In this document: positions 1-64,000 of the stretch, piece after piece
Position numbering within the stretch: the first letter of the stretch is position 1
Layout of the letters: every line of letters starts with the position of its first letter
NCBI RefSeq assembly: GCF_025751435.1
Contig: NZ_JAOWKY010000004.1
Span: 62,001 to 126,000, forward strand
Source of the DNA: Albidovulum marisflavi
Lineage (GTDB): Bacteria > Pseudomonadota > Alphaproteobacteria > Rhodobacterales > Rhodobacteraceae
Reading direction: 5' to 3'
Length of the DNA: 64,000 nt
Program-made: the position numbers and the translations under genes
The notes under the pieces: generated by a model
The model's input: only the letters and a program-made list of their open reading frames with translations
What the model was told of the DNA's origin: nothing
The model's database searches: none

Positions 1-750
1 TGTTATGAAGCCCACCTTCTGCCCCGTTTCCTCGATCCGGACATACCGCGCTGGCCCTCCCGATCGTTCGGCCAAGTCGGTCAGCGTGAAGCGTTCCGCC
101 AGGCGTGCGCGCAGGTCCTTGAGCGGCCAGTATTGGTCAAGCCTCAACTCTTCGCCCATCTCGCCCATCGGCATGACCTCGATGAAGGTCAGGTCGTGGT
201 CTTCGCGAGCGCACCATTCCAGAAGCGAGAACAGCTCATCCTCGTTGAAACCCTTCAGCGCGACGGTGTTGATCTTGACGCGAAGCCCGGCGCGCTTGGC
301 GGCCTCGATCCCCTGCATGACCTGGGGAAGGCGACCCCACCGGGTGATCTCGGCGAACTTTTCCTGGTCCAGGGTGTCGAGCGAAACGTTGACGCGCCGG
401 ATCCCGCAAGCGGCAAGCTCGTCCGCGAACCGGGCCAGCTGCGACCCGTTGGTGGTCAGCGTCAACTCGCTCAGCGCGCCGCTATCCAGGTGGCGGGCGA
501 TGGTGCGGAAGAAGGTCATGATGTCGCGCCGCACCAGCGGTTCGCCGCCCGTGATGCGAAGCTTGGTGACGCCGAGGTGGATGAAGGTGGAACAAAGCCT
601 GTCCAGCTCCTCCAACGTCAGCAGGTCCTTCTTGGGCAGGAACTGCATGTGTTCGGCCATGCAGTACGTGCAGCGGAAGTCGCAGCGGTCCGTGACCGAG
701 ACACGGAGGTACGAGATTGGCCGGGCGAAGGGGTCTATCAGAGGGGTCAT
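1..750 (-). CDS. moaA: GTP 3',8-cyclase MoaA (partial, C-terminus outside window)
   Basis: MoaA is a radical-SAM enzyme that rearranges GTP in the first step of molybdenum cofactor synthesis. The start codon is the ATG at 748-750 and 250 codons are visible before the gene runs off the left edge. The N-terminal radical-SAM cluster motif is clear: [10 protein letters not shown] places Cys23, Cys27 and Cys30 in the CxxxCxxC pattern, and an ITGGEP motif follows. The C-terminal part that would carry the second, substrate-side cluster lies mostly outside the window. It is the last visible gene of the minus-strand run that starts with glmU, 55 bases below the AlkD-like gene. The identification is firm. 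Confidence 0.95.
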
Positions 751-805
751 GCGAACAAGTCTAGTCTCTTGGCAGGGCCCCTACAAGAAGGGGATCGGCA
801 GGTGT

Positions 806-1483
806 TCACGCCAGGTACTTCGCCGCCTCCTTGTGGGCGAAGGGCTTCATTCGCGCGCCGTTCGCGTCAAGGAAGGCGCGGACACGCGGCGCGTCGTGCT
901 TCGACAGGTCGCGCAGCCACCAAGCGACGGCCTTCTGGATGAACCAGTCCCGATCGTCCGCGCAGGCCGCAGCCCAGCCCAGCACCCGGTCCCTGATTTC
1001 CAGGTCGCGGGCGGTCGGATGGTTCTGCTTGGTCCAGGGCAGGGTCATGACCAGCGCCGCGCGGCGGATCCACATGATGTCCGATCGTGACCAGCCTTCC
1101 ACCTGGTCGATCCGCGAAGGGTCCGCCACCAAACGCCTGCCACCCGCGTCGCATACGTGGTCGGCGATGGCCCAGCTGTCAAAGTCCTGCACCCACGAGG
1201 CTATCAGGCGCCAGACGGCTTCGTCATCCTTGATCCTCGCCTGGGTCAGAAGCTTGGCTGCGACGATCCGCGCCTCGAAGATGTCCGTGCGCCACAGGGC
1301 ATCCGCAAGCGTCACCCGCTCGGGCACCGTCAGCGCCCGCCGCCAGTCCCGGGCCAGGTCATTGAGGAAGGGGTTCGCGATCCCCAGAACCTCACGCGTC
1401 TGCTTGTGGTAGGCGGCCATCCCCTCGGCGCGGCCAGGCTCGATGCCCGCGCGCAGGGCTGCAATCGCGTCGTCAAGGGTCAT
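806..1483 (-). CDS. AlkD-like DNA alkylation repair protein (HEAT-repeat glycosylase)
   Basis: This 225-residue protein looks like the DNA_alkylation family, all-helical HEAT-repeat glycosylases such as AlkD that excise 3- and 7-alkylpurines. The C-terminal part has the family signature, an FIQKAVAWWLRDLSKHD-like block followed by an R-x-FLDANG segment and a His-Lys-Glu-Ala-Ala ending. I place the start at the ATG at 1481-1483, because it overlaps the glmS stop as ATGA and begins at the first conserved residues. A longer frame extends upstream but only into glmS-antisense sequence. It is probably co-transcribed with glmS. The exact substrate preference cannot be read from the sequence. Confidence 0.8.
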   Translation of the reverse strand: MTLDDAIAALRAGIEPGRAEGMAAYHKQTREVLGIANPFLNDLARDWRRALTVPERVTLADALWRTDIFEARIVAAKLLTQARIKDDEAVWRLIASWVQDFDSWAIADHVCDAGGRRLVADPSRIDQVEGWSRSDIMWIRRAALVMTLPWTKQNHPTARDLEIRDRVLGWAAACADDRDWFIQKAVAWWLRDLSKHDAPRVRAFLDANGARMKPFAHKEAAKYLA

Positions 1484-3294
1484 TCCACCGTCACCGATTT
1501 CGCAAGGTTGCGCGGCTGGTCCACGTCGGTGCCCTTGGCGACCGCCGCGTGGTAGGCCAGAAGCTGTGCCGGCAGGGCGTAAAGGATCGGGGCGAGCGCT
1601 GGCGCTACCGATGGCAGCGTGACGCATTTCCACGTTCCGTCCCGCGCCTCGGCCGTACCCTTGGCATCGGTCATCAGGACCACCTTGCCATGTCGGGCCA
1701 TCACCTCCTGCATGTTCGACACCGTCTTGTCGAACAGCGCGTCATGCGGCGCCAGAACCACGACCGGCACGGATTTGTCGATCAGCGCGATCGGGCCGTG
1801 CTTGAGTTCTCCCGAAGCGTAACCTTCGGCGTGGATATAGCTGATTTCCTTGAGTTTCAGCGCGCCTTCCAGGGCCAGGGGGAACATCGCGCCGCGGCCA
1901 AGGAACAGGACGTCCTGCGCCTCGGCGACCGCGCCGGCGATGGTGGCGATCTCGCCCTCGCGCGCCATCGTCTGGTTCATGAGACCTGGCAGCCCCGCGA
2001 GTTCACCCAGCCGTTCCGACAGATCATCGGCGCCCATCCGGCCCCTGTCGACCGCCGCCTTGAGCGCCAGCAGGTAAAGAACCACGAGCTGGCAGGTAAA
2101 CGCCTTGGTCGAAGCCACGCCGACCTCGACCCCGGCGAGGATCGGCAGCGCCACGTCCGCCTCGCGCGCGATGGACGATGTGGGCACGTTGATCACCGCC
2201 ACGGTCTTGGCAACCCTTTCCCTTGCGTACCGCAGCGCGGCAAGGGTGTCGGCGGTTTCGCCCGACTGGCTTACGAAAAGCGCGAAGGAGTTGGCCGGCA
2301 GCGGAGGTTCGCGGTACCGGAACTCGGACGCGATATCAACTTCGCAGGGCAGCGCGGCCAGGCTTTCGAACCAGTACTTCGCGGTCTGGCAGGCGTAGTT
2401 CGCAGTGCCACAGGCCACCAGCGTCAAACGGTCGAGGGTCGTGAAATCCAGCGCGATGGGCAGCCCGATCCGGCCTTCGCGGCAATAGTGCTTCAGCGCA
2501 TCGGCGATCACCACGGGTTGCTCGGCGATCTCCTTGGCCATGAAGTGCTTGTAGCCCGCCTTTTCGATGCGGGTCTGGTCCAGCTGGATGCGAGAGGTCT
2601 CGCGATTTGCGCGGCGGTCCTCGGTGTCGAATATCTCGGCGCCCTGCCGGGTAATGAACGCGTAGTCGCCCTCTTCGAGGTAGGTGATCCGGTCGGTCAT
2701 CGGCGCCAGCGCGATCGCGTCTGAGCCGACGAACATCTCTCCCTCGCCGTGGCCGATGGCCAGGGGGGAGCCCTTGCGGGCGGCGATCATCAGGTCTTCT
2801 TCGCCCTCGAACAGGAAAAGCAGGGCGAAGGCACCTTCGAGGCGCCGCAGCGTTTCACGAGCTGCCTCCCGAGGGGCAAGGCCGCGGTCCATGTGCATCC
2901 GCACCATAAGTGCCACGACCTCGGTGTCCGTCTCTGTCTCGCAGGCCAGGCCCGCGTCGGACAGCTCGGCGCGCAGTTCGCGAAAGTTCTCGATGATGCC
3001 GTTGTGGACGACGGCGACCGGACCTGACCGGTGCGGATGGGCGTTGACGACCGTGGCCGCGCCGTGCGTGGCCCAGCGTGTGTGCCCGATCCCCGACTTT
3101 CCCGCCAGCGGCTCGTGCACCAGAAGGTCGGACAGGTTGGCCAGCTTTCCGACGGCGCGGCGGCGGTCAAGGCGCCCCTTGTTCACGGTCGCGATCCCGG
3201 CGGAGTCATAGCCGCGGTACTCAAGCCGCTTGAGCGACTCCACCAGAAGGGGCGCGACCTCGTGACCGCCAAGCACACCAACAATTCCACACAT
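1480..3294 (-). CDS. glmS: glutamine--fructose-6-phosphate aminotransferase (isomerizing)
   Basis: GlmS makes glucosamine-6-phosphate from fructose-6-phosphate and glutamine, the entry step to UDP-GlcNAc for peptidoglycan and lipopolysaccharide. The protein is 604 residues, the usual length. It starts MCGIVGV, so Cys2 becomes the N-terminal nucleophile of the glutaminase domain after Met removal. The two SIS sugar-isomerase domains follow, with SQSGETADT and SGELKHGPIALI segments, and it ends DQPRNLAKSVTVE, the family's typical C-terminus. Its ATG overlaps the glmU stop by one base (TAATG) and its stop overlaps the AlkD-like gene. I saw no glmS ribozyme-like leader, as expected outside Firmicutes. 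Confidence 0.97.
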   Translation of the reverse strand: MCGIVGVLGGHEVAPLLVESLKRLEYRGYDSAGIATVNKGRLDRRRAVGKLANLSDLLVHEPLAGKSGIGHTRWATHGAATVVNAHPHRSGPVAVVHNGIIENFRELRAELSDAGLACETETDTEVVALMVRMHMDRGLAPREAARETLRRLEGAFALLFLFEGEEDLMIAARKGSPLAIGHGEGEMFVGSDAIALAPMTDRITYLEEGDYAFITRQGAEIFDTEDRRANRETSRIQLDQTRIEKAGYKHFMAKEIAEQPVVIADALKHYCREGRIGLPIALDFTTLDRLTLVACGTANYACQTAKYWFESLAALPCEVDIASEFRYREPPLPANSFALFVSQSGETADTLAALRYARERVAKTVAVINVPTSSIAREADVALPILAGVEVGVASTKAFTCQLVVLYLLALKAAVDRGRMGADDLSERLGELAGLPGLMNQTMAREGEIATIAGAVAEAQDVLFLGRGAMFPLALEGALKLKEISYIHAEGYASGELKHGPIALIDKSVPVVVLAPHDALFDKTVSNMQEVMARHGKVVLMTDAKGTAEARDGTWKCVTLPSVAPALAPILYALPAQLLAYHAAVAKGTDVDQPRNLAKSVTVE

Positions 3295-4643
3295 TATTTG
3301 CCACCTTCGGCCCTGCGGGCTTTTTGTTGTTTCAGTTTTTCGAACAATTTTACCGCAAGACCTGGTTTTGTTTCCTGTTTGGCCCTTCCAATCGCCAGCG
3401 CGCCGTCAGGAACGTCTTGAGTGATGACCGAACCCGATCCGGTCAGGGCCCCCGCGCCGACACGGACTGGTGCGACCAGCATCGTGTCCGACCCGATGAA
3501 GGCATGGGCGCCGATCTCGGTCCGGTGCTTCATCACGCCGTCGTAGTTGCAAGTGACCGTGCCCGCGCCGATGTTGGTGTGCTCACCAATGTGCGCGTCG
3601 CCCAGATAGGTCAGATGGCCAACCTTCACGCCTTCGTCCAGAATGGCGTTCTTGATCTCGACGAAGTTGCCGACGTGGACCTCTTCGGCCAGTTCGGCGC
3701 CGGGGCGCAAGCGGGCAAAAGGTCCGACGCGCGCGCCGCGTGAAATGTGGCAGCCTTCAAGATGGCAGAAGGGCAGGATATCCGCGCCGGATTCGACCGT
3801 GACACCGGGACCGAAGACCACATTCTGCCCGATCGTCGCATCGCGCCCCACCACGGTATCAAGCGCGAAGAACACGGTCTCGGGGGCGCTGAGTGTCACG
3901 CCGTTGTCAAGCGCCTGGATCCGTGCGCGGGCCTGGAAGGCGGCCTCCGCGCGGGCCAGTTCGGCGCGGGTGTTCACGCCCATGGTTTCGGCTTCGTCGC
4001 AGGTCACCACACGCGCGCTTCGCCCCTTGGCGCGCGCCGCGGCGATGATGTCGGTCAGGTAGTATTCCCCGGCGGCGTTGTCGTTCGTCAGACCGGCCAC
4101 AAGTTCTTCCAGCAGCCGCGCGTCAGCGGCGATAACCCCGCTGTTGCAAAGACGGATGGCGCGTTCCGCCTCGGTCGCGTCCTTGAACTCGACGATCCGT
4201 TCCAATGCGCCGTCCTGCGCGATCAGCCTGCCGTAGCGTCCCGGTTCGGCAGCCTCGAAACCCAGAACCGTCACGTCGGCTCCGCTGACCAGCATCGCGT
4301 CCAGAGTTTCGGGCTGGATGAAGGGCGTGTCGCCGTAAAGAACGATGACGGTGCCATCGAAGTCCGACAGCGCGGGCAGCGCCTGGCGGACCGCGTGACC
4401 GGTTCCAAGCTGTTCTTCCTGGCGGACAACGGCCGCCGCTTCATCATAGGCCAGTGCAGCTTTCTCGACTGCCTCCGCGCCATGCCCGGCGACCACGACA
4501 ACGCGTTCGGGGGCAAGGGATGCGCCCGCCGCCATCGCGTGATGCAGAAGTGGCGCGCCGGCCACCTTGTGTAGAACCTTGGGCAGGTCGGAATTCATCC
4601 GTGTTCCCTGTCCCGCGGCGAGGATGATCAGCGCTGTGGCCAT
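3294..4643 (-). CDS. glmU: bifunctional UDP-N-acetylglucosamine pyrophosphorylase / glucosamine-1-phosphate N-acetyltransferase
   Basis: GlmU acetylates glucosamine-1-phosphate and transfers UMP to give UDP-GlcNAc. The 449-residue protein has the N-terminal nucleotidyltransferase domain (LAAGQGTRMNS near residues 8-18, with the conserved Gly-rich loop and Arg) and a C-terminal left-handed beta-helix of hexapeptide repeats ending in an acetyltransferase region with NYDGVMKHRTEIG. I chose the ATG at 4641-4643 (MATALIILAAG). The frame opens 24 codons further upstream, but that extension has no conserved residues. It precedes glmS in the same transcript, so consecutive enzymes of one pathway are coupled. 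The divergent gene at 4769 shares the 125-base upstream gap. Confidence 0.96.
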   Translation of the reverse strand: MATALIILAAGQGTRMNSDLPKVLHKVAGAPLLHHAMAAGASLAPERVVVVAGHGAEAVEKAALAYDEAAAVVRQEEQLGTGHAVRQALPALSDFDGTVIVLYGDTPFIQPETLDAMLVSGADVTVLGFEAAEPGRYGRLIAQDGALERIVEFKDATEAERAIRLCNSGVIAADARLLEELVAGLTNDNAAGEYYLTDIIAAARAKGRSARVVTCDEAETMGVNTRAELARAEAAFQARARIQALDNGVTLSAPETVFFALDTVVGRDATIGQNVVFGPGVTVESGADILPFCHLEGCHISRGARVGPFARLRPGAELAEEVHVGNFVEIKNAILDEGVKVGHLTYLGDAHIGEHTNIGAGTVTCNYDGVMKHRTEIGAHAFIGSDTMLVAPVRVGAGALTGSGSVITQDVPDGALAIGRAKQETKPGLAVKLFEKLKQQKARRAEGGK

Positions 4644-4768
4644 GGTCTTGCTCTTTTCTTTCGGTCGCGTCCGTTTTACCCAAGGCGCGGTTTGCCGCAA
4701 GGGCGGGGGCATCACGATCCCTTACCGGAGGTTACAGGTGGGCGCTTGATCGCCCAATAGGGGGTGAC

Positions 4769-5431
4769 ATGCGCACGGTCATATTCGATCTGGATGGAAC
4801 CCTGGCGGATACATCGGCCGACCTGATTTGTGCCGCGAACGCCTGCTTTAAGGGGCTGGGCATGGGCACACCGCTGGACCCGGTCGCCGATGCGCTGACC
4901 GCCTTTCATGGCGGGCGTGCGATGCTTCGCCTTGGGTTTTCCCGTCTGGGCGAAGTCTCCGAGTCAGAGGTGGACATCCAGTATCCGCTGCTGCTGGCCG
5001 CCTATGAGGAGGGGATCGACCGGGAAACGCGGCTTTACCCCGGCGCCGTCGAGGCGGTTGAGGCCCTGCGAAGGGCCGGATTCGCCACGGGAATCTGTAC
5101 AAACAAGCCCGAAAGACTGGCTGAGATCCTGATTTCGCGCCTGGGTGTGCGGGATCTTTTCGGGTCGCTCGTGGGGGCAGACACCTTGCCCGTGCGCAAG
5201 CCCGATCCCGCGCCCTATCGCCTTTCCGTGGAGCGCGCGGGCGGCGCTCTGGACCGGTCGATGCTGGTTGGCGACACCGACACGGACCGAAGGACGGCCG
5301 CGGCGGCGGGTGTTCCGGTGGCGCTGGCAACTTTCGGCCCGGCGGGCCGGGGCGTGACCGATTTCGCACCCGAGGCGACCTTCGATGCGTTCGACGAACT
5401 TCCGTCGCTGGTCGCGAAACTGATCTTCTGA
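4769..5431 (+). CDS. HAD-superfamily hydrolase, phosphoglycolate phosphatase-like
   Basis: A 220-residue HAD subfamily IA phosphatase. The four HAD motifs are visible: FDLDGT with nucleophile Asp7 and acid/base Asp9, a CTNKP threonine motif, the RKPDP lysine motif, and VGDTDTD for magnesium. The helical cap between motifs I and II matches the Gph type, which hydrolyses 2-phosphoglycolate, but HAD substrate specificity is not readable from motifs alone. A GGGGGT Shine-Dalgarno precedes the ATG. It is transcribed divergently from glmU and stands alone; the next gene (ivd) has its own promoter-like sequence. Confidence 0.8.
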   Translation: MRTVIFDLDGTLADTSADLICAANACFKGLGMGTPLDPVADALTAFHGGRAMLRLGFSRLGEVSESEVDIQYPLLLAAYEEGIDRETRLYPGAVEAVEALRRAGFATGICTNKPERLAEILISRLGVRDLFGSLVGADTLPVRKPDPAPYRLSVERAGGALDRSMLVGDTDTDRRTAAAAGVPVALATFGPAGRGVTDFAPEATFDAFDELPSLVAKLIF

Positions 5432-5435
5432 AAAT

Positions 5436-5452
5436 CCGGGAACTGTTCCCGG
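5436..5452. terminator. 17-base palindrome after the HAD gene, possible terminator stem
   Basis: CCGGGAACTGTTCCCGG is a perfect inverted repeat about a central T, starting five bases after the HAD stop codon. As RNA it can fold with a 6-bp stem and 5-base loop. No T-run follows, so it could be a weak terminator or a protein-binding site. Confidence 0.35.
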
Positions 5453-5484
5453 CATGACGCTCCGTTTCGGGGCGCAAGAGCCCA

Positions 5485-5514
5485 TTGACGCGACTCACGC
5501 TTTCGCCCTATGAA
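5485..5514 (+). promoter_or_regulatory. candidate sigma-70-type promoter of the leucine catabolic cluster
   Basis: TTGACG at 5485-5490 and TATGAA at 5509-5514 are separated by 18 bases, 32 bases before the ivd start codon. The match is fair (5/6 and 4/6 to the consensus). The palindrome at 5516-5529 would sit at the transcription start. Confidence 0.4.
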
Positions 5515-5515
5515 T

Positions 5516-5529
5516 TGAACAGTCGTTCA
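5516..5529. promoter_or_regulatory. operator-like inverted repeat upstream of ivd
   Basis: TGAAC-AGTC-GTTCA is a perfect 5-bp inverted repeat with a 4-base spacer, directly downstream of the -10-like hexamer and 17 bases before the ivd ATG. The position suits a repressor. GAAC-N4-GTTC half-sites are common among TetR-type operators, but no regulator gene is adjacent, so the binding protein is unknown. Confidence 0.45.
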
Positions 5530-5546
5530 TTTCCGGGAGGCGGCCA

Positions 5547-6710
5547 ATGTTCAACGCATCGATGAAATTCCACCTCGGCGAAGAGGTCGAGGCGCTGAGG
5601 GACATGGTGCATCGTTGGGCGCAGGATCGGGTCAAGCCGATCGCAGCCGAAGTGGATCGCACGAATGCGTTCCCACCCAAGCTCTGGAAGGAAATGGGCG
5701 ACCTTGGCCTTCTGGGCATCACCGTGCCCGAAGAGTTCGGCGGAGCGGGCATGTCCTATCTGGCCCATGTCGTCGCGACGGAAGAGATCGCCCGCGCCTC
5801 CGCCTCGGTCAGCCTGTCCTACGGCGCGCATTCGAACCTGTGCGTGAACCAGATCAAGCTGAACGGGACGGACGAGCAAAAGCGCAAATACCTCCCCGGC
5901 CTGATCTCCGGCGATCACGTCGGTGCGTTGGCGATGTCCGAAACCGGTGCCGGGTCCGACGTGGTTTCGATGAAGCTCAGGGCGGAAAGGCGCAACGGCT
6001 ACTACGCGCTGAACGGCACCAAGTTCTGGATCACCAACGGGCCTGACGCCGACACGCTGGTCGTCTATGCCAAGACTGACCCAGAGGCCGGGTCGAAGGG
6101 CATCACCGCCTTCATTGTCGAAAAGACCATGAAGGGCTTCTCGACCTCCAACCACTTCGACAAGCTCGGAATGCGCGGATCGAACACCGCGGAACTGATC
6201 TTCGAGGATGTCGAGGTGCCGTTCGAGAATGTGCTGGGGCAGGAGGGCAAGGGCGTGCGCGTCCTCATGTCCGGGCTGGACTACGAACGCGTCGTGCTGT
6301 CGGGCATCGGCACCGGGATCATGGCCGCCTGCCTGGACGAAGTCATGCCCTATCTCGCGACCCGAAAACAGTTCGGCAAGCCGATCGGAAGCTTTCAGCT
6401 GATGCAGGCCAAGATCGCCGACATGTACACCAAGATGAATTCCGCCCGAGCCTATGTCTACGAAGTCGCCCGCGCCTGCGACCGGGGCGAGGTGACGCGC
6501 CAAGACGCGGCCGCCTGCGTCCTTTACGCCTCGGAAGAGGCGATGACGGTCGCGCATCAGGCGGTTCAGGCGATGGGCGGCATGGGTTTCATGAACGAAA
6601 CCCCCGTTTCGCGCATCTTCCGCGACGCGAAGTTGATGGAGATCGGCGCGGGAACGTCCGAGATCCGCCGCATGCTGATCGGGCGGGAATTGATGGGGGC
6701 GATGGGGTGA
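5547..6710 (+). CDS. ivd: isovaleryl-CoA dehydrogenase
   Basis: A 387-residue acyl-CoA dehydrogenase. These flavoproteins oxidise the alpha-beta bond of acyl-CoA and pass electrons to electron-transfer flavoprotein. The sequence reads as the isovaleryl-CoA branch. The catalytic glutamate appears in a [10 protein letters not shown] helix (Glu247), as in characterised isovaleryl-CoA dehydrogenases, while the usual C-terminal YEGT site reads [10 protein letters not shown]. The flavin segments ETGAGSDV and FWITNG are present. It is followed, after ompW on the other strand, by the carboxylase, lyase and hydratase of leucine breakdown, which supports the assignment. A GGGAGG Shine-Dalgarno precedes the ATG. 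Confidence 0.92.
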
Positions 6711-6799
6711 GCGCTACGCAACCTCTTGACCCAAGGGCGATCCGTGCCGCGCAGCCCTGTCTCGGGCGCATCCTTGGACTGCCGCTTATCAAACAGAAA

Positions 6800-6825
6800 G
6801 GGCGCGCCGCCTACCTGACGCGCCC
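6800..6825 (-). terminator. rho-independent terminator of ompW
   Basis: Read on the minus strand, a 7-bp stem GGGCGCG/CGCGCCC closes a 12-base loop and is followed by TTTCTGTTTG, 28 bases after the ompW stop. It also lies between the convergent ivd and ompW and may serve both directions. Confidence 0.6.
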
Positions 6826-6853
6826 CCTCCGCCCCCATGACCGGGGTGCCGTC

Positions 6854-7447
6854 TCAGAACTTCATCACATAGGACACGCCGAAGACGACGGGGTCGATTT
6901 CAGCCGTGCCGATATACGCTCCGTTCAGGGACGCGTCGGTGTCGATGTCCATCCAGCGAACTTCGGTCCGCAGCGCACCCTTGTCAGAGATCGCGACGTC
7001 GAAACCGGCCTTCACCGCCAGACCGAAGGAGTCGTCCAGCTTCACGTTGCCAAGCGCCGATTCCTCGCTGAAGAAGGTCGTGTAGTTCAGGCCGGCGCCA
7101 ACGAAGGGCGTGATCTTCCCGGCGGTCGGGATGTGGTACACGAGCGAAAGGGTGGGCGGCAGATGCTTGGTCGTCGCGGTGCCGACGCCCGAAATCGTTG
7201 CGGTGTGCTCGAAGGGCGTGGCCGCCAGAAGCTCGATGCCGATGTTGTCCCAGGGGAAGTATTCCACGGTGATGGTTGGGCGCATGTCATTGTCGACCGT
7301 GGTCGGCTGGCCGGCCAAAAGACCGTTGTCGCCCTTCGGCGAAACCCAGCCGAGGCCGACGCCGACGGTCCAATCCCCGGCGGACTGGGCGCATGCGGGC
7401 GCGGCGGCGACAAGGGCGATGAGGGCGGGAACGAGTGTCAGCTTCAT
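6854..7447 (-). CDS. ompW: OmpW-family outer membrane protein
   Basis: A 197-residue protein with a clear signal peptide (MKLTLVPALIALVAAAPACA, cleavage before Gln), followed by alternating amphipathic strands and a C-terminal YVMKF, the aromatic ending recognised by the outer-membrane assembly machinery. OmpW proteins form eight-stranded barrels with a narrow hydrophobic channel and are often induced under low oxygen or stress. I chose the ATG at 7445-7447 because the signal peptide begins there; the frame is open 24 codons further upstream. An FNR-type site lies 58 bases upstream. It is convergent with ivd and divergent from mccB. Confidence 0.88.
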   Translation of the reverse strand: MKLTLVPALIALVAAAPACAQSAGDWTVGVGLGWVSPKGDNGLLAGQPTTVDNDMRPTITVEYFPWDNIGIELLAATPFEHTATISGVGTATTKHLPPTLSLVYHIPTAGKITPFVGAGLNYTTFFSEESALGNVKLDDSFGLAVKAGFDVAISDKGALRTEVRWMDIDTDASLNGAYIGTAEIDPVVFGVSYVMKF

Positions 7448-7505
7448 GTGAGTTTTCTCCGTTATCGAGCGCAGACACTCCGTAGCATCGCTGCGGTGCA
7501 GCACT

Positions 7506-7519
7506 TTGATGTAAGTCAA
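7506..7519 (-). promoter_or_regulatory. FNR/FnrL-type binding site upstream of ompW
   Basis: On the minus strand this reads TTGAC-TTAC-ATCAA, which fits the FNR-family pattern TTGAY-N4-RTCAA exactly. Its centre is about 65 bases before the ompW ATG, so a class II position (-41.5) would put transcription start about 24 bases before the ATG. No strong -10 hexamer is visible. Confidence 0.6.
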
Positions 7520-7552
7520 CTTTCCCCAAGCATCCCGCGTCCGTCACAAGGT

Positions 7553-7570
7553 TGTTGCGTTGGCGCAACA
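7553..7570. promoter_or_regulatory. operator-like inverted repeat upstream of mccB
   Basis: TGTTGCG-TTGG-CGCAACA is a perfect 7-bp inverted repeat with a 4-base spacer, 37 bases before the mccB start and between the divergent ompW and mccB. It differs from the palindrome in front of ivd, so the two halves of the pathway may not share this site. Confidence 0.4.
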
Positions 7571-7607
7571 GGCCTGCTTCCGAACGCCGAAGATCCAAGG
7601 TGCTGAC

Positions 7608-9212
7608 ATGCGATTGACCTCTTCCGTCCTGCCCACATCCGAAACCTTCAAGGCAAATCGCGCCGCCCACGAGTCGATGCTGGCAACCGTTTCCGAAGCT
7701 GCCGCTCTGGCCGCCGCTGGTGGCGGGGAAAAGTCGCTGGCCCGGCATGTCGCGCGCGGCAAGATGCCCCCGCGCGAAAGGGTGGCGAACCTGCTCGATG
7801 CCGGGTCGCCCTTCCTGGAAATAGGGGCGACGGCCGCACATGGCATGTATGACGGTGCAGCACCCTGTGCCGGCGTGATCGCGGGCATCGGGCGCGTCAT
7901 GGGGCAAGAGGTCATGGTCGTCGCCAACGACGCCACCGTGAAGGGTGGCACCTATTACCCGATGACCGTCAAGAAGCACCTTCGCGCGCAGGAGATCGCC
8001 GAACAGAACCATTTGCCTTGCGTCTATCTCGTGGACTCGGGTGGCGCGAACCTGCCCAACCAGGACGAGGTCTTCCCCGACCGCGACCACTTCGGCCGAA
8101 TTTTCTTCAACCAGGCCCGGATGAGCGCCAAGGGCATTGCCCAGATCGCGGTCGTCATGGGATCCTGCACTGCGGGTGGGGCCTATGTGCCCGCGATGTC
8201 CGACATCTCGATCATTGTCAGGGACCAGGGCACGATCTTCCTGGCCGGTCCGCCTCTGGTCAAGGCCGCGACGGGCGAGGTCGTCAGCGCCGAGGACCTT
8301 GGCGGCGGCGACGTGCATACCCGGCTTTCGGGTGTCGCGGACTACCTGGCCGAGGATGACGCCCACGCGTTGGCGCTTGCCCGCCGCGCCATCGGCAACC
8401 TCAACAGGCAGCGTCCGCAGACGGTCCATTGGCAAAGCCCCGAGGAACCGGACTACGACCCGGAAGAAATCCTGGGCCTGGTCCCCGCCGACCTGCGGAC
8501 GCCCTACGACATCCGCGAGGTCATCGCGCGCATCGTCGACGGGTCCCGGTTCGACGAGTTCAAGCCGCGCTTCGGCGAGACGCTGGTCACCGGCTTTGCC
8601 CATGTCGCCGGCTGCCCGGTCGGCATCGTCGCGAACAACGGCGTGCTGTTCAGCGAAAGCGCGGTCAAGGGCGCGCATTTCGTGGAACTGTGCTCGCAGC
8701 GCTCCATCCCGCTCGTCTTTCTGCAGAACATCACCGGCTTCATGGTTGGCCGCAGGTACGAGAACGAGGGCATCGCACGTCACGGGGCAAAGATGGTGAC
8801 GGCCGTCGCCACCACCTCCGTGCCCAAGATCACCTGCCTTGTCGGCGGCTCCTTCGGCGCGGGCAACTACGGCATGGCGGGCCGCGCCTATTCGCCCCGC
8901 TTCCTCTGGACCTGGCCGAACAGCCGCATTTCGGTCATGGGCGGCGAACAGGCGGCGGGCGTGCTTGCCACCGTGAAACGCGACGGGATCGAGCGGGCAG
9001 GGGGCAGTTGGAGCGCCGAGGAGGAAGCCGAGTTCAAGCGCCCGACGATCGAGATGTTCGAGGAGCAGTCACATCCCCTGTATGCCTCCGCCCGCCTCTG
9101 GGACGACGGCATCATCGATCCGCGAAAGACGCGTCAGGTACTGGCGCTGTCGCTGTCCGCTGCGCTGAACGCGCCGATCGAACCCACGCGCTTCGGCGTC
9201 TTCCGGATGTGA
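7608..9212 (+). CDS. mccB: methylcrotonyl-CoA carboxylase, carboxyltransferase (beta) subunit
   Basis: The 534-residue protein is an acyl-CoA carboxyltransferase of the crotonase-like fold. It moves CO2 from carboxybiotin to 3-methylcrotonyl-CoA in leucine degradation. Features include the [15 protein letters not shown] segment, a Gly-rich [15 protein letters not shown] oxyanion region, and in the C-terminal half [12 protein letters not shown] and MGGEQAAGV, all typical of methylcrotonyl- rather than propionyl-CoA carboxylases. The start is the ATG at 7608 (MRLTSSVLP), with AAGGTG upstream; an in-frame extension begins at 7560 but crosses the palindrome at 7553-7570. The alpha subunit follows after 96 bases. 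Confidence 0.93.
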
Positions 9213-9261
9213 TCCGATGCGGCATCCCACCTTCTTCTCTTTCTCAAGTATCCCCGGGGGT

Positions 9262-9282
9262 CCGGGGGCAGGCAGCCCCCGG
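9262..9282. repeat. GC-rich hairpin between mccB and mccA
   Basis: CCGGGGGC and GCCCCCGG form a perfect 8-bp stem around AGGCA, inside a tract with a further CCCCGGGGG just upstream. There is no T-run after it. Its dispersed-repeat look (pyrimidine-rich start, then the CCCCGGGGG core) suggests an intergenic repeat family, but only one copy was noticed in this window. Confidence 0.45.
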
Positions 9283-9308
9283 CCGCGTGCCATGCGAAAG
9301 GTCCGCTG

Positions 9309-11234
9309 ATGTTCAAGAAGATCCTGATCGCCAACCGGGGAGAGATCGCCTGCCGCGTCATCGACACGGCCCGCAAGCTTGGCGTGGCGACGGTCGCCGT
9401 CTACTCCGACGCCGACGCCACCGCTCGGCATGTCGCGATGGCCGACGAAGCTGTCCACATCGGCGGCCCGCGCCCGTCGGACAGCTATCTCAAGGGCGAT
9501 CATATCATTCAGGCCGCGATCGCGACGGGCGCTCAGGCGATCCATCCGGGTTATGGGTTCCTGTCCGAAAACCCGGAATTCGTGGACGCGGTCGAGGCCG
9601 CCGGACTGACCTTCATCGGCCCCTCGGCAGCGGCCATTCGCGCGATGGGGTTGAAGGACGCAGCCAAGGCGCTGATGGAACGGGCCGGCGTTCCGGTCGT
9701 GCCGGGCTATCACGGCGAAAACCAGGACCCCGAACACCTTGCCGGCGCGGCCGAGGCGATCGGCTACCCGGTCCTGATCAAGGCCGTCGCGGGCGGCGGC
9801 GGAAAGGGGATGCGGCTGGTCGAACGGCATCGGGACTTCGCCGCCGCGCTTGAGAGCGCGCAGGGCGAGGCGCGGACCGCCTTTGGCAATCCCGCAGTGC
9901 TGATAGAGAAGTTCGTCCAGCAGCCGCGCCACATCGAGGTGCAGGTCTTTGGCGACGGCATACATGCCGTGCATCTGTTCGAGCGCGACTGCTCGCTCCA
10001 GCGCCGCCACCAAAAGGTGATTGAGGAAGCGCCCGCGCCAGGCATGACCGAAGCGATGCGCGCCGCCATGGGCCAGGCCGCCGTGCGCGCCGCCGAAGCC
10101 ATCGGCTACAAGGGCGCAGGCACCGTCGAGTTCATCGTCGACGGGTCCGAGGGGCTGCGACCCGACCGCTTCTGGTTCATGGAGATGAACACCCGCCTTC
10201 AGGTCGAACACCCGGTGACCGAGGCGATCACCGGCATAGACCTTGTCGAATGGCAGCTGCGCGTGGCCAGCGGCGAACCGCTGCCGGCGTCTCAGGCGGA
10301 TCTGGCCATCAAGGGCCACGCCTTCGAGGCGCGGCTTTACGCCGAGGACGTCCCGGCCGGGTTCCTGCCCGCGACCGGGACGCTGACGCATCTGCGTTTT
10401 CCCGAAGGCGCGCGGGCCGATACCGGGGTTCGCCCCGGCGACACGATCAGCCCCTGGTACGACCCGATGATCGCCAAGATCATCACGCACGGGCCCACGC
10501 GCGCGATCGCGCTGTCCCGGCTGCGCGCGGCGCTTGAGGCGACCGAGGTCGCGGGCTCTGTCACCAACCTTTCGTTTCTGGGCGCGCTCGCCAGGCACGA
10601 GGGCTTTGGGCGGGGCGAAGTGGACACGGGCCTAATCGCCCGGGACATCGACGGCCTGACACGGGCCTCTGCGCCCGATCTTGCGGTGCAGGCGCTTGCG
10701 GCGCTTGGTGCGGCCGGACTGGACACGGGCGGCTCTGCCGTTGCGGGCTTCACGCTTTGGGGACCGCTTCGCAGGACGGTGACGCTGGACGGACTTTCCG
10801 CCCAAATCGACGTGCTGGCGCCCAACCATGCCCGCGTCGCCATCGACGGGGCAGAGGCGGAATGTCGTCTGATCTCGGACAGCTGGTGGGTGAATGGCCG
10901 CCCCTCGGGCGCGCGCATCGTGCTGACCCCCGGCAGGGTCAGCATCTTCGGCCCCGGCGCCTTCCACTTCGACCTGACCGACCCGCTCGACCGCCGGTCA
11001 GAGGCGGCGGGCGGCGGTTTGACGCTGTCGCCGATGCCCGGTCTGGTCAAGGCGGTGTTCGTTGCCGCAGGCCAGACGGTCAAGGCGGGCGATCGCCTCG
11101 CGGTACTTGAGGCGATGAAGATGGAGCACACTCTTGCCGCCGCGCGTGACGGCACCGTGGCAGAGGTTCTGGCCAGCCCCGGCCAACAGGTCGAAGCCGG
11201 TGTCGCCCTGATCCGTCTGGAGGAAGAGCCATGA
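9309..11234 (+). CDS. mccA: methylcrotonyl-CoA carboxylase, biotin-containing (alpha) subunit
   Basis: A 641-residue biotin carboxylase fused to a biotin carrier domain. The N-terminal ATP-grasp part shows ANRGEIACRV, HPGYGFLSEN, the KAVAGGGGKGMR ATP loop, and EMNTRLQVEHPVTE. The C-terminal carrier domain has EAMKMEH, with Lys604 as the predicted biotinylation site, 37 residues from the C-terminus. It carboxylates biotin for the beta subunit encoded upstream. The ATG overlaps nothing, but the stop overlaps the following glutathione transferase gene (ATGA), so they are translationally coupled. Biotin attachment would need the BirA encoded at 31674. Confidence 0.95.
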   Translation: MFKKILIANRGEIACRVIDTARKLGVATVAVYSDADATARHVAMADEAVHIGGPRPSDSYLKGDHIIQAAIATGAQAIHPGYGFLSENPEFVDAVEAAGLTFIGPSAAAIRAMGLKDAAKALMERAGVPVVPGYHGENQDPEHLAGAAEAIGYPVLIKAVAGGGGKGMRLVERHRDFAAALESAQGEARTAFGNPAVLIEKFVQQPRHIEVQVFGDGIHAVHLFERDCSLQRRHQKVIEEAPAPGMTEAMRAAMGQAAVRAAEAIGYKGAGTVEFIVDGSEGLRPDRFWFMEMNTRLQVEHPVTEAITGIDLVEWQLRVASGEPLPASQADLAIKGHAFEARLYAEDVPAGFLPATGTLTHLRFPEGARADTGVRPGDTISPWYDPMIAKIITHGPTRAIALSRLRAALEATEVAGSVTNLSFLGALARHEGFGRGEVDTGLIARDIDGLTRASAPDLAVQALAALGAAGLDTGGSAVAGFTLWGPLRRTVTLDGLSAQIDVLAPNHARVAIDGAEAECRLISDSWWVNGRPSGARIVLTPGRVSIFGPGAFHFDLTDPLDRRSEAAGGGLTLSPMPGLVKAVFVAAGQTVKAGDRLAVLEAMKMEHTLAAARDGTVAEVLASPGQQVEAGVALIRLEEEP

Positions 11235-11893
11235 CGGTCCGCCTGCATCACGTTCCGTTCTCTCGCTCATTCCGGGTGCTGTGGTTGCTTTGCGAAATGG
11301 GGATCGAGCCCGAGATCGTTGAACACGCGATAACAGACGGATCGCTTCGCGATCCCGACTATCTGGGCAAGTCGCCCGCCGGTCGCGTTCCTGCGATTGA
11401 GATCGACGGGATCACGATGTGCGAAAGCGGCGCGATCACCGAATACCTGTGCGAGACGCCGGCAGGCCGTGGTTTCGGCCGCGCGCCGGGCGACCCGGAG
11501 CGTCCCACGTACCTGGAATGGCTGCACTTCGCTGAAACGCAGGCGCATCTTATCGCAAACCTGAACCTGCAATGGGTTTTCCTGCGCGAGCCGTCGATGC
11601 GCTCGAAGACCCTGCTGAAGCTGGACACCAGGCGGCTCGAACTGACACTGCGCGCGGTGGAAGGGCGGCTGGAGGGCCGCGACCACCTGTTGTCGGGTGG
11701 CTTTTCGGGTGCGGATACGATGCTGGGCTACAACCTTCTGGCCGTCCCGCGTTTCGTGCATCTGGATCCGTTCCCGGCGATCCGCACCTATTTGTCACGG
11801 GTGCAGTCGCGGCCTGCTTTCCTGCGGGCGCGGGCGCTGGATGGCGAGCAGCGGTTCTATTCGCAGGACTTCTACGAGGTGTCGGATGGCTGA
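11231..11893 (+). CDS. glutathione S-transferase family protein
   Basis: A 220-residue cytosolic glutathione transferase with an N-terminal thioredoxin-like domain (SPAGRVPAIEIDG with the cis-proline, ESGAITEYL for the gamma-glutamyl site) and a C-terminal all-helical domain. A Ser/Arg pair near the N-terminus (PFSRSFRVLW) sits where the catalytic residue is expected. It is wedged between mccA and the HMG-CoA lyase gene with overlaps on both sides (ATGA and 8 bases), so it is expressed with the leucine pathway. Its role there is unknown; protecting against or using a reactive enoyl-CoA is a guess. Confidence 0.85.
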   Translation: MTVRLHHVPFSRSFRVLWLLCEMGIEPEIVEHAITDGSLRDPDYLGKSPAGRVPAIEIDGITMCESGAITEYLCETPAGRGFGRAPGDPERPTYLEWLHFAETQAHLIANLNLQWVFLREPSMRSKTLLKLDTRRLELTLRAVEGRLEGRDHLLSGGFSGADTMLGYNLLAVPRFVHLDPFPAIRTYLSRVQSRPAFLRARALDGEQRFYSQDFYEVSDG

Positions 11894-12758
11894 GTTCGTC
11901 GAGATCGTCGAAATGGGGCCACGCGATGGACTTCAGAACGAAAAGCGCCTGATCCCGACGGACGAGAAGATTGCGCTGGTCAACGCGCTGAACCTCGTGG
12001 GTTTCCGCCGGATCGAGGTGGCCAGCTTCGTGTCGCCCAAATGGGTGCCGCAGATGGCCGACAGCGCAAGGGTGATGGCGGGCATGACGCGCCTTCCGGG
12101 TGTGCGTTACATGGCGCTGACGCCGAACCTGAAGGGGTATGAGTCGGCGCGCGCCGCACGTGCGGACGAGGTGGCGATCTTCGCGTCCGCGTCCGAAGGG
12201 TTTTCCAAGGCGAACCTCAATTGCTCGATCGCCGAAAGCCTCGCGCGCTTCCACCCCGTGGCCGATGCCGCACGGGCAGACGGGATCGCGCTGCGCGGCT
12301 ACGTTTCCGTCGTGACGGACTGCCCCTATGACGGCGCTATTGCACCGCAGGCCGCCGCCCGGGTCACGGCCGCGCTGCGCGACATGGGCTGCCATGAGGT
12401 GAGCCTTGGCGACACCATCGGACAGGGGGTGCCAGAGCGGGTCGACGCGATGCTGGCCGCGGTGCTGCAGGAGATGCCGGCCAACCGTCTGGCCGGCCAC
12501 TTCCACGATACCGCCGGGCGGGCACTGGCCAATATCGAGGTATCACTGGCGCGTGGGCTGCGCGTGTTCGACGCGGCCGTGGGTGGGCTTGGCGGCTGCC
12601 CCTACGCGCCAGGCGCCGCAGGAAACGTCGCCACCGAGGCGGTGGACGCGCGCCTGAAGGCGCTAGGGTACGACACCGGGCTCGACCCCGCACGGCTGGC
12701 CGAGGCCGCGGCTGTGGCGCGGGCGATGCGGACGGGAAGCGAAAGGGCAGGGGAATGA
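11886..12758 (+). CDS. mvaB: hydroxymethylglutaryl-CoA lyase
   Basis: The 290-residue TIM-barrel enzyme splits HMG-CoA into acetyl-CoA and acetoacetate, the last step of leucine degradation. Motifs agree with the family: EMGPRDGLQNE near residues 9-19 with the catalytic Arg13 and metal-binding Asp14, GHFHDTAGRA with the two metal-ligand histidines, and the active-site cysteine loop GGLGGCPYAPGA. I chose the ATG at 11886 (MAEFVEIVE), which overlaps the GST stop by eight bases; the open frame upstream is GST sequence in another frame. The stop overlaps the next gene by four bases. Confidence 0.95.
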   Translation: MAEFVEIVEMGPRDGLQNEKRLIPTDEKIALVNALNLVGFRRIEVASFVSPKWVPQMADSARVMAGMTRLPGVRYMALTPNLKGYESARAARADEVAIFASASEGFSKANLNCSIAESLARFHPVADAARADGIALRGYVSVVTDCPYDGAIAPQAAARVTAALRDMGCHEVSLGDTIGQGVPERVDAMLAAVLQEMPANRLAGHFHDTAGRALANIEVSLARGLRVFDAAVGGLGGCPYAPGAAGNVATEAVDARLKALGYDTGLDPARLAEAAAVARAMRTGSERAGE

Positions 12759-13537
12759 CCGACACGATAACAGTCGACTGCGACGCGCGCGGTGTCGCGC
12801 GGCTGACACTGAACAGGCCGGAAAAGCACAACGCGCTTTCCGCGCAGATGATCGCCGAGCTGACCGCCGCGACCGAACGGCTGGGCCGCGATCCGTCGGT
12901 ACGCGTCATCGTGCTGGCGGGCGCGGGGGACAGCTTCTGCGCGGGCGGCGACCTTGGCTGGATGCGCGAGCAGATGGCGGCGGATGCCGCCACCCGTGCG
13001 CGCGAGGCGACGAAGCTGGCCATGATGCTCCAGGCGCTCAACACCTGCCCGAAGCCGGTGATCGGCCGCATCCAGGGCAACGCCTTTGGCGGGGGTGTCG
13101 GGATGATGTCGGTCTGCGACCTGGCGGTCGGGGTGTCCGGCTCACGTTTCGGCCTGACCGAGACCCGGCTGGGTCTGATCCCGGCGACCATCGGTCCCTA
13201 TGTGCTGGCGCGCATGGGCGAGGCGATGGCGCGGCGCGTCTTCATGTCGGCGCGCTTCTTCGGGGCGCAAGAGGCCGTGTCGCTGGGCCTGCTGGCGCAG
13301 GCTGTCGACCCCGCCGATCTGGACGTCGCGGTCGAGGCGCAGGTCGAGCCCTATCTGTCCTGCGCGCCCGGCGCAGTGGCCGAGGCCAAGGCCCTGGCGC
13401 GCCGCCTGGGGCCCACGATCGAAGAGGCGACGATCGCCGATACGATCCAGGCCCTTGTCCGACGCTGGGAAAGCGACGAGGCGAAAGAGGGAATCGCCGC
13501 CTTCTTCGAAAAGCGCCCGCCAGCGTGGAAACACTGA
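12755..13537 (+). CDS. liuC: enoyl-CoA hydratase/isomerase family, probable methylglutaconyl-CoA hydratase
   Basis: A 260-residue crotonase-fold protein. The oxyanion-hole segments are AGAGDSFCAGGDLGWM and GNAFGGGVGMMSVCD, followed by the FGLTETRLGLIPATIGPYV stretch with a Glu at the expected catalytic position. The AGGDLGWM variant resembles 3-methylglutaconyl-CoA hydratases, and the position directly after HMG-CoA lyase fits the missing step between the carboxylase and the lyase. It is the last gene of the cluster; the nuo promoter region follows. Confidence 0.88.
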   Translation: MTDTITVDCDARGVARLTLNRPEKHNALSAQMIAELTAATERLGRDPSVRVIVLAGAGDSFCAGGDLGWMREQMAADAATRAREATKLAMMLQALNTCPKPVIGRIQGNAFGGGVGMMSVCDLAVGVSGSRFGLTETRLGLIPATIGPYVLARMGEAMARRVFMSARFFGAQEAVSLGLLAQAVDPADLDVAVEAQVEPYLSCAPGAVAEAKALARRLGPTIEEATIADTIQALVRRWESDEAKEGIAAFFEKRPPAWKH

Positions 13538-13667
13538 CGGAATCGGGTCGGCCGCCCTTGGTCCCAGCGGATTGCCGCACTGCGGCGCGGCTGTAACATT
13601 CCACCGGAAATCGACCATGTTCCCGCTATCGCCCGCTTTTCCCTGCCGGGCAGCGCATCGGCTTCGG

Positions 13668-13696
13668 TTGACCCCGCCATGGCGGGAGAGTAAACG
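13668..13696 (+). promoter_or_regulatory. candidate promoter of the nuo operon
   Basis: TTGACC at 13668-13673 and TAAACG at 13691-13696 are 17 bases apart, 54 bases before the nuoA start. The -10 match is weak (3/6). The spacer contains the perfect palindrome listed separately. Confidence 0.35.
13673..13686. promoter_or_regulatory. 14-bp palindrome in the nuo upstream region
   Basis: CCCGCCATGGCGGG is a perfect dyad lying between the -35-like and -10-like hexamers upstream of nuoA, a classic repressor position. No adjacent regulator is encoded. Confidence 0.4.
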
Positions 13697-13750
13697 GCTC
13701 AGAAGCCACACGCCGTAGGCACATCGCCGGCGCGAAGAAGGAGCCGCCCC

Positions 13751-14640
<890 letters not shown>

Positions 14641-14650
14641 GGAGAAGATC

Positions 14651-15253
14651 ATGTCCGCAGCCCTTCAGGAACTTGCCGCGCATATCGAGCTGAAACGGCC
14701 GAACGAGGTCGTGTCGACCGAAGTCGCCTTTGGCGAGCTGAGCGTCACCGCCACCTTGTCCGGCATCGTGGAATTCGTAGAGTTCCTGCGCGCCGACCAG
14801 AATTGCCGCTTCTCGACGCTTGTCGACATCACAGCCGTCGATCACCCAGAGCGGCCGGCGCGTTTCGACGTCGTCTACCATTTCCTTTCGATGTACCGGA
14901 ACCACCGCATCCGCGTTAAGGTCGCCATGCGCGAAGATGAGATGGTGCCGTCGATCTGTTCCGTCCACCCCTCGGCCAATTGGTTTGAGCGCGAGGTGTT
15001 CGACATGTTCGGCATTCTCTTCTCCGGCCACCCGGACCTGCGGCGGATCCTGACCGACTACGGTTTCCGCGGCCATCCGCTGCGCAAGGACTTCCCCACG
15101 ACGGGCTACACCGAAGTCCGCTACGACGAGGCGGAAAAGCGCGTGGTCTACGAGCCGGTGAAGCTGGTTCAGGACTACCGGCTTTTCGATTTCATGAGCC
15201 CCTGGGAGGGTGCCCAGTACATCCTGCCGGGCGACGAGAAGGGGGCGAAGTGA
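14651..15253 (+). CDS. nuoC: NADH-quinone oxidoreductase subunit C
   Basis: The 200-residue 30-kDa-type subunit of the complex I Q-module. It has the family block around [14 protein letters not shown] and the signature [14 protein letters not shown] followed by [13 protein letters not shown] and HPLRKDFP. NuoC and NuoD are separate genes here, unlike the fused NuoCD of enteric bacteria. GAGGAGA precedes the ATG, ten bases after nuoB. The stop overlaps the nuoD start. Confidence 0.96.
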
Positions 15254-16467
15254 TGGACGGCACTTTCAACGACGCGCTGACCGGCGAGCAGAAGATCCGC
15301 AACTTCAACATCAACTTCGGTCCCCAGCACCCGGCGGCGCACGGCGTGCTGCGCCTTGTGCTTGAGCTTGACGGCGAGATCGTCGAGCGCGCTGACCCGC
15401 ATATCGGCCTTCTTCACCGCGGCACCGAAAAGCTGATGGAAAGCCGCACCTACCTGCAGAACCTGCCCTATTTCGACCGGCTCGACTATGTGGCGCCGAT
15501 GAACCAGGAACATGCCTGGTGCCTGGCAATCGAACGACTGACCGGGACCGAGGTTCCGCGCCGCGCGCAGTTGATCCGGGTGCTGTATTCCGAGATCGGC
15601 CGCATCCTGAACCACCTGCTGAACGTGACGACGCAGGCCATGGACGTCGGCGCCCTGACTCCGCCGCTGTGGGGGTTCGAAGAGCGCGAAAAGCTCATGG
15701 TCTTCTACGAACGGGCCTGCGGCGCGCGCCTGCACGCGGCCTACTTCCGCCCGGGCGGCGTCCACCAGGACCTGCCTGAAGACTTGATCAACGACATCGA
15801 GGAATGGGCCACCGCCTTCCCGAAGGTGCTTGACGACATCGACGGCCTTCTGACCGACAACCGCATCTTCAAGCAGCGCAACGCCGACATCGGCATCGTG
15901 CACGAGCAGGACGCTCTGGACTGGGGCTATTCGGGTGTGATGGTGCGCGGCTCGGGCATGGCGTGGGACCTTCGCCGTGCGCAACCCTACGAATGCTATG
16001 ACGAGTTCGACTTCAAGATCCCGGTCGGCAAGAACGGCGACTGCTATGACCGTTACCTGTGCCGCATGGCCGAGATGCGGGAATCCACCTCGATCATACA
16101 TCAGGCCATCGCCAAGCTGCGCGCGCCCGAGGGCCGAACCGACATCCTGGCGCGCGGCAAGATGACGCCGCCGAAGCGCGGAGAGATGAAGCGCTCGATG
16201 GAAGCGCTCATTCACCACTTCAAGCTTTACACCGAAGGTTTCCATGTCCCGGAAGGCGAGGTCTACGCCGCCGTCGAGGCGCCCAAGGGCGAGTTCGGGG
16301 TCTACCTGAAGTCGGACGGCAGCAACAAACCCTACCGCGCCAAGATCCGCGCGCCAGGCTTCCTGCACCTTCAATCGCTCGATTGGATGGCCAAGGGCCA
16401 CATGCTGGCCGACGTCGCCGCGATCATCGGCACGATGGACGTCGTGTTCGGGGAGATCGACCGGTAA
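15253..16467 (+). CDS. nuoD: NADH-quinone oxidoreductase subunit D
   Basis: The 49-kDa-type subunit (404 residues) forms most of the quinone-binding cavity together with NuoB. Characteristic segments are [14 protein letters not shown] near the N-terminus, the HRGTEKLME stretch, and the C-terminal [14 protein letters not shown]. The ATG at 15253 overlaps the nuoC stop (TGATG); a GTG one codon upstream is also possible. The last base of its stop codon is the first base of the small gene that follows. Confidence 0.96.
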
Positions 16468-16625
16468 TGCCCGACGTGACGATCAACCTCTGGACGCTGA
16501 TCCTCGGCGCGGCCTCGGGCCTTGCCGCGGTCTTCGGCGCGCGGGCGGGTAATCGTCTGGTCATGGGCGCCATCATCGGCGCCGCCACAGCCGCAATCCT
16601 GACTATCGCCAGGGGATACATCTAA
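16467..16625 (+). CDS. small membrane protein between nuoD and nuoE (unknown)
   Basis: A 52-residue frame, [15 protein letters not shown] at the start and a basic C-terminus (IARGYI). It begins on the last base of the nuoD stop (TAATG) and ends three bases before nuoE. Two hydrophobic stretches, each rich in Gly/Ala/Ile (about residues 8-24 and 30-48), with an Arg-containing turn between them, suggest a two-helix membrane hairpin. Its perfect fit between two structural genes and its protein-like composition argue that it is translated. I know no function. Unidentified small frames in the nuo cluster are described for Paracoccus denitrificans, but I cannot match this one by name. Confidence 0.6.
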   Translation: MPDVTINLWTLILGAASGLAAVFGARAGNRLVMGAIIGAATAAILTIARGYI

Positions 16626-16628
16626 GTC

Positions 16629-17753
16629 ATGCTCCGCCGTCTTCACAAAGAACAGCCTGCCTCCTTCGAATTCACGCCCGCGAACCTTGCCTGGGCGAAG
16701 GGGCAGATGACGAAATACCCCGAAGGGCGTCAGGCCTCGGCGGTCATCCCGCTTCTGTGGCGCGCGCAAGAGCAAGAGGGCTGGCTGTCCCGGCCCGCGA
16801 TCGAATATGTCGCGGACATGTTGGGTATGGCCTATATCCGGGCGCTGGAGGTTGCGACCTTCTACTTCATGTTCCAGCTGCAACCTGTTGGTTCCGTTGC
16901 CCATATCCAGATCTGTGGAACCACGTCCTGCATGATCTGCGGGGCAGAGGACCTGATCAAGGTCTGCAAGGAAAAGATCGCCGCCACGCCGCACACGGTT
17001 TCGGCCGATGGCAAGTTTTCCTGGGAAGAGGTCGAATGCCTTGGCGCCTGCACCAACGCACCCATGGCGCAGATCGGCAAGGACTATTACGAAGACCTGA
17101 CGCCGCAGAGCCTTTCGCGGCTGCTTGACGACCTTTCGGCGGGCAAGCTGCCGGTCCCGGGGCCCCAGAACGGGCGCTATGCTTCGGAACCGCTTTCCGG
17201 CCTGACGTCCCTGAAGGATCACGAAGGCGGCAAGGCGCAGTACAACGCCTCTGTGCAACTCGCGATGGACGTTCGCGACGGGATCAAGCGCATCGACGGA
17301 ACCGAGGTTCCGCTTTTGACACCCTGGCTCGGGCGCGCTGAACCCGCGACGCCGGCCAAGGGCAAGCCCAAGGAGCCCAAGCCTGCGGCCGGGAAGCGCG
17401 TGGATGAGACGGGTATCACGGTTCAGGAAGCGCGGGCGGTGCCGACCGGCGCCCCCAAGGTTTCGGCCAAACAGCGCGCGGCCGACGCCGCAAGCGTCGC
17501 GCAGGAAAAGCCTGCGGGCCTGACGGCCGCGCGGGCGGGCGGGGCAGACGATCTCAAGCGGATCAAGGGCGTTGGGCCCAAGCTCGAGGCGCTTCTGAAC
17601 AGACTGGGCTATTATCACTTCGACCAGATCGCGGCCTGGAGCCCGGCCGAGGTCGCCTGGGTCGATGAGAATCTGGAAGGTTTCAAGGGCCGTGTCAGTC
17701 GGGACGGATGGGTCGAACAGGCCAGGGCCCTTGCGGAAGACGGAAAGGATTGA
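16629..17753 (+). CDS. nuoE: NADH-quinone oxidoreductase subunit E with C-terminal helix-hairpin-helix-like extension
   Basis: NuoE is the 24-kDa [2Fe-2S] subunit of the NADH-oxidising module. The first about 170 residues are the standard thioredoxin-like domain, with ligands in [10 protein letters not shown] and in [10 protein letters not shown]. The protein is 374 residues, about twice the usual length. After a Pro/Ala/Lys-rich linker (about 230-300) it ends in a compact domain (307-374) beginning [18 protein letters not shown], a helix-hairpin-helix-like GVGP motif. The same domain recurs in the next gene, 61 percent identical over 62 residues by hand alignment. What the extension does in complex I is unknown. 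Confidence 0.93.
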
Positions 17754-17793
17754 GGAATTGAAGTAGCCCCGGCAGGGGCAGGGAACGGGAGAG

Positions 17794-18441
17794 ATGGCGC
17801 AGGTTTCGAATTCATCCTGTCGGACGCGATGCTGGCTGGGCGCGGCACTTCTGGGTGCGGTCGTAATTGTCGCGCTTATCCGATGGGCGAATGTGAGCCT
17901 GTTTTTCTCTTTGCTGATCGGGCTGGTTGCCTTCGCCGCGTCTGGTGCGCTGTCGACATCCAGGTTCTGCGCGGGCCGCAATCAGGAAGCGAAGGACGCG
18001 GTGGAATACGCCCCCCCCTCGCAGCAGTCCGAGCGCCCGCAGCCTGCCGTGGCCGCTGCCGTGGAGGACAAGGTGGAAGAGGCTGAAGAGGCACCCGGCG
18101 CGGCTCGCTCTGTTCCGCGCGACGAAGCGGCCCCGCTCATCGGACTTGACGCGGCGTTGTCTCGGGCGCGCCAGCGCAGTGTCGAGCCCCCGCCGGAATT
18201 CCTGACCGCCCCACGCGGCGGCAAGGCAGACGATCTGAAGCGCATCCGGGGCATCGGTCCCCAGCTAGAGGCGCTTCTGAACCAAACGGGCGTCTGGCAC
18301 TTTGACCAGATCGCCGGATGGCGGGCGCGGGATATCGCGCTTGTCGAAGAGAAGATGAAGGGCTTTCACGGCCGCATAACCCGGGACGAATGGGTCAAGC
18401 AGGCCCGTGCGATCGTCCAGGCCGGGCGGGGCGAGGGGTAG
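17794..18441 (+). CDS. membrane-anchored protein with NuoE-like C-terminal domain (unknown)
   Basis: A 215-residue protein with one or two N-terminal hydrophobic segments (about residues 10-50), an acidic Ala/Glu/Pro linker, and a C-terminal domain (146-211) that starts DDLKRIRGIGPQLEALLN and continues GVWHFDQIAGW, closely matching the NuoE tail. It appears to be a duplication of that extension placed on a membrane anchor. It lies 40 bases after nuoE and overlaps nothing at its 5' end; GAGAG precedes the ATG. A role in assembly or stabilisation of complex I is plausible from location only. Confidence 0.75.
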   Translation: MAQVSNSSCRTRCWLGAALLGAVVIVALIRWANVSLFFSLLIGLVAFAASGALSTSRFCAGRNQEAKDAVEYAPPSQQSERPQPAVAAAVEDKVEEAEEAPGAARSVPRDEAAPLIGLDAALSRARQRSVEPPPEFLTAPRGGKADDLKRIRGIGPQLEALLNQTGVWHFDQIAGWRARDIALVEEKMKGFHGRITRDEWVKQARAIVQAGRGEG

Positions 18442-18442
18442 G

Positions 18443-18670
18443 ATGGCGTCGAGGAAGAACGAAGAGAGCGACATGAGCCAGGCCCGGCAGGCCCGGGTTG
18501 TCGCGATCGTGATCGCCGTTGCCGGCGCCCTGTGGGTCGCGGCGCAATGGCTGGTCGAGCCGACAAGCCGCTACGCGGCCCTGTTCGACCTGATGGCTTT
18601 GGCGGCGTTCATCTGGGCGTTCGCGGTAACCTGGCGGATCTGGCGGCGCACCCGGCGCCAGGAAAGATGA
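18443..18670 (+). CDS. small membrane protein, DUF5337-like
   Basis: A 75-residue protein with two predicted membrane helices (about residues 16-34 and 41-58) and a strongly basic tail ending RRTRRQER. From memory it resembles the DUF5337 proteins found in Rhodobacteraceae nuo clusters. I start it at the ATG at 18443, with GAGGGG just upstream, one base after the preceding stop; the ATG at 18473 would give a shorter form beginning MSQARQAR. It ends nine bases before nuoF. Function is unknown. Confidence 0.65.
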   Translation: MASRKNEESDMSQARQARVVAIVIAVAGALWVAAQWLVEPTSRYAALFDLMALAAFIWAFAVTWRIWRRTRRQER

Positions 18671-18679
18671 GGAACTAAG

Positions 18680-19975
18680 ATGCTGAAAGATCAGGACCGG
18701 ATCTTTACCAACCTCTACGGGATGCACGACCGCAGCCTGAAGGGCGCCATGAAGCGCGGGCATTGGGACGGCACGGCGAAGATCCTGGCGGAAGGTCGGG
18801 ACTGGATCGTGCAGCAGATCAAGGACTCCGGGCTGCGAGGGCGCGGCGGCGCGGGCTTCCCGACCGGTCTGAAGTGGTCGTTCATGCCCAAGCAGTCCGA
18901 CGGCCGGCCGTCCTACCTTGTCGTGAACGCCGACGAATCCGAACCCGGAACCTGCAAGGACCGGGAGATCATGCGCCACGATCCGCACACGCTGGTCGAG
19001 GGTTGCCTGATCGCGTCCTTCGCGATGGGGGCGAATGCCTGCTACATCTACATCCGCGGCGAATACATCCGCGAACGCGAGGCGCTGCAGGCCGCGATCG
19101 ATGAGGCCTATGACGCAGGCCTGATCGGCAAGAACGCCTGCAAGTCGGGCTACGATTTCGACCTGTACCTGCACCACGGCGCCGGCGCCTATATCTGCGG
19201 TGAGGAAACGGCACTTCTGGAAAGCCTTGAGGGCAAGAAGGGCATGCCGCGCATGAAGCCGCCATTCCCGGCGGGCGCCGGCCTTTATGGCTGCCCGACG
19301 ACCGTGAACAACGTCGAATCCATCGCCGTCGTGCCGACGATCCTGCGCCGTGGGGCTTCCTGGTTCTCGTCCTTCGGGCGGCCGAACAACACTGGAACCA
19401 AGCTTTTCGGCATCTCCGGCCACGTCAACCATCCCTGCGTGGTCGAAGAGGAGATGTCGATCACGCTGAAGGAACTGCTGGAACGGCACTGCGGCGGCGT
19501 GCGCGGTGGCTGGAAGAACCTCAAGGCCGTTATTCCCGGCGGCTCGTCCGTTCCGATGCTGAATGCGTCGCAGTGCGACGAGGCGATCATGGACTTCGAC
19601 TGGCTGCGCGAGGCCCGTTCGGGCCTTGGCACCGCCGCCGTGATCGTGATGGACCAGTCCACCGACGTCATCAAGGCGATCTGGCGGCTGTCGAAATTCT
19701 ACAAGCACGAAAGCTGCGGCCAGTGCACGCCCTGCCGTGAAGGCACGGGCTGGATGATGCGGGTCATGGACCGCCTGGTGAAGGGCGAGGCCGAGATTGA
19801 AGAGATCGACATGCTGCTGTCGGTAACCAAGCAGGTCGAGGGTCACACGATCTGCGCCCTTGGCGACGCCGCCGCCTGGCCGATCCAGGGCCTTATCCGC
19901 CAGTTTCGCGACGAGATCGAGGACCGGATCAAGGCGAAGAAGACCGGCAAGATCAGCGCGGTGGCGGCAGAGTAA
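18680..19975 (+). CDS. nuoF: NADH-quinone oxidoreductase subunit F
   Basis: NuoF (431 residues) binds NADH, FMN and the N3 cluster at the entry of complex I. The nucleotide-binding stretch [15 protein letters not shown] and the [13 protein letters not shown] region are present. The N3 ligands are in [13 protein letters not shown], with the fourth cysteine in HTICALGDA. Length and order are standard. The stop at 19973-19975 is followed two bases later by a 53-codon frame that fills the gap to the next small membrane gene. Confidence 0.97.
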
Positions 19976-19977
19976 CG

Positions 19978-20139
19978 ATGATCCCGTCCGGCCAACATAT
20001 CGCGGCGTCCAAGAGCGGTAAGCTTCCGCGGCTGTCCGATGCTTCGCGCAGGGGCGGGTTTGCCGACGGTCGGCCGGTGTCTGATACCCTCAATGGCCGC
20101 GGCTGTCTGAGCGTCACGGGGAGGGGGCGTTCGCTATGA
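19978..20139 (+). CDS. possible 53-residue ORF filling the nuoF-downstream gap
   Basis: An ATG two bases after the nuoF stop opens a 53-codon frame whose stop overlaps the start of the next gene as ATGA. The product would be basic and rich in Arg, Gly and Ser, with no obvious membrane segment or motif. The overlap geometry mimics translational coupling, but a frame of this size can occur by chance in GC-rich DNA, and no Shine-Dalgarno is evident. Confidence 0.25.
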   Translation: MIPSGQHIAASKSGKLPRLSDASRRGGFADGRPVSDTLNGRGCLSVTGRGRSL

Positions 20140-20423
20140 TGTTCTTCGGATTGTTCGGACCGCTTGTTGCCTCGATCCTCTACGTCATCGTGATGCAGAA
20201 GGCCGGCTTTCGCGGCGCGATCCTTGCGGTGGCGTTTTCGCCGCTTCTAGGTGCAGTGCTGAGCTGGGTCTTCTTCTCGGGCTTCTACATGGGCGGCGGG
20301 CTGGCTTCGCTGGCCCATCTCGTGTTCGTGGCCCTGTCCCTTGCACCGCTTCTCGTGCTGGCCTTCATGTCCTGGCCGCCGGTGGGTTCCAGCCGCTCCA
20401 GAACGACGGAGAACTCTCGATGA
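20136..20423 (+). CDS. small membrane protein in the nuo cluster (unknown)
   Basis: A 95-residue hydrophobic protein with about three predicted membrane helices (residues 3-20, 26-45 and 54-80) and a short Ser/Arg-rich tail. GGGGAGGGGG lies upstream of the ATG. It overlaps the following exported-protein gene as ATGA, so the two are probably made together. It has no catalytic motif. It is likely one of the lineage-specific extra genes of the cluster. I cannot name a family. Confidence 0.65.
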   Translation: MMFFGLFGPLVASILYVIVMQKAGFRGAILAVAFSPLLGAVLSWVFFSGFYMGGGLASLAHLVFVALSLAPLLVLAFMSWPPVGSSRSRTTENSR

Positions 20424-20833
20424 TCATGGGCAACCTGCTGAAATCACTGACATTGACGGCGTTTCTGCCTGTCGCGACGGTCGCGGCGGAATTGCCGCCG
20501 CTGTCAGAAAACCAGCGCATCGTGAGCGAGTTTCTTGCCGCCGCCGTGGGCGACGAGATTCGCAAGAACTGCCCCACGATCCACGCGCGCTTCTTCCGCG
20601 TGCTGAGAAAGGCGAACGAGCTTGAGAATTACGCGCTTTCGCTCGGCTACACCGAAGACGACATTCGCGCCTTCCGGAAGAACGAGGACAACAAGGCTCT
20701 GCTCAGGCAGATGCGTGACGATTACCTCTCTGACAACGGCGTGACGCCGGAGGTCGCAGAGGACTATTGCCGTCTGGGGCGGCAAGAGATGGCGAACGAA
20801 ACCCTCATTGGATCGCTTCTCTGGGGCGGATGA
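20420..20833 (+). CDS. exported protein, DUF5333-like
   Basis: A 137-residue protein with an N-terminal signal-like segment (GNLLKSLTLTAFLPVATVAA) and a mature helical domain. Two cysteines (in KNCPTIHARFF and EDYCRLGR) could form a periplasmic disulfide. From memory it resembles DUF5333 proteins, which sit in the nuo cluster of Rhodobacteraceae before nuoG. The start may be codon 1 or the Met at codon 3. It is coupled to the upstream membrane protein by ATGA and lies 18 bases before nuoG. Role unknown; a periplasmic location would be unusual for a complex I partner. Confidence 0.7.
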   Translation: MIMGNLLKSLTLTAFLPVATVAAELPPLSENQRIVSEFLAAAVGDEIRKNCPTIHARFFRVLRKANELENYALSLGYTEDDIRAFRKNEDNKALLRQMRDDYLSDNGVTPEVAEDYCRLGRQEMANETLIGSLLWGG

Positions 20834-20851
20834 GGCAGACAGGAAGAAGGC

Positions 20852-22858
20852 ATGACCGAGCTTCGGAAGATCATCATCGACGGACGCGAGATCGAGGTCG
20901 ATCCCGCGATGACGCTGATTCAGGCCTGCGAGCAGGCGGGGATCGAGGTGCCGCGCTTCTGCTATCACGAGCGGCTTTCCATCGCCGGTAACTGCCGGAT
21001 GTGCCTTGTCGAGGTGGTTGGCGGCCCGCCCAAGCCCGCGGCCTCCTGCGCGATGCAGGTCAAGGATCTGCGCCCCGGTCCGAACGGCGAGCCCTCGGTC
21101 ATCAAGACGAACTCGCCCATGGTCAAGAAGGCGCGGGAAGGGGTGATGGAGTTCCTGCTCATCAACCACCCGCTGGACTGCCCGATCTGCGACCAGGGCG
21201 GCGAATGCGATCTTCAGGATCAGGCCATGGCCTACGGCGTGGACTTTTCCCGCTACCGCGAACCCAAGCGCGCGTCCGAGGATCTGGACCTTGGCCCGCT
21301 GGTCGCCACCACGATGACGCGCTGCATCTCCTGCACCCGCTGCGTCCGCTTCACGACCGAGGTCGCGGGCATCACGCAGATGGGCCAGACGGGCCGCGGC
21401 GAGGATTCCGAGATCACGTCCTATCTCAACACCACGCTCGATTCGAACCTTCAAGGCAACATCATCGACCTGTGCCCGGTCGGCGCGCTGACCTCGAAGC
21501 CCTATGCCTTCACCGCGCGGCCCTGGGAACTGACCAAGACCGAAACCATCGACGTGATGGACGCGCTTGGCTCCAGCATCCGGGTCGACACGAAGGGGCG
21601 TGAGGTGAAGCGGATCGTGCCGCGCAACCACGATGGCGTGAACGAGGAGTGGATCTCGGACAAGACCCGCTTCATCTGGGACGGCCTGCGCCGTCAGCGC
21701 CTGGACACGCCCTACATCCGTGAAAACGGCAAGTTGCGGAAAGCTTCCTGGGGCGAAGCGCTGACCGCGGCGGCGGCGGCGATGAAGGGCAAGAGGGTTC
21801 TGGGGCTTGTGGGCGACCTGGCGCCGGTGGAAGCCGCCTTCAGCCTCAAGCAGCTGATCGAGGGGATGGGCGGAAGCGCGGAATGTCGCGTCGATGGCGC
21901 GCGGCTGCCTGCCGGCAACCGCTCGGCCTATGTCGGCACGGCGAAGATCGCGGATATCGACAGCGCCAAGGTCATCCTGCTGGTCGGGACCAACCCGCGC
22001 AACGAAGCGCCGGTTCTGAACGCCCGCATCCGCAGGGCCTGGGCCGCCGGCGCGCGCGTCGGGCTGATCGGGCCGAAGGTCGATCTGACCTACGACTACC
22101 ACCACTTTGGCACCGACCGTCAGGCGCTGACTGATCTGGTCGCGAAGGTCGAGGCCAAGGACAACACCGTGGTCATCGTGGGGCAGGGCGCCTTGAACGA
22201 AGCCGATGGCGAGGCGGTTCTCAGCCAGGTCATGCGCTACACCGAAGGCGCCGGTGCGAAACTTCTGGTGTTGCACACCGCTGCGTCGCGCGTCGGAGCG
22301 CTTGACGTGGGCGCGGTGACCGAGGGCGGCCTGGCCGCTCTGGACGGCGCCGAGGTGGTCTACAACCTTGGCGCGGACGAAGTTGATATCGCCCCAGGCG
22401 CGACGGTGATCTACCAGGGCAGCCACGGCGACCGCGGCGCGCACCGGGCGGACATCATCCTGCCAGCCGCGACCTATACCGAGGAAAACGGCCTGTTCGT
22501 CAACACCGAGGGCCGCCCGCAACTGGCGTTCCGCGCGGGCTTCGCGCCCGGCGAGGCCAAGGAAAACTGGGCGATCCTTCGCGCGCTTTCGGCGGAACTG
22601 GGCGCGACGCAGGGCTGGGACACGCTGGCGGGCCTGCGTCAGGCGCTGGTCGCCGCCCACCCGCATCTGGCCGGGATCGACGCGGTGCCGGAAAACGACT
22701 GGCAGCCGCTTCCCGTCAGCGCCCCCGGCAAGGCGGACTTCCGCCATGCGATCAGGGACTTCTACCTGACGAACCCGATCGCGCGGGCGTCCGGCCTGAT
22801 GGCGGAGCTTTCGGCGATGGCCAAGGCCCGCGGCGAAGCGCCGATGGCGGCAGAGTAG
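20852..22858 (+). CDS. nuoG: NADH-quinone oxidoreductase subunit G
   Basis: The 668-residue NuoG carries several iron-sulfur clusters of the electron-input arm and resembles molybdopterin oxidoreductases in its C-terminal half. Visible ligands: the N-terminal ferredoxin-like motif in [16 protein letters not shown], the [18 protein letters not shown] segment, [10 protein letters not shown], and the [20 protein letters not shown] block. It lies after the DUF5333-like gene with GGAAGAAGG before the ATG. It is shorter than the enteric NuoG, as is usual for alphaproteobacteria. Confidence 0.97.
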
Positions 22859-22860
22859 TG

Positions 22861-23103
22861 ATGGAGCGCGCCGTCTCAGCCATGTCCCCCGGTGACGGAG
22901 CCCAGCTCTGCCCCTTGGGCTATGGGTTTGGCGCCGGTGCGATTTTCCTGTGCCACAGTGGCACGAATGTCCACGAAGAGGGTGGCATTTGGCACGCGGA
23001 TGCTGTTTACAGCGTCTCGCCTGATTTGCTCATCGCGGCGCGGTTAAACACCGCAGCGACGGCATCGGCCGAATGCGCCCTAAAGGGAATACCGACGGTC
23101 TGA
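22861..23103 (+). CDS. possible 80-residue ORF between nuoG and nuoH
   Basis: An open frame starts two bases after the nuoG stop and ends nine bases before the nuoH ATG, so it fills the 254-base gap. The predicted protein (starting MERAVSAMSPG) has no recognised motif, no clear membrane helix and a composition that is not strongly protein-like. The gap also holds a perfect palindrome. It may equally be an untranslated spacer or a regulatory segment. Confidence 0.25.
   Translation: MERAVSAMSPGDGAQLCPLGYGFGAGAIFLCHSGTNVHEEGGIWHADAVYSVSPDLLIAARLNTAATASAECALKGIPTV
22950..22964. promoter_or_regulatory. 15-base palindrome between nuoG and nuoH
   Basis: GTGCCAC-A-GTGGCAC is a perfect 7-bp inverted repeat about one base, with more TGGCA copies close downstream. 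It could be an internal operator or an RNA stem. Confidence 0.35.
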
Positions 23104-23112
23104 GGAACCAAC

Positions 23113-24150
23113 ATGGCAGATTTTCTTGCGACCCCCTTTGGAACCTTCCTCCTGATCGCGGTGCAGTGTCTGGGGATCATCTCGTTCGTGATGATCTCTC
23201 TGCTGTTCCTGGTCTACGGCGACCGCAAGGTCTGGGCGGCGGTGCAGATGCGCCGGGGCCCGAACGTCGTCGGGCCCTGGGGCATCCTGCAGTCCGTCGC
23301 GGACGCGCTGAAGTTCATCGTCAAGGAAATCGTCCTGCCCGCCAGCGCGGACAAGTTCGTCTTCTTCCTGGCGCCGCTTCTGTCCTTCGTGCTGGCGGTG
23401 CTGGCTTGGGCCGTTATTCCGTTCCATCCGGGATGGGTTCTGGCCGACATCAACGTGGCGATCCTGTTCGTGTTCGCGGTGTCCTCGCTTGAGGTTTACG
23501 GCGTCATCATGGGCGGCTGGGCTTCGAACTCGAAGTATCCGTTCCTCGGTTCCCTTCGCTCGGCCGCGCAGATGATTTCCTACGAGGTTTCGCTGGGCCT
23601 GATCATCATCGGCGTCATCATCTCGACCGGGTCGATGAGCTTCTCGTCGATCGTGGCGGCGCAGGATGGCAATTACGGCCTGTTCAACTGGTACTGGCTG
23701 CCGCACCTGCCCATGGTCGTTCTGTTCTTCGTCTCGGCGCTGGCCGAAACGAACCGCCCGCCCTTCGACCTGCCGGAAGCTGAATCGGAACTGGTCGCGG
23801 GGTTCATGGTCGAATATTCCTCGACCCCCTACCTGCTGTTCATGGCCGGTGAATACATCGCGATCTTCCTGATGTGTGCGCTGATCTCGCTTCTGTTCTT
23901 CGGCGGCTGGCTAAGCCCAATTCCGGGGATCGCCGACGGCTGGTGGTGGATGGTCGGCAAGATGTGGGTCTTCTTCTTCATGTTCGCCATGGTGAAGGCC
24001 ATCGTCCCGCGCTACCGCTACGACCAGCTGATGCGGATCGGCTGGAAGGTGTTCCTGCCCCTGTCGCTGGGCTGGGTGGTGATCATCGCGTTCCTTGCGA
24101 AATACGAAGTGCTTGGCGGCTTCTGGGCCCGCTGGGCGATTGGGGGGTGA
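23113..24150 (+). CDS. nuoH: NADH-quinone oxidoreductase subunit H
   Basis: NuoH (345 residues, about eight membrane helices) is the membrane subunit that contacts the quinone site and links electron transfer to the antiporter-like subunits. Family blocks include [19 protein letters not shown] near residues 36-54, the acidic loop [20 protein letters not shown], and the [19 protein letters not shown] region. GAGGAACC precedes the ATG. It is followed after three bases by an unusual GC-poor gene. Confidence 0.97.
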
Positions 24151-24153
24151 ACA

Positions 24154-24615
24154 ATGAGCCTTCCCCAGAGCCTCGATAAGCGTTCGCCTCTTGATACCAT
24201 TCCTGAGTCGGTACAAGAGCGGCTTGGTCCTCTTCGGAACGAGACTGAACTGTCTATCGTCGGATTTCAGTTCGGCGGGCCAGTCAGCATGATTATAGCT
24301 CAGGACGAAAGCTACTACGTGACAAGTGAGCTTTCTCAACCGAAAGATTATAAATCGAGTAAGGAAGGCCTGCGCTACGAACTTGTCCTGAACTGCGCTT
24401 CAGGCAAAGCGTATGCGCAAGAGGCGCTGACCTTTCTTGCGCAGTACTTCGTGCAGAATCCAATTGGCGACGGCGAACGGGTTGTGCTCGGGCCGATTGC
24501 CGAAAAGCCGGCGCTGGAGGGGCGTGCAAGAATGCTGCGCAGCACCAATGAAAAACTGGGCGCCTACATGATAGTGCCCGACAATCCGCGCGAATTCGTG
24601 GAGAGGCAAACATGA
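24154..24615 (+). CDS. unknown 153-residue protein inserted between nuoH and nuoI, low GC
   Basis: A soluble-looking protein of 153 residues without a recognised domain, signal peptide or membrane helix. Its base composition is clearly lower in GC than its nuo neighbours, with many A/T-ending codons (for example TAT, AAA, GAT, TCT, ATA in 24280-24380). The start lies three bases after the nuoH stop and the stop overlaps the nuoI start as ATGA, so it is expressed in the operon. [10 protein letters not shown] ending and an [14 protein letters not shown] segment are the most distinctive parts. The composition suggests recent acquisition or a gene under unusual codon use. Confidence 0.75.
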
Positions 24616-25106
24616 CCCAGATCGACTATACACGCGCGGCGAAATACTTCCTGCTGTTCGATTTCATCAAGGGCTTCGGCCTTGGCTTCAAGTACTTCTT
24701 TGCCCCCAAGGCGACGCTGAACTACCCGCATGAGAAGGGGCCGCTGTCGCCCCGTTTCCGCGGCGAGCACGCGCTGCGCCGCTATCCGAACGGCGAGGAA
24801 CGCTGCATCGCCTGCAAGCTGTGCGAGGCGATCTGCCCGGCGCAGGCCATCACCATCGACGCCGAACCGCGCGAGGACGGCAGCCGCCGCACCACGCGCT
24901 ATGACATCGACATGACCAAGTGCATCTACTGCGGCTTCTGCCAGGAAGCCTGCCCGGTCGATGCCATCGTCGAGGGCCCGAACTTCGAATTCTCGACCGA
25001 GACGCGCGAAGAGCTTTTCTACACCAAGGAAAAACTGCTTGAAAACGGCGCCCGCTGGGAAGCCGAGATCGCCCGCAACCTCGAAATGGATGCGCCCTAC
25101 AGATGA
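24612..25106 (+). CDS. nuoI: NADH-quinone oxidoreductase subunit I
   Basis: NuoI (164 residues) holds two [4Fe-4S] clusters (N6a and N6b) that pass electrons to NuoB. Both ferredoxin motifs are complete: [15 protein letters not shown] and [15 protein letters not shown]. The N-terminus has the family amphipathic helix followed by [29 protein letters not shown], here read as separate segments. It starts in an ATGA overlap with the GC-poor gene and ends in one with the next gene. Confidence 0.97.
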
Positions 25107-25521
25107 GCGATGCCTTTCAGAAGATGTTTCAGCAAATGATGGAGCAGGGCCAGGAAATGGCCCGCACCCTCAATCCTGCGCTCGAGAATTTCAAGGGTTT
25201 CGATCTTGCCAAGATGTGGCCCACCATGTCCAAGGACATGATGGAAATGTGGTTCGGCAACACCTTCAACCGCGAAGGGTTGGACGCAAAGACGCGGCTT
25301 CTGCTGACCATCGCGGGGCTGACGGTTCTGGGCGCGCAGGCCGAACCGCAGATGAAGCTTGCCATCCGCCACGCGGTCGAGGCCGGTGCGACGCAGCGCG
25401 AAATTGCCGAAACGATCTATCAGATGAGCATGTTCGGCGGGCTTCCAGCGATGACCAAGGCGCTTGAGATCGCGCAATCGGTCTTTGACGAGGCCGAAAG
25501 GAACGAAACGGGGGACGACGC

Positions 25522-25525
<4 letters not shown>
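25103..25525 (+). CDS. carboxymuconolactone decarboxylase-family protein
   Basis: A 140-residue helical protein. The region from residue 55 to 130 ([20 protein letters not shown], then [20 protein letters not shown] and [10 protein letters not shown]) matches the CMD/AhpD-like fold. It lacks the CxxC redox pair of AhpD peroxidase-type members, so a disulfide-reductase function is unlikely. It also has a Met/Gln-rich N-terminus. It overlaps nuoI and nuoJ as ATGA on both sides, so it is translated with complex I. CMD-family genes at this place occur in related nuo clusters, but its role is unknown. Confidence 0.85.
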
Positions 25526-26530
<1,005 letters not shown>

Positions 26531-26536
26531 GGGCAA

Positions 26537-28693
26537 ATGGAAACGATCATCCTCTTTGCCCCGCTGCTGGGCTCGCTGATCGCGGGCTTCGGCTGGCGCG
26601 TGATCGGCGAACAGGGCGCGCAGGCCATCACCACCGGTCTGCTGTTCCTTGCCTGCCTTCTGTCCTGGATCGTGTTCCTGGGCTTCGACGGCACCACGCA
26701 GCATATCCACGTCCTGGACTTCATCCGTTCCGGCACGCTCGACACGTCCTGGCAGATCCGGCTGGACCGGCTTACCGCGATCATGCTGATCGTGGTGACG
26801 ACGGTCTCGGCGCTGGTGCACCTCTATTCCTGGGGCTACATGGCCCATGACGACAACTGGGGCCACCACGAACACTACAAGGCGCGCTTCTTCGCCTACC
26901 TGTCGTTCTTCACCTTCGCGATGCTGTCGCTGGTCACGGCCGACAACCTTGTCCAGATGTTCTTCGGATGGGAGGGCGTGGGCGTCGCCTCCTACCTGCT
27001 GATCGGCTTCTACTACAAGAAAGCCAGCGCCAATGCCGCAGCGATCAAAGCCTTCGTCGTCAACCGTGTGGGTGACTTCGGCTTCGCGCTTGGCATCTTC
27101 GGGCTGTTCTTCCTGGTGGACAGCATCAACATGGATGAGGTCTTCGCCGCCGCCCCGACGCTGGCCGAGACGAACCTGCATTTCCTGTGGACCGAGTGGA
27201 ACGCGGCGAACCTTCTGGCATTCCTGCTGTTCGTCGGCGCCATGGGCAAGTCGGCGCAGCTCTTCCTTCACACCTGGCTTCCCGACGCGATGGAAGGCCC
27301 GACACCGGTGTCTGCGCTGATCCACGCCGCGACGATGGTGACGGCCGGCGTGTTCCTGGTCTGCCGCATGTCGCCGCTGTTCGAATACGCGCCCGAGGCG
27401 AAGAGCTTCGTCATGTATATCGGCGCTGCGACGGCCTTTTTCGCCGCGACGGTGGGCCTGGTTCAGAACGACATCAAGCGTGTGATCGCCTATTCGACCT
27501 GTTCGCAGCTGGGCTACATGTTCGTGGCCGCGGGCGCGGGCATCTACAGCGCCGCGATGTTCCACCTGTTCACGCACGCCTTCTTCAAGGCGATGCTGTT
27601 CCTGGGAGCCGGTTCGGTCATCCACGCGATGCATCATGAACAGGACATGCGGAACTACGGCAACCTGCGGAAAAAGATCCCGCTGACCTTCTGGGCGATG
27701 ATGATCGGCACGCTTGCCATCACGGGCGTCGGCATCCCGATGACCTCGATCGGTTTCGCCGGGTTCCTGTCGAAGGACGCGATCATCGAATCCGCCTGGG
27801 GCTCGGCGAACGGTTTCGCCTTCTGGGCGCTGGTGGTCGCTGCCTGCTTCACCTCGTTCTATTCCTGGCGGCTTATCTTCATGACTTTCTACGGGAAAGA
27901 ACGCGGCGATCATCACGCGCATGAACACGCGCATGAAAGCCCCTGGACCATGACCGTGCCGCTGGGAGTGCTGGCGATCGGCGCGGTCTTTGCCGGGATG
28001 CTTTGGTACAAGCCCTTCTTCGGCGACCACGACGCGATGACCAAGTTCTTCGCGATGCCGCACCACGAAGCCGCGATGGCCGAGGGTGAAGCCACGGACG
28101 GTCAAGGCGCCGAGGCGACCGCGGCGGGAGGCCACGCAGAGCCGGCAGCCGCCGAAGGGCAGGGCGAAGTGGCAGCCGCCGAAGGTCACGCCGAGTCGGC
28201 AGTGTCGGACGGCCACGCCACCGCAGACGATCATGGCCCAATCGGCGCGATCTACATGTCGGAGGCGTCAAATACGGTGCTTGACGACGCCCACCACGCC
28301 CCGGCCTGGGTGAAGGTTTCGCCCTTCGTGGCGATGATCCTGGGCCTGTTCGTCGCCTGGGTGTTCTACATCCGCCGGCCCGATCTGCCGCGCGCCTTTG
28401 CCGAAAACCAGCCGATCCTCTACCGGTTCCTGCTTAACAAGTGGTACTTCGACGAGATCTATGACGCGATCTTCGTCCGTCCGGCCAAGGCCCTTGGCCG
28501 CTTCCTATGGAAGCGTGGCGACGGATCCGTGATCGACGGCACGATCAACGGCGTGGCGATGGGCTTCGTGCCGACGCTGACGCGGATCGTGAACCGGGCT
28601 CAGTCGGGCTACCTGTTCCACTACGCCTTCGCGATGGTCATCGGTATCGCGATCCTAATGCTCTGGATGACGCTCTCGGGGGGCGCGCACTAA
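26537..28693 (+). CDS. nuoL: NADH-quinone oxidoreductase subunit L
   Basis: NuoL (718 residues) is the distal antiporter-like proton-pumping subunit with the long lateral helix at its C-terminus. The core signatures are present: [17 protein letters not shown] with the key glutamate, [20 protein letters not shown]-type block, and [11 protein letters not shown]. It is longer than typical NuoL (about 610-650). The excess is mainly a low-complexity Ala/Glu/Gly/His-rich insert, about residues 513-566, with repeated AEGHAE-like units and a HHAHEHAHE-like stretch upstream of it. The stop overlaps the nuoM start (TAATG). Confidence 0.95.
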
Positions 28694-30231
28694 TGGAAAA
28701 CCTGCTTTCCATCATAACCTTCCTGCCCCTCGTGGCCGCAGCGATCCTGGCGCTCTTTCTCAAAGGCGACGATCCGGCCGCGCAGCGCAATGCAAAGTCG
28801 GTGGCGCTTTTCGCGACATCGGCGACGTTCCTGATCTCGCTCTTCGTGCTGACGGGCTTCGAGGCCGGAAACACCGGCTTCCAGTTCGTGGAAGAACGCG
28901 AATGGATCATGGGGCTCAAGTACAAGGTCGGCGTCGATGGCATTTCAGTGCTGTTCGTGCTTCTGACCACGTTCCTGATGCCGATCACGATCCTGTCCAC
29001 TTGGGACGTGACCGTTCGGGTCAAGGAATACATGGTCGCCTTTCTCGTCCTTGAAGGGCTGATGATCGGCGTCTTCGTCGCGCTGGACCTCGTGCTGTTC
29101 TACCTCTTCTTCGAAGCCGGACTGATCCCGATGTTTCTGATCATCGGCATCTGGGGCGGGAAAGAGCGGATCTACGCCGCGTTCAAGTTCTTCCTTTACA
29201 CCTTCCTCGGCTCGGTCCTGATGCTGGTCGCGATGATCGCCATGTATGTGGACGCCGGCACGACGGATATCCCAACCCTGCTTGGCCATCCCTTCGGGTC
29301 CGATACGATCTCGGTCCTGGGCTTCCATGTCGTGGGGGGGATGCAGACGCTCCTGTTCCTGGCCTTCTTCGCGTCATTCGCGGTCAAGATGCCGATGTGG
29401 CCGGTCCATACCTGGCTGCCCGATGCGCACGTTCAGGCGCCGACCGCGGGTTCGGTCATCCTGGCCGCAGTGCTGCTGAAGATGGGCGGCTACGGCTTTC
29501 TTCGCTTCTCGCTGCCGATGTTCCCGATCGCCTCGGACCTTCTGTCGGGCTTCGTCTTCTGGCTCTCGGCGATCGCGATCGTCTATGCCTCGCTGGTCGC
29601 GCTGGCGCAGTCGGACATGAAGAAGCTTGTGGCCTATTCCTCGGTCGCGCACATGGGCTATGTCACCATGGGGATCTTCGCCGTGAACCAGCAAGGAATC
29701 GACGGCGCGATCTTCCAGATGCTGAGCCATGGCTTCATCTCGGGCGCGCTCTTCCTTTCGGTGGGCGTGATCTATGACCGGATGCACACGCGCGAAATCG
29801 ACGCCTACGGCGGGCTCGTCAACCGGATGCCGGCTTATGCGCTGATCTTCATGTTCTTCACCATGGCGAACGTGGGCCTGCCGGGCACGTCCGGATTCGT
29901 CGGTGAATTCCTGACGCTCATGGGCATCTTCCAGGTCAACACCTGGGTGGCATTGGTGGCAACCTCTGGCGTCATCCTGTCCGCGGCCTACGCGCTATGG
30001 CTCTATCGCCGCGTGATCATGGGCGAGCTGATCAAGGAAAGCCTGAAGGGCATCAAGGACATGACCGCCCGTGAAAAGTTCGTCATGGCGCCCCTTGTTG
30101 CCATGACACTCATCCTCGGCGTCTATCCGAGCCTGGTGACCGACATGGTCGGCCCCTCGGTCGAGGCGCTGATTGCAGACTACCGTGCCGACGTGCCGCT
30201 GCTCGAGGCAGTGGCCGAAGCCAGCCACTGA
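28693..30231 (+). CDS. nuoM: NADH-quinone oxidoreductase subunit M
   Basis: NuoM (512 residues, about fourteen helices) is the second antiporter-like pumping subunit. It shows [20 protein letters not shown] with the conserved Glu, the [18 protein letters not shown] block, [11 protein letters not shown] and [19 protein letters not shown]. The start is the ATG at 28693, overlapping the nuoL stop. An in-frame extension upstream is nuoL sequence. nuoN follows after 13 bases. Confidence 0.96.
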
Positions 30232-30244
30232 AGGATCCCACGCG

Positions 30245-31684
30245 ATGATCTCCGCTGATTTCTCCGCCGTTCTTCCCGAAGTGCTGCTGGCGCTTTACGC
30301 GATGGCCGCCCTTCTGGGCGCGGTCTGGGGCGGCAAGGACCAGATGACCTCGACGCTGACATGGGCGACGTCCGCGATCTTCGTGGGTGTCGCGGCATGG
30401 ATCGGTCTTTCCGGGTCGGGCGACGCGATGGCCTTCGGGGGGGCCTTCATCGACGACGCCTTCGCGCGGTTCGCCAAGGTGACGGTCCTCTTGTCCGCTG
30501 CCGGCGTATTGGTCATGAGTCAGGATTATATGGAGCGTCGCGGCATCGCGCGCTTCGAATATCCCGTCCTGATCACGCTGGCGGTTGTCGGCATGATGAT
30601 GATGGTGTCCGCCGGCGACCTGATGTCGCTTTACATGGGGCTGGAGCTGCAGTCGCTGTCGCTTTACGTCGTGGCCGCCCTGCGCCGCGACAGCATTAAA
30701 TCGACAGAAGCCGGCCTGAAGTATTTCGTCCTTGGCGCGCTTTCCTCGGGGCTTCTGCTTTACGGCGCGTCGCTCACCTACGGGTTCACGGGGACGACGC
30801 TTTTCGCAGGCATCTTCGACACGATCGCCGATGGTCACGTTTCCATCGGGCTGCTGTTCGGGCTTATCTTCCTGATCACGGGCCTTGCCTTCAAGGTTTC
30901 GGCCGTGCCGTTCCACATGTGGACGCCCGACGTCTATGAAGGGTCGCCGACCCCAGTCACCGCGTTCTTCGCCACCGCCCCCAAGGTGGCAGCGATGGCG
31001 CTGTTCGCGCGACTGGTCTTTGACGCCTTCGGCGGCGCCGTCGGGGACTGGAGCCAGGTGATCGCGCTTTTGGCGACGCTGTCCATGTTCGTTGGCGCGA
31101 TCGCTGCGATCGGTCAGCGCAACATCAAGCGCCTGATGGCATACTCTTCCATCGCGCATATGGGGTTCGCGATGATCGGCCTTGCCGCGGGTACGCAATT
31201 GGGCGTGCAGGCGATGCTGACCTACATGGCGATTTACGTGGCCATGAACATCGGCACCTTCGCCTTCATCCTGTCGATGGAGCGGGATGGCGCCCCGGTT
31301 ACCGACATCGCATCGCTCAACCTGTTCGCCCGGCGCGAGCCGGTCAAGGCGCTGGCCGTCCTGATCCTCATGTTCTCGCTGGCGGGTGTGCCGCCGATGC
31401 TGGGCTTCTTCGCGAAGTACGGCGTGCTGCGCGCGTCGCTGGATGCCGGGTTCGTCTGGCTTGCGGTGGGTGGCGCAATCGCTTCGGTCATCGGCGCGTT
31501 CTATTATCTTCGCATCGTGTACTTCATGTACTTCGGCCAAGAGGGTGAGGCGCTTGAAAGCCGGATGACCGCGCCCCAGTGGCTTTTGCTGATGGTTTCC
31601 GCGGCTGTCATGGTTCTGGGCGTGATGAACGTCTTCGGCGTCGAGGGCGCGGCGGCGGTCGCGGCCGAAGTCCTTGTCCAGTGA
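30245..31684 (+). CDS. nuoN: NADH-quinone oxidoreductase subunit N
   Basis: NuoN (479 residues) is the third antiporter-like subunit. Conserved stretches include [16 protein letters not shown] with the Glu, [18 protein letters not shown] with the HMWTPD motif, and [16 protein letters not shown] chose the ATG at 30245 ([12 protein letters not shown]), 13 bases after nuoM. It is the last structural gene of the cluster, and birA begins 11 bases before its stop, so the biotin ligase is probably translated from the same transcript. Confidence 0.96.
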
Positions 31685-32435
31685 TCCGACTGCGTGGCCC
31701 CAGGGCGTGGCGCGCCACGTCCTGGATGAGGTGGACAGCACCAATTCCGAAGCCGCGCGTTTGGCGCCCAGCCTGAGCCAGCCGACCTGGATCATGGCGC
31801 GACGCCAGACCTCTGCGCGCGGGCGCCGTGGCAGGGTCTGGGTCAGCCCCGAGGGCAATTTCGCGGCGACTCTGGTCATGCGTCCAGCGGGTGATCCCGC
31901 ACAGTCAGCACTGCGAAGCTTCGTCGCCGCTCTGGCCCTGGCGGATGCGTTGGCGCTTGTCATGGGGCCGGGGGCGGTCCTATCGCTGAAGTGGCCGAAC
32001 GATGTGCTGCTGAACGGCGGCAAGGTGGCCGGGATCCTGCTGGAAAGCACCGGCGCCGGGGCGGGGGTCACGCATCTTGCGATCGGCATCGGCGTTAACC
32101 TTGTCGCGGCCCCGCCGATAGAGGCCGTGGAACCTGGTGCCTTGCCCCCAGTATCGGTGCTGGGCGAAACCGGACTTCGCATCGCGCCGGAGGAATTCCT
32201 GACATATCTCGCCGCAGCCTTCGCCCGGTGGGAGTCGCAGTTTTCGACCTTCGGATTCGCGCCGATCAGGAATGCCTGGCTGTCGCGTGCCGCAAGGCTT
32301 GGCCAGCCGGTGACGGCCCGCACCATGACCGAGACAATCGAAGGCACCTTCGATACGCTGGGTGAGGATGGTGCGCTGATCCTCGCAACGCCGCAGGGGC
32401 GGCGTGCCATTCCGGCGGCGGATGTCTTTTTCTGA
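31674..32435 (+). CDS. birA: biotin--[acetyl-CoA-carboxylase] ligase
   Basis: BirA joins biotin to carrier lysines such as that of MccA. The 253-residue protein is the short, group I type: it has no N-terminal helix-turn-helix and so is not expected to repress biotin genes. Motifs are [13 protein letters not shown], the biotinyl-AMP loop [11 protein letters not shown], and [19 protein letters not shown]. The start is uncertain: TTG at 31674 overlaps nuoN by 11 bases, and an in-frame GTG twelve codons into it is the alternative. No ATG keeps the catalytic N-terminus. Confidence 0.92.
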
Positions 32436-32448
32436 TACGGGGGGCGGG

Positions 32449-33228
32449 ATGCTTCTTTGCATCGACTGCGGCAACACGAACACGGTCTTTTCCGTCTGGG
32501 ACGGAGAAAGGTTCCGCTGCACGCTTCGGACCTCGACCGAACATCAACGCACGGCCGACCAGTACTTCGTCTGGTTTTCTACCCTGATGCAGCATCACAA
32601 GGTGCCGGTCGATATCCGCGCGGTGGTGATCTCCTCGACCGTGCCGCGCGTCGTCTTCAATCTGCGCGTACTCTGTGATCGGTACTTCACCTGCCGCCCC
32701 CTGGTTGTGGGCAAGCCGGATTGCGCGCTTCCCGTGGCCCCTAGGGTCGATCAGGGCACGACCGTCGGCCCGGACCGCCTGGTCAACACGGTCGGCAGCT
32801 ATGACCGCCACGGCGGCAACCTGATCGTGGTGGATTTCGGCACGGCGACGACGTTCGACGTCGTGGATGCCGATGGCGCCTATATCGGTGGTGTCATCGC
32901 GCCGGGCGTCAACTTGTCGCTTGAAGCGCTCCACATGGCAGCGGCGGCGCTTCCCCATGTGGATGTCACCAAGCCGCCACACGCGATCGGTACGAATACG
33001 GTTGCCTGCATGCAGTCGGGCGTCTACTGGGGGTATGTCGGGCTTGTCGAAGGCATCGTCCGGCAGATCCGGGTGGAACGCGAACGGCCGATGAAGGTTA
33101 TCGCCACCGGCGGGCTCGCGCCCCTTTTCGACCAGGGCACCGACATTTTCGACAGTGTCGAGGATGACCTGACCATGCACGGCCTGGTGCTGATCCACCG
33201 CCACAACAAGGAACTGGAACTGGCATGA
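32449..33228 (+). CDS. coaX: type III pantothenate kinase
   Basis: CoaX phosphorylates pantothenate in the first committed step of CoA synthesis, and unlike type I enzymes is not feedback-inhibited by CoA. The 259-residue ASKHA-fold protein starts MLLCIDCGNTNTVFSVWDG, has the GPDRLVNTVG segment with the catalytic Asp, and VVDFGTATTFDVVD. I chose the ATG at 32449; the open frame begins 15 codons upstream. It sits 13 bases after birA and overlaps rnj by four bases. The birA-coaX-rnj order after nuoN is common in the group. Confidence 0.95.
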   Translation: MLLCIDCGNTNTVFSVWDGERFRCTLRTSTEHQRTADQYFVWFSTLMQHHKVPVDIRAVVISSTVPRVVFNLRVLCDRYFTCRPLVVGKPDCALPVAPRVDQGTTVGPDRLVNTVGSYDRHGGNLIVVDFGTATTFDVVDADGAYIGGVIAPGVNLSLEALHMAAAALPHVDVTKPPHAIGTNTVACMQSGVYWGYVGLVEGIVRQIRVERERPMKVIATGGLAPLFDQGTDIFDSVEDDLTMHGLVLIHRHNKELELA

Positions 33229-34907
33229 GCGTGAAGGAACGCCTGATCTACCTGCCGCTCGGCGGGGCCGGCGAAATCGGCATGAACTGCTATGTCTACG
33301 GCTACGGCCCCGAAGGCGAGGAGCGTCTGATCGTCGTCGATCTGGGCGTGACCTTCCCGGACATGGACACGACCCCCGGTGTCGATCTGATCATGCCCGA
33401 TGTCAGCTGGCTTGAGGCGAATGCGGAACGGATCGAGGCGATCTTCATAACCCACGCGCATGAGGATCACGTCGGTGCTCTTGGCCATCTGTGGCCCGGA
33501 CTGCGCGCGCCCGTCTATGCGCGCCCCTTCACCGGCGCCATTGCCAAGATGAAGATGGAAGAGGCCGGCCAGCCCGCGGACAGCGTGCGCATCGTCGGCC
33601 CGCACCCGGCGGCGACCGAGGCCGGACCCTTCCGGGTCCAGTTCCTTCCCGTCAGCCACTCGATCCCGGAAAGCGCGGCGCTTGTCATCGACACGCCGGC
33701 CGGTCGGATCGTGCACACCGCCGACTTCAAGCTGGACGGATCGCCCGTGGTGGGCGAACCCTTCGACCCAGAGCTTTGGCACGCCATCGCCAGGGAAGGT
33801 GACGGGGTGCGCGCGCTGGTTTGCGATTCCACCAACGTCTTTTCCCCGCAGCCGGGTCGGTCCGAAGCTGGGCTTGTCGGCCCCATCACCGAACTGCTGA
33901 AAGGGCAGGAAGGAATGGTCGTCGCGACGACCTTCGCCTCGAATATCGCGCGGCTGAAGACGCTGGCCGAAGCGGGCCGCGATGCGGGCCGGTCGGTCTG
34001 CCTGCTTGGGCGGGCGATGAAGCGGATGCTGACCGCGGCGGTCGAAGCCGGGATCGTCTCGGACTTCCCGTCATTGGTCCAGCCCGAGGAAGCGGCGGAC
34101 GTTCCGCGCGGGAACCTGATGCTGATCGTGACGGGCAGCCAGGGCGAACGGCGCGCGGCCTCCGCGCAGCTGTCGCGCGGCAAGTACCTGGGGCTTGAGA
34201 TGAAAGCGGGCGACCTGTTCCTGTTTTCATCGAAAACCATCCCCGGCAACGAACGCGGCGTGATCCGCGTGATGAACGCGTTTTCCGAGATGGGCGTTGA
34301 CATCGTGGACGATCGCGGGGGGCTGTACCATGTGTCCGGCCATGCAAACCGCCCTGATCTTGAGGCCGTGCACGACCTGATGCGACCCAAGATCCTCATT
34401 CCAATGCACGGCGAACACCGGCATCTGCGCGAACATGTGAAGCTTGGCTTGGCCAAAGGCATCGCTTCGGAAATCGCGACCAACGGCATGATGCTTGACA
34501 TCACCGGCGACGAGCCGGCGGTGGTCGAGTATGTCGAGGCCGGCCGGACCTACCTGGACGGCAGCACGCTGCTGGGGGCGATGGACGGTGTCGTGCGCGA
34601 CCGGATCCGCATGGCGCTGAACGGTCACGTGCTGGTGACGATCCTTCTGGACGAGGACGACCAGCCCCTGGGCGACGCTTGGGTCGACCTGAAGGGGCTC
34701 GCGGAAACCACGCGCTCCGGCGCGTCGCTTGCCGACGAAATCGAAAGCGAACTGACCGAGTTCCTCGAAAACGCAGGCCCCAAGGTGATCACCAACGACG
34801 ACAAGATCGAAGAGGCGGTCAAGCGCATCGTGCGCCAGGTGACGATGGAAGAGATCGGCAAGAAGCCCGAGGTGACGGTCGTCGTCAGCCGGCTGGCGGT
34901 GGAGTAG
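33225..34907 (+). CDS. rnj: ribonuclease J
   Basis: The 560-residue metallo-beta-lactamase/beta-CASP nuclease has endo- and 5'-exoribonuclease activity for mRNA decay and rRNA maturation. The zinc site motif is FITHAHEDHVGAL (HxHxDH), with later metal-binding segments in PVSHSIPES, VHTADFKLDG and the beta-CASP region VTGSQGE and HVSGHANRPD. The C-terminal domain is present. The ATG overlaps the coaX stop as ATGA. It is a single copy in this window. Confidence 0.95.
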   Translation: MSVKERLIYLPLGGAGEIGMNCYVYGYGPEGEERLIVVDLGVTFPDMDTTPGVDLIMPDVSWLEANAERIEAIFITHAHEDHVGALGHLWPGLRAPVYARPFTGAIAKMKMEEAGQPADSVRIVGPHPAATEAGPFRVQFLPVSHSIPESAALVIDTPAGRIVHTADFKLDGSPVVGEPFDPELWHAIAREGDGVRALVCDSTNVFSPQPGRSEAGLVGPITELLKGQEGMVVATTFASNIARLKTLAEAGRDAGRSVCLLGRAMKRMLTAAVEAGIVSDFPSLVQPEEAADVPRGNLMLIVTGSQGERRAASAQLSRGKYLGLEMKAGDLFLFSSKTIPGNERGVIRVMNAFSEMGVDIVDDRGGLYHVSGHANRPDLEAVHDLMRPKILIPMHGEHRHLREHVKLGLAKGIASEIATNGMMLDITGDEPAVVEYVEAGRTYLDGSTLLGAMDGVVRDRIRMALNGHVLVTILLDEDDQPLGDAWVDLKGLAETTRSGASLADEIESELTEFLENAGPKVITNDDKIEEAVKRIVRQVTMEEIGKKPEVTVVVSRLAVE

Positions 34908-34948
34908 GCCAGCCCGCCTCAGGCTTCCTGAATTCGCGCTTTTCGGGT

Positions 34949-34979
34949 ACGCTGGTCCCATGAAAAAGGGGACCAGCGT
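34949..34979 (+). promoter_or_regulatory. 11-bp hairpin covering the start region of the GNAT gene
   Basis: ACGCTGGTCCC pairs perfectly with GGGACCAGCGT around the 9-base loop ATGAAAAAG. The loop holds an ATG, and the 3' arm holds part of the AAGGGG Shine-Dalgarno and the first bases of a GTG start. As RNA it could limit translation or act as an rnj 3' end. Confidence 0.5.
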
Positions 34980-35586
34980 GGACGCTCGCGTTCGAAAGGC
35001 ATCCCCGGACGAAATCGAATCCGTCGCAGCCGTGATGGATCTGGGCTTCGTGACTGATCCGACCGCGCGGTACTTCCTACCTAGGGCAGAGCAGTATTTT
35101 CATGGCCATCGCCAGTACGCGCGGCTGTGTGCCGCGCCCGGATTCGACAGCGGCACGGTCTTTGCGTTCAGCATGATGATGGGGGCCGCGATCTGGTATC
35201 CGCCGGGGATCAAGGCGGATTACGCGGCGCTGGAGGAGCTTGTTCAGGCGGTCGTGCAGCCAGAGCAGCAAAAGCTATTCTCCGACCTGATCGAAGCGTG
35301 CGTGCGCTATCGTCCCAATGGCGACTTTGCGAGCTTGGAGTTGATCGCGGTCGATCCGGCACATAGCGGCAATGGCGTGGGCGCGGCGCTTCTGCGCGAA
35401 GGCCTGACGCTCTTCGATCAAAAGGGGGTGCCGGTGTATCTTGAGTCCAGCAATCCCCGCAATCTGTCGTTCTACCGCCGGGCGGGGTTCGATCTCTTGG
35501 CGGAAGTGCGGGTCGGGGATGGCCCCGCCCGCTATCCGATGCTGCGCCCTGCCGGTGGACGGACCGTGACCGGCAATGGCTTGTAA
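34978..35586 (+). CDS. GNAT-family N-acetyltransferase
   Basis: A 202-residue acetyltransferase-like protein. The acetyl-CoA-binding segment appears as AVDPAHSGNGVGAALLREG, a slight variant of the RxxGxG/A P-loop, followed by LESSNPRNLSFYRRAGF, the typical motif B end. The substrate is unknown. I start it at GTG 34978 (VDARVRKASPDE) because AAGGGG lies six bases upstream of it; the ATG at 34960 has no Shine-Dalgarno and lies in a hairpin loop. The ATG form would add six residues. It follows rnj by 70 bases. Confidence 0.82.
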   Translation: MDARVRKASPDEIESVAAVMDLGFVTDPTARYFLPRAEQYFHGHRQYARLCAAPGFDSGTVFAFSMMMGAAIWYPPGIKADYAALEELVQAVVQPEQQKLFSDLIEACVRYRPNGDFASLELIAVDPAHSGNGVGAALLREGLTLFDQKGVPVYLESSNPRNLSFYRRAGFDLLAEVRVGDGPARYPMLRPAGGRTVTGNGL

Positions 35587-35602
35587 GGAGGGCGTCCCGG
35601 TC

Positions 35603-37126
35603 TCAGACTTCTTCCGAGGATTTAAGCCCGCGCAGCAGGAAGTCGGGGACATGGTCGCCCATCCCGATCACCGGCGCATCGTCGCGGCGGCGATCGCGAC
35701 GATCGTCGCCCTTGCGGCCTTCGTTGCGGCGTTCCGAACGGCGCTCTTCCCGACGGTCTTCACGACGGTCTTCACGGCGGGGTTCGCGCGTCTTCGGTTG
35801 CTCGGGTTCGGGACAGGGCTCGATCTGCTCCACGTCAAGCGCCTGCATCGGCGCGACCTCGTTATGCGGCTTGACTGGGCGTTCGCGGCGGTCTTCGCGT
35901 CCACGGCGCCCGCCTTCGCGTCCGGGCTTTTCGGTACGGGGGCGGGGGGGCTTTTGCGCGGCGTCCGACAAGGCGAAATCCTCGGGGATCGCGCCGCGCG
36001 GGATTTCCCTTTTCACTAGGCTTTCGATCGCGTCCAGAAATTTCTTGTCGGCCGGCGTCGCGATGGTGATCGCCACCCCCTTGCGGCCGGCGCGCCCGGT
36101 GCGGCCGATGCGGTGCACGTAATCCTCGGCGTGGCTTGGCACGTCGAAGTTGAAGACATGGCTCACCTGCGGAATGTCCAGCCCGCGGGCCGCCACGTCC
36201 GAGGCGACGAGGAAGCGCAGCGATCCGTCGCGGAACCCGTCGAGGGTTTTCGTTCGCTGGCTCTGATCCAGATCGCCATGGATCGGCGCGGCGTCGAAGC
36301 CGTGCGTCTTCAGCGATTTGGCAAGAATGTCGACCTCGCTCTTGCGGTTGCAGAAGAGGATCGCGTTGGTGCAGGAATCGCCCTCGGCGTTGATGAGGGC
36401 GCGCAGAAGTTCACGCTTTTGCTTGGAACTCTGGTCCTTGCGCGTCGGCGTCAGTTCGATCAGCCTCTGCTCGATCGTTTCCGAGGTCGTGGCCTGGCGC
36501 GCAACCTCGATCCGGGCCGGGGCATGAAGGAATGTGTTGGTGATCCGTTCGATCTCGGGCGCCATGGTGGCCGAGAAGAACAGAGTTTGCCGGGTAAACG
36601 GGGTCAGCTGGAAGATGCGCTCGATGTCGGGGATGAAACCCATGTCGAGCATCCGGTCGGCTTCGTCCACCACCATGATCTGCACGCCGGTCAGCAGCAG
36701 CTTGCCGCGCTCGAAGTGGTCCAGAAGCCGGCCGGGCGTCGCGATCAGCACGTCGACTCCGCGATCGATGAGCTTGTCCTGATCCGCGAAGCTGACGCCG
36801 CCGATCAGCAGCGCCTTGGTCAGCTTGGTGTGCTTGGCGTAGATGTCGAAGTTCTCGGCCACCTGCGCGGCCAGTTCGCGCGTCGGCGCCAGAACCAGCG
36901 ACCGCGGCATGCGCGCGCGAGCCCGCCCGCGTCCAAGAAGCGTGATCATGGGCAGCGTGAAGCTTGCCGTCTTGCCCGTGCCGGTCTGGGCGATGCCCAG
37001 AACGTCGCGGCCTTCAAGCGCGTGGGGAATGGCGCCGGCTTGAATCGGGGTGGGGGTTTCGTAGCCGGCTTCGGCAATAGCTTGCAGGACGCGCGCGTCC
37101 AGCTTGAGGTCAGTGAATTTGGTCAT
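35603..37126 (-). CDS. rhlE: DEAD-box RNA helicase, RhlE-like
   Basis: A 507-residue ATP-dependent RNA helicase. The Q motif and AQTGTGKTASFTLP Walker A, VDEADRML (DEAD), FFSATM (SAT) and HRIGRTGRAGRKG motifs are in the expected order within residues 1-360. The last about 125 residues are a low-complexity Arg/Glu/Asp-rich tail (EDRREDRREERRSERR-like) that probably binds RNA. RhlE-type proteins act in ribosome assembly and mRNA decay. It is convergent with the GNAT gene, separated by 16 bases. It follows the unknown gene at 37270 by 143 bases. Confidence 0.93.
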   Translation of the reverse strand: MTKFTDLKLDARVLQAIAEAGYETPTPIQAGAIPHALEGRDVLGIAQTGTGKTASFTLPMITLLGRGRARARMPRSLVLAPTRELAAQVAENFDIYAKHTKLTKALLIGGVSFADQDKLIDRGVDVLIATPGRLLDHFERGKLLLTGVQIMVVDEADRMLDMGFIPDIERIFQLTPFTRQTLFFSATMAPEIERITNTFLHAPARIEVARQATTSETIEQRLIELTPTRKDQSSKQKRELLRALINAEGDSCTNAILFCNRKSEVDILAKSLKTHGFDAAPIHGDLDQSQRTKTLDGFRDGSLRFLVASDVAARGLDIPQVSHVFNFDVPSHAEDYVHRIGRTGRAGRKGVAITIATPADKKFLDAIESLVKREIPRGAIPEDFALSDAAQKPPRPRTEKPGREGGRRGREDRRERPVKPHNEVAPMQALDVEQIEPCPEPEQPKTREPRREDRREDRREERRSERRNEGRKGDDRRDRRRDDAPVIGMGDHVPDFLLRGLKSSEEV

Positions 37127-37269
37127 TAGCGTCCGTCAATCTGCGGCATCGGGCCGCAAGGGTGATGGGCGCTAACACTGGGCGCCCGTGCATCGTCTGG
37201 CCACAGGCCGTGCGTTCCGTTAGCCGAAGAGGCGCAAAAGGTCAAGGTTCGTGCGGCCAGACCGCGCGC

Positions 37270-38043
37270 TTAGCCGGCTTCTTCCCGGTTCAAACGCATA
37301 AGTTCCAATCGATGACGCATAAGCGCGAAGCGGCGGAAAATGTTGCGTGGATCCCTGTTCAGCCGGTCCATCAGCGCCGTTGCAAGCGGACCGGCGTTCG
37401 GCGCAGCCAGAGCTTGCTCGACAATGTCGAGCAGCAGGTTTGCCTCCAGGTCGCCGCCCACGATCTGAAAGCCCAACATGTTCAGCGGCAGAGGGCCCTT
37501 TGCGCGACCGGGAATGCGAAAGGGCTCATCCGATGGCGTGCCTGAATATTGCCGCTCGTACTCATAAAGCTTCATAAGTGAAAACAGCACGTTCATGGAC
37601 TGGCCGATGCGCCGGTCTGCCTCAGTCGGCCCGTGTTCAGCGAAGGTGATGATCGAGGAAATCAGCCAGCGCGAGTTCAGATGCTCAAGCAGCAGGTCGG
37701 CTTTTTCGCGCCATATCCTCAGGAAAAGCGCCGGGGCCTGTTCGGGCCAGTTGAATTTTCTCAGGTTGGCGATGAGCAGCGCGTTGAGCAGGCACAGTTC
37801 GGGCTTGCCTCTGAAATCGGGCAAAAGATCGTGCCGCTTGCGTGCAAAGCTGCTGTGGCCCCGTGGCAAGGGGGCGGGATCCTGGTCGGGGACGAGGCCG
37901 GATACGAGCGCGTCCAGATCGACGTCAAGCAGCGGCAGCGCTTCGCCCTCGTGATAGACAAGCCCGGCCCGCCGTCTTCGACGGGCCGCGATCAGGTCGC
38001 GCATTCCGTCTGGATAGGTTTCGAATCCGTCTTCCCCGTGCAT
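37270..38043 (-). CDS. unknown protein, 257 residues
   Basis: I do not recognise this protein. It is 257 residues and helical, with an N-terminal Arg cluster (IAARRRRRAG) and a central region of alternating hydrophobic helices (LLNALLIANLRKF, FLRIWREKADLLLEHL) without a signal peptide. No catalytic motif stands out. The start is chosen at ATG 38043 (MHGEDGFETYPDG); the open frame reaches a TTG at 38082. It lies upstream of the helicase gene on the same strand and has the longest upstream non-coding stretch of the window. It looks like a real gene by composition and GC-skew of codon positions. Confidence 0.65.
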   Translation of the reverse strand: MHGEDGFETYPDGMRDLIAARRRRRAGLVYHEGEALPLLDVDLDALVSGLVPDQDPAPLPRGHSSFARKRHDLLPDFRGKPELCLLNALLIANLRKFNWPEQAPALFLRIWREKADLLLEHLNSRWLISSIITFAEHGPTEADRRIGQSMNVLFSLMKLYEYERQYSGTPSDEPFRIPGRAKGPLPLNMLGFQIVGGDLEANLLLDIVEQALAAPNAGPLATALMDRLNRDPRNIFRRFALMRHRLELMRLNREEAG

Positions 38044-38424
38044 CCGGCCGCCTGTCTGTCTGCCCACCCCTGACCCATACAACCCCGCATCCTGCTTGCA
38101 AAGACGGACGCCGCCCGAATGCCGGACGGCGCCGTTGGGTGGGTAATGGTTCTTGGGTGTGTCAGGTGATTGCCGGCCGTCTCCTTTCCTGTTGTTCCCG
38201 CGCCTTTCGACGCTGGTTCAAGTTGCCGGCCCAGGGCCGGATGGAAGCGGTCGGATCAAGCGGGGCGGCGGCTACGAGGGAGAACGCGCGCCGCCCCTTT
38301 GCTTTCGCACCGTCGTCTGCTCTGGCCCGGGGTGGCCGACGATGCTCCAACCGCTTAACTCCAAACTTTCGCACCTATTGTTGAAAGCTCTTAATCAATC
38401 ATCTTGTTCGGGAATGGGGCAATT

Positions 38425-38462
38425 TTGTGGCGTGGCGCGCTGTTTCCGCGCGGGCGCCACAA
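38425..38462. other. strong two-part hairpin in the 38-kb gap
   Basis: An outer 8-bp stem TTGTGGCG/CGCCACAA encloses an inner GCGCG/CGCGC stem with a 7-base loop, joined by a small internal bulge. No T-run follows on either strand. It may be a small-RNA stem or a boundary structure. Confidence 0.45.
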
Positions 38463-38558
38463 TTGGCTTCTGCGCACGCAAACTGTTTCCGCATTGGGTG
38501 TCAATCCGGGTCTTGGGGGCTTGACAGGGTGTTCATGGGAAACTGCGAGCCGCGACTC

Positions 38559-38604
38559 TGGCGATTTCGTGGTGACGGCTCGGCGCTATTGCCACGATTC
38601 GCCA
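38559..38604 (-). terminator. interrupted inverted repeat downstream of prfC
   Basis: Arms 38559-38572 and 38592-38604 pair as 6+6 bp (TGGCGA with TCGCCA, CGTGG with CCACG) around an internal loop, starting about 18 bases after the prfC stop. No clear T-run; a rho-independent function is uncertain. Confidence 0.3.
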
Positions 38605-38621
38605 GTGCGCGCTCGCTTTCG

Positions 38622-40214
38622 TCAAACCATCATTTCCTTGGTGGCCGACAGTTTCAACGAGGGATGGTCGCGAATGATCCGGTCAATGTCCCATTGTAGC
38701 CGCGTCAAGTACACGATGTCGCCGTCATGGTCGTTGGCGATATGGCCTTTGTTCGCATTTACGAACTTTTCCACGTCAGCCTTGGGCCCCGTGACCCAGC
38801 GGGCAGATGTGAATTGCGACGACTCGAAGCGGACAGGCAGGGAGTATTCGATCTCGATCCGGCTTGCCAGAACGTCGAACTGAAGGGCGCCGACCACGCC
38901 GACGATGAAGCCTGAACCGATCGCCGGCTTGAAGACCTTGGCGGCGCCTTCCTCGGCAAACTGCATCAGCGCCTTTTCCAGGTGCTTGGCCTTCATCGGG
39001 TCGCCCGCGCGAACGGTTTGAAGCAGCTCCGGCGCGAACGACGGGATCCCGGTGAAGCGCAGCGCCTCGCCCTCGGTCAGCGCATCGCCGATGCGAAGCT
39101 GGCCATGGTTCGGTATGCCGATGATGTCGCCCGCCCAGGCTTCCTCGGCCAGTTCGCGGTCGGCGGCCAGGAACAGGACCGGGTTCGACACCGCCATTGG
39201 TTTCTTCGACCGCACATGCAGAAGCTTCATGCCGCGCGCGAAATGGCCAGAGGCGAGCCGGACGAAGGCCACGCGGTCGCGATGCTTGGGGTCCATGTTG
39301 GCCTGCACCTTGAAGACGAAGCCCGTGACCTTGGATTCTTCTGGCAGGATCTCGCGCTCGGCGGCCTTCTGCGGCTGGGGTTCAGGGCCATAGTCGCCGA
39401 TCCCGCGCATCAGTTCCTTGACCCCGAACGAGTTGATGGCAGATCCGAACCATATCGGCGTCATGTGCCCCTCAAGGAACGCTTGGCGATCGAAGGCGGG
39501 CAGCAGTTCGCGCGCCATCTCAAGTTCGTCGCGCAGTTTCGCGAGTTGTTCGGCAGGGACGTGCTCGGCCAGTTTCGGGTCGTCCAGACCGGTGATCGCG
39601 ATGGACTCCGCGACCTTGTTGCGGTCGGCGCGGTCCATGATCTCAAGCCGGTCGTGCAGCAGGTCGTAGGCGCCGATGAAGTCGCGTCCCATGCCGATCG
39701 GCCAGCTTGCCGGCGCCACGTCGATGGCCAGGTTTTCCTGGATCTCGTCGATGATCTCGAACGTGTCGCGGCTTTCGCGGTCCATCTTGTTGCAAAAGGT
39801 CAGGATCGGAAGATCGCGCAGGCGGCAGACCTCGAACAGCTTGCGGGTCTGGCTTTCAACGCCCTTCGCGCCGTCGATCACCATGATCGCCGCATCGACG
39901 GCGGTCAGCGTGCGATAGGTGTCCTCGGAAAAGTCGCTGTGGCCGGGCGTATCGACAAGGTTGAACCGGTACTTGTCGAAATCGAAGGACATGGCCGAGG
40001 CTGACACCGAGATGCCGCGGTCCTGTTCCAGCTTCATGAAGTCCGATCGCGTCCGACGCGCCTCGCCCTTGGCACGGACCTGTCCGGCCATCTGGATCGC
40101 GCCGCCGAACAGCAGGAACTTTTCGGTCAGCGTGGTCTTGCCCGCATCGGGGTGCGAGATGATCGCAAAGGTGCGGCGGCGGGCGATTTCGGTCGGCAGG
40201 GCAGGGCGGTTCAT
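38622..40214 (-). CDS. prfC: peptide chain release factor 3
   Basis: RF3 is a GTPase that removes RF1/RF2 from the ribosome after termination. The 530-residue protein has the translational GTPase motifs SHPDAGKTTLTEK (G1), DRGISVSAS (G2), VDTPGHSDF (G3) and FCNKMDRES (G4), followed by the RF3-type C-terminal domains. I start it at ATG 40212-40214 (MNRPALPTEIARR); an in-frame TTG or Met five codons upstream is less likely. It is transcribed away from the Hint-domain gene and has non-coding sequence downstream. Confidence 0.95.
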   Translation of the reverse strand: MNRPALPTEIARRRTFAIISHPDAGKTTLTEKFLLFGGAIQMAGQVRAKGEARRTRSDFMKLEQDRGISVSASAMSFDFDKYRFNLVDTPGHSDFSEDTYRTLTAVDAAIMVIDGAKGVESQTRKLFEVCRLRDLPILTFCNKMDRESRDTFEIIDEIQENLAIDVAPASWPIGMGRDFIGAYDLLHDRLEIMDRADRNKVAESIAITGLDDPKLAEHVPAEQLAKLRDELEMARELLPAFDRQAFLEGHMTPIWFGSAINSFGVKELMRGIGDYGPEPQPQKAAEREILPEESKVTGFVFKVQANMDPKHRDRVAFVRLASGHFARGMKLLHVRSKKPMAVSNPVLFLAADRELAEEAWAGDIIGIPNHGQLRIGDALTEGEALRFTGIPSFAPELLQTVRAGDPMKAKHLEKALMQFAEEGAAKVFKPAIGSGFIVGVVGALQFDVLASRIEIEYSLPVRFESSQFTSARWVTGPKADVEKFVNANKGHIANDHDGDIVYLTRLQWDIDRIIRDHPSLKLSATKEMMV

Positions 40215-40283
40215 CGGTGTCTCCAGCATGGGCGCCCTTTAGCGCGCGCGGGGGCCGCGCGCAATGCGCCCGCTTCGCGCAGA

Positions 40284-41273
40284 TCAGCGCCCTCTGTCGC
40301 GCAGGTGCGCCGCGACGGAAGGCACGGCGTCCTGCGCAATCTCGATCGCCGCATGCGCGTGCTGGTCAAGGCCGGGAAAGCGTGCGCGCAATTCGTCCGA
40401 AAGCTCGGTCGGCAGCATGGGCATTACCGATTGGGTCACGTTGAGACTTTCCGATGGGATCCCTTCGGCGTAGATGATTTCGTGCCGGTCGAACACAAGG
40501 CTGTAGTAGTCGACGAAGCCACCCTCGCGCCGCGTGATGCGGTCGCCGTCGACCAGGTGCTTGGCTTGAACCAGCAGGTCGGCAGTCGGGGTTACACCGC
40601 TTGCGTAGAGGAAAAGGCGGTGGTGCGGGCTGACGGCAAGGTCGCCAAGATTGCCCATGGCGCCGGCTGCGATCACCACAGGGGCGAACCCGCCCTGCGC
40701 GGGAAAGGTCGCCTTGCCGGTCCAGCGCAGCACCTGCGCGCCGTGGTCTCGTGTCAGGACGCGGTCGCCGGGGGCAAGCTGCTCGATCGGTAACGGAGCC
40801 GCCTCGGGCAAGGAAATGAGCGTTCCACGCGCGAAGGCAACGCAGACGGTTTCGGCAATGCGAAGCCCCGGCGGCGGTGGCGCGGCGGAGACAAGCGTAT
40901 GGTCGGCGCGGGGGGAAAGGGGCGAGAGCGGCAGCGCCAATATCTCATCCGACGGGTCATGGCGAAGGATCAGGACCTCGACCCTGTCCCCGTTTGCAGC
41001 CACCAGTGTCAGAAGCGACAGCAAGGTTACTGTGTCGCCTTCGGTGCCGATCCGCGTGCCGGGGCCAACGACCTGCGGTGCGGCCGGGCTATCGGACAGG
41101 CGAAGGGCCAGCCGCGACGATTGCGACTCCGGGGCAAGGCGATAGACGTCGCCGAGTTCGCAATTGTCCGCTGCCCCGATCGGGTCGCCCTGATTGGCCC
41201 CCAGCACAACCCTGAAAGCGGTCGCGGGATAGACATGCGCGAACTGCGCGGGCGGGGGTTCGGGATCGGTCAT
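40284..41273 (-). CDS. Hint-domain protein
   Basis: A 329-residue protein with a C-terminal Hint (hedgehog/intein) domain, of the Hint_2 type common in Rhodobacterales. The domain starts near CVAFARGTLISLPEA, continues IEQLAPGDRVLTRDHGAQVLRW and ends with the SPHHRLFLY histidine block. The first 130 residues are an unrecognised domain. Hint domains self-process peptides; here no extein-like flanking protein is split, and the lead motif reads CVAFARGT rather than the more usual C-F-x-P-G-T, so activity is uncertain. It is divergent from the SDR gene at 41383. Confidence 0.8.
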   Translation of the reverse strand: MTDPEPPPAQFAHVYPATAFRVVLGANQGDPIGAADNCELGDVYRLAPESQSSRLALRLSDSPAAPQVVGPGTRIGTEGDTVTLLSLLTLVAANGDRVEVLILRHDPSDEILALPLSPLSPRADHTLVSAAPPPPGLRIAETVCVAFARGTLISLPEAAPLPIEQLAPGDRVLTRDHGAQVLRWTGKATFPAQGGFAPVVIAAGAMGNLGDLAVSPHHRLFLYASGVTPTADLLVQAKHLVDGDRITRREGGFVDYYSLVFDRHEIIYAEGIPSESLNVTQSVMPMLPTELSDELRARFPGLDQHAHAAIEIAQDAVPSVAAHLRDRGR

Positions 41274-41343
41274 CGCGGTGGCTTAGCGCGCGCCAAGCGG
41301 CATGACAAGTTTGGACAGCAAGGGCTATGGCCCAGGCGCCCCG

Positions 41344-41371
41344 TTTCGCTATGCTCCGTCCCGAAGCGAAA
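41344..41371. promoter_or_regulatory. spaced inverted repeat upstream of the SDR gene
   Basis: TTTCGCT and AGCGAAA form a perfect 7-bp inverted repeat with a 14-base spacer, ending at the AAGGAG Shine-Dalgarno of the SDR gene. It may be an operator or may fold over the ribosome site. Confidence 0.35.
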
Positions 41372-41382
41372 AGGAGATGATG

Positions 41383-42162
41383 ATGGATCTTGGGATTCGC
41401 GGAAAGCGCGCGCTTGTCTGCGCCTCGTCCAAGGGGCTTGGGCGCGGCTGCGCCGAAGCGCTGGCGGCCGCGGGCGTGGAGCTTGTGATGAACGCCCGCG
41501 GCGGCGAGGCGCTTGACGCCGCTGCGGAAGACATTCGGTCGCGCTTTGGTGTCGCGGTAACGACCGTGGCGGCGGATGTATCCACCGAAGCCGGCCAGCG
41601 CGCCCTGCTTGAGGCATCGGGCGACATCGACATCCTGGTCAACAACGCGGGCGGCCCGCCGCCCGGAACTTGGTCCGAGTGGGACCGCGACGATTTCATC
41701 CGGGCGCTCGACGCCAATATGCTGGCCCCTATCGCTCTGATGAAGGCAACGCTGCCCGGCATGATTGACCGGCGGTGGGGGCGCGTGGTCAACATCACGT
41801 CCCAGGCGGTCAGATCGCCAATCCCGGCGCTTGGGCTTTCGAACAGCGCGCGCGCCGGTCTGACAGGCTACGTCGCGGGAACCTCGCGCCAGGTCGCGCG
41901 CCACGGCGTCACGATCAACAACTTGCTGCCCGGCATTCACGCGACCGACCGTGCGGTTTCGCTGGACAAGGGCGTGATGAGAGCCGAGGGCGTCACGATG
42001 GAAGAGGCGATCGCCCGCAGGTCGGCAACCATTCCCGCAGGCCGCTATGGCACAAGCGAAGAGTTCGGCGCGATGTGTGCCTTCCTGTGCTCTGTCCATG
42101 CGGGTTTCATCGTCGGCCAGAACATCCTGCTGGACGGCGGCGCGGTTAACCTGACGATGTGA
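41383..42162 (+). CDS. SDR-family oxidoreductase with altered catalytic motif
   Basis: A 259-residue classical-length short-chain dehydrogenase. The Rossmann motif is atypical but present (ALVCASSKGLGRGCA), as are NNAGGPPPG and the catalytic serine in NITSQAV. The usual YxxxK is not seen: at the equivalent place the sequence reads LSNSARAG, so Tyr is replaced by Ser and Lys by Arg. This SNxARAG form defines a subgroup of SDRs of unclear activity. I start at the third of three consecutive ATGs (41383), six bases after AAGGAG. A long hairpin follows the stop. Confidence 0.85.
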   Translation: MDLGIRGKRALVCASSKGLGRGCAEALAAAGVELVMNARGGEALDAAAEDIRSRFGVAVTTVAADVSTEAGQRALLEASGDIDILVNNAGGPPPGTWSEWDRDDFIRALDANMLAPIALMKATLPGMIDRRWGRVVNITSQAVRSPIPALGLSNSARAGLTGYVAGTSRQVARHGVTINNLLPGIHATDRAVSLDKGVMRAEGVTMEEAIARRSATIPAGRYGTSEEFGAMCAFLCSVHAGFIVGQNILLDGGAVNLTM

Positions 42163-42170
42163 GATCGCCC

Positions 42171-42204
42171 GCCTGCGATGCCCGTGCGGTCGGGCGTCGC
42201 AGGC
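42171..42204 (+). terminator. long hairpin after the SDR gene
   Basis: GCCTGCGA and TCGCAGGC, then GCCCG and CGGGC, form a 14-pair stem with one T-G wobble around the loop TGCGGT, nine bases after the SDR stop. No T-run follows; a terminator or mRNA end structure is the likely role. Confidence 0.5.
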
Positions 42205-42283
42205 CCCGGTAGCGCTTGCGACCGCTTCTGCAGCCTGCTATCGGAATGAAACCCGACGATTTCGCTCGGGCAAAGGGGAAGAC

Positions 42284-43366
42284 GTGACCGCAACACCGCC
42301 GAGATTGCAGGTGCAGAACCTGATCCGCGTCTATGATGGGCGTACGGTGGTCAATGACGTTTCGCTTTCCATCGAAGCTGGGCAGGTGACCTGCCTGCTT
42401 GGCCCCTCTGGCTGCGGCAAGTCCACGACCCTGCGGATGATCGCGGGCGTCGACATGCAGGACGCGGGCCGCATCTTCGTCGACGGCAACCTGGTCTGCG
42501 ACACGGTCTTCCGCGTTCCGCCCGAACGCCGGTCCATCGGCTTGATGTTTCAGGATTTCGCGCTGTTTCCCCATCTCAGCGTCGCCGAGAACATCGCCTT
42601 CGGGCTGCCGCGTTCGGATGCGGCGCGCATGGCCCGCGTTGATGAACTGCTGGAGCGGGTGGCGTTGTCCGGGTTCGGCCCCAAGTATCCCCACGAGCTT
42701 TCGGGCGGTGAACAGCAGCGCGTGGCACTTGCCCGCGCTCTGGCGCCGCGCCCTCGCATCCTGCTGATGGATGAGCCGTTTTCCGGACTTGACGAGCGGC
42801 TTCGCGACGGGATCCGAGACGACACGCTTGCGCTTCTGAAAGAGGAAGGGTCAGCGGTCCTGTTGGTCACGCACGAGCCGCACGAAGCCATGCGCATGGC
42901 CGATGAGATCGCGCTGATGCGCTCGGGCGCGATCGTACAGCACGGTGCGCCATACAACCTGTACAACGCGCCCGTGGACCGGGCGGCGGCGGCGTTCTTT
43001 TCGGACATCAACATACTAGAGGGCAGGGTGCAGGGCGCGCTGACCCAGACCCCGTTTGGTGAATTCCTGACGCCCGGCCTTCCCGACGGCACCGAGGTCG
43101 AGATCGTCATCCGCCCGCAGCATCTAAAGATCGACTTCGATCGGGCGGGAAAGGGACCCCTGCCGACCGCGGTCGACGGAACCGCGGCACGGGCCGAGGT
43201 CGCGCGCGCACGCTTCATGGGCCGCGAGAGCCTGGTGGAATTCCGGCTGTGCCACGACGGTCAGATCCTGAAGGCCTCCGTGCCCGCCGTATTTCTGCCG
43301 AAACCGGGCACGCCGATGTGGTTGATGCTGCGCCGCGACCGCTGCTTCGTCTTTCCCAAGGCCTGA
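42284..43366 (+). CDS. fbpC: Fe3+-type ABC transporter ATP-binding protein (orphan)
   Basis: A 360-residue ABC ATPase of the FbpC/PotA branch. Walker A (GPSGCGKST), the signature LSGGEQQRVALARAL, Walker B (ILLMDEPFSGLDE) and the H-loop VTHEPHEA are all present, and the C-terminal third is the regulatory OB-like domain. The start is a GTG at 42284, preceded by AAAGGGGAAG. No permease or binding-protein gene is adjacent, so it must work with a partner encoded elsewhere. Substrate is inferred only from family resemblance; spermidine or molybdate-type members look similar. Confidence 0.82.
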   Translation: MTATPPRLQVQNLIRVYDGRTVVNDVSLSIEAGQVTCLLGPSGCGKSTTLRMIAGVDMQDAGRIFVDGNLVCDTVFRVPPERRSIGLMFQDFALFPHLSVAENIAFGLPRSDAARMARVDELLERVALSGFGPKYPHELSGGEQQRVALARALAPRPRILLMDEPFSGLDERLRDGIRDDTLALLKEEGSAVLLVTHEPHEAMRMADEIALMRSGAIVQHGAPYNLYNAPVDRAAAAFFSDINILEGRVQGALTQTPFGEFLTPGLPDGTEVEIVIRPQHLKIDFDRAGKGPLPTAVDGTAARAEVARARFMGRESLVEFRLCHDGQILKASVPAVFLPKPGTPMWLMLRRDRCFVFPKA

Positions 43367-43376
43367 CAGGTACACG

Positions 43377-44051
43377 TCAGGGCTCGGCGAGTCGAGCCAG
43401 GTAGTCCTCGACCGTGCGTCCCGGCTCTGGCATGAACGCCCCGCCGTCGGGCACCAGCGCGATGATCATGTCAACGCGGAAGAAGCGGAAATCGGCGCGC
43501 AGCTCGCACCAGGCCAGCAAGGTCCAGACCTTGCCCCAGAACTCAAGCTGCAGGGGACGGATCCGACGCTGCGTCTCTGTGCCCGTTTCGTCGCGGTAGG
43601 ACAGCGAAAGCGTCAGGTGTTCGCGGATCGCACGCCGTATCAGGCCCAGATGGGGGGCCGCGCGGGCGGCCTCGGCGCTGGAAAAGACGAAGCTGTCGCT
43701 GCCCGCTTCGGCCAGGATCGTGGGCGCCACGGCCGCGATCTTGGCGCGCAGGCTTACCGCCGCGCGCGCGGCGGTTTGGTCCGCGCCCGATGCGACAAGA
43801 CCTAGGCCCAACCTCAGTGCCTCGAATTCGTCTCGCGACAACGCGACGGGGGGCAGCGCGACGGGATCGCGCAGCATGTAGCCAATCCCTCTTTCCCCTT
43901 CGATGGGTACGCCGCCCGCCTGAAGGCGCCCCATGTCGCGCCAGATCGTGCGTACCGAAACGCCGGTCTTTTCCGCAAGGTCGACCGCGCGATGCAGCTT
44001 GCCGTCGCGCAGGATGCGGATCAGATCGAGCAGGCGGTCGGGACGGGGCAT
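43377..44051 (-). CDS. YafY-type HTH/WYL transcriptional regulator
   Basis: A 224-residue regulator with an N-terminal DeoR-like winged helix (LHRAVDLAEKTGVSVRTIWRD, read here in two parts: residues 18-38) and a C-terminal WYL domain (LSLSYRDETG, IRPLQLEFWGKVWTLLAWCELR). WYL domains sense small ligands or nucleic acids. It is convergent with the ABC ATPase gene, ten bases apart, and divergent from tatA across a 257-base gap that holds a GACAG-N4-CTGTC repeat. Target genes are unknown; autoregulation through that repeat is possible. Confidence 0.82.
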   Translation of the reverse strand: MPRPDRLLDLIRILRDGKLHRAVDLAEKTGVSVRTIWRDMGRLQAGGVPIEGERGIGYMLRDPVALPPVALSRDEFEALRLGLGLVASGADQTAARAAVSLRAKIAAVAPTILAEAGSDSFVFSSAEAARAAPHLGLIRRAIREHLTLSLSYRDETGTETQRRIRPLQLEFWGKVWTLLAWCELRADFRFFRVDMIIALVPDGGAFMPEPGRTVEDYLARLAEP

Positions 44052-44165
44052 GGCGGGTCGGTGGCGGTCTGTGCCGAATGAGTCTATGATGGCGTCGTGT
44101 CAGGCGGAACCGCGCCTGCGCGTCCAGATCCTGCCCGAAAACGTGGGGGATTGGCAAGACTTACC

Positions 44166-44179
44166 GACAGAATCCTGTC
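44166..44179. promoter_or_regulatory. inverted repeat between the WYL regulator and tatA
   Basis: GACAG-AATC-CTGTC, a perfect 5-bp inverted repeat in the divergent gap. It is a candidate operator for the WYL regulator. Confidence 0.35.
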
Positions 44180-44271
44180 AGTTGCCGCGTCGCCCGGGCA
44201 GTAGGAGAGATGGCGCGCAGTGCGCTTTCAGTCTTTGATGCGCTTCGGAACGTCGGCAACCCGCCGGCAAG

Positions 44272-44288
44272 GCCGCCCCGTGGGCGGC
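44272..44288 (+). other. hairpin just upstream of the tatA ribosome binding site
   Basis: GCCGCCC-CGT-GGGCGGC is a perfect 7-bp stem followed by GCATTTT and then the GGAGG of tatA. It looks like an intrinsic terminator or attenuator in the leader. Confidence 0.45.
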
Positions 44289-44308
44289 GCATTTTGGAGG
44301 TACTTGAG

Positions 44309-44515
44309 ATGCAGATGGGTCCTTGGCAGCTAATCATCATCGCGATCGTTGTGCTGGTGCTCTTCGGGCGCGGCAAGATCAGCTCTCTCATGGGCGAGGT
44401 CGGCAAGGGCATTACCGCGTTCAAGAAGGGCGTGAAGGACAGCACCGCCGAACTGGAAAAGGAAGCGTCCGACACGGCCAAGGACGTGACCCCGGAAGAA
44501 AAAGACAAGGCCTGA
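44309..44515 (+). CDS. tatA: Sec-independent protein translocase subunit TatA
   Basis: A 68-residue pore-forming subunit of the twin-arginine translocase, with one N-terminal membrane helix (QLIIIAIVVLVLFG), the FGRGKIS hinge with the conserved Phe-Gly, and an amphipathic helix plus acidic/basic tail. GGAGG lies eight bases before the ATG at 44309; the open frame starts 33 codons upstream but has no conserved residues. tatB follows after 24 bases. Confidence 0.95.
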   Translation: MQMGPWQLIIIAIVVLVLFGRGKISSLMGEVGKGITAFKKGVKDSTAELEKEASDTAKDVTPEEKDKA

Positions 44516-44539
44516 ATTTCGAACTGACGGGGGCCGCAG

Positions 44540-45169
44540 ATGTTCAACATGGGCTGGACCGAGCTTCTGGTCATTGGGGTGGTGGCGCTGATCGTCATAG
44601 GGCCTCAGGACCTCCCGGAAATGTTCCGCCAGCTCGGGCGGTTCACGGGCAAGATCCGCGCAATGGGACGGGAGTTCCAGCGCGCCATGGATCAGGCTGC
44701 AAAAGAGTCGGGCGTCAATGATGTGGCCAAGGACCTGAAGTCCGCGACCTCGCCCAAGGCGCTTGGGCTGGATGCGGTGAAGGGTGCGGCCGATCGCTTT
44801 GAAAAATGGGATCCGCTGAAGCAGTCGAAGCCGGCCAAGCCCGCCGCCAAGCCTGATAATCCCACGCCCGAAGTCGCGCCCGACACGGCCGGACCGGCCG
44901 CGGTCACGCAAAAGCCCCCGCTTGGACCGGCGACACAGGCGCTCGCGGAAAAGCAGGCGGCCCGCAAGGCCGTCATCGCGGAAACCAGCGCCAAGCTCAA
45001 GGCAATCGACGAGGGCGGCGCGACTGCCGCACCTGACGCCGAGGCCAAGTCCAAGGCGGCGGCGAAACCAAAGGCCGCTGCCAAGCCCAAGGCTGCCGCC
45101 GCGGACACTGCCGACAAACCCGCGCCCAAACCCCGCGCCCCGCGCAAGAAGAAGGCCGACGAGGCATGA
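44540..45169 (+). CDS. tatB: Sec-independent protein translocase subunit TatB
   Basis: TatB (209 residues) binds Tat signal peptides together with TatC. The N-terminal part has [20 protein letters not shown] with the conserved Glu8-like residue, [13 protein letters not shown] hinge and an amphipathic helix. The C-terminal half is a long low-complexity Ala/Lys/Pro tail (about 95-209), longer than the enteric protein. It overlaps tatC as ATGA. Confidence 0.93.
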
Positions 45170-46011
45170 CCAAGACGGACCATATCGACGATTCCGCAGC
45201 GCCGCTGATCGAGCACCTGCGCGAGTTGCGCACACGTATCCTGTATTCGATCTCTGCCTTCGCGGTCTGTTTCGTCATCGGCTACATGGTCTGGCAGTAT
45301 GTCTTCAAGTTCCTTGCCCGACCGATGTGCGTGGTGCTGACCGAGCGCGGACAGGAATGCCAGCTGATCCTGGTGAAGATGCAGGAAGGCTTCTTCGTCG
45401 CCATCAAGATCGCGCTTTGGGGCGGCTTCGCGCTGGCCTTTCCGATCATCGCATACCAGATGTGGCGTTTCGTGGCGCCGGGGCTGTACCGCTCGGAAAA
45501 GGCGGCTTTCCTGCCGTTCCTCGTCGCCTCTCCGGTGATGTTCCTGATTGGTGGAGCGTTCGCCTACTACATCATCCTGCCCTTCGCTTTCAGCTTCTTC
45601 CTGGGCTTCCAGGACGTCTTTGCCGACGCGATCAAGGAAGGCGGTTCCTTGTCGTCGCCGCCCGCCGGGATATCCTTCCTGGGGTCGATGGAAGCCTATC
45701 TGTCGCTGACCATGACCTTCGTGATGGCGTTCGGCCTTTGTTTCCAGTTGCCGGTTCTGCTGACGCTGATGGGCAAGGCAGGCCTGATTTCGTCCCAGGG
45801 CCTGAAGGCAACGCGAAAATACGCGGTGGTCGCGATCCTTGCTGTCGCCGCCGTCGTAACCCCGCCGGATGTGTTTTCGCAGGTCATCCTGTTCTGCGCG
45901 GTCTATCCCCTGTACGAGATGTCGATCTTCCTGATCACCCGCTTCGAGCGAGAGCGTGAAGCTCAGGCAAGGGCCGACGGCACCTGGGAAGAGGACGAGG
46001 AAGAAGCGTGA
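45166..46011 (+). CDS. tatC: Sec-independent protein translocase subunit TatC
   Basis: TatC (281 residues, six helices) is the receptor core of the translocase. The N-terminal [12 protein letters not shown] is the family signature for signal-peptide recognition, and the periplasmic-loop region has the [17 protein letters not shown]-like block. The C-terminal tail is charged (EEDEEEA). It overlaps tatB and the DUF815 ATPase gene by four bases each, so the four genes are probably one transcript. Confidence 0.95.
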
Positions 46012-46850
46012 ACGAAGAGGAGTTGCGCCGCATCGCCGCCGCGCTTGAGCGGATGGCCCCGGCGCCAGCGCAGGCGCCAGACTGGACCGCGGCCGATGCC
46101 TTCGTCTGGCACACCGCGCCGGACAGGCTGGACCCGGTGCCCGAGGTGGCGCGGGTTGACCTGGCCTTGCTGGTGGCGGTGGATCGGGCTCGCAACACCC
46201 TTCTTGAAAACACGCTTCAGTTCGCCAGGGGGTTTCCGGCCAACAACGCGCTGCTCTGGGGCGCGCGCGGCATGGGAAAGTCGTCCCTGGTGAAGGCGGT
46301 TCATGCAGAGGTCCTGCGCCAGGGCCTGGGCCTGAAGATCGTGGAACTGAGCCGCGAAGATCTGCCCACCATCGGGCGACTGCTGGCGCATCTGCGCGCC
46401 GCGCGGGATCATCGTTTCCTTCTGTTCTGTGACGACCTTTCGTTTTCGCACGACGACCAGCACTACAAGGCGCTGAAGGCGGTTCTGGACGGTGGGATCG
46501 AGGGGCGACCCGAAAACGTGATCTTTTACGCCACGTCGAACCGGCGCCACCTGATGCCGCGCGACATGATCGAGAACGAACGATCCAGTGCGATCAACCC
46601 ATCCGAAGCGGTCGAGGAAAAGGTGTCGCTTTCTGACCGCTTCGGCCTCTGGTTGGGCTTCCATCCCTGCAGCCAGGACGAATTCCTGGACATGATCCGG
46701 GGATATTGCGACGCCTACGGGATCGAGATCGGGCAGGATCTCCTGCGGGCCGAAGCGATCGAGTGGCAGGCGACGCGAGGCTCGCGCTCGGGCCGTGTCG
46801 CATGGCAGTATTTCACCGACCTGGCGGGGCGCCGCGGCGTCAAGCTCTGA
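46008..46850 (+). CDS. DUF815-family AAA ATPase
   Basis: A 280-residue P-loop ATPase. The Walker A is [15 protein letters not shown], the Walker B-like strand is [10 protein letters not shown], and a [13 protein letters not shown] sensor-like segment follows, then a [10 protein letters not shown] block that is typical of DUF815 proteins. Its function is not established. The first 80 residues are acidic and variable. It overlaps tatC, which suggests shared expression but does not by itself imply a role in Tat export. The convergent nlpD lies 46 bases away. Confidence 0.82.
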
Positions 46851-46862
46851 TGCGTGGCGATC

Positions 46863-46888
46863 GGCAGCCCGCGATCACGCGGGCTGCC
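46863..46888. terminator. bidirectional terminator-like hairpin between convergent genes
   Basis: GGCAGCCCGCG-ATCA-CGCGGGCTGCC is a perfect 11-bp stem between the stops of the DUF815 gene and nlpD. It lacks a marked T-run on either side, but its position fits a shared transcription end. Confidence 0.6.
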
Positions 46889-46896
46889 TGCCGAAC

Positions 46897-48069
46897 TCAT
46901 TTAAGGAACGGTACGGGGTCCGTGCTGTCGAGGCCTTGGCGAACTTCGAAGTGCAGGAATGCAGGATCGGAAGCGCGCACGACGGCAATGGGCTGACCAC
47001 GCTTGACCTTGTCACCCTTGGCGACCTTGATCCCGTCGATGTTGGCGTAGACCGTCAGAAGGTTTCCGTCGTGTCGTATCACGAGGATCGGAACCTGGTC
47101 CGTGTCCTTGGTGATTGCGGCGACGGTGCCATCGCCCGCGGACTTGACGGTCGTGCCAGCGGCGGCGCCGATGTCGATGCCATCATTCTTCTTCTTCTGG
47201 TAGGCGCGGATGATCTTGCCTTCTACCGGCATCCCCAGGCGCGAGGCCGAAGTGCGTTCCGCACTCATCTCGGGCGAGGGCGGAGTCGCCACCGGAGTCG
47301 CGCTCGGTGTGGTCTTTTCGTCCGGCAAAGGCGTGGAGGCCGAGGGCGGTACGGGGGTCGGCGACCCCTGGCCGGGCTGCGTGACGGGATCGCCAAGCGA
47401 GCCTGTCGCGGCAACGGGGATCAGGAGGTACTGACCTTCGCGAACGGCCAGATCTGCACCCAGCCCGTTCCAGTCCGCCATGGCCTTGACGTTGACGTTG
47501 TAAAGCCTTGCGATCGAATAGGCGGTTTCACCGCGCTGCACCCGGTGGCGGATCGGTTCGCCGACGGGGGCGCTGGCAGGTTTGGCGGCGACTGGCTGGG
47601 CCTGCGTCGTGCCGCCGCTCTGCGCACGGTCTATGGCCGAGGACGCTATGGCGGTCACATCGATTCCATCGCCGGGGGCAGCCGTAACCGGAACGCCGGG
47701 CGTGCCGACGGGCCCGGCAGCCACACGGGTTGGCAGCACCAGCACCTCGCCGCGCCGCAACTGCGTTCCCATCGGAACGGCATTGAAACGCGCCAGTTCC
47801 TCGGCGTTGACGCCGACGCGCGTGGCGACGTTGGCAACGCTGTCGCCGTCCTGCGCTATCGCGACCTGGTAGTTCGGGTAGGTTATGACACCACGCGAAT
47901 CCGTGCTTGGCCTGGCCTGCGCAGCCTGCGAGGCGGCCGTGGTGGTGGAAAACCCGCCACCGCCATAGCGCCTGAGATCCGGATCGAAGCCATTGCAGGC
48001 TGCCAGAGACAGGGCGGAAATGCCCAAAAGGGCCACGGATGGAAACCGGCTTTTCCGGGAATTCGTCAT
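46897..48069 (-). CDS. nlpD: NlpD-like lipoprotein with LysM repeats and degenerate M23 domain
   Basis: A 390-residue lipoprotein: the signal ends in the lipobox SLAAC, with Cys at about residue 25. Two LysM repeats for peptidoglycan binding follow (about 70-130 and 175-225), then a Pro/Thr/Ser-rich linker and a C-terminal LytM/M23 fold (about 275-390). In that fold the metal ligands appear lost: NDGIDIGAA has no His where the first ligand is expected, and the HxH motif reads FLHFEV. NlpD and EnvC-type proteins of this kind activate amidases for cell separation and do not cut peptidoglycan themselves. It follows surE and pcm, the usual order. Confidence 0.9.
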   Translation of the reverse strand: MTNSRKSRFPSVALLGISALSLAACNGFDPDLRRYGGGGFSTTTAASQAAQARPSTDSRGVITYPNYQVAIAQDGDSVANVATRVGVNAEELARFNAVPMGTQLRRGEVLVLPTRVAAGPVGTPGVPVTAAPGDGIDVTAIASSAIDRAQSGGTTQAQPVAAKPASAPVGEPIRHRVQRGETAYSIARLYNVNVKAMADWNGLGADLAVREGQYLLIPVAATGSLGDPVTQPGQGSPTPVPPSASTPLPDEKTTPSATPVATPPSPEMSAERTSASRLGMPVEGKIIRAYQKKKNDGIDIGAAAGTTVKSAGDGTVAAITKDTDQVPILVIRHDGNLLTVYANIDGIKVAKGDKVKRGQPIAVVRASDPAFLHFEVRQGLDSTDPVPFLK

Positions 48070-48126
48070 CGCTCGCTCCTCATCGCACGGGCCCTGTTCT
48101 CCGGGCCTTTGTGTTCTTGCCGGGGC

Positions 48127-48768
48127 TCAATCCTGCCCCAGTCCTTCGACCAGCGGTACGAAACGCACGGGGCGAAGTTCCTCGTAATCGTAGCCGGCCG
48201 CTGTTCGGGTCACCTTGATCAGGCTTTGTACCGCGTCCGACTGGCCTACCGGCAGAACCATGATACCGCCTTCGCGCAACTGAGCCAATAGGGGCCCTGG
48301 CGGGTCTTCGGCCGCTGCGGTCACGATTATCCGGTCAAATGGCGCCTGTTCGGGCAGGCCGCGGCTGCCGTCCGCGGAAAGGGCCGTGATATTGGTGAAA
48401 GCAAGCGAGTCGAAGACCTCTTGCGCCTCGCGGACCAGGCGTCTGTGACGTTCGACCGTGTAGACGCGGCGGGCAAGCTGCGACAGAATCGCGGCCTGGT
48501 ATCCAGAGCCGGTGCCTATCTCCAGCACCTTGTCCCTTGGGCCAACGTCCAGCGCCTGGGTCATCAGGCCGACGACCGAAGGCTGGCTGATCGTCTGCCC
48601 GCACGCGATCGGCAAGGGCGTGTCTTCATAGGCGCGTTCCGCGAACAGGCCCTTCACGAAATGGCCGCGGTCTATCCGCTCCATCGCCGAAAGCACCCGA
48701 GGATCGGTGACGCCTTTTGAGCGGAGAGCGTAGAGAAAGCGCATCTTCCGCTCGGCCAGTTCGGTCAT
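48127..48768 (-). CDS. pcm: protein-L-isoaspartate O-methyltransferase
   Basis: Pcm (213 residues) methylates isoaspartyl residues in damaged proteins so that they can be repaired. The SAM-binding motif [15 protein letters not shown] and the downstream [15 protein letters not shown] and [10 protein letters not shown] segments are present, and the [15 protein letters not shown] stretch is typical. It is coupled to surE by an ATGA overlap and precedes nlpD, a conserved order. A 57-base gap separates it from nlpD. Confidence 0.95.
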
Positions 48769-49550
48769 GCCAGCCGTGCCTCCAGATCCTGCAAACGGTC
48801 GTGGGCGGTCAGGTCCGCCCGCATCGGCGTGACCGCGATATAGCCCTCGAGGTTGACCGCCACATCAGTGCCGGGCGCGGTTGGTTCATGCTGCGGCCCG
48901 CCCGTGATCCAAAGGAACTTGCGACCCGACGGCGAAATGTGGGGCTCGACCCCGAAGAAGGTTTCGCGCCGATAGCCCTGGGCCGCGACGCGCGTGCCCT
49001 TGACCGCAGCCGCGCCCACGGGTGGGAAGTTCACGTTGTAGAAGACACGGTAGTCGTGCGGATCCCAGTGCCCCTTTTCCAGCAGGTCGCGCACCACCTT
49101 AACGCCGTGGGCGCGCGCCGCCTCGAACGGGTCGTCCAGTTCGTTCGTGGCCGGGCCCATGAACTGCGAAAGCGCGATCGCGGGAACGCCTTGCAGCGCC
49201 GCCTCCATCGCGCCGCCGACGGTGCCGGAATACAGCACGTTTTCGCCCGCGTTGTTGCCGCGGTTGACGCCAGAAAGGACCAGGTCGGGGCGTCCGCCCT
49301 GAAACACATCGTAGATGCCCGCCAGCACGCAGTCGGCCGGGCTGCCTTCGGCGGCGTATCTTCGCGGGCCGAGCTTCGCGATCATCATCGGATGCGTGTA
49401 GGAAATGCAGTGCCCGACGCCCGACTGTTCGAATGCGGGCGCGACGGTCCACACTTCGCCGGACTGACCCGCGATTTCGGTCGCGATTTCGTGCAGGACC
49501 TCAAGGCCCGGCGCGTTGATGCCGTCGTCGTTGGTGATGAGAATGCGCAT
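48765..49550 (-). CDS. surE: 5'-nucleotidase SurE
   Basis: SurE is a metal-dependent nucleoside-monophosphate and polyphosphate phosphatase linked to stationary-phase survival. The 261-residue protein starts [15 protein letters not shown], with the metal-binding Asp8-Asp9, and continues with the [19 protein letters not shown] loop (given here only as a location, near residues 95-113). It is the first gene of the surE-pcm-nlpD run. Upstream is a 145-base gap shared with the SDR gene on the same strand. Confidence 0.95.
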
Positions 49551-49695
49551 GTCCGCCCCGGTGTTTTTCCCTGCTTAGACGGAAGCCGCGGGCAGGTAAA
49601 GGCGCGATGCCCGAAGGCGCCAGCGCCAGTTCCGGACGTGCCCGGCGCGCATCAACAGGGGGTCGAACTGCGCCTTTTCCTGCGCCGATACCGGG

Positions 49696-50364
49696 TCAGA
49701 GCTTCGCCAGCAGTCGCGCGGCCTCACCGTGGATGTCGGCCAAGGGCGTGCGATCCTCGCCGGGGAAGAAACGCGCGCGGGTCGCGGTGGCCATGGGCTG
49801 GGGCGTTTCGATCAGGACGCGGGGGCCGACGCGCGCGGTCTCGGCCTGCCAGCTTTGGGCCAGCGCGATCTGGGCCGCCTTGGTCGCACCGTAGGCGCCA
49901 AAGAACTTTTCGCCGCTGCGCGGGTCGTCAAGAAACAGTGCCGTTCCGCCTTGAACCCGCAGCAGAGGCTCGATCAGCGGGATCAGGCCGGCGGTTGCGC
50001 GGACGTTTGTGGCCAGAGACTTGTCCAGGTCCTTGAGATCAAGGCTTCCGGCGGGCGCAAGCGGCGCGGCATGGATCGCTGCGTGGACCCAAAGCCCCAG
50101 GCCGCCCCAGCGACCCGCGATGGACTGCGCCAGGTGCGTCATCGCCTTGTCGTCGGTGACATCCATCGGCGCAAGCGTCGCCTGTCCGCCCGCGGCCTGG
50201 ATTCGATCGTCAAGTTCTTCCAGCCCGCCCACGGTGCGGGCGACAGCGATGACATGCCAGCCAGCGTGGGCGAGGGCCGCAGCAAGCGCGAAGCCAAGCC
50301 CGCGCGAGGCGCCGGTCACAAGGGCCACGCGTGCGGTGGCGGGGTCTGATGCGATATCGGTCAT
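49696..50364 (-). CDS. SDR-family NAD(P)-dependent oxidoreductase
   Basis: A 222-residue classical SDR with VTGASRGLGFAL for cofactor binding and an intact YGATK (YxxxK) catalytic motif, in contrast to the SDR at 41383. Substrate is unknown. The ATG at 50362-50364 (MTDIASDPAT) is preferred to the frame start 12 codons upstream. It is divergent from bioY with a 107-base gap between them and lies upstream of surE. Confidence 0.85.
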   Translation of the reverse strand: MTDIASDPATARVALVTGASRGLGFALAAALAHAGWHVIAVARTVGGLEELDDRIQAAGGQATLAPMDVTDDKAMTHLAQSIAGRWGGLGLWVHAAIHAAPLAPAGSLDLKDLDKSLATNVRATAGLIPLIEPLLRVQGGTALFLDDPRSGEKFFGAYGATKAAQIALAQSWQAETARVGPRVLIETPQPMATATRARFFPGEDRTPLADIHGEAARLLAKL

Positions 50365-50471
50365 GTGCGCCCCTTTGACATTCCGGCCGGGCGGGTGCAA
50401 CAGAATTGATTGACACGACGCGGCGGTGCAGCGAAATTGCCCGCCAAATCATCTTCAGGAAGGATGCCGCA

Positions 50472-51059
50472 ATGACCCTCTCCAAGGCCCTCGTGCCGTC
50501 GCAGTCGCTGCTCACCCGTGTGCTTATGGTTCTGGGCGGATCGCTGTTCATCGCCGTGGCCGCGCAGGTTTCCGTCGGGTTCCCTGTGCCCATGACACTT
50601 CAGACGCTGGCCGTGCTGATCGTGGGCCTTACCTTTGGCGCGCGCATGGGCGCGGCGACGCTGGTCGCCTACCTTGCCGAAGGCGCGATGGGCCTGCCGG
50701 TCTTCGCTCAGGGCATGAACGGCGCGGCCTTCTTCGGCCCGACCGCAGGCTTCCTGGTGGGCTTCGTCGGCATGGCGTGGATTGCAGGCCTTGCGACCGA
50801 CCGCGGTGTCAAGGGCCTGGTTCCGACCGCGCTGGTGGCGATCCTCGCCTCGGCCCTGCTCTACGTTCCCGGCGTGGCCTGGGCGATGCTGGCCGACAGC
50901 GTCTTCGGACTTGACGCGTCCAAGTGGGCCGCAGACAGCTTCAGCTCGATCTGGCAATACTACATGGCGCCGTTCCTGATTGGCGATGCGATCAAGGCAG
51001 TGATGGCCGCGCTGATCGTGACCGGTGGCTGGGCCGCGCTTAAGGGCAAGAACGCCTGA
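50472..51059 (+). CDS. bioY: biotin transporter BioY
   Basis: BioY (195 residues, about six helices) is the S component that binds biotin in an energy-coupling-factor transporter; in many alphaproteobacteria it acts with BioMN or alone. The segments VSVGFPVPMTLQTLAVLIVG and GARMGAATLVAYLAEGAMGLP are typical (first noted near residues 37-60 and 60-80). I chose the ATG at 50472, preceded by AGGAAGG. No BioR-type TTAT-box was seen upstream. It ends at a good terminator. Biotin taken up here would serve MccA. Confidence 0.9.
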   Translation: MTLSKALVPSQSLLTRVLMVLGGSLFIAVAAQVSVGFPVPMTLQTLAVLIVGLTFGARMGAATLVAYLAEGAMGLPVFAQGMNGAAFFGPTAGFLVGFVGMAWIAGLATDRGVKGLVPTALVAILASALLYVPGVAWAMLADSVFGLDASKWAADSFSSIWQYYMAPFLIGDAIKAVMAALIVTGGWAALKGKNA

Positions 51060-51084
51060 TCCCGGGCGTCAACCCCAAACGACA

Positions 51085-51107
51085 AACGCCGCCCGATGGG
51101 CGGCGTT
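51085..51107. terminator. rho-independent terminator, likely bidirectional
   Basis: AACGCCGCCC-GAT-GGGCGGCGTT, a perfect 10-bp stem followed by TTC on the plus strand and by T-rich sequence (TTGTCGTTT) on the minus. It ends bioY and probably the convergent DUF1284 gene. Confidence 0.8.
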
Positions 51108-51130
51108 TTCGTTTCTGGCCGAAGTGCGTT

Positions 51131-51553
51131 TCAGCTGCCGTCGTGAAGGCGCTGCAACGCCCTTTCGCACATTCCATAGGGTTCCCACTCGCAGCCTTGG
51201 CACAGTGTCTTCAGGCTGCCGGGTGGGACATTCTGCCGGATGCGGGCCTTCGCCTCTCCCCAGGTCAACCGTTCGCGCGGCGAAAGCGCCAGTGCGGCGG
51301 CGTGTGCGCGATCCAGAACCTTGATCTTGTCCTGGCTCGTGCAAAGGTTGCCGCGCCGCTTGGGGCAGGGGGCGCAGATGTCATCCGCCGCCCCCGTGAC
51401 TTCTATCAGGGTCGCGTCTCCACCGTCCGCCCGCAGGCGGCCCATGATGATCGCCGTCATGTTGGCGGTGAAGGCGTCGGAATAGCCCTTGCCCTCGAAC
51501 CCGAGCGAGCAAAGGAAATGATGGGGACGGTAGCGAACGGGCCGCCCGCTCAC
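51131..51553 (-). CDS. DUF1284 protein with two CxxC-x7-C motifs
   Basis: A 140-residue cysteine-rich protein of the DUF1284 family. Six of its seven cysteines form two identically spaced motifs, CAPCPKRRGNLC and CQGCEWEPYGMC (both C-x2-C-x7-C), suggesting a metal or iron-sulfur site; the N-terminal RPHHFLC contributes two histidines and another cysteine. The start is a GTG at 51551-51553, overlapping the purF stop as GTGA. It is probably co-expressed with purF, but no link to purine synthesis is known to me. Confidence 0.8.
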   Translation of the reverse strand: MSGRPVRYRPHHFLCSLGFEGKGYSDAFTANMTAIIMGRLRADGGDATLIEVTGAADDICAPCPKRRGNLCTSQDKIKVLDRAHAAALALSPRERLTWGEAKARIRQNVPPGSLKTLCQGCEWEPYGMCERALQRLHDGS

Positions 51554-53013
51554 TCTGCCGCCTTCATCTCAAAACCCCTGGCGATCTGATCCGAAGGGGC
51601 GATCGGATACTCGCCAGAGAAGCAGGCATCGCAATACTGCGGACATTTCGCATCGCGCCCCTTTGCTTCGCCGACCGCACGATAGAGCCCGTCGAGAGAG
51701 ATGAACTTCAGGCTGTCGACGCCGATCCAGTCGCGCATCTCGTCCTCGCTCATCGTCGCGGCCAAAAGCTTTTCGCGGTCGGGCGTGTCGACGCCGTAAA
51801 AGCAGGGCCAGGCGGTGGGGGGCGAGGCGATGCGGAAGTGCACCTCGGCCGCGCCGGCATCCAGGATCATGTCCTTGATCTTGCGGCTGGTGGTGCCGCG
51901 CACAACGGAGTCGTCCACCAGGATGACCCGCTTGCCCTTGATAAGCGCGCGGTTGACGTTCAGCTTCAGGCGCACGCCCATGTTGCGGATCTGCTCTGTC
52001 GGCTCGATGAAGGTCCGGCCCATGTACTGGTTGCGCACGATCCCCATTGCGTAGGGGATACCCGACTCCTGGCTGAAGCCAATGGCGGCCGGAGTACCCG
52101 AATCCGGCACGGGGCAGACCAGGTCGGCCTCAACCGGGCTTTCTCGGGCCAGTTCCACACCGATCTGGCGGCGTGTCTCGTAGACTGAGCGTCCGCCGTG
52201 AATCGAATCTGGCCGCGAGAAATAGACATGCTCGAAGATGCAGAATCGAGACTTCGCCGGATGGAACGGGCGGGAACTGTCGACCTTGCCCTTCGAGATC
52301 ACCACCATCTCGCCCGGTTCGATCTCCCGAACGAACTCGGCGCCAATGATGTCCAGCGCGCAGGTCTCTGAGGCAAGAACGAATCCATCCTCACCCAGAC
52401 GCCCCAGCACAAGCGGGCGCACGCCTAGGGGGTCACGCACTCCGATAAGCTTGGTGCGGGTCATCGCGATGACCGAAAACGCACCCTCAACCGCGCGCAG
52501 CGCGTCCTTGATGCGTTCGGCCAGCGACTTGTGGATTGAATGCGCCATCAGATGGATGATGCACTCGCTGTCAGACGACGATTGGAAGATGGCGCCCCGT
52601 TCGATCAGGTCGCGCCGCAAGGCGGCGGCATTCGTCAGGTTCCCGTTGTGCGCGATCGCGGCGCCGCCCATCGAAAACTCGCCGAAGAACGGCTGCACAT
52701 CGCGGATTGCGGTGTTTCCCTTGGAGCCTGCGGTGGAGTAGCGGACGTGTCCGATGGCCAGACTGCCCGGCAGCATCTCCATCACGTCGGCCTTGGTGAA
52801 GTTGTCGCGGATGTAGCCGAAGCGGCGGGCGTTGTTGAAACCCTCCGCCTCGTCATAGGCGACGATGCCGCCGGCTTCCTGTCCGCGGTGTTGAAGCGCG
52901 TGCAGGCCAAGCGCGACGAAGTTCGCCGCGTCGGGCACGCCGATCACGCCAAAAACGCCGCACTCCTCCTTGAGCTTGTCGTCATCGAAGGGGTGGGCAA
53001 AGAAGCGGCTCAT
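51550..53013 (-). CDS. purF: amidophosphoribosyltransferase
   Basis: PurF makes phosphoribosylamine from PRPP and glutamine, the first step of purine synthesis. The 487-residue protein starts MSRFFAHPFDDDKLKEECGVFG; Cys18 would become the N-terminal glutaminase nucleophile after removal of a 17-residue propeptide, as in the Bacillus-type enzyme. The PRPP loop VILVDDSVVRGTTSRKI is present, and C-terminal cysteines (in AWPCFYG and QYCDACFSGEY) fit a [4Fe-4S] cluster. The ATG at 53011-53013 is preferred. CvpA lies upstream in the same direction, the usual neighbourhood. Confidence 0.95.
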   Translation of the reverse strand: MSRFFAHPFDDDKLKEECGVFGVIGVPDAANFVALGLHALQHRGQEAGGIVAYDEAEGFNNARRFGYIRDNFTKADVMEMLPGSLAIGHVRYSTAGSKGNTAIRDVQPFFGEFSMGGAAIAHNGNLTNAAALRRDLIERGAIFQSSSDSECIIHLMAHSIHKSLAERIKDALRAVEGAFSVIAMTRTKLIGVRDPLGVRPLVLGRLGEDGFVLASETCALDIIGAEFVREIEPGEMVVISKGKVDSSRPFHPAKSRFCIFEHVYFSRPDSIHGGRSVYETRRQIGVELARESPVEADLVCPVPDSGTPAAIGFSQESGIPYAMGIVRNQYMGRTFIEPTEQIRNMGVRLKLNVNRALIKGKRVILVDDSVVRGTTSRKIKDMILDAGAAEVHFRIASPPTAWPCFYGVDTPDREKLLAATMSEDEMRDWIGVDSLKFISLDGLYRAVGEAKGRDAKCPQYCDACFSGEYPIAPSDQIARGFEMKAAE

Positions 53014-53107
53014 CGGGAAGGACTCCAATTCCGAGTTCCGAACGGCCCCTCATTTAGTGCGGCGCAAGGGCGCTGTCACGCCCTCCGACCTGAATTTCTT
53101 GAAACTC

Positions 53108-53746
53108 TCACCCGTCATTCGACGGCGGCGTCACTGTTTTGGCGCCGGTATCGGTGCCTGTGTCGGCCTCGGGTGTGGTCGCGGGCGCCTCGGCGGCGGG
53201 GCAGCTTTGGACCAGTTCCTCGTACTTCTGGACGACCCATCCCGGAGCATCGGTCGGCATCTGTTCGTCAAGACGCGCCTCGAAGTCCTTGAAAACCTGA
53301 GCCGAACGGGAGTTTTCAACAACCGGGATCGCGGATCCCGCCAGCGCGCGCTCATAGACCAGGAAGGCGACCGCGATCAGAATGATCCCCCTGAGCGCGC
53401 CGAATAGGAACCCCAGTGCCTGATCAATGCCGCCGATCGCGGAACGTTGAACGGCCGAGGCGAAAAGCGGGATGAAGATCGAGGCGACGACAAGGGTCAA
53501 GGCAAGAACGACCGCAAACGAGGCGATCATCGACAATTCGCAGCTATCGCCCAGAAACCGGTCAAGGACGGGGATCTGCTGGACCAGCGGTTGCGCCTGG
53601 GGCGCGAAGATGAAGGCTGCGATCGCCGCAGCCACCCAGCCGCCTATCGCCAGCGCTTCGCGCACGAAACCGCGGCTGTAGGCAAGTACCGCCGACAGCA
53701 GAATGATGACACCGACCCCGGCGTCTACGATGGTGAAGCCTTCCAT
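53108..53746 (-). CDS. cvpA: CvpA-family membrane protein
   Basis: A 212-residue membrane protein with about four helices in the first 165 residues and an Ala/Pro/Thr-rich C-terminal tail. CvpA is often found next to purF and is linked in enteric bacteria to colicin V production and envelope stability; its molecular role is unclear. It starts MEGFTIVDAGVGVIILLSA and has GFVREALAIGGW as a family segment. GGAGAAC precedes the start. radA lies 15 bases upstream of it. Confidence 0.88.
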   Translation of the reverse strand: MEGFTIVDAGVGVIILLSAVLAYSRGFVREALAIGGWVAAAIAAFIFAPQAQPLVQQIPVLDRFLGDSCELSMIASFAVVLALTLVVASIFIPLFASAVQRSAIGGIDQALGFLFGALRGIILIAVAFLVYERALAGSAIPVVENSRSAQVFKDFEARLDEQMPTDAPGWVVQKYEELVQSCPAAEAPATTPEADTGTDTGAKTVTPPSNDG

Positions 53747-53761
53747 GCTCGTTCTCCTGTC

Positions 53762-55132
53762 CTAACCCGCGCCGAACAACTCGCCGACAAAGGTCACGAG
53801 ATCGGGCATCTTTCGCACCCTCATCCCGCTATTGTTGACCTCGGATTTTGACTTTTCCGGGGCGACTGCCGTTGAGAAACCAAGTTTTTGCGCCTCTTTC
53901 AACCTGTTTTCCGTCTGAGAGACGGGTCTGAGCGCCCCTGACAAGCTGATTTCCCCGAAAACCACCATGTCGGGGGGCAATGCGACGTCCTCGCGCGCGG
54001 AAAGCAGAGCGGCCGCGATGGCCAGATCCGCCGCGGGTTCCGAGATGCGCATGCCGCCCGCGACGTTCAGGAACACATCAAGCCCCGCAAACGGGATGCC
54101 GCAGCGGGCCTCAAGCACCGCAAGGATCGTGGAAAGCCGGCCCGAATCCACCCCGACGACGGTGCGGCGCGGCGTGCCAAGCGGGGATGGCGCGACCAGG
54201 GCCTGAACCTCGGTCAGGACCGGGCGCGTGCCCTCGATTCCCGCGAAGACGGCTGAGCCGGGGGCGGGCTCGCCGCGTTCAGACAGGAAAAGCGCCGAGG
54301 GATTCGCGACCTCCGCGAGGCCGGAGCCGGTCATTTCGAACACGCCGATTTCGTCGGCCGGGCCAAAGCGGTTCTTGACGGCGCGAAGGATGCGGAACTG
54401 GTGGCCACGCTCGCCTTCGAAGTAAAGCACCGTGTCGACCATGTGTTCGACCACACGTGGACCCGCGATCTGGCCCTCTTTGGTAACGTGGCCGACCAGG
54501 ATGACGGCCGTTCCACGGGTTTTGGCGAAGGTGACAAGCTCGTGTGCCGCAGCCCGTACCTGCGCGACAGAGCCGGGCGCGCTTTCAACCGTGTCCAGCC
54601 ACATGGTCTGAACCGAATCGATGATCGCAAGGTCGGGCCGCTCGGCATCAAGCGTGGTCAGGATGTCGCGAAGGTTGGTTTCGGCGCCAAGCCTCACCGG
54701 CGCTTGCGCCAAGCCAAGCCTCTGGGCGCGCATCCGCACCTGCGCGCTTGCCTCTTCCCCGGATATGTAAAGCGTTTTCAGACCGTTTTGCGAAAAGCTC
54801 GCCGTTGCCTGAAGCAACAAGGTCGACTTGCCGATTCCGGGGTCGCCACCCACGAGGATGGCTGACGCAGGCACCAGCCCGCCGCCCAGAACCCGGTCGA
54901 ATTCCACCACCCCGCTTTCGCGGCGCGGCAGCGGCGGTTCCTTGGCGGCCAGGGTCGTCAGATCGACCGTCCGGCCGCGCGCGGCGCCAAGCGCGCGTGC
55001 GCCGGGCCCAGCGGACAGGGGTGTCTCTTCCGCGATCGAGTTCCAGGCGCCGCAGGCGTCGCAGCGGCCCGCCCATTTTCGGTGCACCGCGCCACAGGCG
55101 CTGCAGACAAAGCGAGATTGATCCTTGGCCAT
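53762..55132 (-). CDS. radA: DNA repair protein RadA
   Basis: RadA (456 residues) processes recombination intermediates by branch migration. The N-terminal zinc finger uses Cys10, Cys13, Cys24 and Cys27 (CSAC, then CDAC). Then come the RecA-like Walker A GGDPGIGKST, the characteristic KNRFG motif in KNRFGPADEIGVFEM, and a C-terminal Lon-like domain ending near LFGAG. It is on the same strand as cvpA and purF, and 48 bases below the PqiA-like gene. Confidence 0.95.
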   Translation of the reverse strand: MAKDQSRFVCSACGAVHRKWAGRCDACGAWNSIAEETPLSAGPGARALGAARGRTVDLTTLAAKEPPLPRRESGVVEFDRVLGGGLVPASAILVGGDPGIGKSTLLLQATASFSQNGLKTLYISGEEASAQVRMRAQRLGLAQAPVRLGAETNLRDILTTLDAERPDLAIIDSVQTMWLDTVESAPGSVAQVRAAAHELVTFAKTRGTAVILVGHVTKEGQIAGPRVVEHMVDTVLYFEGERGHQFRILRAVKNRFGPADEIGVFEMTGSGLAEVANPSALFLSERGEPAPGSAVFAGIEGTRPVLTEVQALVAPSPLGTPRRTVVGVDSGRLSTILAVLEARCGIPFAGLDVFLNVAGGMRISEPAADLAIAAALLSAREDVALPPDMVVFGEISLSGALRPVSQTENRLKEAQKLGFSTAVAPEKSKSEVNNSGMRVRKMPDLVTFVGELFGAG

Positions 55133-55180
55133 GCCACTTCCTGCCGCAAGGCGCGTTGACTGACAAGCGTCGTTAGGCGC

Positions 55181-55609
55181 CTAGCGGTTGCCGTCCGCCT
55201 TGGCGATCAGGAAGCTGCCGATGACGCAGCCGGTGAATAGATACAGACCCCAGGCGGTTTCAAGTCGCCCGACGCCCACACCCTTGGCGACCACGATGTA
55301 GATGGCAATCAGGAAAACGTCTGCCATGGCCAGGCGGCCCAGGGCGTGCAGCACGGGAACAATCCGGGGCGAGGCCAGTTCGAACTGAACCAGCGCCAGT
55401 CCCAGAACCTTGGTGTAGGGCGCGAAAAGCGCCAGGAAAGTCACCAGAAGAGCCAGCGGTATGTCCTTTTCCCAGATTGCCTGAAGGCCCGTCATGACCG
55501 AAATCTCATCAAGCGAAAAGAAGGGCAGAAGCCCCGCCCGCATCATCGGCGCGAACCATGCGACCGGGAACAGGACCAGAAGTGCAAGGTTCAGATATCG
55601 CAGCATCAT
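55181..55609 (-). CDS. PqiA-family membrane protein (single domain)
   Basis: A 142-residue membrane protein with about four helices, resembling one half of paraquat-inducible protein A. PqiA proteins work with MCE-domain partners in lipid transport across the envelope; E. coli PqiA has two such domains, this has one. It is five bases below the MlaF-like gene on the same strand, but no MCE protein is encoded in the neighbourhood. The identification rests on fold-level pattern and context. Confidence 0.65.
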   Translation of the reverse strand: MMLRYLNLALLVLFPVAWFAPMMRAGLLPFFSLDEISVMTGLQAIWEKDIPLALLVTFLALFAPYTKVLGLALVQFELASPRIVPVLHALGRLAMADVFLIAIYIVVAKGVGVGRLETAWGLYLFTGCVIGSFLIAKADGNR

Positions 55610-55614
55610 CGGCC

Positions 55615-56361
55615 TCAGCGAACGGCTTCGATGGGGCCTTCGGCGCGGCCATGGATGAATTGCTGGACATAAGGGTCCGTCGTCGTGTCCATTTCAGCGA
55701 TCGGGCCGGTCCACTGGATGACGCCGGCGTGCAGCATGGCGACGCGGTCGGCAATGGCGCGGACCGAGGACATGTCATGGGTGATGGTCATGGCCGTCGC
55801 CCCCATCTCGGTCACGATCTCGCGGATCAGCTCGTTGATGACCCCTGCCATGATCGGGTCGAGCCCGGTCGTGGGTTCGTCGAAGAATATGATCTCGGGT
55901 TCAGCTGCGATGGCGCGGGCCAGGCCCACGCGCTTCTGCATGCCGCCCGACAGCTCGGCCGGGAACATGTCCGCGGTTGCGGGCTTCAGCCCGACGCGGC
56001 GCAGCTTTTCGATCGCTATTTCACGTGCCTCTTCCTTGGTGCGCTTGAGCGAACCGCGCAGCAGCCGGAACGCCACATTCTGCCAGACGGGCAAGGAATC
56101 GAACAGCGCGCCGCCCTGGAACAGCATCCCGAAACGAGCCAGAAAGGCGTCCCGCGCCGCTGTGCCGGCGTCCTGGCCGTCCACCGTGATTGCACCCCCG
56201 TCAAGTTGAACAAGGCCCAGGATGCACTTGAGAAGCACGGATTTCCCGGTCCCTGACCCGCCGATGATGACCATGCTCTGCCCGGTCGGAACTGTCAGGT
56301 CCACCCCACGAAGGACCTTGTTCGCGCCGAATGCCTTGTGGATGCCGGAAAGCGTGATCAT
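55615..56361 (-). CDS. mlaF: MlaF-like ABC transporter ATP-binding protein
   Basis: A 248-residue ABC ATPase with Walker A GGSGTGKSVLLKC, signature LSGGMQKRVGLARA and Walker B IIFFDEPTTGLDP. The SGGMQKR signature form is characteristic of Mla/Ttg2A lipid-transport ATPases. The start is the ATG at 56359-56361 (MITLSGIHKAFG), which overlaps the MlaE-like stop as ATGA; the longer open frame is antisense to no real domain. Works with the MlaE-like permease next door; an MCE partner is not seen. Confidence 0.88.
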   Translation of the reverse strand: MITLSGIHKAFGANKVLRGVDLTVPTGQSMVIIGGSGTGKSVLLKCILGLVQLDGGAITVDGQDAGTAARDAFLARFGMLFQGGALFDSLPVWQNVAFRLLRGSLKRTKEEAREIAIEKLRRVGLKPATADMFPAELSGGMQKRVGLARAIAAEPEIIFFDEPTTGLDPIMAGVINELIREIVTEMGATAMTITHDMSSVRAIADRVAMLHAGVIQWTGPIAEMDTTTDPYVQQFIHGRAEGPIEAVR

Positions 56362-57143
56362 GCAGAAAAGAAGACCTCGGTCAGCAGGTAGTTGGTGGCA
56401 AGGATCAGGACCGAAGCCGCCACAACGGCGGCCTTGGTCGCGCGGCCCACGCCTTGCGCGCCGCGGCCCGAGTTCATGCCGTAGTAGCAACCCGCCACGG
56501 CGACGATGAACCCAAACGCCGCGCCCTTCCACAGGCCCGATACGACGTCCCAGATCTCAAGGAAGTCGCGGGTGTTATTGAGGTAGTTCGCCGGATTGAA
56601 GCCCAGACGGTTCACCCCCACCAGGTAGCCCCCGAAGATGCCGATGCTGTCGCCAACGCCGACCAGGATCGGGACGGCCAGAGTCGCCGCCAGCACGCGC
56701 GGCACCGCAAGATACTTCATCGGATGCGTGGACAACGTCACCAGCGCGTCGATCTGCTCGGTCACCTTCATGGTGCCGATTTCGGCCGCGATGGAGGAGG
56801 CTACGCGTGCCGCAACCATCAGTCCGCCCAGAACAGGTCCAAGTTCCCGCACCATGCCGATCGCGACGATCGAAGGCACCACCGTTTCCGCCGAGAACCG
56901 CGCGCCGCCGGAATAGATCTGCAGGGCCAGCGCGCCGCCGGTGAAAAGCGCGGTCATGCCCACGACCGGAAGGCTGAAGTAGCCGATCTGCATGAAGGCG
57001 TGCAGAAATTCCTTGGGGTAGAAGGGGGGGCGAAGCATGTGGCTGATGGCCGATGCGGCAAAGAGCGCGATCCGCCCGATGGCGGCAAGCGCCCCAAGCG
57101 TGGTCCGTCCTGTCCCTCTGAAGGGTGCAAGCAAGAATGTCAT
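56358..57143 (-). CDS. mlaE: MlaE-like ABC transporter permease
   Basis: A 261-residue MlaE-family permease with about five to six helices, carrying the GALALQIYSGGARFSAE and MVAARVASSIAAEIGTMKVTEQIDAL family blocks. With MlaF it would move phospholipids between membranes. I chose the ATG at 57141-57143 (MTFLLAPFRG), which overlaps the alr stop as ATGA, linking cell-wall and envelope genes. The MCE protein MlaD and the periplasmic MlaC are not present in this window. Confidence 0.88.
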   Translation of the reverse strand: MTFLLAPFRGTGRTTLGALAAIGRIALFAASAISHMLRPPFYPKEFLHAFMQIGYFSLPVVGMTALFTGGALALQIYSGGARFSAETVVPSIVAIGMVRELGPVLGGLMVAARVASSIAAEIGTMKVTEQIDALVTLSTHPMKYLAVPRVLAATLAVPILVGVGDSIGIFGGYLVGVNRLGFNPANYLNNTRDFLEIWDVVSGLWKGAAFGFIVAVAGCYYGMNSGRGAQGVGRATKAAVVAASVLILATNYLLTEVFFSA

Positions 57144-58186
57144 GCGCCGGTACCGGTGTAACGGCGGGCGTAACGGCCGCCGAGCGAGGTCAGGATTTCG
57201 TATCCGATGGTTCCGGCCGCGTCGGCAAGTTCGTCGACGCCCTGCGCCGGGCACAGGATGTCCAGCGTTTCGGGCGCTTCGGGCAGGTCGGTGACATCGA
57301 CGCCCATCAAGTCCATCGAAACCCGCCCGACAAGCGGGCAGGGCCTGTCGCCGGCGTAAAGCCTTCCGCGCCCCGTCAGCGATCGCAATAGCCCGTCCGC
57401 ATAACCTGCGGCCACGGTCGCGACACGTGACGTGCGCGGCGCGGTCCAGCTGTTGCCGTAGCCCACGGTTTCCCCGGCCTCGACCGTTCGCGTCTGAACC
57501 ACCGGCAGCGACAGATGAACCACGGGCTGTGCCTCGGAAAATGGCTGTCCGCCGTAGCTGCCGATGCCCGGGCGCGTCAGATCGAAATGGTAGTCGGGGC
57601 CCAGAAGGATGCCACCCGTGGCTGACAGCGACCGACGCACGCCCGTGCCGTCCGTCATCCGGTGAAAGACCGCCAGCTGATGCGCGTTCATCGGGTGGTC
57701 CGGCTCATCCGAACACGCGAGGTGCGACATAAGAAGCTGGGGCGAGTGTGGAAGAAGCTCTGGCGCGAGCGTCTTCCAGTCATCCTCTTCCATGCCTAAC
57801 CGATTCATCCCGGTATCAAGTTGCACACCGAACGGATGGTCGGGCAAGGCGGCGCGATGGCGTATGACCTGCTCGGGCGAATTCAGGAGCGGGATCAGCC
57901 TTGCCCCTTTTATCGCATCGGCGTCGCCTGCCATGTGGCCGGTGAAGACATAGATTTCGGGGGTGGGGCCAAGCGCCTGCCGCAATCTGACGCCCTCTTG
58001 CGTCTCGGCTACGAAAAAGCTGAACGCGCCTTCCGCCATAAGGCGGGTGGCGACCTTTTCGTCGCCAAGCCCATAGGCGTCTGCCTTGACCACGGCGCCG
58101 GCTTCGGCGCTGCCGGACAGGCGGGCAAGTGCGCCCCAGTTGGCTGCGATGGCGTCAAGATCGATGGTCAGGGATGCCTGTGTCAT
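57140..58186 (-). CDS. alr: alanine racemase
   Basis: Alr interconverts L- and D-alanine for peptidoglycan. The 348-residue PLP enzyme has VVKADAYGLG, with the PLP-binding lysine, and the catalytic tyrosine region in GYGNSW and the RVSMDLMGVDVTD block. The ATG at 58184-58186 (MTQASLTIDL) is preferred over the upstream frame start. It is coupled to mlaE by a four-base overlap and is 50 bases after the DUF1194 gene. Confidence 0.94.
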   Translation of the reverse strand: MTQASLTIDLDAIAANWGALARLSGSAEAGAVVKADAYGLGDEKVATRLMAEGAFSFFVAETQEGVRLRQALGPTPEIYVFTGHMAGDADAIKGARLIPLLNSPEQVIRHRAALPDHPFGVQLDTGMNRLGMEEDDWKTLAPELLPHSPQLLMSHLACSDEPDHPMNAHQLAVFHRMTDGTGVRRSLSATGGILLGPDYHFDLTRPGIGSYGGQPFSEAQPVVHLSLPVVQTRTVEAGETVGYGNSWTAPRTSRVATVAAGYADGLLRSLTGRGRLYAGDRPCPLVGRVSMDLMGVDVTDLPEAPETLDILCPAQGVDELADAAGTIGYEILTSLGGRYARRYTGTGA

Positions 58187-58236
58187 GGCCGGTCTTTTCG
58201 CAGGCGCGCCCGCCGCTGGCAAGCGCTTTGCCGCGC

Positions 58237-59034
58237 TCAAGGCAGGTCATCGAAAGGCCGGTTGCGCCGCCACATCTTTTCCCCGACCTCGCAGTCGTAA
58301 GGGGCGGCGGCCTGCACGGCGTAAAGCCGTTCCGTCGGTCCGCCCGCGATCTCGAGCACCAGCTTGCGGGTCACGGCCGCGGTGAAGTCGCGCCACTCCC
58401 TCACGGGCACCACGAACGACCCTGGCCCGCCGATGACGCATCGGGTGTAGTACACGTCCAGATCCTCAAGGCGCCAGCGCTCTCCCCAGATGTCGCGGGT
58501 CATCAGCGGCAGCCCGTTGATGATGATGCCCTCAGCCAACGCCTCGTCCCGCGCCTCGGTGACAAGGCCGCCCTGGTTATTTGGGCCATCGCCAGAAATG
58601 TCGATCACGCGCCGGAGCCCGTCAAATTCGTTCGTGTCCAGCATGAAGGCACCGAACCGCAGCGCCGAGGTTATGGATGTGCGGCTTTGGGTGATGCTGC
58701 GGCTTTGCAGAAGTGTCGCCGCAAAGCGTTCCAGATCCGCGCGCCCGTCGATCCGGGTCCAGTCGTGCAGAACGGTGTGGCGGTTTTCCCCCGCCCACTC
58801 CACATAGGCCAGCGCGATGCGCCCCGTAAGCGTCCGGCCCAGAGCCGCAGCGACGGAATCGCTGGTCAAGGCGCGGGCATAGCCCTCGCGCTGGATTTTC
58901 AGCTCATCCGACGACATCGAGCGGGACACATCGACCAGAAGCAGCAGTTCGAGGTCGACCTGTTCGGCCTTGGAGGGCGTCCCGCCAAGGGTGATGGCAA
59001 TGAGCGCGGCAGCAAGAAGGGCGCAAGGTCGCAT
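58237..59034 (-). CDS. DUF1194 exported von Willebrand A-like protein
   Basis: A protein of 265-267 residues with a signal peptide (start Met at 59034 or two codons upstream at 59040) and a VWA-like fold. The MIDAS motif DVSRSMS (DxSxS) follows the signal, and DISGDGPNNQGG is the second metal-binding loop; these features match DUF1194. Secreted VWA proteins often bind partners through a metal ion, but none is known here. It lies between dnaB and alr. Confidence 0.82.
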   Translation of the reverse strand: MRPCALLAAALIAITLGGTPSKAEQVDLELLLLVDVSRSMSSDELKIQREGYARALTSDSVAAALGRTLTGRIALAYVEWAGENRHTVLHDWTRIDGRADLERFAATLLQSRSITQSRTSITSALRFGAFMLDTNEFDGLRRVIDISGDGPNNQGGLVTEARDEALAEGIIINGLPLMTRDIWGERWRLEDLDVYYTRCVIGGPGSFVVPVREWRDFTAAVTRKLVLEIAGGPTERLYAVQAAAPYDCEVGEKMWRRNRPFDDLP

Positions 59035-59085
59035 GACCAAGCGTTGCGCCTACGGGGACGCCTGTCCAGTCACAAATGCGATGGA

Positions 59086-60570
59086 TCAGAACCCGCCGTC
59101 GCCCTGCCACGCCTTGGCAAGGTTGCCGAAGCGGGTGAAGCGGCCTTCGAAGCTGAGTTCGACCGTGCCGATCGGACCGTGGCGCTGCTTGCCGATGATG
59201 ACCTCGGCCTTTCCATGGACCTGCTCCATGATCTCTTGCCATTTCGCCATGGCTTCAAGATCGTGATCGCCGGGCTTCTCGCGCTCCTTGTAGTATTCCT
59301 CGCGGAACACGAACATCACGACGTCCGCGTCCTGCTCGATCGAGCCGGATTCACGCAGGTCCGAAAGCTGCGGGCGCTTGTCGTCACGGCTTTCGACCTG
59401 ACGCGACAGCTGCGAGAGAGCGATGACAGGAATGCTAAGTTCCTTTGCCAAGGCCTTGAGACCCATGGAGATTTCGGCGATTTCCTGCACCCGGTTGTCG
59501 CCCCGCCCGGTGCCGCGCAGAAGCTGTAGGTAGTCGACGAAAACTACATCCAGCCCATGGGTGCGCTTGAGCCTGCGGCAGCGCGCCGTCACCTGGCTGA
59601 TGGGCAGCGCGGGCGTGTCGTCGATGTAAAGCGGACAGGCCTCCAGCGCCTTGGCAGCTTCGACGAAGCGGCGGAATTCGGCCTCGCTCATGTCGCCGCG
59701 GCGGATCTGTTCCGAGGGGACTTCGGACGCCTCGGACAGGATCCGCGCTGCGAGCTGTTCGGCCGACATTTCAAGCGAGAAGAAGCCGACGACGCCGCCC
59801 TCGACCGCGCCCTCGCTGCCGTCATGCCGCTGACCCTTGCGGTAGGCCTTGGCGACGTTGAAGGCGATGTTCGTCGCAAGCGAGGTCTTGCCCATCGACG
59901 GGCGGCCGGCAAGGATCAGAAGGTCGGATGGGTGCAGGCCCCCCAACTTCTTGTCCAGATCGACCAGTCCGGTCGAGATGCCCGACAGAGAGCCCTCGCG
60001 CTGATAGGCGGCGAGCGCCGATTGCACGGCTTCGGTCGTGGCCTTCAGGAAGGAGACGAAGCCGCGTTCGGCTGTGCCCTGCTCTGCCAGCGTATAAAGG
60101 CGCTGCTCGGCCTCGGTGATCTGGTCCTTGGGGTCGTTTTCGACCTCAATCGTGCGGGCGCGGTCCGAGATGTCCTGGCCAAGCCGGATCAGTTCGCGCC
60201 GCACCGCAAGTTCATAGATCATCTGCGCGTAGTCGCGCGCCGCGAATGCGGAAATGGCGGCGCCGGCGAGCCGCGCCAGATACGCCGGCCCGCCCAACGC
60301 CTTCAGCCCCTCGTCATCCTCAAGAAACCCCTTGAGGGTGACCGGCGAGGCAAGCGCGTTCTTCTGGATCCGTGCCACCGCGATCTCGAAGATCCGTCGG
60401 TGAACCGGCTCGAAGAAATGCTCTGCCTTCACCAGCGATGCGATCCGGTCGTATATGTCGTTGTTGGTAAGGATCGCACCGAGAAGCTGCTGCTCGGCCT
60501 CGATGTTGTGTGGAAGCGTTTCCGGTTCGGGCGACTGGTCAACTTCCCGAATCTTCGCCACGTCGTTCAT
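59086..60570 (-). CDS. dnaB: replicative DNA helicase
   Basis: DnaB (494 residues) unwinds DNA at the replication fork as a hexamer. The N-terminal helical domain begins LPHNIEAEQQLLGAIL, then the RecA-like motor has Walker A AGRPSMGKTSLA, Walker B VVFVDYLQLLR and the arginine-finger region LRESGSIEQDADVVMF. I start at the ATG at 60568-60570 with a GGGGGA Shine-Dalgarno; the frame is open seven codons more. Two DnaA boxes lie upstream. No intein is seen. Confidence 0.95.
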   Translation of the reverse strand: MNDVAKIREVDQSPEPETLPHNIEAEQQLLGAILTNNDIYDRIASLVKAEHFFEPVHRRIFEIAVARIQKNALASPVTLKGFLEDDEGLKALGGPAYLARLAGAAISAFAARDYAQMIYELAVRRELIRLGQDISDRARTIEVENDPKDQITEAEQRLYTLAEQGTAERGFVSFLKATTEAVQSALAAYQREGSLSGISTGLVDLDKKLGGLHPSDLLILAGRPSMGKTSLATNIAFNVAKAYRKGQRHDGSEGAVEGGVVGFFSLEMSAEQLAARILSEASEVPSEQIRRGDMSEAEFRRFVEAAKALEACPLYIDDTPALPISQVTARCRRLKRTHGLDVVFVDYLQLLRGTGRGDNRVQEIAEISMGLKALAKELSIPVIALSQLSRQVESRDDKRPQLSDLRESGSIEQDADVVMFVFREEYYKEREKPGDHDLEAMAKWQEIMEQVHGKAEVIIGKQRHGPIGTVELSFEGRFTRFGNLAKAWQGDGGF

Positions 60571-60634
60571 TCTGTCCCCCGTCATCGCCAAGCGCTATGC
60601 GCCATCCGCGCGGGCCGCGCAAACTGTATAATCT

Positions 60635-60655
60635 TGTGGATGAGGCTGTGGATAA
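60635..60655 (-). promoter_or_regulatory. two DnaA boxes upstream of dnaB
   Basis: On the minus strand TTATCCACA (60647-60655) matches the DnaA-box consensus exactly and TCATCCACA (60635-60643) differs by one base; they are in the same orientation, twelve bases apart, about 65-85 bases before the dnaB ATG. A TTATAC -10-like sequence lies just downstream, so they may overlap the promoter. Confidence 0.5.
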
Positions 60656-60663
60656 CACTCGAT

Positions 60664-60694
60664 CCCGCATGTTGCGGGCAGGTTTCGCAACCTG
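60664..60694. terminator. two adjacent hairpins between pyrE and dnaB
   Basis: CCCGCA-TGT-TGCGGG (60664-60678) abuts CAGGTT-TCGC-AACCTG (60679-60694). They lie after the pyrE stop on the minus strand and before the dnaB promoter region, without a T-run; a pyrE end structure or protein site. Confidence 0.4.
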
Positions 60695-60747
60695 TCAACA
60701 TCTGGGGCGGCCGACGCGCTAACTTGCCTTGTCCGCCGAGCGTCCGA

Positions 60748-61428
60748 TCAAGACTTCTTCCGGGCTTCCTGCCAGGGGCGCGGATCGGTAAGGAACGCTT
60801 CTACCTCGGCGAGAGTCTCGGCGTCGAATGCACCCGAATCGCGCGCTTCCGCCAGAACGTCCCACCACGTGCACAGGTAGTGAAGCGCCACACCATGATC
60901 TGACAGCGTTTTGACCGTTTCCGGGAAGATGCCGTAGTAGAAGATCACCGCAGTGTGGGCACAGCTTGCGCCCGTGTCGCGGATCGCGTCCACGAAGGAC
61001 AGTTTCGAACCGCCGTCCGTTGTCAGGTCTTCGACCAGAAGCACCCGCTCTCCTTCGCGCATCGCGCCTTCGATCCGGGCGTTGCGGCCGTAGCCCTTGG
61101 GCTTCTTGCGGACATAGGTCATGGGCAGCGCAAGCCGTTCCGCGACCATCGCGGCAAAGGGAATGCCTGCGGTTTCGCCGCCCGCGATGTTGTCGAAGGC
61201 CTCGAAGCCCGCTTCGCGCATCACCGTGACAGCCATGAAGTCCATCAGGGTTGACCGGATGCGCGGGTACGAGATCAGCTTGCGGCAGTCGATGTAGGTG
61301 GGCGAAGGCAGGCCGGAGGCCAGTGTGAACGGTTCGGCCGCGTTGAAGTGCACCGCCTTGATCTCAAGAAGCATCCGCGCCGTCAGACGGGCGATTTCCT
61401 CTTTCGGCGGGAAGGACGTTGGGATCAT
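60748..61428 (-). CDS. pyrE: orotate phosphoribosyltransferase
   Basis: PyrE (226 residues) converts orotate and PRPP to OMP in pyrimidine synthesis. The PRPP-binding motif [13 protein letters not shown] and the [17 protein letters not shown] stretch with catalytic Lys are present, and [12 protein letters not shown] is a family block. It is downstream of pyrC on the same strand (86 bases apart), so two consecutive pathway genes are paired here. dnaB follows after 177 bases. Confidence 0.95.
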
Positions 61429-61514
61429 CGGGCGTTCCTCGCTGGGGCGTTCGATCTGGCGGAGTTACCGCCGCCGTTCAGGTCGGGCGGAAGTATTTTG
61501 AGCGGTTGAAAAGG

Positions 61515-62555
61515 TCAATCCTGGACTTTCCAGTGAACCGGGAAGCCCGGATCGAAGACAGTCACGGGGCCCGCTCCGCTTTCGATCTTCGCCGGAAAGT
61601 CCACGGCGTCGCCCTTGACCAAGGTCAGCGTGCCTTCGTTCGGGGGCAGCTGGTAAAACGCCGCCCCGTTGAGCGAGGCAAAGACCTCAAGCCGCTGAAG
61701 CGCGCCTTCTTCCTCGAACACGTGCGCGAGAAGTGACATCGTGTTGGTTGCGGTAAAGCACCCGGCGCAGCCGCATGCGTGTTCCTTCAGGTGGTCGGGG
61801 TGCGGCGCGCTATCGGTGCCCAGGAAAAAGCGCGCCTCGCCGCTGGTCGCCGCTTCGCGCAGCGCGAGCCTGTGCAGTTCGCGCTTGGCAACGGGCAGGC
61901 AGTAGTAATGTGGCTTGATCCCGCCCGCGAGGATGTGGCTGCGGTTGATGATCAGGTGGTGCGTGGTGATCGTCGCGCCCAGATCCGTGCCCTGCGCGCG
62001 GGCATAGTCCACGCCGTCCTTGGTGGTGATGTGTTCCATCACGACGCGCAGGCCGGGGGTGGCCCTGCGAACCGGGTCCAGTACGCGGTCTATGAAGACG
62101 GCTTCGCGATCGAAGATGTCGACGCTGGGGTCCGTGACCTCGCCATGAACGCAAAGCGGCAGGCCGATCTCTGCCATCTTTTCCAGCACGCCGCGCACCT
62201 TGTCGAAGTCGCGGACGCCGGACTGGGAATTGGTGGTGGCACCGGCCGGGTAGAGCTTCACCGCCTTCACGAGGCCCGAGGCATGGGCCGCGGCCACGTC
62301 CGCCGGATCGGTCGCTTCGGTCAGGTAGAGCGTCATCAGCGGTTCGAATGACATGCCATCAGGCAAGGCGGCCAGAATGCGGTCGCGGTAGGCGGCGGCC
62401 TGTGCGCCGGTCACGACTGGTGGCACGAGGTTCGGCATGATGATCGCACGGGCGAAATGACGTGCGGTTTCGGGAAGGACCGCTGCCAGCATCGCGCCGT
62501 CGCGCAGATGCAGGTGCATGTCGTCGGGGCGGCGAAGCGTGAGCGTCTGGGTCAT
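61515..62555 (-). CDS. pyrC: dihydroorotase
   Basis: PyrC (346 residues) cyclises carbamoyl aspartate to dihydroorotate. It matches the class II, E. coli-like type by length. The metal-binding HLHLRDG motif is near residue 13-19, and [13 protein letters not shown] gives the catalytic Asp near the C-terminus; the carbamylated-lysine region [13 protein letters not shown] is visible. The start [17 protein letters not shown] is at the ATG 62553-62555. It heads the pyrC-pyrE pair and is divergent from the DUF2189 gene with a 151-base gap. Confidence 0.95.
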
Positions 62556-62706
62556 GTCTGCCCCCTACACGGTCGCGGGCGGTCGCGCAATCGTGCAAGT
62601 CAAACGGGGCCAGCTGTGGTAGGGTGGGATCAAGGTGGGGGGCTGAGGGCGCGCCTACTCGTGTGCTTCAAGCCTGCCGTTCAACTTTTGGGAACGGAGG
62701 TCAGAG

Positions 62707-63564
62707 ATGGTCCAAACGATCGGCAACCCCATCAGCTGGGGGTTGAAGCAGCTAAGAGCGGCGGGACACGACATCGGCGATGTGACGCGCCGGATCGGCG
62801 GGACGGGCGACATGCCCCGCGTCCGCACCTTGACCTACGCCGACCTCAGGGAAGCCCTCAGGCTGGGGGTGCAGGATTTCGGGGCTCTTAGAACCGATGT
62901 CATTGCCGCCGCGCTGCTTTACCCGATTGCGGGCGCGGTTCTGGTGTGGGCGGCCTGGAACGGTGCCTTGTTGCCGCTGATCTTTCCCATAGCCTCTGGT
63001 TTCGCTCTGGTAGGCCCCGCAGCCGCGATCGGATTTTACGAGATGAGCCGGCGGCGCGAGGCCGGACAGAAGACCAATTGGCTTGACGGGTTCAGGGTGC
63101 TTGCCTCGCCCGCTTTCGGCGTGGTCTTCGCGGGGGCAATGATGCTGGCCGCGGTCTTCTTCTGCTGGTTGCTGACCGCCTATTTCATCTTCTTGGCCAC
63201 GATGGGCCCCGAGATCCCGGCAAGCGCGATGGACTTCCTGCGCGAGGTCCTGACCACGCCTGCGGGCTGGGCGATGATGGCCATAGGCATTCCTGCGGGC
63301 GCGGTCTTTGCGGCGGTCGTGCTTTCCAGTGCCGTGGTGTCATTCCCATTGCTTCTTGATCGCGACGTCGGAATTCCCGCGGCCATCGTGACCTCATTGC
63401 GGGTCACGCGTGCGGCTCCTGGGCCGGTGCTTGCCTGGGGCGCGATCGTGGCTGCGTTCCTGGCGCTTGGCACAATACCGCTGTTCCTTGGTCTTGCCAT
63501 CGCGCTGCCGGTGCTTGGCCACGCAACCTGGCATCTATACCGCAAGGCGGTGCGGCCGGCGTAG
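62707..63564 (+). CDS. DUF2189 multi-pass membrane protein
   Basis: A 285-residue membrane protein with about six helices in pairs. The soluble N-terminus (about 55 residues) contains RVRTLTYADLREALRLGVQDF, a family segment recalled from DUF2189 proteins, and the WLDGFRVL loop follows the third helix. GAACGGAGG lies upstream of the ATG. Function is unknown. It is the first plus-strand gene after the minus-strand block and is divergent from pyrC. Confidence 0.8.
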   Translation: MVQTIGNPISWGLKQLRAAGHDIGDVTRRIGGTGDMPRVRTLTYADLREALRLGVQDFGALRTDVIAAALLYPIAGAVLVWAAWNGALLPLIFPIASGFALVGPAAAIGFYEMSRRREAGQKTNWLDGFRVLASPAFGVVFAGAMMLAAVFFCWLLTAYFIFLATMGPEIPASAMDFLREVLTTPAGWAMMAIGIPAGAVFAAVVLSSAVVSFPLLLDRDVGIPAAIVTSLRVTRAAPGPVLAWGAIVAAFLALGTIPLFLGLAIALPVLGHATWHLYRKAVRPA

Positions 63565-63683
63565 GACGCATTCCGCCGATCCGAACCATGACGCACGCGT
63601 GGCGTCTTGCGCGTCAAGGGGCGTGCCGCCACACTGCCGCCAAGGCGGCAAGAACCGCCATCCATTCGAGGAAAGGGCAGAAC

Positions 63684-63989
63684 GTGCGGAAATCGGCATT
63701 GGTGATCTGTGCGGTGTCGCTTGCGGCTTGCACGAGCGATCCCGGATTCAGAGGCGTGAGTGGTGTGCGAGAGGCAACACCAGGCGAAGTGGCCAGTTGC
63801 CGCTACATCAGCGATATTTCCATGCGTCCGTCGCTTTACGGGCCTGTCCTGGGGCAGGAGGCGCTGAAATACGCGCGCAACACGATCATGGCGGATGCGC
63901 TTGATTCCGGCGCGAACACCGTCGTCTTCGAACAGGCCACCCCCGGCACTGATGTCTACAAGCTGCACGCCAAGGCCTACAGCTGCTAG
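63684..63989 (+). CDS. small lipoprotein, DUF4156-like
   Basis: A 101-residue lipoprotein: GTG start at 63684 (VRKSALVICAVSLAAC) with GAAAGG upstream, and lipobox SLAAC placing the acylated Cys at about residue 16. The mature part has paired cysteines in ASCRYISD and AYSC at the C-terminus, plus ARNTIMADALDSGANTVVF, a pattern I associate with DUF4156 lipoproteins. A longer frame opens at 63588 but lacks signal features upstream of the GTG. Role unknown. Confidence 0.7.
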   Translation: MRKSALVICAVSLAACTSDPGFRGVSGVREATPGEVASCRYISDISMRPSLYGPVLGQEALKYARNTIMADALDSGANTVVFEQATPGTDVYKLHAKAYSC

Positions 63990-64000
63990 GTTTCAGGTCG

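Follow-up and report, generated by a model that had tools for sequence, protein, structure and literature searches.

The C-terminal tail of NuoE and the membrane-anchored protein encoded next to it in the nuo cluster of Albidovulum marisflavi carry the same helix-hairpin-helix (HhH)-like domain, and the membrane protein is, judged by its sequence, an ortholog of protein-O of the RC-LH1 complex. Computational comparison of the two copies and their relatives reveals one domain with a common predicted fold and the same positions conserved; copies from the same genome are more alike than others, as gene conversion would produce. Our preferred but tentative reading, which we place somewhat short of an even chance, is that the domain acts as a tether that links complex I and a membrane hairpin to the same partner in the cytoplasm. 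New here are the occurrence of protein-O with paired cysteines in genomes without PufL/M, the concerted pattern of the two domains and a fusion to ribosomal protein S1; in the paper sections and search listings covered, which take in few subscription papers, we found no statement of protein-O or its paired cysteines in reaction-centre-less genomes, of the concerted pattern or of the S1 fusion.

NuoE and its tail occupy the following positions of the window, that is, of the whole stretch of 64,000 nucleotides that was analysed:

16629..17753, + strand: nuoE, tailed form (NCBIfam NF009040), 374 aa; 587.9 bits over residues 1-373, PF01257 at residues 25-169
17334..17498, + strand: flexible linker of NuoE from the redox core to the HhH domain (residues 236-290), pLDDT block means of about 40-50
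17529..17738, + strand: HhH (H3TH-like) domain of the NuoE tail, profile A1 E-value 8.1e-40 (G000:C5:79529-79738)

NuoE with a C-terminal HhH tail is an already curated family, NF009040 (PRK12373). The window NuoE, tail included, passes its cut-off of 514 bits with 587.9 bits and is an ordinary member with no notable difference. The Pfam redox domain stops at residue 169, and the Paracoccus denitrificans subunit (8qby_E, 239 residues) matches the window NuoE only up to residue 235. AlphaFold2 places about 55 residues (236-290) at a pLDDT of about 40-50, followed by the HhH domain with helices predicted at residues 317-325, 331-335, 339-348, 355-358 and 361-371. The 68-residue extension (residues 307-374) of the original prediction is thus present but longer than stated, since homology to the P. 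denitrificans protein ends at residue 235. The tail is found in 96 of 118 loci of the host family and is missing from 22. The solved structure of P. denitrificans complex I (8qby_E) contains a NuoE without the tail, and since that protein matches only to residue 235, the tail would not be needed for complex I catalysis. The available text of PMC11522691 confirms the code 8qby and names four extra subunits of the P. denitrificans complex, protein-O not being among those named there; that of PMC8115037 gives three extra complex I subunits and refers to a supplementary table for other proteins, which it regards as probable contaminants.

The neighbouring protein and the genes that follow it are arranged as follows:

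17794..18441, + strand: protein-O ortholog (transmembrane (TM) hairpin, linker, HhH domain), 215 aa; residues 5-213 aligned with 8yy9_O 6-227, E-value 2.6e-28
17809..17886, + strand: TM helix 1 of protein-O (residues 6-31), AlphaFold2 model, pLDDT about 96 past the first residues
17818..17820, + strand: Cys9 of protein-O, aligned with Cys10 of Dinoroseobacter shibae (disulfide partner)
17899..17970, + strand: TM helix 2 of protein-O (residues 36-59), AlphaFold2 model
17968..17970, + strand: Cys59 of protein-O, counterpart of D. shibae Cys59; structure alignment of 7..59 to 8..59
18211..18420, + strand: HhH (H3TH-like) domain of protein-O, profile A1 E-value 1.4e-33 (G000:C5:80211-80420)
18443..18670, + strand: DUF5337 small protein between the protein-O gene and nuoF, PF17272 E-value 1.4e-21
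18680..19975, + strand: nuoF, PF01512 E-value 4e-51 and PF10589 E-value 7e-33

A structure-sequence search with the window proteins returned 8yy9_O and 9wqv_a. According to the available text of PMC12079452, 8yy9_O is protein-O of the D. shibae RC-LH1, reported in 2025 as a new reaction-centre subunit; on the cytoplasmic side a disulfide between Cys10 and Cys59 closes its hairpin, its flexible C-terminal domain resembles the NuoE C-terminus, and its gene sits between nuoE and nuoF. The same paper proposes that it forms a conduit for quinone and speculates about a part in assembly. Protein-O, its position in the nuo cluster and the likeness of both C-termini are therefore already known. The D. 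shibae protein (PDB 8YY9, 8YZ2, 9JPB, 9KM0) matches its counterpart from the host-family genome G030 with full identity across 239 residues, and its gene lies in the nuoE/nuoF interval there as in the window. It resembles the window protein in the near-full-length alignment (E 2.6e-28), the TM hairpin, the cysteine pair, the C-terminal HhH domain and the gene position, whereas the linker differs and the D. shibae C-terminal peptide is absent from the window protein. The modelled hairpin superposes on 8yy9_O with a Z of 8.9 and an rmsd of 0.7 Å over 52 of 52 residues, the window side being a predicted model, and the modelled C-terminal domain has helices at residues 156-165, 170-174, 178-187, 194-197 and 200-211. 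The membrane anchor that had been claimed for this protein does tether one copy of the domain, and it takes the form of a two-helix hairpin formed by residues 6-31 and 36-59. The hairpin also gives weak matches to subunits of Tetrahymena complex IV and ATP synthase, which at Z below 8 may reflect no more than a similar arrangement.

Chain a of 9WQV, from the LH1-RC of Rhodovulum sulfidophilum, belongs to the same family as the window protein-O (E 2.6e-26) but, unlike it, is part of a reaction-centre complex. It was deposited as 'NADH:ubiquinone oxidoreductase 41 kd complex i subunit', and the window NuoE matches it by residues 247-372 only, the redox core being excluded. A reading of 9WQV as a complex I structure from this chain name was rejected, because the title is LH1-RC and a reaction centre L chain is inside. 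A literature search for the Rhodovulum LH1-RC found no paper. In the D. shibae deposit 9LTS, the protein-O chain is called 'Protein LRC'. Among the matches to named loci (at least 80), the best was that of Defluviimonas sp. WL0075 (62%).

Around the two genes, nuoD, nuoF and nuoG are Pfam-confirmed neighbours. The cluster also holds a DUF5333 (PF17267) protein at 20420-20833 and a carboxymuconolactone decarboxylase/AhpD-like protein (PF02627, E 2.9e-15) at 25103-25525, which adjoins a two-[4Fe-4S] protein (Fer4 domains; NuoI by eye) at 24612-25106. For the small ORFs at 16467-16625, 20136-20423 and 24154-24615, neither Pfam nor NCBIfam gives a family at E 0.01; the first encodes a 52-residue hydrophobic protein between nuoD and nuoE.

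BLASTP aligns NuoE residues 295-373 with protein-O residues 134-212 at 46 of 79 identical positions (58%, E 5e-31). This is close to the earlier hand estimate of about 61% over 62 residues and far from chance, so the claim of one domain in both proteins is borne out, and the domain region is the single meaningful match between the whole proteins. AlphaFold2 was given alignments of relatives that included the window's own sequences (n = 48 for NuoE, n = 76 for protein-O), and alignment A3 was made from every second of 93 suitable NuoE relatives. The models show five helices in the same order in both proteins, with the domain blocks at pLDDT 92-98; the whole models are weaker (pTM 0.48 and 0.38), parts of the NuoE core lying below pLDDT 50 and the linkers being of low confidence. 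The HhH-like fold proposed in the original prediction agrees with both motif and fold. G14 and G16 are invariant in 47 sequences, the HhH signature GxGP is intact and its K is mostly conserved. Structural matches include the HhH region of DNA polymerase theta (5a9j_B; Z 7.6, rmsd 2.2 over 66), NusA AR2 bound to SuhB (6ib8_C; Z 7.2, rmsd 2.5 over 64) and the HhH region of polymerase iota (Z 5.2 to 5.6), and since all of them lie below Z 8 and may mean only a common arrangement, the HhH call is based on motif and fold together. Foldseek gave no match to the domain at E 0.001 or better.

The likeness to NusA AR2 and HHH_5 (PF14520) is one of fold combined with a weak one of sequence, the window sequences lying below the Pfam cut-off: against 27 bits, the NuoE tail domain scores 17.4 and the protein-O domain does not appear among the HHH_5 matches, whereas HHH_5 is matched by 6 of 47 relatives at E 1e-5 or better (best 1.5e-8). 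Profile A1, a hand-made selection of 47 domains, shows weak similarity to the tail of eL32 (E 0.0044), to RadA (0.03) and to topoisomerase V (0.04). The domain also matches chain BS of the trypanosome mitoribosome weakly (Z below 8). The domain may be the one labelled H3TH / COG3743. The available text of PMC8686332 names COG3743 on a PHA synthase.

The NuoE and protein-O copies are the only ones in the window's genome at E-values up to 1. Among 241 genomes of the class, the domain occurs in 25 at E 1e-4, where 48 proteins give 50 matches, and the host family accounts for 4 of the 25. Host ORFs were covered for all 50 matches and Pfam was run on 47 of the 48 proteins, one L21 with an identical tail being omitted. 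Pfam confirmed the host protein in 28 of 47 cases (bL21 14, NuoE 9, uS2 3, bS1 1, phasin 1), and the remaining 19 were assigned by eye (4 protein-O, 13 other membrane-anchored, 2 long proteins). NuoE carries the domain in 9 of the 25 genomes, and in 16 it lies only outside NuoE; 14 genomes have a single copy, which in 7 of them is on a ribosomal protein. Within the host family, the domain is present in 110 of 120 genomes, 182 of 286 counted copies lie in the nuo locus, and copies outside the locus, counted by subtraction, occur in 84 of 109 genomes; twelve hand-picked places outside the locus comprised seven L21 proteins and five one-TM anchors. The outcome that the original prediction named as refuting, a domain unlinked to complex I in most genomes, is thus seen in part: most domain-bearing genomes of the class sample have it only outside NuoE, whereas in the host family most counted copies lie in the nuo locus. 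A complex-I-specific assembly factor was rejected, since NuoE is not among the hosts of the domain in 16 of 25 class genomes and the tail is dispensable. From the docking or assembly module originally proposed for complex I, docking remains plausible in the light of NusA AR2-SuhB, although polymerase theta ties with it as a fold match, whereas complex I specificity and a role in core assembly are not supported: the tail is gained and lost independently of protein-O and is missing from the complex I of Paracoccus, so it would be no core assembly part.

The profiles of bL21 (PRK12278), uS2 (PRK12311) and phasin PhaH (NF045508) match the tail domains with E-values of 1e-14 to 1e-24, far below the cut-offs set for the whole proteins, which is what a single domain common to different host proteins should give; the host-family L21 copies form a separate sequence class. 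A literature search for L21 with a helix-hairpin-helix found no paper. Ribosomal protein S1 carries a C-terminal HhH domain at locus L279 (genome G271), and in the same genome the domain is also on NuoE, L21 and a phasin. Multi-TM membrane proteins at L167 and L168, assigned by eye, have two copies each, and G028, a genome with no NuoE at threshold, has the domain on a different membrane-anchored protein. A further copy lies between protein-O and nuoF in ten loci, nine of these copies having no predicted TM helix; several of the extra ORFs at L059, L056, L078 and L093, among those ten loci, are phasin-like at the N-terminus by eye.

The main rival of the tether model is that the domain binds the backbone of RNA or DNA, holding polysomes, mRNA or DNA near the membrane and touching RNA on ribosomal proteins, and we regard this as rather unlikely. 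The intact GxGP signature with its mostly conserved K, the weak likeness of profile A1 to the eL32 tail, RadA and topoisomerase V, the polymerase theta and iota regions among the fold matches and the ribosomal hosts (bL21 14, uS2 3 and bS1 1 of 47) all point to such a function. By analogy, ComE/ComEA-type DNA-binding H3TH domains, one of them on a membrane-anchored DNA receptor according to the available text of PMC4777378, may provide an experimental precedent. However, the domain is slightly acidic, with a mean net charge of -1.3 in NuoE and -0.4 in protein-O (range -7 to +5), the host-family L21-borne copies fall into their own sequence class, and the equally good fold match NusA AR2 was solved bound to protein.

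PF00124 (PufL/M) finds nothing in the window's genome, which is 99.99% complete, and the best BchX score there is 27.6 bits against a cut-off of 331.2, compared with 436.6 in G030. The window genome thus differs from that of the D. shibae RC-LH1, and protein-O here is an ortholog and not an RC-LH1 subunit; since PufL/M and BchX are missing, it would have to sit outside RC-LH1. The wider sample comprised 120 host-family genomes of at least 90% completeness, with phototrophy defined by PF00124 alone; PufL/M was found in 44 of them and NuoE in 119. NuoE loci of up to 5 kb were classified in 118 genomes, G093 (NuoE at a contig end) and G028 (no NuoE) being dropped, and nuoF was found in all 118. 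Protein-O, defined as an HhH ORF between nuoE and nuoF in which a hydropathy window marks two or more TM helices, is present in 76 of the 118 loci, namely in 34 of 43 with PufL/M and in 42 of 75 without. Its retention at this place in 42 of 75 genomes that lack PufL/M means that protein-O must do something besides serving RC-LH1, and it was rejected as a phototrophy marker on the same count. Both hairpin-end cysteines are present in 53 of the 76 proteins, neither in 21 and only one in 2 (74 of 76 concordant), and both are present in 34 of the 42 proteins from genomes without PufL/M.

The NuoE tail is found in 30 of 43 loci with PufL/M and 66 of 75 without. Before tree correction, Fisher tests give a higher frequency of protein-O (p 0.016) and a lower frequency of the tail (p 0.025) with PufL/M. 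On a FastTree phylogeny of the NuoE core plus NuoF (118 rows), with independent pairs counted on supported branches, the link between PufL/M and protein-O is weak (4.0 same vs 0.8 opposite, 11 pairs, median p 0.25), that between PufL/M and the tail is not significant (0.3 same vs 2.7 opposite, 11 pairs), and that between the tail and protein-O is absent (about 2.1 same vs 2.8 opposite, 8 pairs). Tail and protein-O occur together in 66 loci, protein-O alone in 10, the tail alone in 30 and neither in 12, and the tree requires at least 18 changes of the tail and at least 28 of protein-O. An obligate pair of NuoE tail and protein-O was rejected, since gains and losses are independent. When PufL/M status is mapped on the tree of protein-O, at least 14 changes are needed, against a mean of 25 and a minimum of 20 in 200 shuffles; carriers with and without reaction centres are interspersed, yet they cluster more than they would by chance, in line with kinship. 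The domain is missing (E 1e-4) from G013, G025, G026, G041, G046, G054, G083, G084, G100 and G116, genomes that form natural negatives; G025, G026, G046 and G084 have PufL/M.

The mean identity of the domain is 0.652 between NuoE copies, 0.658 between protein-O copies and 0.647 between NuoE and protein-O copies across genomes, and it rises to 0.685 between NuoE and protein-O copies of the same genome (66 genomes), a value reached by 0 of 2000 random pairings. This within-genome excess may also reflect fresh duplications or lineage effects, the permutation leaving phylogeny in. Synonymous codons match within genomes at 0.61, against 0.53 expected from the genome's own codon pool, and exceed expectation in 54 of 66 genomes. 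The nearest relative of a protein-O domain is a NuoE tail in 35 of 76 cases and the tail of its own genome in 5 of 76. NuoE and protein-O copies are interspersed on the domain tree, with at least 41 changes against a mean of 56 and a minimum of 42 in 200 shuffles, so there is some sorting by gene and the two domains are not fully interchangeable. Apparently, the two domains evolve in concert, a pattern that would fit gene conversion or repeated duplication. The domains of nuoE and protein-O at locus L081 (G094) are 98.6% identical in DNA, a likely case of recent gene conversion or duplication. Ten L21-borne copies stand apart on the tree (2 changes; NuoE-L21 identity 0.545), whereas six copies on other host-family membrane anchors are 0.657 identical to NuoE and 0.661 to protein-O copies. 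A C-terminal peptide, mostly GxETEFSxRVxxGDVY-like, follows the domain in 60 of 76 protein-O proteins and 59 of 96 NuoE tails, as counted by a loose regular expression that also covers a variant ending in RAKTNDY; it is absent from both window copies. Within protein-O, mean identity is 0.65 in the domain, 0.25 in the hairpin and 0.29 in the linker, which suggests that selection acts on the cytoplasmic module.

Alternatively, the domain may be a tail that shuffles freely among proteins and does little by itself, easily acquired and kept by weak selection. Its absence from 22 of 118 NuoE proteins and from 10 of 120 host-family genomes altogether, its addition to NuoE, L21, S2, S1, phasin and membrane proteins and the many gains and losses on the tree agree with this, but we consider it improbable, because the domain is strongly conserved against a diverged hairpin and linker and is maintained in parallel in two genes. 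Least probable of all is that protein-O is primarily an RC-LH1 subunit, acting in a quinone channel or in assembly, and that the NuoE tail is an unrelated leftover of duplication: its presence in RC-LH1 structures of two species, the assembly speculation and conduit proposal in the available text of PMC12079452 and the opposite leanings of protein-O and tail with PufL/M speak for such a role, whereas its presence in 42 of 75 genomes without PufL/M, the absence of both phototrophy markers from the window's genome, the weakness of the association on the tree and the poor conservation of the hairpin sequence speak against it.

In the tether model, the domain would be a small interaction module of HhH fold, carried by a flexible rod. 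NuoE, a subunit at the NADH end of complex I, would bear one copy and the two-helix hairpin of protein-O another, with more copies on other membrane anchors in many relatives. The copies on NuoE and protein-O would share a single binding partner in the cytoplasm, or would bind each other, and complex I and membrane assemblies containing protein-O would thereby be gathered into one neighbourhood. In some phototrophs the hairpin lies inside RC-LH1, as others have shown; in genomes without reaction centres it would lie elsewhere. As lineages without the tether suggest, it would tune organisation and be dispensable for complex I catalysis. The within-genome identity excess, the interspersion of NuoE and protein-O copies, the synonymous matches, the shared C-terminal peptide, the conservation of the domain beyond hairpin and linker and the retention of protein-O without PufL/M argue for the tether, and NusA AR2, solved bound to protein and among the top fold matches, offers a precedent for docking. 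Against the tether are the lack of association between tail and protein-O on the tree, with its 10 protein-O-only and 30 tail-only loci, the sorting by gene, the rarity of the own NuoE tail as nearest relative, the absence of the shared peptide from the window copies, the fold matches below Z 8 and the empty Foldseek search; the single copy in 14 of 25 class genomes argues against an obligate pairing of two different copies.

A more specific proposal, which we hold to be unlikely, is that protein-O was originally a module of the nuo operon in respiratory bacteria, whether or not they had reaction centres, and that its HhH domain, which gene conversion keeps similar to the NuoE tail, physically couples complex I to other membrane complexes by way of one shared partner. 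If this is true, the protein-O hairpin lodged in the RC-LH1 of phototrophs would hold the reaction centre and complex I, both of which work on the quinone pool, together as a tether of a bacterial respiratory-photosynthetic supercomplex. Given its presence in the nuo operons of many genomes without PufL/M, protein-O must also act away from the reaction centre, probably in respiration and probably as a link. The finding of the domain on bL21, uS2 and bS1, on a phasin and on membrane anchors suggests that it is a recurrent interaction module of Alphaproteobacteria. The shared domain, which apparently evolves in concert, makes concrete the question of what the NuoE tail and protein-O both bind, and it thereby has a bearing on a possible physical association of complex I with RC-LH1.
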